Shown piece after piece: positions 1 to 20,109 of a DNA stretch of 20,109 bases. A program made the position numbers and the translations under genes. Source of the stretch: Saccoglossus kowalevskii (lineage: Eukaryota; Hemichordata; Enteropneusta; Harrimaniidae); contig NW_003141318.1 of the NCBI RefSeq assembly GCF_000003605.2, forward strand, positions 311,798-331,906. Reading direction: 5' to 3'. Position 1 is the stretch's first letter. Each line of letters begins with the position of its first letter. The notes under the pieces are model-generated. The model was not told the origin of the DNA, made no database searches, and saw only the letters and a list, made by a program, of their open reading frames with translations.

Positions 1-448
1 TCCTAATTACAGCTTTTTTGAATTCATTTGCAGGTGAGATTGGTTTGTTTAACAGGCCATGAAAATAATTGTACCAACAGTCCGCTTTAATTTCATTGGT
101 TGGTCACATTTTTCTACTGATAACAATAAACGCTATCATGAATAAGTCATCTCGTAGTATGTTATTACGGCGATGACAACACATTAGACAGTTGACATTG
201 GGCGCTGTGGCAGCCGATATTCCATTGGGATTAATAGCGCCACAAGACTTGTTTCTCTGCTTCCGAATAGTGTTCATCTTGTTATTGTGCCCACTGATTG
301 CCTAATTAAAGTAATCACAATATTTGGGATAGTAGACGCGATGAAAGACAAGAATGGGGTCAAAAACAAGTCTGTCTCGCTATCAACGTGATATCGGCGC
401 CCATTTGCATCTCAGGAAAATCGTCAAACTTAGAATACAGCGACTCAC
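1..448 (-). other. Intron after exon 25, no recognisable exon
   Basis: I looked on the minus strand for the next DEG/ENaC segment (thumb cysteines, distal palm, TM2) and did not find it. No open frame here shows channel motifs, so the intron probably extends past the left edge. Confidence 0.55.
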
Positions 449-758
449 CTGTAATGACAAGCTTTCTGGTCGAAGGTGCACTGGAGGATAAAATCTTCAG
501 GCTGGTGACCAAGCTCTAAAGTCTCATTCTGCGACAACTTTATCAGTCCTTGTAAGTCGGAAAAATCAGGGGTGGAACTAAACGTCATAAATCCATACCA
601 GTCTGGTGGCACTTCGCTCTTTACTCGGTCGAATCCTGGATCGCGATAGTAGGAATTCTCGAATTGATATATCAGATTATAGAAATCGTCCGATAGTAGA
701 TCTTCAAATTGGCGGGACCAATTATCTGGTAATTCGCTGGTCCTCGTGACACCAATTA
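449..758 (-). CDS. Exon 25: DEG/ENaC finger region with the [11 protein letters not shown] motif
   Basis: This exon encodes residues 1326-1428. [30 protein letters not shown] and [13 protein letters not shown] are typical of the extracellular finger and adjacent palm of DEG/ENaC channels. The Cys of FILQC is normally disulfide-bonded within the channel ectodomain. The acceptor is TTGTCCTTAG, entering in phase 1. The donor is CAG|GTGAGT, leaving in phase 2, so this exon is not symmetric like those of the insert. The sequence complements exon 2 without overlap, as expected for two parts of one channel. Remaining channel exons lie left of the window. Confidence 0.93.
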
Positions 759-3700
759 CTAAGGACAACATATAACGAAATGATTTATAAATAGTCCGTT
801 ACGTCACAGGTCAAAGGTTACATGAAGGTATTATCATGAATACTCAACTATTTAATTCTACGAAGGCCGGGTTCACTGTATTATAGTATGTTACCGTGCA
901 CAACTTTGGGTTTTTGAATTGGTCTAGTTGCCAGCCTCCGTCAACATATTTGTATACTGCACAATGTAAGAATTAATTATGTGTATTAGGTTATGTAATA
1001 TATATAATTGTGTAACTTTCCGACCCAAGCGCTCATAATTTAATACGTTTTATACAAAGTAAATTTCAGTACCTTCAATTAGGATGAATAAATGTACAAC
1101 CTGATGCAATCATCTGATTGGCAAAAATTAAGTTAAATTGTATCATTATATAAATATTACCTTCATGACACTCAGTGATGTTACAGAAATCCCAGCCTCG
1201 TTTATCGGCGGAGTCATCTACGTGGTAACACCATGGTCTGACCATGGATGAACTTGTACTCGGGTTACGACAATACGTTGCTTCAAGTCCTGTATAAACG
1301 AACAACACACTGACTACAATGTATGTTCACTCTCCGATAGCCGGAATTTTGTTTTCTCTAATTTTTATTTCATTTTCTAAAATTTATTGGTAATGATGGA
1401 CCAAACAGACACAAGTTTACATTTCCTACAATCCATTTCATTTTTGTAAAAAAAAAGGAAAACAAATCACGTGCGTATAATTTTAAAATTGGATTCAGGC
1501 GTGTTAACAATATACAGTCATTCAGATACACAGGCTTGTCCATTTCAATCTATAGTTTATCGTTTCCAGTTCTTCTCCTTCATCATCATCCAATATTAGA
1601 ATAATGTTTAGTTATGCGGGTAAACGCTTAACCATACCTGCGCTAAGCATCTTGTGCGGGGTGAACTTGGACTTGGAGTATTTCCAGTCGATACATGGCA
1701 ATCCTGTTTGTGTAGTCTTAGCTAGTCCACGATAACTAACACCTCGTCCTCTATAACACCCGATACCAATGTCTATAATATGAAAAAAAAAATATGTTAC
1801 AGATATAATGCTATCATATAACATCCATGTCATTGGTCTAGTCTGATTGGTTCGCTAATGTCTTCTTTTTTTATTTTATTGAACTTGTAAATCCCTACTG
1901 TGGAATACGCATTCGCATATCGACTGTATGTGATACTGTTTTTATATTTCTATTGATATAATGTCCAAGTGTCACATGGACATTAATACGGAATACATCA
2001 GCCAAATCTACAAATAATACACAAACACGCTGACTTTGAACAAAAAACGTACTGCTGAAGTAACGAAGACAGAACAGAGCAATTCATTGAGTGTGGGGTA
2101 AAGGTTAGGCAAGGTGACGTTACCTTCTGCAATGCAGTCAACTTCGTCAGAACCATCAGGACAGTCAGTGCGGACATTACATCGATAATACGGGCTGATA
2201 CATGTACCGTCTTTACAGGTGAAGGCAAAAGAAGGACATCTACCTGAGGGTCAATTTACAGTTCTTATATTTTGTTCATTATGGAAACTCTATGTTTTAA
2301 AAAAGCGAAGTCTGCAAATGTTTGAATACTCCTTACGTCTAACATGTCGAATAACTAATTCAATAGTCTATGATATCAACTCATAGACATGTGTCTCGTA
2401 TTAACAACAGCAATATTTACTTTCGTAAATAAAATGAATAAATAAACAAATAAATAGCTCACCTTCCTCGTCAAGGTAATATTCACAGTTCTCTTCGTCA
2501 CTTCCGTCAACACAATGCTGTGATCGGTCACATCGGTTGAACTTGGAAATGCATTGCCCGTTACTGCACGTGAACTCGCTGTCTGAACACGTTTCAGCTG
2601 AAAATAACACATGAGAGAAGTTTTCATTATAATGATTGGCTGCAGCTGGTGAGTTCACTTTCATCAAAATAAAAGGAGCCGATATTGATTGCACATAAGA
2701 TGGATGTCCACCGTTTACAATAATATAGATACTTTTTTTCAATAGATGCACATAAAACAATACTTACATATACTGCAAGAATCCCGTGGGAGTCCTACAT
2801 CACAGAGTTGCCAATGCACCATGGGGTCGACTGTGTAACACCAGGGTGAATTCTGACCAAATGCTTGACCAGGATTTCTACAATGGTTATGATCGCCCAA
2901 TCCATGTCCTTTCACTTGGTCCGGTGAGTAATTATGTTCATGTGGGGTTTGTTCTGACCACGCTTGGCACGGGATCCCGTCAGTGGTCGTGTTTACTGTA
3001 CCACGGTAGTCGGCACCTATTGCATTCATATAACATTCCCCACCTAAACAATTAAACAGAGCAAACACTTTGTTTATTGTTCACTTGAAGCGAATAATAG
3101 CTAAATAAGTAAATAAAGACATAGCACGGAATGATACTGTATATAATTATACAATGTATATTCAAATACAATAAATACGTCACGATCCGATTGCGAAAAT
3201 AACGTGATTGATTTATGTTAAAGTCATGTGAAAATAACACGTGTCAATGAAGCGCAGTAAACAAGTTGCAAGAAAGCATTGACCACGGTGCATAGTCTCT
3301 GCTTGTATTTTGTGACTCTTTCTGGTTGTATTAATAAAATTCATGGTTACCACAGTCAGCCGTCGACCGATTTGCAATTTTATATTGATGCAATTGCACT
3401 CGATTGTTCAAAAACAGAAACCCATCACGTGATCCAGTCCCCAACTTTTATCAGATTCGAAATTAGAATATACGAACACGTGAAAACAACACGAGCTTTG
3501 AATTCATCATCTCGAAAGATACGCATTGTTACTAGCATCATAGTCACATTGGAATGATAATTTTCCATAACGGACATAGAGCTTGAATTGTATTGTATGT
3601 GTGGTTGTTACATCCTAATTATTTGGTGCGTTGTCCTCATACAGACTGAGTGTTACTTGTTGACTTACGGTAATCACACTCCCACTCGTCACTCCAATCG

Positions 3701-6700
3701 CCGCAATGATTTCGACCATCGCACATAAAACGTTTCTTGACACATCTCAAATTCAGGCACGTGAACTCTGTTCCATCTTCACATATGTTTTTGACTAAAA
3801 ATAAACCTAATTGTATGTTATTTACCCGGTATAATGAACGATTTTATCTAAAAACATAATCTTACAATACAATGTTAAAATGTTAATAATATGACTAACC
3901 ATCACCACAAGTCAGTTGCCTAGTCCCGGCATCGCAGTACTCCCAGCGTGAGTCGGGGTCGGTCGTGAAGCACCATACACTGGCCTCGTTGTCTGGATTT
4001 CTGCAGTAATTATGATCACCGATACCCGAATTACGGTATATATCAGGCGTTCTAGTGTGTTCGTGGGGATCTTGTGATGTCCATCGCTGACAGGTTTTGC
4101 CATTGATGGTTACATTAACCACGCCACGATAGTCATATGCATTGGCGAGCATATAACATTCACCGCCTGAAAACGACGATGTTACCGAAATTGAAAGAAA
4201 AAAACACAATAAGGCAATGAGATAATATATTATGCGATATCTGAGTTTTGTATAAGATCCAAATGACGTAATAAATATGCCATCATATCTCATAACTTTC
4301 GATCAAGTACTGTGTACAATAAAATACAACTGACGATGTTTACTTACGGTATTCACAGTTCCACTCATCTGACCAATCAGTGCAATCGTTTTTACGATCA
4401 CAGACGCTATCAATGGATATGCACATGCCGTTGAGGCATTCATGTTCTGTGTCCACCTCACAAGTTGCTGAAATGTGTATACTATTCGTTAATACATAGA
4501 GTAACCCCACAGCATTACTCTGGACAAATAGTTAATATAACATATATCTGATATCACAAATGTCACATTCTGTTCACCCTGTATATTGATTCAGCAGCTT
4601 TTAAACGCAAAATACTAACGCGGGAATCGTCATTCTTGGGCACGGAGTGTCGTGTCTCATTTGCATTAATGGTGCCTTACCGATATGCATATCTTTTATT
4701 ATGTAATTAAAACCCCTGCAATCTGATTGGTCCACACAAGATGAATTGACTTATGACATCATGACTGACTGTCACATACGCCAATATCTCAATATGTTGA
4801 TGGTTGTACACAATAATTCATTTAAAAAATATATTAATTCAGATATTTCGGGTATTTTCAGATGTTATAAAGTTGCATATATTTGTGACGTCAAATTCTA
4901 ACAATACCATCTTCTCCGTAATCAGAAATATGTTTTATCGGAACACCTCCATGCTGTATGACATTTACACCATATTTACGATTGCTAATCAAGTTCAATC
5001 TGACTACATTACAGCTTTTTTATACAGAGATTGAACGATCATTGTGCGAAAATTATTACACTGCCTAATTAAACACATCCGCCCTAATATATTGGATAAA
5101 CTATAATATAATGATATAAACTTTGTGACAACGTTGAAATAACATTGTGTATGTAATATTATATAAAGTTGTTGATTATACAGATTGTTTGTACTTGGAA
5201 GTTTTGTTCCTACTGAGGCGAGGCTGTCACACATCATAGCAGGGATAGTAATGAGCTTTCAATATTCATAGATTGTAATATTTCTAATATTATTATATGT
5301 GAGATAATTAATATTACACCTTTTAAATTACTGATTTTTGGTGATATGTTAAAGAATGTTACAATATTACAACTCACGGTGATCGCACCCCAATTCATCT
5401 GTACCGTCCACGCAATCCGCAAAATAATCGCACACCTTTGAAATGGGGATACAACTTGAATCGCCACACATAAATCCCCGGCATGTCACTGAAATTAAAG
5501 AGCGACACTAGTTTAAAAGAGTTCGCTTTGTGAGGCAGTGTAACGAACTATATAATGCCGTGTTTGTGCGATGTTTTCACTTACCACACTGTGTCCTCGT
5601 TTCATCCTGTCCTTTGTAACACTCCCTAAAACCGTCGCATACGTTCTCCTTGGGTATACACGTAATTCCCCTCGAACCCCCGTTGTCACACTTGAATTCA
5701 TCAGTTCGACAATCTGTTAATTAATTTTTAAAGTCATCTTATATTTTTCATTTGTATACACATATCAACTCGGCTTATTTATGTCATGGAGATCGAAATC
5801 TTGAGTTATTCATTAGAGAGGCGGCAATTACTTCACAAGCTTTGTCTCGTGTTCGATAACGCATTGTGGTTTCAGTTTCATGGTAGTTATTAACAAAATG
5901 ATAAGTCAATATTTGTATCATGAACTGTTTGAGCTACCGTAACATTACATATTTGTAATCATCATCTGCTATATGCAGTTGTCAAATAAGCGAAACAAGG
6001 TAACCAACCAACCAAGCAACGAACGAATGAATGAATTAATCTAATTATTAACACTAATTATTTCCTAATATAAAACACTTAATTAAATGTTCAGAAATTT
6101 ACGAGTTGTTACTCCATGGGGCTATGTTTGTTTATTGGTTTCGGTTATGACTCCCCTCGCTGTCAAGATGTTGCTTGAAATTTACGAATCTAATTACAAT
6201 ATTAACTATCGAGAGACCAATTATAATGTCATTAATTCTACTCCTATTGTCGTTCACTCATTATCTGTAGGAAATCGACTTTTGAAGCAGAGGACACATT
6301 GACCGTTACGGTCTGATTCGGAGTTATTAGGCAAGGGCACATGTGAAAATAATGTAATAATTCTTTACACAAATCTCCCGACGCTCAACTCGACTATGTG
6401 TTCGCCTTCATTTCTCTTTATACCATTGGTAACGGCGATTCCCATCTCCGTTACCATGAAAACTGTATCATGCCTAACTTTTAAATCTTAAGAAATATGC
6501 ACCAGTTGATTGCATTTGGCAGATATGGGGAGGGATGAAACCCAACACTTGTCTAACTGAGTAAGAAGGCACAACTTTTTTACATATCGATAGTAAAATA
6601 ACTTTTGTAGTGAGTAAACCTACCTTCTTCGCAGTATTTTTCATCACTCCCATCTGGACAATTACGTGTTCCGTCACAGACTAGCCAAGATTTGATGCAT

Positions 6701-9700
6701 TGCCAACCATGGTCGCAGGGGAAATCATCCTCAAGGCAAACAGCTATTGATTAAAAAGTAAAACAGTCGTTGCGTGATGAGATAATAAGCAAATACAAGA
6801 CCAAATACTACTGTAACACCAGTGTGTCTCTTAAAATAATGAGGCAAATAGCCGCAGTGGAATGACAGATGAGACAAAAGTTGTTTGTTGATTAAACATA
6901 ATATGTCAAATGATATACTATATACACGTGTGTACATTAAACTAATATACACCCACCTGTTTTACTTTGATAGTAGTTTGTTTTTTGGTAAACTCCAAGA
7001 CCTGTATCTGTTGTATCAGGGGTTTCTGTACTCATGTAGCAATTACCGGAAGGGAACGCAAAGTCGGCAGAGTGACAGACGAATGCAGCACCGTCGAGGC
7101 AATGACGTAGACATTGGTCTAAATAAACACCTCTGATAACCTCGTCGTTGTACGATGTTAAAGCTCTGCTCACAGTTTTGTGGAAATGGTCTCTTGGAAA
7201 TGCTGGGGAAGACATTGAGAACATTAAGTGAGCGGCATTATAAAAAGCAGCATACAAAACGATATACAATCTGAACTGGAAAACACATTTAGGAAAGTAA
7301 CAAAATAGAAAAGAACTAATATCAACACGTATACATGTTACCGTCGGTGGTCTAAAGGATTAATTTTGTTATAAGACCAAAACAGGTCAACAGTAGAATG
7401 TTCGTTTCCATGTGTGATGTTTATTTCCATATAGGAAATTTTGTATTGCACTAATTACACATTGTAATGGTTTTTTTCACTTGATTGAAATGTCAAATGT
7501 TTATTTTTTTTCCAAACTAACTACTGTAAAAATAACAATATTTATTGCAACGTGCATATAGATATCGACAAATGAACAACGAGTTTCATGAAATTCGCAT
7601 TTAGAGCTACATAAATAATACATTATTGTGGAAAAAAGCGACCTAGAACACTACACACACCTACCTATCTTTATTTCTGAATGGATATACTGCATGTCTG
7701 TTACTAAGACCACATTTGATGTTTTCATAGAGTATGTATTCAAGTGGCATGTCCCAGCCATAGAGAAATCAATGGATTCGCAATCAAGTTTGGTGTCTGC
7801 TAGACATAAATACAGACAGTCTTGCAATGTTTCGGCCACCAACGTTTTGTTATGAGCATACGAAGATGCAAAGCTTTCAAACTGTTCAAAGTGGTTGAAT
7901 GGAAATGTTTCTGTAGGTAAAAAATAATGTTATTGTTAGAGCTAAATTTTGTTCCATGGAAGTAGGTTTATATGTTCTGCAACCCACAGGTGTGTGGGTC
8001 ACCAGGGTGACATTTTGTTTTGAGTAAGACTTATATACCTACGATGAAAGCGACACTAGTAATTCATTACCTGCAATGACTTGGTAGTGGTTGAACTCTG
8101 GATGGTCGACCAACTCCGCCTCAGCAGTCCATGTGTTCTCGATGTTAATGTAGCACGTTTGGCGAGTCTTCCAATAATCAACAGAACGGCAGTGGAATAT
8201 TGTCAAACGTAAGCATGTCTCCATACACGACTCTGTGTCAATGTTCGATATCTTCACCTCGTTATACCCACCAAGAATATATCCCTCAGTTACGTTGAAT
8301 TTATTGAATGGGTAGTTGGCTGTTATTTGATATCAAAAGGGACAATTACTAAATGCACAGTAAATAAGAACATTCTATATATTCAAGACATTTCCGATTC
8401 GTTATTGTGACTTCATATCAGAATATGGTGTATATGAACTTTGCAAGAATTCCAGGTTCATTAGATGGTGATTTTCAGCAACATTTTATCAATAAAAAAA
8501 ATCAGTGAGATACAATATAACTCAAAAGTGGGATAAACGAGGTATTTGGACATTATTATTCGCTTGGTTCTCCGTTTCATCTACGCGTATCGCAGGTGTG
8601 CCTATAACTTACAGCCTATATATTAAGTGGTTTATAGTATTAGTATTAGTATAAAATAAAGAGGCATTACCTGTTCTGTATTCATAGTAACTTGTAAATG
8701 TGTCAGAAACTAGGCCGCCACTCATCGTTGTAGCACTATCTGACAGCAAATTACAAGTTCTGTTTGAGGTATTGTAATTTATAGATCGACATTTGAACAT
8801 GCTTTCGTCGATGCAGCTAACCATGCACTCTGCCTCAGTGGAATTAGTCACAGTTTGTACAGCTGTAGTTGGGAGGTAGTGGGACGCAGTTTTCAGAAAT
8901 TCGCTGTTTGGGAACGTGATTTCCATTTTACCTGGAAATTATACAATGAGTTGATGAACTATGTTGAATCATTGGATGTTGGCTGCCCACGTGACCTAGT
9001 CCAATGTATAACAAAAGACATCGATCTAGCTATCAAGTCATGGTATATAAGGGGAATGATCTAATGATAACGGCACGACTAGCTAGCCAATCTGTGATAA
9101 CAACAATAGTCACATGACACAGAAATCTGTGAATAGTTTATATTATCTCATTGCTCATATTGTGTCATTGTGCTTTACTTATATTTAAAACATAAATATA
9201 TTTAGTTTTTCACTGCGAGAGGGAGAGAATTAACATATTTTTCGAGTTATGAGCAATTGAACAAACTGCATAATACTAACAATTGTGTCCTGAATAAGCT
9301 TAACAAATAATTGGATTCTCAGCTGACACTAACGACTCAGAAGCCAGGACTACGCCTGCTTTACGACTTCACGGCTGAAAATAACTCCACTATCTAAACA
9401 ACACACTGAAACTTTCAGGTCAGCTACTTCTATGTTTGCAGCGGAGAATTATGACCAGTAACACCATGGGTTCTCTTTTGAATTCTATTTTGAAAACCAC
9501 AAGCAGTTTCAACACGACCGGTGTAAAACTTGTGTAAGTTTTCTTGGTACTAAGCAGCGCTAACAATTTCAGGCTTCTTCCTAAAGCAATGCTTTAACAA
9601 TCAAGTTTACCTCCAAAACAACAAATAGTTATTTGCTTACCAGATACGCTATCAATGCATCCAACGTTTTTATCCACGCATGAACCGTCCCCACAGCGTA

Positions 9701-10898
9701 CGAATGTTCCCGGACACGGCACTAGAACAACAAACATCGTGTACAATCGTGAGTTTTTCTTTGTGTTTTTTACTCAAACACAAGATTGTCAAATCATTCA
9801 TTGTGTAATGCAAATTGTTAGTGAGTAAACTGTTGAATTGATTACGTGTTCGTATATGTTGAATGCAAAAATCACTTACTGTATGTATTGCATGTTTTAG
9901 AATCTACGTTTTCACCACATCCCATATACGTACTGCACTCGTTCAGCTGACTAGAACATGTACCATCCGGACATCGAAACTTGCTGTTGTCGCATTCAGC
10001 TGAATAATGAATAAATCGTACACAAAATTAAGAACAACAAAAACATGTGTGTTTCTGACCATTATGTGCTTCATATTTAACAAGGTCCTAGCCTTTTTTT
10101 AGTTTTGTGTCAGAAGATGAAAAAATTTAAAGAAAGAAAGAATCAATCTTCATGAACAATTAAGCTAAAAGCACGTGTTTTTGTATAATTTTGAAATTAG
10201 AATAAGAAATGCGTGCATGGATTTTGAAATCATTGATATGCAGTTTGGTATGTAATGACAGGTCTCAGGACGGTTATACCTTCAACGTATTAAATATTTA
10301 TGTGTACATTTTAGCCAGAGCAATAAATTGATGCAAAATATAATAATTGTTTTCCATAGAATATGATGATTATAATTATTAGTTATTATAAACTAATAAT
10401 ACTGAGTCACAAAAAATGTGTCTGAAATATATTTCAAGATTAAGTAATTTAATAATCTTTAATTCTGCATGATAAATATTCTATTGCTTATCGAATCTTT
10501 AGATGTGCACATATGGCTTAACTATTCTATTAATTATATGTTAATTATATATTCGCACCAGTATAATCTGTAATATACAGTATAAATAAAATAAATCAAG
10601 GAATAGAAAGATTTTACCGTATGTACAATTCCACTCATCACTCCAGTCTCCGCAGTCGTTATTGAAATCACATGTTTTACTCTCCAGTACACATCTTTTA
10701 TTTTTACACGTGTATAATCCATAAACACATTCCTCTGCAATACAATTATATACAGTGATTCAAATATGAAATTGAATTTAACATAAGTAAATAACACGGG
10801 TCACGTAAGAATATTTAATTGGAGCAATCTCCAAAACTGTCGATCAATATTCACATAACTTGATATAGCTATACACTGCATGCACTTCAAGGATGAGT

Positions 10899-10941
<43 letters not shown>

Positions 10942-13900
10942 GCATAAAAGAAGTATTATTCATGATATATTATATACTGTAGATATATTTAAAATAATTA
11001 TTACCATAAACAACACAGTTGCTTTCATCGCTAAAGTCAATGCAATCCGGCACTTTATCACAAACCCATGACAAGGGAATTCGGCGTTTGGACTGATCAC
11101 ATGTAAATCCATGAGTGTTATCTGTTATTTATTAAAATTATGTTAATATATTATATACTCATTTTGGCAATTGTCCATCGATGGCGAGATTCGAACTATT
11201 TCATAATAGAACTTATAATACAATCTATGATTTGTATTACTTACCGCAGTACTTCTCATCTTCTCCGCCATTACAGTGGTCTATTCCGTCACATACTTGA
11301 TATTCTGGTATACATCGCCCGTATTCACCACCGGATGTACACTCAAACATAACACTATTGCAAGCTGACAAGCAAATCATAAAAAAAAAACATCGTAATG
11401 ACACATATATAGTTATGTACATAAACTTAACAACAGGTATGATAGCAAACTTACCACAATTCTCTTCATCACTATGGTCATAACAATCATTCCTTCCATC
11501 GCATTTCATTAACTTTTCGATGCATACTCCGTATGGACTCCCTGTTTTACACATAAATTGGTCAACTCCACATTGACCTGATAAAATAAATCAAATGTTA
11601 ATTAACTGCAATTACAATATAAACAAACGACAGGTAAAGATGTTTAACATATTCTTCCGGATTTTGCAAATTAAAAATCCCTTTATTTTATTTCTTATAT
11701 TCTTATTTTTCCCATTGTGCATACAATGTACATGTATTCTGCTTTGAGAATAAGACTACACCATGCAACCAAATAATGATACACATTGATCTAATATTTT
11801 AATAGCTGCTGCCACGATTGCACGATATTGTAACATTGATGAATACCTTAAAAATTCAACATTGGTGTGTGTCTGTGTGTTCATTTTGTCTGTATTCTCT
11901 CAAATAAGAGACAAGTCTATATGATGGTCATGGTACTCACCATATATGCAGTCATCTTCATCACTGCCATCTGGACACTGCTTAGCACCGTCACACACCA
12001 GATAGGCCTTCAAACACGTGATACCATTACTGCATATGAAATCTTCTTCCAGACATGGGACTAGATACACGAAGTAGTGATTAAAATCAATGTTTGGCTG
12101 TTGCATTAATTAATCTTTCTCCCTTAGTGCCAGGTATTTGTTCAACAATTCAAAAGTATAAGGACTTTAAAGACTGTGCATAGGTGATGTACAAAGACTA
12201 ATAGTTTTAGTTGTTTATTGCTCAACACAATGAGAATGTATTAATAATATCAAACCATTACTATTTTACACAATTCACATATGTACAATCAAAGGCCGTT
12301 TCAAGTGTTGTTTTCTGCAGCACATATCATTGTTAAATGGAAATGTACTTCACTATCGTGACAACACCGATACAATAGTATACACTAATAAGACGCACAG
12401 ACAATGTTGACAAAGTGGTTCACAGTTATGATCATGTTCTTTACAGTGTCGGGATTTTGAAAACAACATATATAAGAATTCCCTTTTCAATCGTTCCAGC
12501 TAACTACCAATCATATCATATAAACCTCCCTATTGGTTGGAATACGTGACTAAACCATTCGACAATTAGAACAAGGTATAATTTCTCTGTTGGTGTTTCT
12601 TATGCACAGCGATGATGGAACATCAAAAATATCAACTCACGATTGTGCTGCGTGGCTTTTTTGCAATGTCACTTTAGTTATTTCATTTATTTCTGCATGT
12701 TATCTTTCTCCACTTGCGAGTGCAATTTCGAGTATCACTTCTTGACAAAGGTTTGTCTTTAGGTTGACAATTAATCTGGTCACACGAGCAGTGTATATTT
12801 TAGATGATATGCTTATTAAAGCATTGCTAAAAGTTTAGTTGTATTCATGTTGTATTTTTCGTAAACAAACTTGTCCGCAAATTGAGACCCTTATAAATTT
12901 GGTAATTTATGAATCTAGAACATTTGTGCCGTAGGCCAAGAAAGGTAGTCGAATCGATTATGATCACAGACGAAATGTGATATTTTCATGGAATGACGTA
13001 TATAAATATACATCAGTATTACATATACGGGTATTATTAGGAATAGTGTGTGTTTACATAGCCCTCATAGAAGTCACATTACCCCGGGGTCTGACTAATT
13101 TGACCAATTTATATTGTTGTCATGACCCTATTGTTTTACTTTGCGTTCCAGTGATGTAGTATTTCGTGAGACGTAATTGTGCTGACGTGACTCATATATT
13201 TGCAAAATTAGTTAAAAATGTAAATTTTCTAATCCCATACATTACTTGATTGTCAACATCATTTATCATTTCCATTAATCATTTTCCAATGGTTGTGGTG
13301 ATTCATGTACTAGTATATATCACAACATAACATGTATCACTTAAATGTAATAAAACAAATAACTTTTGTGAGTATATACAGTGGAATATCTGAAATGTGA
13401 TATATATTACGTACACCAGGCATCTTAAAACGTGTGTGAATTTCATTTGTAAATATGGCTATCATATATCCACTTGTCAATAGCATATTAAACCACTTGT
13501 TAAGTTTGAACATTATATGAACGTCTTTGAAAAATATCATCAACTCTGGGGCTACGTGTTAATAAGAATATGGTTATTGTCACTCATATTGTTATGAAGC
13601 ACCAAGTATGGTCTAAGAGAAAGTTGTACGTCGTTAACTTTTAAGAGTACAATAATTCGTCGTGTTCACACCATGTACCAGCATATTTAGTATCGCGGTA
13701 GTAAGTAGTGACATGTGTTACTATACATAGTTAAAAGCCCTGTTGTGTCAAAGATGAACACGTCTGTTCATTCATGACGTACCCATAATGTCAATCTACA
13801 TATTTATGCAATTTACTATGTTGATACTTTACAATCTTCAAACCAAACTGCAAGAATGCTTTTAAACAACATTCAACTTTCAGGACACAGTTTTTGCAAT

Positions 13901-16900
13901 ATAAAATTGAACTAATTCGATCACGCTATTATATGTGGAAGGGGGTTAAGAGGATGAAAAAGACATTTCTAGGTCATGGACATTACAATCAAAATGAAGT
14001 TATTATGAGATTGTCAGTTAATTAATAAATTGACTTGACCTTACTCGTTATTTATATATCAACATGACTTTCGTGCATCATGTCAGTAATACAATGTCCA
14101 AGATCAATAACAACAATTTGTTAATGTAAATTTGTAAACTACAAATTCGCTGCGGGTGTGTTTCTTGTGAAGCAGTGGCAGAGGGGTATAATGTGACTGT
14201 ACAGTAATTTATCAGTAGCTAGAGACCGTTTTGAGTATTATGGCTGGGACTGTGGGAACATGTTATTACAAATCGAGAGAGGTAAATGACCGCCGATTGG
14301 AGCTTTATGGACTATATTATATTGTACGCGTAACAAGTTATAATATATCATCCTTAGTGTCATCTATAAACGCAAATAAACAACGCGTATGGCATTACAA
14401 GGAATTTGTTTATGATTGTTATTATTATAATTTAAAATTTGTTATTTTTGTCAATTTCCTGACTTATAAGCTCATATTCAATGCATACCATTATTCAGAA
14501 AATATTGTGGGTCTTTTCTTGGGTGATTAATTATATCATACCCGTCATTTTATCTTATGAGCAGGATCATATAACAGTCACGCGTACATAATAGATAACG
14601 GCGAATAACCCTTTCAAAGTATAACAACGAGGCTGTCCGGTTACGTTAACGCTGTTCAATCGCTGTTTCAAAAAGTTGATTGTATAAATGTCGGTTGATA
14701 ATTGATAAGGATGCTGGCCAATCACTGGCCAATGTTCTTGGCACAAGACGAGAGATGGACAACAACTAATATCATTGAAATACATCATTTCTCGTCATAT
14801 TCGTCTCTAGTGAAATTCTAGTGTTTTCGCAGGTAGATATACAATCATTTTCCCTTAAATCTTTGAATTATTTCACTTTCCAAATATTTGGTGCAGCATT
14901 TGGCAAATGGCTTGTATTTTCCCAATAGACCTAATGTTTTGATCATTATTTTTCGAAAAGTATGGAAATTGGTGCACGTTTATTTTGTGAAGGGTCAAGA
15001 AAGTTCAAAACGTTTTCATTTATTTTTTTTTATTTAAATTTCAGCAGTTTTCAATAGTATTTAAAATAATTTGATCAAGCCGAGATGACAATAGGGAATG
15101 AGATCTATTGAAAAAAAAATTGACGAAACGCAGTATGGCGTTTCAAAGCGCCGTAGTTGTCAAGTAGCGTGCACTCGAATATATGAGATAAAAGTATCAA
15201 TCTATTTACCATAGTAGGGTAGTATTTCCGTTCCTTCTACTGCAGTTATCAGCTCTCTGTGTTCACTGTTTCCTATAGCGGACTTACGCAGCTTGTTTGT
15301 ATTGCATATAGTGACTGCCGGAAATTTCAAACTTGGCTGGGACACGACCGCGATGCTGACCGTGCTGGGATAATCCAAGTAGAGTGATACTAACACAATA
15401 AACTGTCTGATAAACGCTCCCGCGGCTACTAGAAAGCAGACGCTCCAAATAACGCGACCCAACAACGACTTGGCTCCTGCTATTCGCGGTATGCCATGGG
15501 CTGTTGTTTCCAAACCAAATTGCTTGATAAGAGCTGAGTAACTTTTCCGTGGTTTTTTTGTGACTGTTTCAGCGTCTTTATTCTCGCTAAATCCGTGGTC
15601 GCCGTTTGTCATGGTTCGGCTTTTCTTCTCACCATAATTTTCACCACTAAAAAAAGTGTAAAAAAAAACGAACATACATATTTTATTATTTGTTAATTAT
15701 TGTTACTCTTCTGGGACCGGGTCGGGTCGATTGATTGAGTAACAGATGCCATCACACAAAGACACCATCATGTGTACGGAATTGATTATTGTTTATACAG
15801 TGTACAAGTCATTTGAATATTGGGGGTTACATGCAATACTGTAATGTACGAGGCGTTTAATATATATTTAAGAATAAGTAAAGGCTTGATTTGTAATTTT
15901 GTTTTATTCCCATTGTAGTGATACTGATATAGGGTAATATATATATATATGTCACACGTAAGCCGAAAGCATAACTGATAGTAAGTTGTTACATTATTGT
16001 ATTGTATTGTATTGTATTGTATTGTGATTTTTGATTTACGGATAAATAAACGAAATTACATTAACGGATGTGACTGATAACTTTTACTATGAAAACCTGA
16101 GCATCCCGTGGGCAGGCCAGTCACACTGGTTCTCACTACAAGAAGTTACGATCCCCCCTGCCAAATGCTGAGGAAAAAAAAAACATATATATATACATAT
16201 TTACATGAAATATTGTCCACCTATGCGGATCTGTTTGTGCAGGAATTTTACGGCCGTATGCCCTTACTGACGTCAACCAAACTTGTTGTGTGGGAAGCTG
16301 GCACCCAAGGCTGACAGGTACTTACACCTTGTCTAAGGGTGACCTGGAGGTAGTTGTGGCAAAGGGTAACATCATTCTCCCAAGTCCATAGACTCCACAA
16401 CCGGACGTAGTTTAGAATCTTACCCAAGACAAATATATACAAATTTAAATAAACTTAAACGTTGCCATTATCAGGTAATACCTCACATGTGAGGTTGAGT
16501 TGGTGCAAGGTTTTTATGACCGTATGCCCTTACTGACGTCAACCAAACTTATTATGTGGGAAGTTGGCACCCAAGGCTGACAGGTACTACACCTTGCCCA
16601 AGAGTGACCTGGAGGTAGTTGTGGCAAAGGGTAACCTTATTCTTCCAAGTACAAAAAACTCCACAACCGGATGCAGTTGTAATGTCGTGTATTGTATTGT
16701 ATATGTATTGAACCGGTTCGTTTGTATGTGTTTTAGTTTTCACCAATAATTATTGAATCGTGCCCAATTGAAAAGCGCTACAACATTTCTAACCACGAGA
16801 AAACAAGTCTTTGTTTGCGCATGTCTTATTACATTAGAGTACAGTCCTACTTTCAAACTGGTGTTACGACAGAATGTTATTTGGTGACTGGAAAACAACT

Positions 16901-16979
16901 AGGCTTACCCTATGGCCACTCGTTCTCTGTTAAACTCGTCCATGTGAATCCAAGGTGATGGTTGACCACCTGTCGCCAT
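449..16979 (-). CDS. DEG/ENaC-family channel subunit with a 1,156-residue LDLa/PAN/kringle insert (spliced, 3' end beyond window)
   Basis: This is a spliced gene of 25 coding exons in the window: 16979-16909, 15646-15210, 12060-11941, 11577-11455, 11364-11245, 11121-11005, 10734-10618, 9999-9880, 9721-9641, 8931-8671, 8319-8071, 7910-7665, 7202-6957, 6743-6624, 5713-5585, 5488-5378, 4467-4348, 4166-3900, 3794-3669, 3043-2768, 2597-2463, 2243-2124, 1772-1638, 1289-1161, 758-449. Every junction has AG and GT, and the joined frame is open for 1,428 codons. Residues 1-169 carry the cytoplasmic HG motif, TM1 and FPAVTICN. Residues 170-1325 are extracellular modules. Residues 1326-1428 return to the channel finger with [14 protein letters not shown]/ENaC subunits trimerise into sodium-selective channels and are usually about 500-700 residues. 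This one would be well over twice that. The thumb, distal palm and TM2 are not in the window. The ligand, if any, cannot be told. Exon calls are firm; that all modules occur in one transcript is inferred from phase and order. Confidence 0.85.
1161..1289 (-). CDS. Exon 24: second half of kringle K3
   Basis: This exon encodes residues 1283-1325, with kringle cysteines 3-6 (YCRNP, PWCYHV, FC, EC). RNPSTSS lacks the acidic pair of a lysine-binding site. The acceptor is TATACAG and the donor AAG|GTAATA. The exon is 129 bases, phase 1-1. It is the last module before the channel finger exon. The intron 759-1160 holds nothing recognised. Confidence 0.9.
1638..1772 (-). CDS. Exon 23: first half of kringle K3
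   Basis: This exon encodes residues 1238-1282, the kringle N-terminal half with cysteines 1 and 2 ([18 protein letters not shown]). It ends KMLSA plus one base at GCAG|GTATGG. The acceptor is ATTATAG. The exon is 135 bases, phase 1-1. Unlike K1 and K2, this kringle is interrupted by an intron (1290-1637), placed just before the third cysteine. Confidence 0.9.
2124..2243 (-). CDS. Exon 22: LDLa module L14
   Basis: This exon encodes residues 1198-1237, with six cysteines ([24 protein letters not shown]) and the calcium box intact. The longest open frame across this exon is in a different register, so the module is easily missed if only Met-to-stop frames are read. The acceptor is CCCTCAG and the donor AAG|GTAACG, phase 1-1, 120 bases. 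Confidence 0.93.
2463..2597 (-). CDS. Exon 21: LDLa module L13
   Basis: This exon encodes residues 1153-1197 and is a regular six-cysteine LDLa ([27 protein letters not shown]) followed by an acidic linker EYYLDEE. The exon is 135 bases, phase 1-1, with a TTTTCAG acceptor and an AAG|GTGAGC donor. Confidence 0.94.
2768..3043 (-). CDS. Exon 20: kringle K2
   Basis: This exon encodes residues 1061-1152, a complete kringle in one 276-base exon with six cysteines. It aligns with K1 from the first residues ([30 protein letters not shown]). The post-RNP acidic pair is missing (RNPGQA) and HWQLC replaces RWEYC, so a plasminogen-type lysine site is unlikely. The acceptor is TTGTTTAG and the donor TAT|GTAAGT, phase 1-1. 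Confidence 0.95.
3669..3794 (-). CDS. Exon 19: LDLa module L12 (WSDEW type)
   Basis: This exon encodes residues 1019-1060, lies between kringles K1 and K2, and has six cysteines, ending [12 protein letters not shown]. It is similar to L5 and L11. The exon is 126 bases, phase 1-1, with a TTTTTAG acceptor and a TACC|GTAAGT donor. The 625-base intron 3044-3668 that follows holds no further module. Confidence 0.92.
3900..4166 (-). CDS. Exon 18: kringle K1, with plausible lysine-binding residues
   Basis: This exon encodes residues 930-1018, a complete kringle in one 267-base exon with all six cysteines (ECY, KTC, NYC, VWC, EYC, LTC). [14 protein letters not shown] is typical of the fold. In plasminogen kringles the lysine site uses an Asp-x-Asp pair after RNP, aromatic residues near Trp62, Phe64 and Trp72, and Arg71. 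Here RNPDNE, VWCF and SRWEYC supply comparable residues, with Glu in place of the second Asp. The acceptor is TTTTCAG and the donor ATG|GTTAGT, phase 1-1. The kringle call is certain; ligand binding is inferred. Confidence 0.95.
4348..4467 (-). CDS. Exon 17: LDLa module L11 (WSDEW type)
   Basis: This exon encodes residues 890-929 and has six cysteines, ending [12 protein letters not shown]. It is the first member of an LDLa-kringle pair and is closely similar to L12 at the end. The exon is 120 bases, phase 1-1, with a TTTCAG acceptor and a TACC|GTAAGT donor. The same TACC|GTAAGT donor context recurs at L12. Confidence 0.93.
4468..5377 (-). other. Intron between L10 and L11, no recognisable content
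   Basis: This is 910 bases of AT-rich intron. I find no LDLa, kringle or PAN exon on the minus strand and no convincing gene on the plus strand. Open frames at 4804-5034 (plus) and 5004-5237 (minus) have no motif or splice support. Confidence 0.6.
5378..5488 (-). CDS. Exon 16: LDLa module L10 (short variant)
   Basis: This exon encodes residues 853-889 and at 111 bases is the shortest complete LDLa exon here. C1-C2 is only four residues (CRGFMC). The rest is regular ([20 protein letters not shown]), with TDE at the calcium box. The acceptor is TTTCAG and the donor ACC|GTGAGT, phase 1-1. Confidence 0.91.
5585..5713 (-). CDS. Exon 15: LDLa module L9 (long-loop variant)
   Basis: This exon encodes residues 810-852 and has six cysteines. 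The C2-C3 loop is expanded (DNGGSRGIT) and the C5-C6 segment lengthened ([10 protein letters not shown]), so the calcium box is QDE instead of SDE. The exon is 129 bases, phase 1-1, with an AACAG acceptor and a GTG|GTAAGT donor. The intron to L10 is only 96 bases. Confidence 0.9.
5714..6623 (-). other. Intron between L8 and L9 with a drifting tetranucleotide repeat
   Basis: This intron is 910 bases with no coding module found. Its only notable content is a period-4 tract at 6002-6043. A plus-strand open frame near 6087-6302 has no homology that I recognise and is probably chance. Confidence 0.6.
6002..6043. repeat. Drifting AANN tetranucleotide tract
   Basis: On the plus strand the units run AACC, AACC, AACC, AAGC, AACG, AACG, AATG, AATG, AATT, AATC. 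The AA anchor and the four-base period hold while the other two bases change step by step along the array. Confidence 0.75.
6624..6743 (-). CDS. Exon 14: LDLa module L8
   Basis: This exon encodes residues 770-809. It is a complete six-cysteine LDLa ([25 protein letters not shown]) with an intact calcium box. Its start and end resemble L1 ([18 protein letters not shown]) more than its neighbours, suggesting a block duplication across the PAN array. The exon is 120 bases, phase 1-1, with a CAATAG acceptor and an AAG|GTAGGT donor. Confidence 0.93.
6957..7202 (-). CDS. Exon 13: PAN/apple-like module P4
   Basis: This exon encodes residues 688-769 in 246 bases, the same length as P3. It begins [11 protein letters not shown] and has the core CLRHC, VC, GNC with CHSADF, closing TNYYQSKT. 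It is the last of four tandem PAN modules and is followed by LDLa L8. The acceptor is CTTCCCCAG and the donor CAG|GTGGGT, phase 1-1. Confidence 0.88.
7665..7910 (-). CDS. Exon 12: PAN/apple-like module P3
   Basis: This exon encodes residues 606-687 in 246 bases, beginning [12 protein letters not shown]. The core reads CLYLC, DC, GTC with CESIDF, and the exon ends with an aromatic strand ([10 protein letters not shown]). The acceptor is CCTACAG and the donor TAG|GTAGGT, phase 1-1. The true exon start is at 7910; no methionine begins it, since it is internal. The 462-base intron 7203-7664 downstream holds nothing recognisable. Confidence 0.87.
8071..8319 (-). CDS. Exon 11: PAN/apple-like module P2
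   Basis: This exon encodes residues 523-605 in 249 bases. It begins [12 protein letters not shown]. The core reads CMETC, HC, QTC with CRSVDY, matching P1 most closely. It ends FNHYQVIA, the same aromatic terminal strand as its neighbours. The exon is phase 1-1 with an AACAG acceptor and a CAG|GTAATG donor. The donor sequence is the same as that of P1, which fits tandem duplication. Confidence 0.86.
8671..8931 (-). CDS. Exon 10: PAN/apple-like module P1
   Basis: This exon encodes residues 436-522 in a single 261-base exon. It opens [10 protein letters not shown] and carries the four-cysteine core CMVSC, KC, RTC with the CRSINY motif. It closes with an aromatic strand (TSYYEYRT). PAN domains bind proteins or sugars in plasminogen, HGF, factor XI and many secreted proteins. 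P1-P4 share the pattern C-x3-C-x7-C-x-S-[IVA]-[DN]-[YF]. Only the core four cysteines are present, not the six of classical apple domains. The acceptor is TTTCCAG and the donor CAG|GTAATG, phase 1-1. Confidence 0.85.
9641..9721 (-). CDS. Exon 9: truncated LDLa half-module L7
   Basis: This exon encodes residues 409-435, only 81 bases. It carries cysteines 1-4 of an LDLa ([14 protein letters not shown]) and then stops at IDSVS plus one base, at a clear TCTG|GTAAGC donor. The C5-C6 half with the calcium box is absent, and reading through the donor does not recover it. The exon is still phase 1-1, so the transcript stays in frame. It may be a decayed module kept as a linker, or an exon often skipped. 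The 709-base intron 8932-9640 after it holds no missing half that I can find. Confidence 0.78.
9880..9999 (-). CDS. Exon 8: degenerate LDLa module L6 without the calcium box
   Basis: This exon encodes residues 369-408. All six cysteines are at LDLa spacing ([19 protein letters not shown]), but the SDE calcium box is replaced by NVDSKT. Five residues still separate C4 and C5 and eight separate C5 and C6. The disulfide frame probably survives without normal calcium binding. The exon is 120 bases, phase 1-1, with a TTCAG acceptor and an ACA|GTAAGT donor. Confidence 0.88.
10618..10734 (-). CDS. Exon 7: LDLa module L5 (WSDEW type)
   Basis: This exon encodes residues 330-368 and has six cysteines, ending [12 protein letters not shown]. 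The Trp residues flanking the calcium box are shared with L11 and L12 but not with the other modules, marking a subfamily within this gene. The exon is 117 bases, phase 1-1. The acceptor is TTGCAG; a second AG two bases later is possible but would break the frame. The donor is ACG|GTAAAA. The intron 10000-10617 downstream of L5 holds only AT-rich sequence. Confidence 0.92.
10902..10940. repeat. (AT)n dinucleotide microsatellite
   Basis: A pure run of about 19 TA/AT units lies in the intron between L4 and L5. It is a simple-sequence repeat, likely variable in length between individuals. No function is implied. Confidence 0.95.
11005..11121 (-). CDS. Exon 6: degenerate LDLa module L4 lacking one disulfide pair
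   Basis: This exon encodes residues 291-329. The second half is a normal LDLa ([17 protein letters not shown], calcium box intact), but the positions of cysteines 1 and 3 are occupied by other residues (NTHGFTC start; KRRIPLSW where CI is usual). In LDLa modules C1 pairs with C3, so an entire disulfide has been lost and C2-C5 and C4-C6 are kept. Splice sites (AACAG acceptor, ATG|GTAATA donor) and phase 1-1 are good, so this looks like a used exon and not a pseudo-exon. Confidence 0.87.
11245..11364 (-). CDS. Exon 5: LDLa module L3
   Basis: This exon encodes residues 251-290 and has six cysteines. As in L2, the loop between cysteines 2 and 3 is eight residues (TSGGEYGR). The calcium box reads GEDEKYC instead of SDE, still acidic and probably functional. 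The exon is 120 bases, phase 1-1, with a TTGTCAG acceptor and a G|GTAAGT donor. Confidence 0.93.
11455..11577 (-). CDS. Exon 4: LDLa module L2
   Basis: This exon encodes residues 210-250 and has six cysteines with the calcium box HSDEENC. The loop between cysteines 2 and 3 is enlarged to eight residues (KTGSPYGV). That feature is shared with L3 and suggests the two arose by tandem duplication. The exon is 123 bases, phase 1-1, with a TTATCAG acceptor and a G|GTAAGT donor. A 90-base intron separates it from L3. Confidence 0.94.
11941..12060 (-). CDS. Exon 3: LDLa module L1
   Basis: This exon encodes residues 170-209, a complete LDL-receptor class A module with six cysteines ([25 protein letters not shown]). 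The acidic SDE box and preceding Asp residues are those that bind structural calcium in this family, so the fold looks intact. The acceptor is TATCTAG and the donor ATG|GTGAGT. Phase is 1 at both ends and the length is 120 bases. It is the first module after the channel's TM1 segment, joined through a split Val codon (G|TC). Confidence 0.94.
12061..15209 (-). other. Large intron 2 (3.1 kb), no recognisable content
   Basis: This intron separates the TM1 exon from the first LDLa module. I searched both strands by eye for cysteine-rich module exons, channel motifs and repeats and found none. It is AT-rich. The longest open frames (for example 14231-14530 on the plus strand) have low-complexity, Tyr/Ile-rich translations and no splice context. 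It would be the natural place for an intronic enhancer or an alternative first exon, but nothing in the sequence shows either. Confidence 0.6.
15210..15646 (-). CDS. Exon 2: DEG/ENaC N-terminus, HG gating motif, first transmembrane helix and FPAVTICN strand
   Basis: This exon encodes residues 24-169. A basic cytoplasmic stretch is followed by TTAHGIPRI, with the His-Gly pair at residues 74-75 that is conserved across DEG/ENaC channels and needed for normal gating. TM1 lies at about residues 86-110 ([16 protein letters not shown] and onward). [17 protein letters not shown] at 132-148 is the family's first extracellular palm strand. The exon ends PYY plus one base (phase 1, ATG|GTAAAT donor), before the finger domain is built. 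The acceptor is a pyrimidine-rich TTTTTTTAG. The next coding exon lies 3.1 kb downstream. Membership of the family is clear; the exact subfamily (ASIC-, FMRFamide- or bile-acid-channel-like) is not. Confidence 0.93.
15996..16025. repeat. (ATTGT)6 pentanucleotide microsatellite
   Basis: Six perfect ATTGT units lie in intron 1. Shorter related tracts (GTATTGTATTGTAT and a following TATTG) lie around 16688-16710, on the far side of the dispersed repeat pair. Confidence 0.92.
16234..16413. repeat. Dispersed repeat, copy 1 of a direct pair
   Basis: This is about 180 bases matching copy 2 at 16500-16679 along its whole length. A 31-base block starting CCGTATGCCCTTACTGACG is identical in both. Further shared blocks include GGCACCCAAGGCTGACAGG, GTGACCTGGAGGTAGTTGTG and CTCCACAACCGGA. 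Differences are scattered substitutions plus a one-base indel. It is probably a SINE- or MITE-like element; I see no terminal inverted repeats or target duplication, so the class is open. Confidence 0.8.
16480..16495. repeat. 16-base perfect palindrome with a CACATGTG core
   Basis: ACCTCACATGTGAGGT reads the same on both strands and lies between the two repeat copies. The core contains an E-box-like CANNTG site. It could be a protein-binding site or chance; nothing else supports regulation. Confidence 0.6.
16500..16679. repeat. Dispersed repeat, copy 2 of a direct pair
   Basis: This is a direct-orientation partner of copy 1, offset by 266 bases. The 86 bases between the copies are unrelated AT-rich sequence containing a 16-base palindrome. 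Open frames across both copies arise from the repeat and are not genes. Confidence 0.8.
16909..16979 (-). CDS. Exon 1: N-terminal cytoplasmic tail of the channel, with the start codon
   Basis: This short exon encodes 23 residues beginning [16 protein letters not shown]. The start sits in a near-ideal animal context (GTCACCATGGCG), with an in-frame stop ten codons upstream. It ends at a GG|GTAAGC donor in phase 2. Joining it to the acceptor at 15647-15648 gives an open frame straight into exon 2, which is good evidence that the two belong together. Translation could instead start at a second Met (15612-15610, GAACCATGA context) inside exon 2, which would remove 35 residues of the intracellular tail. 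The tail has no recognised domain. Confidence 0.75.
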
Positions 16980-17029
16980 GGTGACGGTCAGTGTTCGATT
17001 ACGTCGCTAATACACACTGCTATATTTTC
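16980..17029 (-). other. 5' UTR part of exon 1
   Basis: On the minus strand a TTTTACTTGCAG acceptor ends at 17030, and the exon begins GAAAATATAGC. An in-frame TAG lies at 17009-17007, ten codons before the start codon, so translation cannot begin earlier in this exon. The acceptor implies at least one further noncoding exon upstream, at higher coordinates. Confidence 0.65.
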
Positions 17030-19621
17030 CTGCAAGTAAAATCACAGTAAGAATCAAGATGTAGCCACCTGGGGGCGCAGACCTCGACTGTTATTAATGT
17101 GTAGTATGTATGCATTGTATATTCCGGTTATTATTATATTATTAACATATGCAAATGCACGAGAGATAATTAAATTATAAGCTGGTACGTCGTCGTATTT
17201 ATAAACGTCACGCGCTGTCGGCTTTGAGGAAAAATGACGGTTACTTTGACACGTAACTTTGTGTGAAAAAAAACAGGTTTTATTTTTTGGCGTTTTTACC
17301 TCATTGTCAATCTCACGATTTGTTGATGGTTGTCAAAAATCAACCTCAAACGACGAGTATCGATTTAGTATTTTAATAGAAAACAACTATTCACCTCTTT
17401 TATGTATGCGTAATTATTGATTTACAGTCTATCACGTATTCATCAAGAAAAAAAAAACGACGTTTACATAACAGGTTGATTGGCATAAATTAGACATGAG
17501 GGCGTGTGACGAGTAAACGTAATTGCTGCTATAATTGACACAATTCATTGCACGCCAACGACGAGCAGATAACAATATTGACGGGTATATCATAACAAAA
17601 TTGAATTGACAAAATATTAAAATTTAGCTCAGACAACTATAAATGGTCTCAATTAATATTATCGAGACATGATGTCAACCGGGAATTGGTTCGCCCAGTT
17701 CATTTGACGTAATAACGTGAATACAATTCAAATACAAACGAGTCGCTGTTGTGGTAGTTAAAATTTATATTACACAGTGAAATGGTTTTATTTATCCCAG
17801 CAATAAAGAAATGCTTTGTGCGAAAATAAATAATACTTGTCAAACGTGGAAATGAAATTATTTATTTAATAATCTAATTAATTGATGCAGATGATTGACA
17901 CTGGCGTAGGCTGAGATAAATTGTATCAACGCTAATTGCACGCGTGTTTAGAAATCATGTGTTACAGGTAGCCCAGGTCATTCGAGTGCTCGTCAGTTAA
18001 TTTAAACGAAATTAATCACCATGGTCCAAAAATCAAATAAAATACCATCCGTTAGTTTTAATATAAATGATTATCGATTATTTCACAGTCACTTTACCAT
18101 ATATTACGCGTAATTTAATTCATACAGGAATAAATAATGTCAAATGCGCGTTGAGCAAAAATGTTTTATATACTTGAGTACGTCGATGATTTCATGTGTT
18201 AGTTAGATATGCCATTAACAAAAAAGGTGCAATATCCAGAAACTAGCTAACTTGTATTTCATCTTATTATGTATGTATATTGCAGCAATTGTGACACTCT
18301 CAAATACTGCCCCTGTACTCTGCTTACTGACTAGCTGGACGTAGGTGGTGTCATCGTTCTCGCAACAACTTGTTTCAGGAAACGTCTGCGTCTGAGTCTT
18401 TCAATATGAAAATCGAAGTTGTTAAATCGTCGTGCGAACTCAGCGTCAGTTTTCACAAATGTTTATCCCGTAATGTGACTATAAGTTTAAATACAGTAAA
18501 CGAAGAAAACGTGCGAGAAATGTGACTGTTTTTATAACCAGAACTTTACAACTGACTGTGAATATATACACGTAACCGGCAAGTAAGTTAATGCCATGGC
18601 AACTAAAAGGTTGTTTGTGGACACGAAGACTATCAGACATCCACACAACACGTAAGTTCTTCTAAGTGCGTTACAACAACGGACGTTATGGTGTCTGTGT
18701 GGTTAGCGCGAATCGAGCGGGAAAAACTCAAGAGCCTGTCGCGTAACTGCAAATTACAGTGTATACCAATACCTTGTTGAGCGACGGGTAGCAGGACGCC
18801 TCACACGACTGTGCTAAACTGTCACCGTGTTCTCACTAGAAAACGTTACGCCGACGTAAGTTGCGCCCGATAATTAAAACGATAAAGATCGCATAGTCTT
18901 GCGTACACACCAACATTTTTACAAGAGACGTAAATATGGCGGTCACTGTATAATGCACACAATGGTACTGACTCCTAGATAGATATTATTTCGATTAACC
19001 ATAAGTTGTGCTCTTTTGCAATTGAGCAGTAATAGTTAACTTTTCTGGGATATATAAAATGTCATAATGATACAAATGCATGATACAATTGTTGGAACAT
19101 GAAGCTAATCTGTTTTTAGTTCTATGTTGGGACCAGTCAGTCGAATTTAACAACGTATATAGGTTACTATAACAACAAAACTTAACTCAAAATTTGACAC
19201 ACATTGCGATCCTGCTTATTTTGAAATAAGATAAACTTAAATACAATTGTCCGAGCAGTACAGTTTAGTTTAGGACGTCAATGCACTAACAATACCTTTT
19301 GCAAATGAACGCTGATGTTGCCTCTACCATTTTTAAACCCTTACGCCGGCGTGTTTTTTCTCCAACATCGACGGAGTAAATGGACAAAAAACAGATGTAA
19401 ACACGATATGCGTCAGTCACTGAGCGTTGTCTGTTTGTGAGTGATTTCAGACTCGCTACGCGCTAACAATATAACGCTATGGTTGTATATTATGGTGAAA
19501 CTTGTACATTTTGACGAATTAAATACGAACAAAAAAATGAAAATATATAGATTGTTACAGACGAGATAGCACAACAGCTATTTTAACATTGTAAACACAA
19601 ATTGGTACCAACACATAACTT

Positions 19622-19627
19622 ACCTGA
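19622..19627 (-). other. Candidate splice donor of an upstream noncoding exon
   Basis: On the minus strand the sequence reads GACATCAG|GTAAGTTATG, a full consensus donor, with the exon edge at 19624. Exon 1's acceptor at 17030-17031 needs an upstream partner, and this is the best-looking donor I find in the region. The pairing is a guess from sequence alone. Confidence 0.3.
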
Positions 19628-19839
19628 TGTCTCTCCATTAATTATCTACACAATATATATTCATATCTCCAATACACCTTTGTTGTGAGCGGGACTTCTA
19701 TTAAAAAAAAGCTTTTCACTGAAACCGATCATATCATCATGTTGACGCCACAGCAACACTTCCTCCGTCACTGGAGGGCGAGGTGCGTTGTTGTTGCCTC
19801 AGAAAACGCGAGATGTTCGTATAGACCTAGCTCGAGCCA

Positions 19840-19884
19840 TTCCATTAGAGCGCGTCCGTTCCATTAGAGAGCATTCCATTAGAG
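19840..19884. repeat. Three copies of TTCCATTAGAG
   Basis: Exact 11-base copies start at 19840, 19859 and 19874, spaced 19 and 15 bases apart. Between them lie GC-richer spacers containing GCGCG and GAGCA. It may be a small decayed tandem repeat or clustered binding sites. Confidence 0.7.
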
Positions 19885-19932
19885 AACGGTCATGTGACGT
19901 GTGATCACCTGACAAATGCTGGATACACGCTC

Positions 19933-19950
19933 TAACGGCAAATACCGTTA
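19933..19950. repeat. Short inverted repeat TAACGG / CCGTTA
   Basis: This is a perfect 6-base inverted repeat around a six-base loop (CAAATA). A related ACCGTTACG follows near 19968. It is short enough to be chance. Confidence 0.4.
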
Positions 19951-20109
19951 GGTTTAGCGAATTTACGAACCGTTACGAAAGAGTTTGCTCATTCGAAGGC
20001 CGTTTTTGTAAAAGCGACAGCCTTGATCGATACACTGTTCATTTACACAATCTTTCCTGGCACCATACGCACTCACACTGTTAGCGGCGGAGTGAAACGC
20101 GCCCATGTC

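Follow-up and report, generated by a model that had tools for sequence, protein, structure and literature searches.

The question raised by this locus of Saccoglossus kowalevskii is whether a row of exons for LDLa, PAN and kringle modules belongs to the same gene as the DEG/ENaC channel exons that stand on either side of it. The window, that is the whole stretch of DNA analysed, is 20,109 nucleotides long, and all exons given below lie on its minus strand. Exon 2, counted from the ATG (15210..15612), encodes the N-terminus, the HG motif (TAHGIP), TM1 and FPAVTICN, after which the finger begins, and exon 25 (449..758) encodes the remaining finger with the GH segment. With reconstructed exon boundaries, exons 2-25 form a single open frame of 1,393 codons without a stop, which runs from the HG motif through TM1 and FPAVTICN into an insert of 1,156 residues (residues 135-1290, including 114 Cys) and from there into the finger GH segment. 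All 23 introns between exons 2 and 25 are GT-AG and all are in phase 1. The insert exons 3-24 are each 3n long with phase 1 at both ends, and they fit the phase-1 donor of exon 2 and the phase-1 acceptor of exon 25, the donor of which is in phase 2. The original prediction of an insert of this size, on the same strand and in one open frame between two channel exons, was thus borne out by the rebuilt chain, and for exon 2 also by a Pfam ASC match.

The insert starts with LDLa 1 in exon 3 (11941..12060), a module similar to the first one at other loci, followed by LDLa 2-5 in exons 4 (11455..11577), 5 (11245..11364), 6 (11005..11121) and 7 (10618..10734). Degenerate LDLa modules 6 and 7 are found in exon 8 (9880..9999) and in the half-length exon 9 (9641..9721), both of which have counterpart exons in a tandem paralog. 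PAN 1-4 occupy exons 10 (8671..8931), 11 (8071..8319), 12 (7665..7910) and 13 (6957..7202), and LDLa 8-11 occupy exons 14 (6624..6743), 15 (5585..5713), 16 (5378..5488) and 17 (4348..4467). Then kringle 1 (exon 18, 3900..4166), LDLa 12 (exon 19, 3669..3794), kringle 2 (exon 20, 2768..3043), LDLa 13 (exon 21, 2463..2597) and LDLa 14 (exon 22, 2124..2243) follow. Kringle 3 is split into an N-terminal half in exon 23 (1638..1772) and a C-terminal half in exon 24 (1161..1289), which ends in a phase-1 donor. In the product of exons 2-25, Pfam found the predicted three kringles (Kringle, E 3.7e-56, 187.8 bits against a cut-off of 34.3) and four PAN modules (PAN_1, E 1.5e-17, 63.6 bits against 21.4). 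Of the 14 LDLa modules claimed originally, 12 stretches were counted for the product as a whole rather than itemised by exon (Ldl_recept_a, E 3.2e-92, 302.9 bits against 24.1). The 14 claimed include the two degenerate exons, which stay below threshold by themselves: exon 8 reached 14.2 bits against the LDLa cut-off of 24.1 and exon 9 gave no Pfam match.

The same scan of the spliced product of exons 2-25, which had been proposed as a check, listed the three module types but not ASC (PF00858). The channel domain is nevertheless present in parts, as exon 2 alone matched ASC over profile positions 3-88 (E 6.3e-20) and exons 25-34 over 136-455 (E 1.6e-71). When exon 2 was joined to exons 25-34, a single ASC match over positions 3-455 of 455 was obtained (E 4.5e-94). 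Exons 26-34 lie beyond the left end of the window (C3229:309124-303346), where the gene continues to TM2, GGSLGLYIGLSLITVVEF, and a stop. They are separated from exon 25 by a 2.4-kb run of N, and were assigned to the window gene, A, by frame and by analogy with its paralog, B; the acceptor at exon 27 of A is weak, and one small exon near the 3' end is present at corresponding places in both genes. The inferred product has about 1,683 residues, of which 527 remain as channel without the insert, so that the arm has roughly double the length of this channel remainder. Counted from the F of FPAVT, GH follows after 1,277 residues, a distance that shrinks to 121 once the insert is taken out; the claim that skipping the insert restores the family spacing therefore holds.

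The HG motif before TM1, which has a recognised role in DEG/ENaC channels, reads TAHGIPRI in A and SAHGIPRI in B. The GxS segment of TM2, GGSLGLYIGLSLITVVE, aligned with GGQMGLFIGASILTILE of ASIC, and GLS, at the selectivity filter, is kept in A and B alike. Both family motifs, FPAVTICN in exon 2 and the finger GH segment in exon 25, were found. The direct run from FPxVT to the finger is here broken by 1,156 residues of foreign domains. Freedom from foreign domains at this point is a usual rather than a defining trait of the family, since ENaC carries its GRIP domain at that place. The flanking alignment would put the insert into this same finger segment, a placement in three dimensions that derives from flanking homology, as the alignments with solved chains end short of the insert.

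The tandem paralog B has the same order of 33 exons as A from the ATG through TM2, and its domain architecture between TM1 and TM2 is that of A. Some of its splice sites are less than ideal. The frame of its exon 25 is open only with a GC donor, a GT donor breaking it; the acceptor at exon 23 is weak; and for exons 14 and 15 acceptors that match A were preferred to alternatives with better scores. Cysteines are kept between A and B at 126 of 131 positions, and the HG motif and the FPxVT block are preserved in both. With pS at 0.81-0.93, depending on the segment, synonymous sites have reached saturation, and pN/pS is given instead of dN/dS; it is 0.376 for the modules and 0.313 for the channel. 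The modules are under constraint close to that of the channel.

The arrangement stands on many contigs. Eleven further DEG/ENaC loci were read, five of them chosen for LDLa or kringle matches already placed there and six chosen because they held none of the top-150 LDLa matches, and in all 11 the finger exon was preceded, on its own strand, by upstream LDLa exons. Some also had PAN, kringle, ShK or F5/8-type modules; at six (L059, L060, L061, L065, L069 and L070) the profiles found LDLa and neither PAN nor kringle. The paralogs on C3473 of the same genome are without an insert. Of 150 LDLa matches scored genome-wide, 31 (six of them in A and B) fell inside the 30 same-strand intervals from FPxVT to finger, against 0.05 expected by area, an expectation that overstates the significance because LDLa matches are clustered. 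These intervals were drawn from 56 of 68 FPxVT/TM1 matches, the 12 covering only the TM1 part being dropped, and from 39 of 40 finger matches, the weakest being dropped. At least one of the top-150 matches was held by 17 of the 30 intervals; of the other 13, seven remained unread and the six that were read all hold LDLa.

In 16 of 18 exons checked, for several of which the insert itself was unread, the best donor was in phase 1 and 37-43 residues past FPxVT; the other two gave none, the stretch at L041 ending before the exon end and L055 having no donor above threshold. On the finger side, at 18 of 20 loci a phase-1 acceptor could plausibly be placed close to where the exon should begin, judged by eye and with weaker acceptors in other phases also present, while L029 gave no frame by pattern and L024 no phase-1 acceptor above threshold. 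The likeness of the first LDLa module across 13 loci was 0.371 against 0.240, and none of 1,000 random module sets was as similar; this comparison kept L061 and L063, with stretches lacking the FPxVT exon, and L069, where the profile missed the true first module. For the second module the likeness was smaller (0.350 against 0.250) and for the last it was slight (0.250 against 0.238). As the first module is alike across loci and the last hardly so, the insert appears ancestral at its 5' end only. The recurring inserts in sister genes suggest a family of channels with large receptor-like arms. Given the same exon order in B, the LDLa exons at all 11 other loci and the near-complete ASC match once the channel parts are joined, the reading of the locus as one DEG/ENaC channel gene, interrupted between FPAVTICN and the finger GH segment, is well supported. 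Chance can be ruled out, given the E-values of the domains, a phase-1 chain without a break and a paralog that corresponds module for module.

The account that we consider likely as a whole is that the gene encodes a functional DEG/ENaC subunit with a finger-borne LDLa/PAN/kringle mosaic, that the mosaic originated by shuffling and that the arm controls the gate. It builds on the exon chain, its frame and phases, the domains, the conserved tandem paralog and the recurrence at other loci, all of which are observed. Exon shuffling would have brought in the modules at an intron in phase 1, about 37 residues past FPxVT, and the LDLa-bearing form probably arose once and then diversified into a family within the genome. 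At the outer corner of the trimer each subunit would extend an arm rich in disulphides, and this arm, judged by the flanking homology, may sit in the finger segment that holds GRIP in ENaC, near the peptide-binding place of FaNaC. From the module types and the trimeric make-up of the family, adhesive or ligand-binding arms, three per trimer, would follow. Candidate partners are extracellular matrix, a protease or its product, a glycan or a secreted ligand. A partner, once bound, may put strain on the finger helices or relieve it, and the pore would open or close in response; gating by ligand or matrix of this kind would make the protein a channel with a built-in receptor or tether.

According to the parts of the sources consulted, the outer helices of the finger are the site of peptide action on FaNaC (PMC11026163) and of proteolysis on ENaC (PMC6197857), and the model in which DEG/ENaC mechanosensors are tethered to the matrix has so far proved difficult to test (PMC10148893). 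A natural family with long modular segments in the finger region would offer ready-made tests of gating. The family further appears to be a clear instance of phase-1 exon shuffling placing domains inside an ion channel, repeated and diversified in one genome. In the open-access literature, no DEG/ENaC channel with an LDLa/PAN/kringle insert was among the matches listed, as judged from the listings. No paper there brought kringle and LDL together with ENaC and degenerin, or kringle with amiloride-sensitive sodium channel, none was found by combination of domains, and among those found with ENaC and LDLa none was by its title on a channel with LDLa modules. As for the code of the host, the eight ATA codons of COX1 face Ile five times, Val twice, Leu once and Met never in the solved chain 7o37_a; the sole AAA codon of COX1 is at a Lys of that chain, and AGA in ND1 reads Ser by eye. 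We take this pattern to fit the hemichordate code, as a lead only.

A wider claim, which we hold tentatively and somewhat short of an even chance, is that in this genome the DEG/ENaC finger is a hot spot of exon shuffling, where an intron of fixed position took up LDLa, PAN, kringle, ShK and F5/8-type modules in varying order to give perhaps 30 channels sensing varied partners. The arms would then recognise matrix, protease, glycan or microbial partners, and binding would lead directly to cation influx. Since all insert exons of the window gene are symmetrical, its arm could also be re-cut by alternative splicing. A rival explanation gives the gene two products: besides the full mosaic channel, skipping of exons 3-24 would yield a canonical DEG/ENaC channel, the armed form being perhaps minor or tissue-limited. 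In its favour, the end of exon 2 and the start of exon 25 are both in phase 1, and leaving out the insert gives the near-complete ASC match; however, the modules are constrained nearly as the channel is, which argues that the armed form is in use, and we regard this explanation as possible but on the unlikely side.

A GRIP-like role of the arm, as an inhibitory segment or one under protease control, is doubtful; kringle and PAN would in that case recruit or present the substrate and a cut would activate the channel, as in ENaC alpha and gamma. Kringle and PAN modules are features of plasminogen-type proteins. The flanking alignment would place the insert in the finger segment that GRIP occupies according to the part of the source at hand (PMC6197857). 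However, no furin-type R-x-K/R-R motif was found in the 1,156 residues of the insert, and the six loci with LDLa but neither PAN nor kringle found also speak against it. The protein could further be mainly a scavenger or adhesion receptor on a channel scaffold, with little conduction or none. LDLa, PAN and kringle modules are typical of such receptors, and the size of the arm relative to the channel would suit this; the preservation of the HG motif, the FPxVT block and the GxS-type TM2 in both A and B makes it rather improbable. We rejected the idea that the modules form a gene of their own inside an intron of an otherwise ordinary channel gene. The 3.1-kb intron 2 could hide the first exon of such a gene, but in a crude scan intron 2 yielded no candidate for a signal-peptide exon in either A or B, the row of 22 symmetrical phase-1 exons joins the channel frame on either side in A as well as in B, and the recurrence at all 11 further loci leaves it very little probability. 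Misassembly is dismissed, although the 100 kb that were read in the surroundings contain 29,956 N, as no run of N longer than 10 bases occurs between exons 2 and 25 of the window gene or within B, and the same arrangement is found on many contigs.

The closest solved chains to the channel part are ASIC2 (E 4.4e-56) and ASIC1, and the alignment covers GDIGG...GxS in TM2 together with the cysteine-rich stretch preceding it; ASIC1 differs in having only about 75 residues from FPAVT to GH and no module insert. The mosaic itself resembles LDLR-type receptors and kringle/PAN proteins of the plasminogen type, which share its module families and its style of shuffling with symmetrical phase-1 exons, but are receptors or secreted proteases and not ion channels. 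GRIP, described in the part of the source consulted as specific to ENaC, lying between finger helices 1 and 2 and controlling gating by proteolysis (PMC6197857), would occupy the corresponding unaligned finger segment. It is, however, a single beta-strand-based segment with protease sites, in contrast to 21 disulphide-rich modules, and the furin-type motif of ENaC alpha and gamma has no match in the insert. C. elegans degenerins such as MEC-4 have extra cysteine-rich and regulatory extracellular segments (PMC2943245) and a matrix-tethering model (PMC10148893); the excerpts of these sources make no mention of LDLa, PAN or kringle, and give the tether partners as separate proteins. In FaNaC1 the peptide pocket is formed partly by finger helices 1-3, as the available part of the source has it, and a ligand there opens the pore (PMC11026163). 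The mosaic of the window gene may lie near this place, but the pocket of FaNaC1 is built by the channel itself, with no added modules.

The original prediction of a DEG/ENaC channel with its finger interrupted by a 1,156-residue mosaic was borne out, in coordinates, module counts and insert length, by exon rebuilding from the raw sequence and by Pfam, with one qualification on the LDLa modules. Exons 2-25 of gene A, the channel gene on the minus strand of the window, open at an ATG at 15612 and run through 1,393 stop-free codons, and all 23 introns joining these 24 exons are GT-AG and of phase 1. Exon 2, starting from this ATG, encodes the HG motif, TM1 and FPAVTICN and matches the Pfam ASC profile over 3-88 (E 6.3e-20), while exon 25 (758-449, minus strand) encodes the finger GH segment. 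The 1,156 residues of the insert lying between these two exons contain 114 cysteines and were found by Pfam to comprise 12 LDLa, 4 PAN and 3 kringle stretches. Fourteen LDLa modules had been claimed; the remaining two, in exons 8 and 9, are degenerate (exon 8 alone scored 14.2 bits, below the 24.1 cut-off, and a Pfam search with exon 9 alone gave no match), yet paralog B, the tandem copy of the gene, contains a counterpart of each of these exons. Upstream of exon 2 a segment of about 170 bases is present in two copies (window 16250-16420 and 16510-16680), which by eye have GTATGCCCTTACTGACGTCAACCAAACTT in common.

The window corresponds to C3229:311798-331906, and runs of N, which may be assembly gaps, adjoin both of its ends. 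Past the 2.4-kb run at the left, nine more in-frame exons of A were found on the same contig (C3229:309124 to 303346), leading through TM2, GGSLGLYIGLSLITVVEF, to the stop codon. In all, the model comprises 33 coding exons encoding 1,683 residues, with a weak acceptor at exon 27. When the insert was removed from the protein, the ASC match extended over 3-455 of the 455 profile positions (E 4.5e-94), and the solved chains closest to the channel part were ASIC2 and ASIC1. TM2 carries an Asn in both A and B (HVENLIGD and HIENLIGD, respectively), which we take to be near the degenerin site. Bulky residues at that site favour open channels in relatives.

Paralog B (C3229:298072-274540, loci L009-L011) lies directly downstream of A and has no run of N longer than 10 bases inside. 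It has the identical order of 33 exons, with every module exon of phase 1-1 and the same TM2 at the end, and this matching order supports the architecture of A. Some splice sites of B were less clear: at exon 25 apparently only a GC-AG donor fits, for exons 14 and 15 acceptors matching those of A were taken in place of better-scoring alternatives, and the acceptor of exon 23 is weak. Synonymous differences between A and B have reached saturation (pS is 0.88 for the modules and 0.85 for the channel), so the two genes are old copies. Despite this saturation, identity is 51% in the modules and 61% in the channel, pN/pS is 0.376 and 0.313, respectively, and B retains 126 of the 131 cysteines present in A, so that the modules are under constraint much like that on the channel. 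The intron of B between exons 24 and 25 contains a minisatellite-like array (C3229:279190-280700) with SWH-FHGT-like repeats in translation.

The genome (572 Mb, 4,830 contigs) was searched for genes of this kind, which yielded 40 matches for the finger exon and 68 for the TM1/FPxVT exon, FPxVT being the block that follows TM1. Pairing of 56 of the latter (12 TM1-only matches were dropped) with 39 of the former produced 30 same-strand FPxVT-to-finger intervals of 3.5 to 32 kb. An LDLa profile search was scored for the best 150 of 1,658 candidates. Of these best 150 matches, 31, including 6 within A or B, lie on the right strand inside the intervals against 0.05 expected by area, a ratio that is an effect size and not a probability because LDLa matches are clustered; 17 of the 30 intervals hold at least one. 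Eleven further loci were read, five chosen for prior LDLa or kringle matches and six being intervals without any best-150 LDLa match, and in all 11 LDLa exons (2 to 12 each by the profile) were present upstream of the finger exon. The FPxVT exon falls outside the stretch read at contigs C1144 and C4796, and the C2445 stretch includes only its edge, the donor there being checked separately. Judged from these sequences, the insert-bearing channels are a family in this genome. Genes lacking the insert are also present: in five paralogs on contig C3473 (cluster L002-L006) and in one gene on C2355 (L001), FPxVT and finger are in one open frame, and these serve as an internal control.

In 16 of 18 FPxVT exons, several of them from loci with an unread insert, the best-scoring donor is located 37-43 residues past the F of FPxVT and is of phase 1. 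Across genes, the first LDLa modules resemble one another more than chance would give (0 of 1,000 random sets), the best match of a first module being the first module of the other gene in 94 of 156 comparisons against 30 expected. This likeness suggests a single founding insertion, followed by growth within it. Modules other than LDLa occur as well: PAN and kringles in the C2729 insert, kringles in that of C4796, and PAN in those of C2851, C3786 and C2445. ShK (PF01549) was found in the finger inserts of two related genes on C4507 (605001-614600, L060, E 5.2e-11; 139601-149400, L059, E 4.7e-10), and F5/8 type C-like galactose-binding exons (PF22633) in those at C2851:150501-160300 (L066) and C3786:17901-27600 (L068); two further L068 stretches scanned against Pfam gave no match.

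Several other stretches were encountered in these searches. A relative at C692:78093-78443 (L007) has a polybasic RRRRQ a few tens of residues past FPAVTVCN, resembling a finger protease site. At C4670:35786-41390 lie 26 of the best 150 LDLa matches, 25 of them in one 1,735-codon open frame that apparently lacks introns, unlike the genes with one module per exon. Contig C4830 (L064) is mitochondrial, with COX1 on the strand opposite to ND1 and COX2 (the latter two by eye) and ATA codons at Ile positions, presumably fitting a hemichordate-like code.

Taken singly, the module types, the channel type and exon shuffling in phase 1 are all known. No LDLa/PAN/kringle mosaic inside a DEG/ENaC finger was found among the papers listed in searches of the open-access literature; LDL and kringle are absent from the main text, as far as available, of a bilaterian ASIC study including hemichordates (PMC9949801), and LDL from the accessible part of a phylogenetic study of the family (PMC10507113). 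Such proteins may already be among the automatic gene models of public databases. The sequence, frame, constraint and recurrence of the insert-bearing architecture are direct observations, and on sequence grounds we consider it real, conserved and recurrent, adding a new form to the DEG/ENaC channels.

The insert falls within the finger, and the blocks on either side of it align with solved channels (in the alpha-ENaC chain, up to position 150 and from position 277). Given this site, a current model of matrix tethering of DEG/ENaC channels, as outlined in PMC10148893, and the role of the ENaC GRIP domain, which lies between helices 1 and 2 of the finger and according to the available part of PMC6197857 mediates gating relief by proteolysis, we propose as the most likely mechanism that the mosaic is an arm whose binding partner shifts the finger helices, and that the shifted helices would in turn gate the pore. 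We infer its folding as an arm, its three-dimensional position, the trimer, the ligand and the effect on gating.
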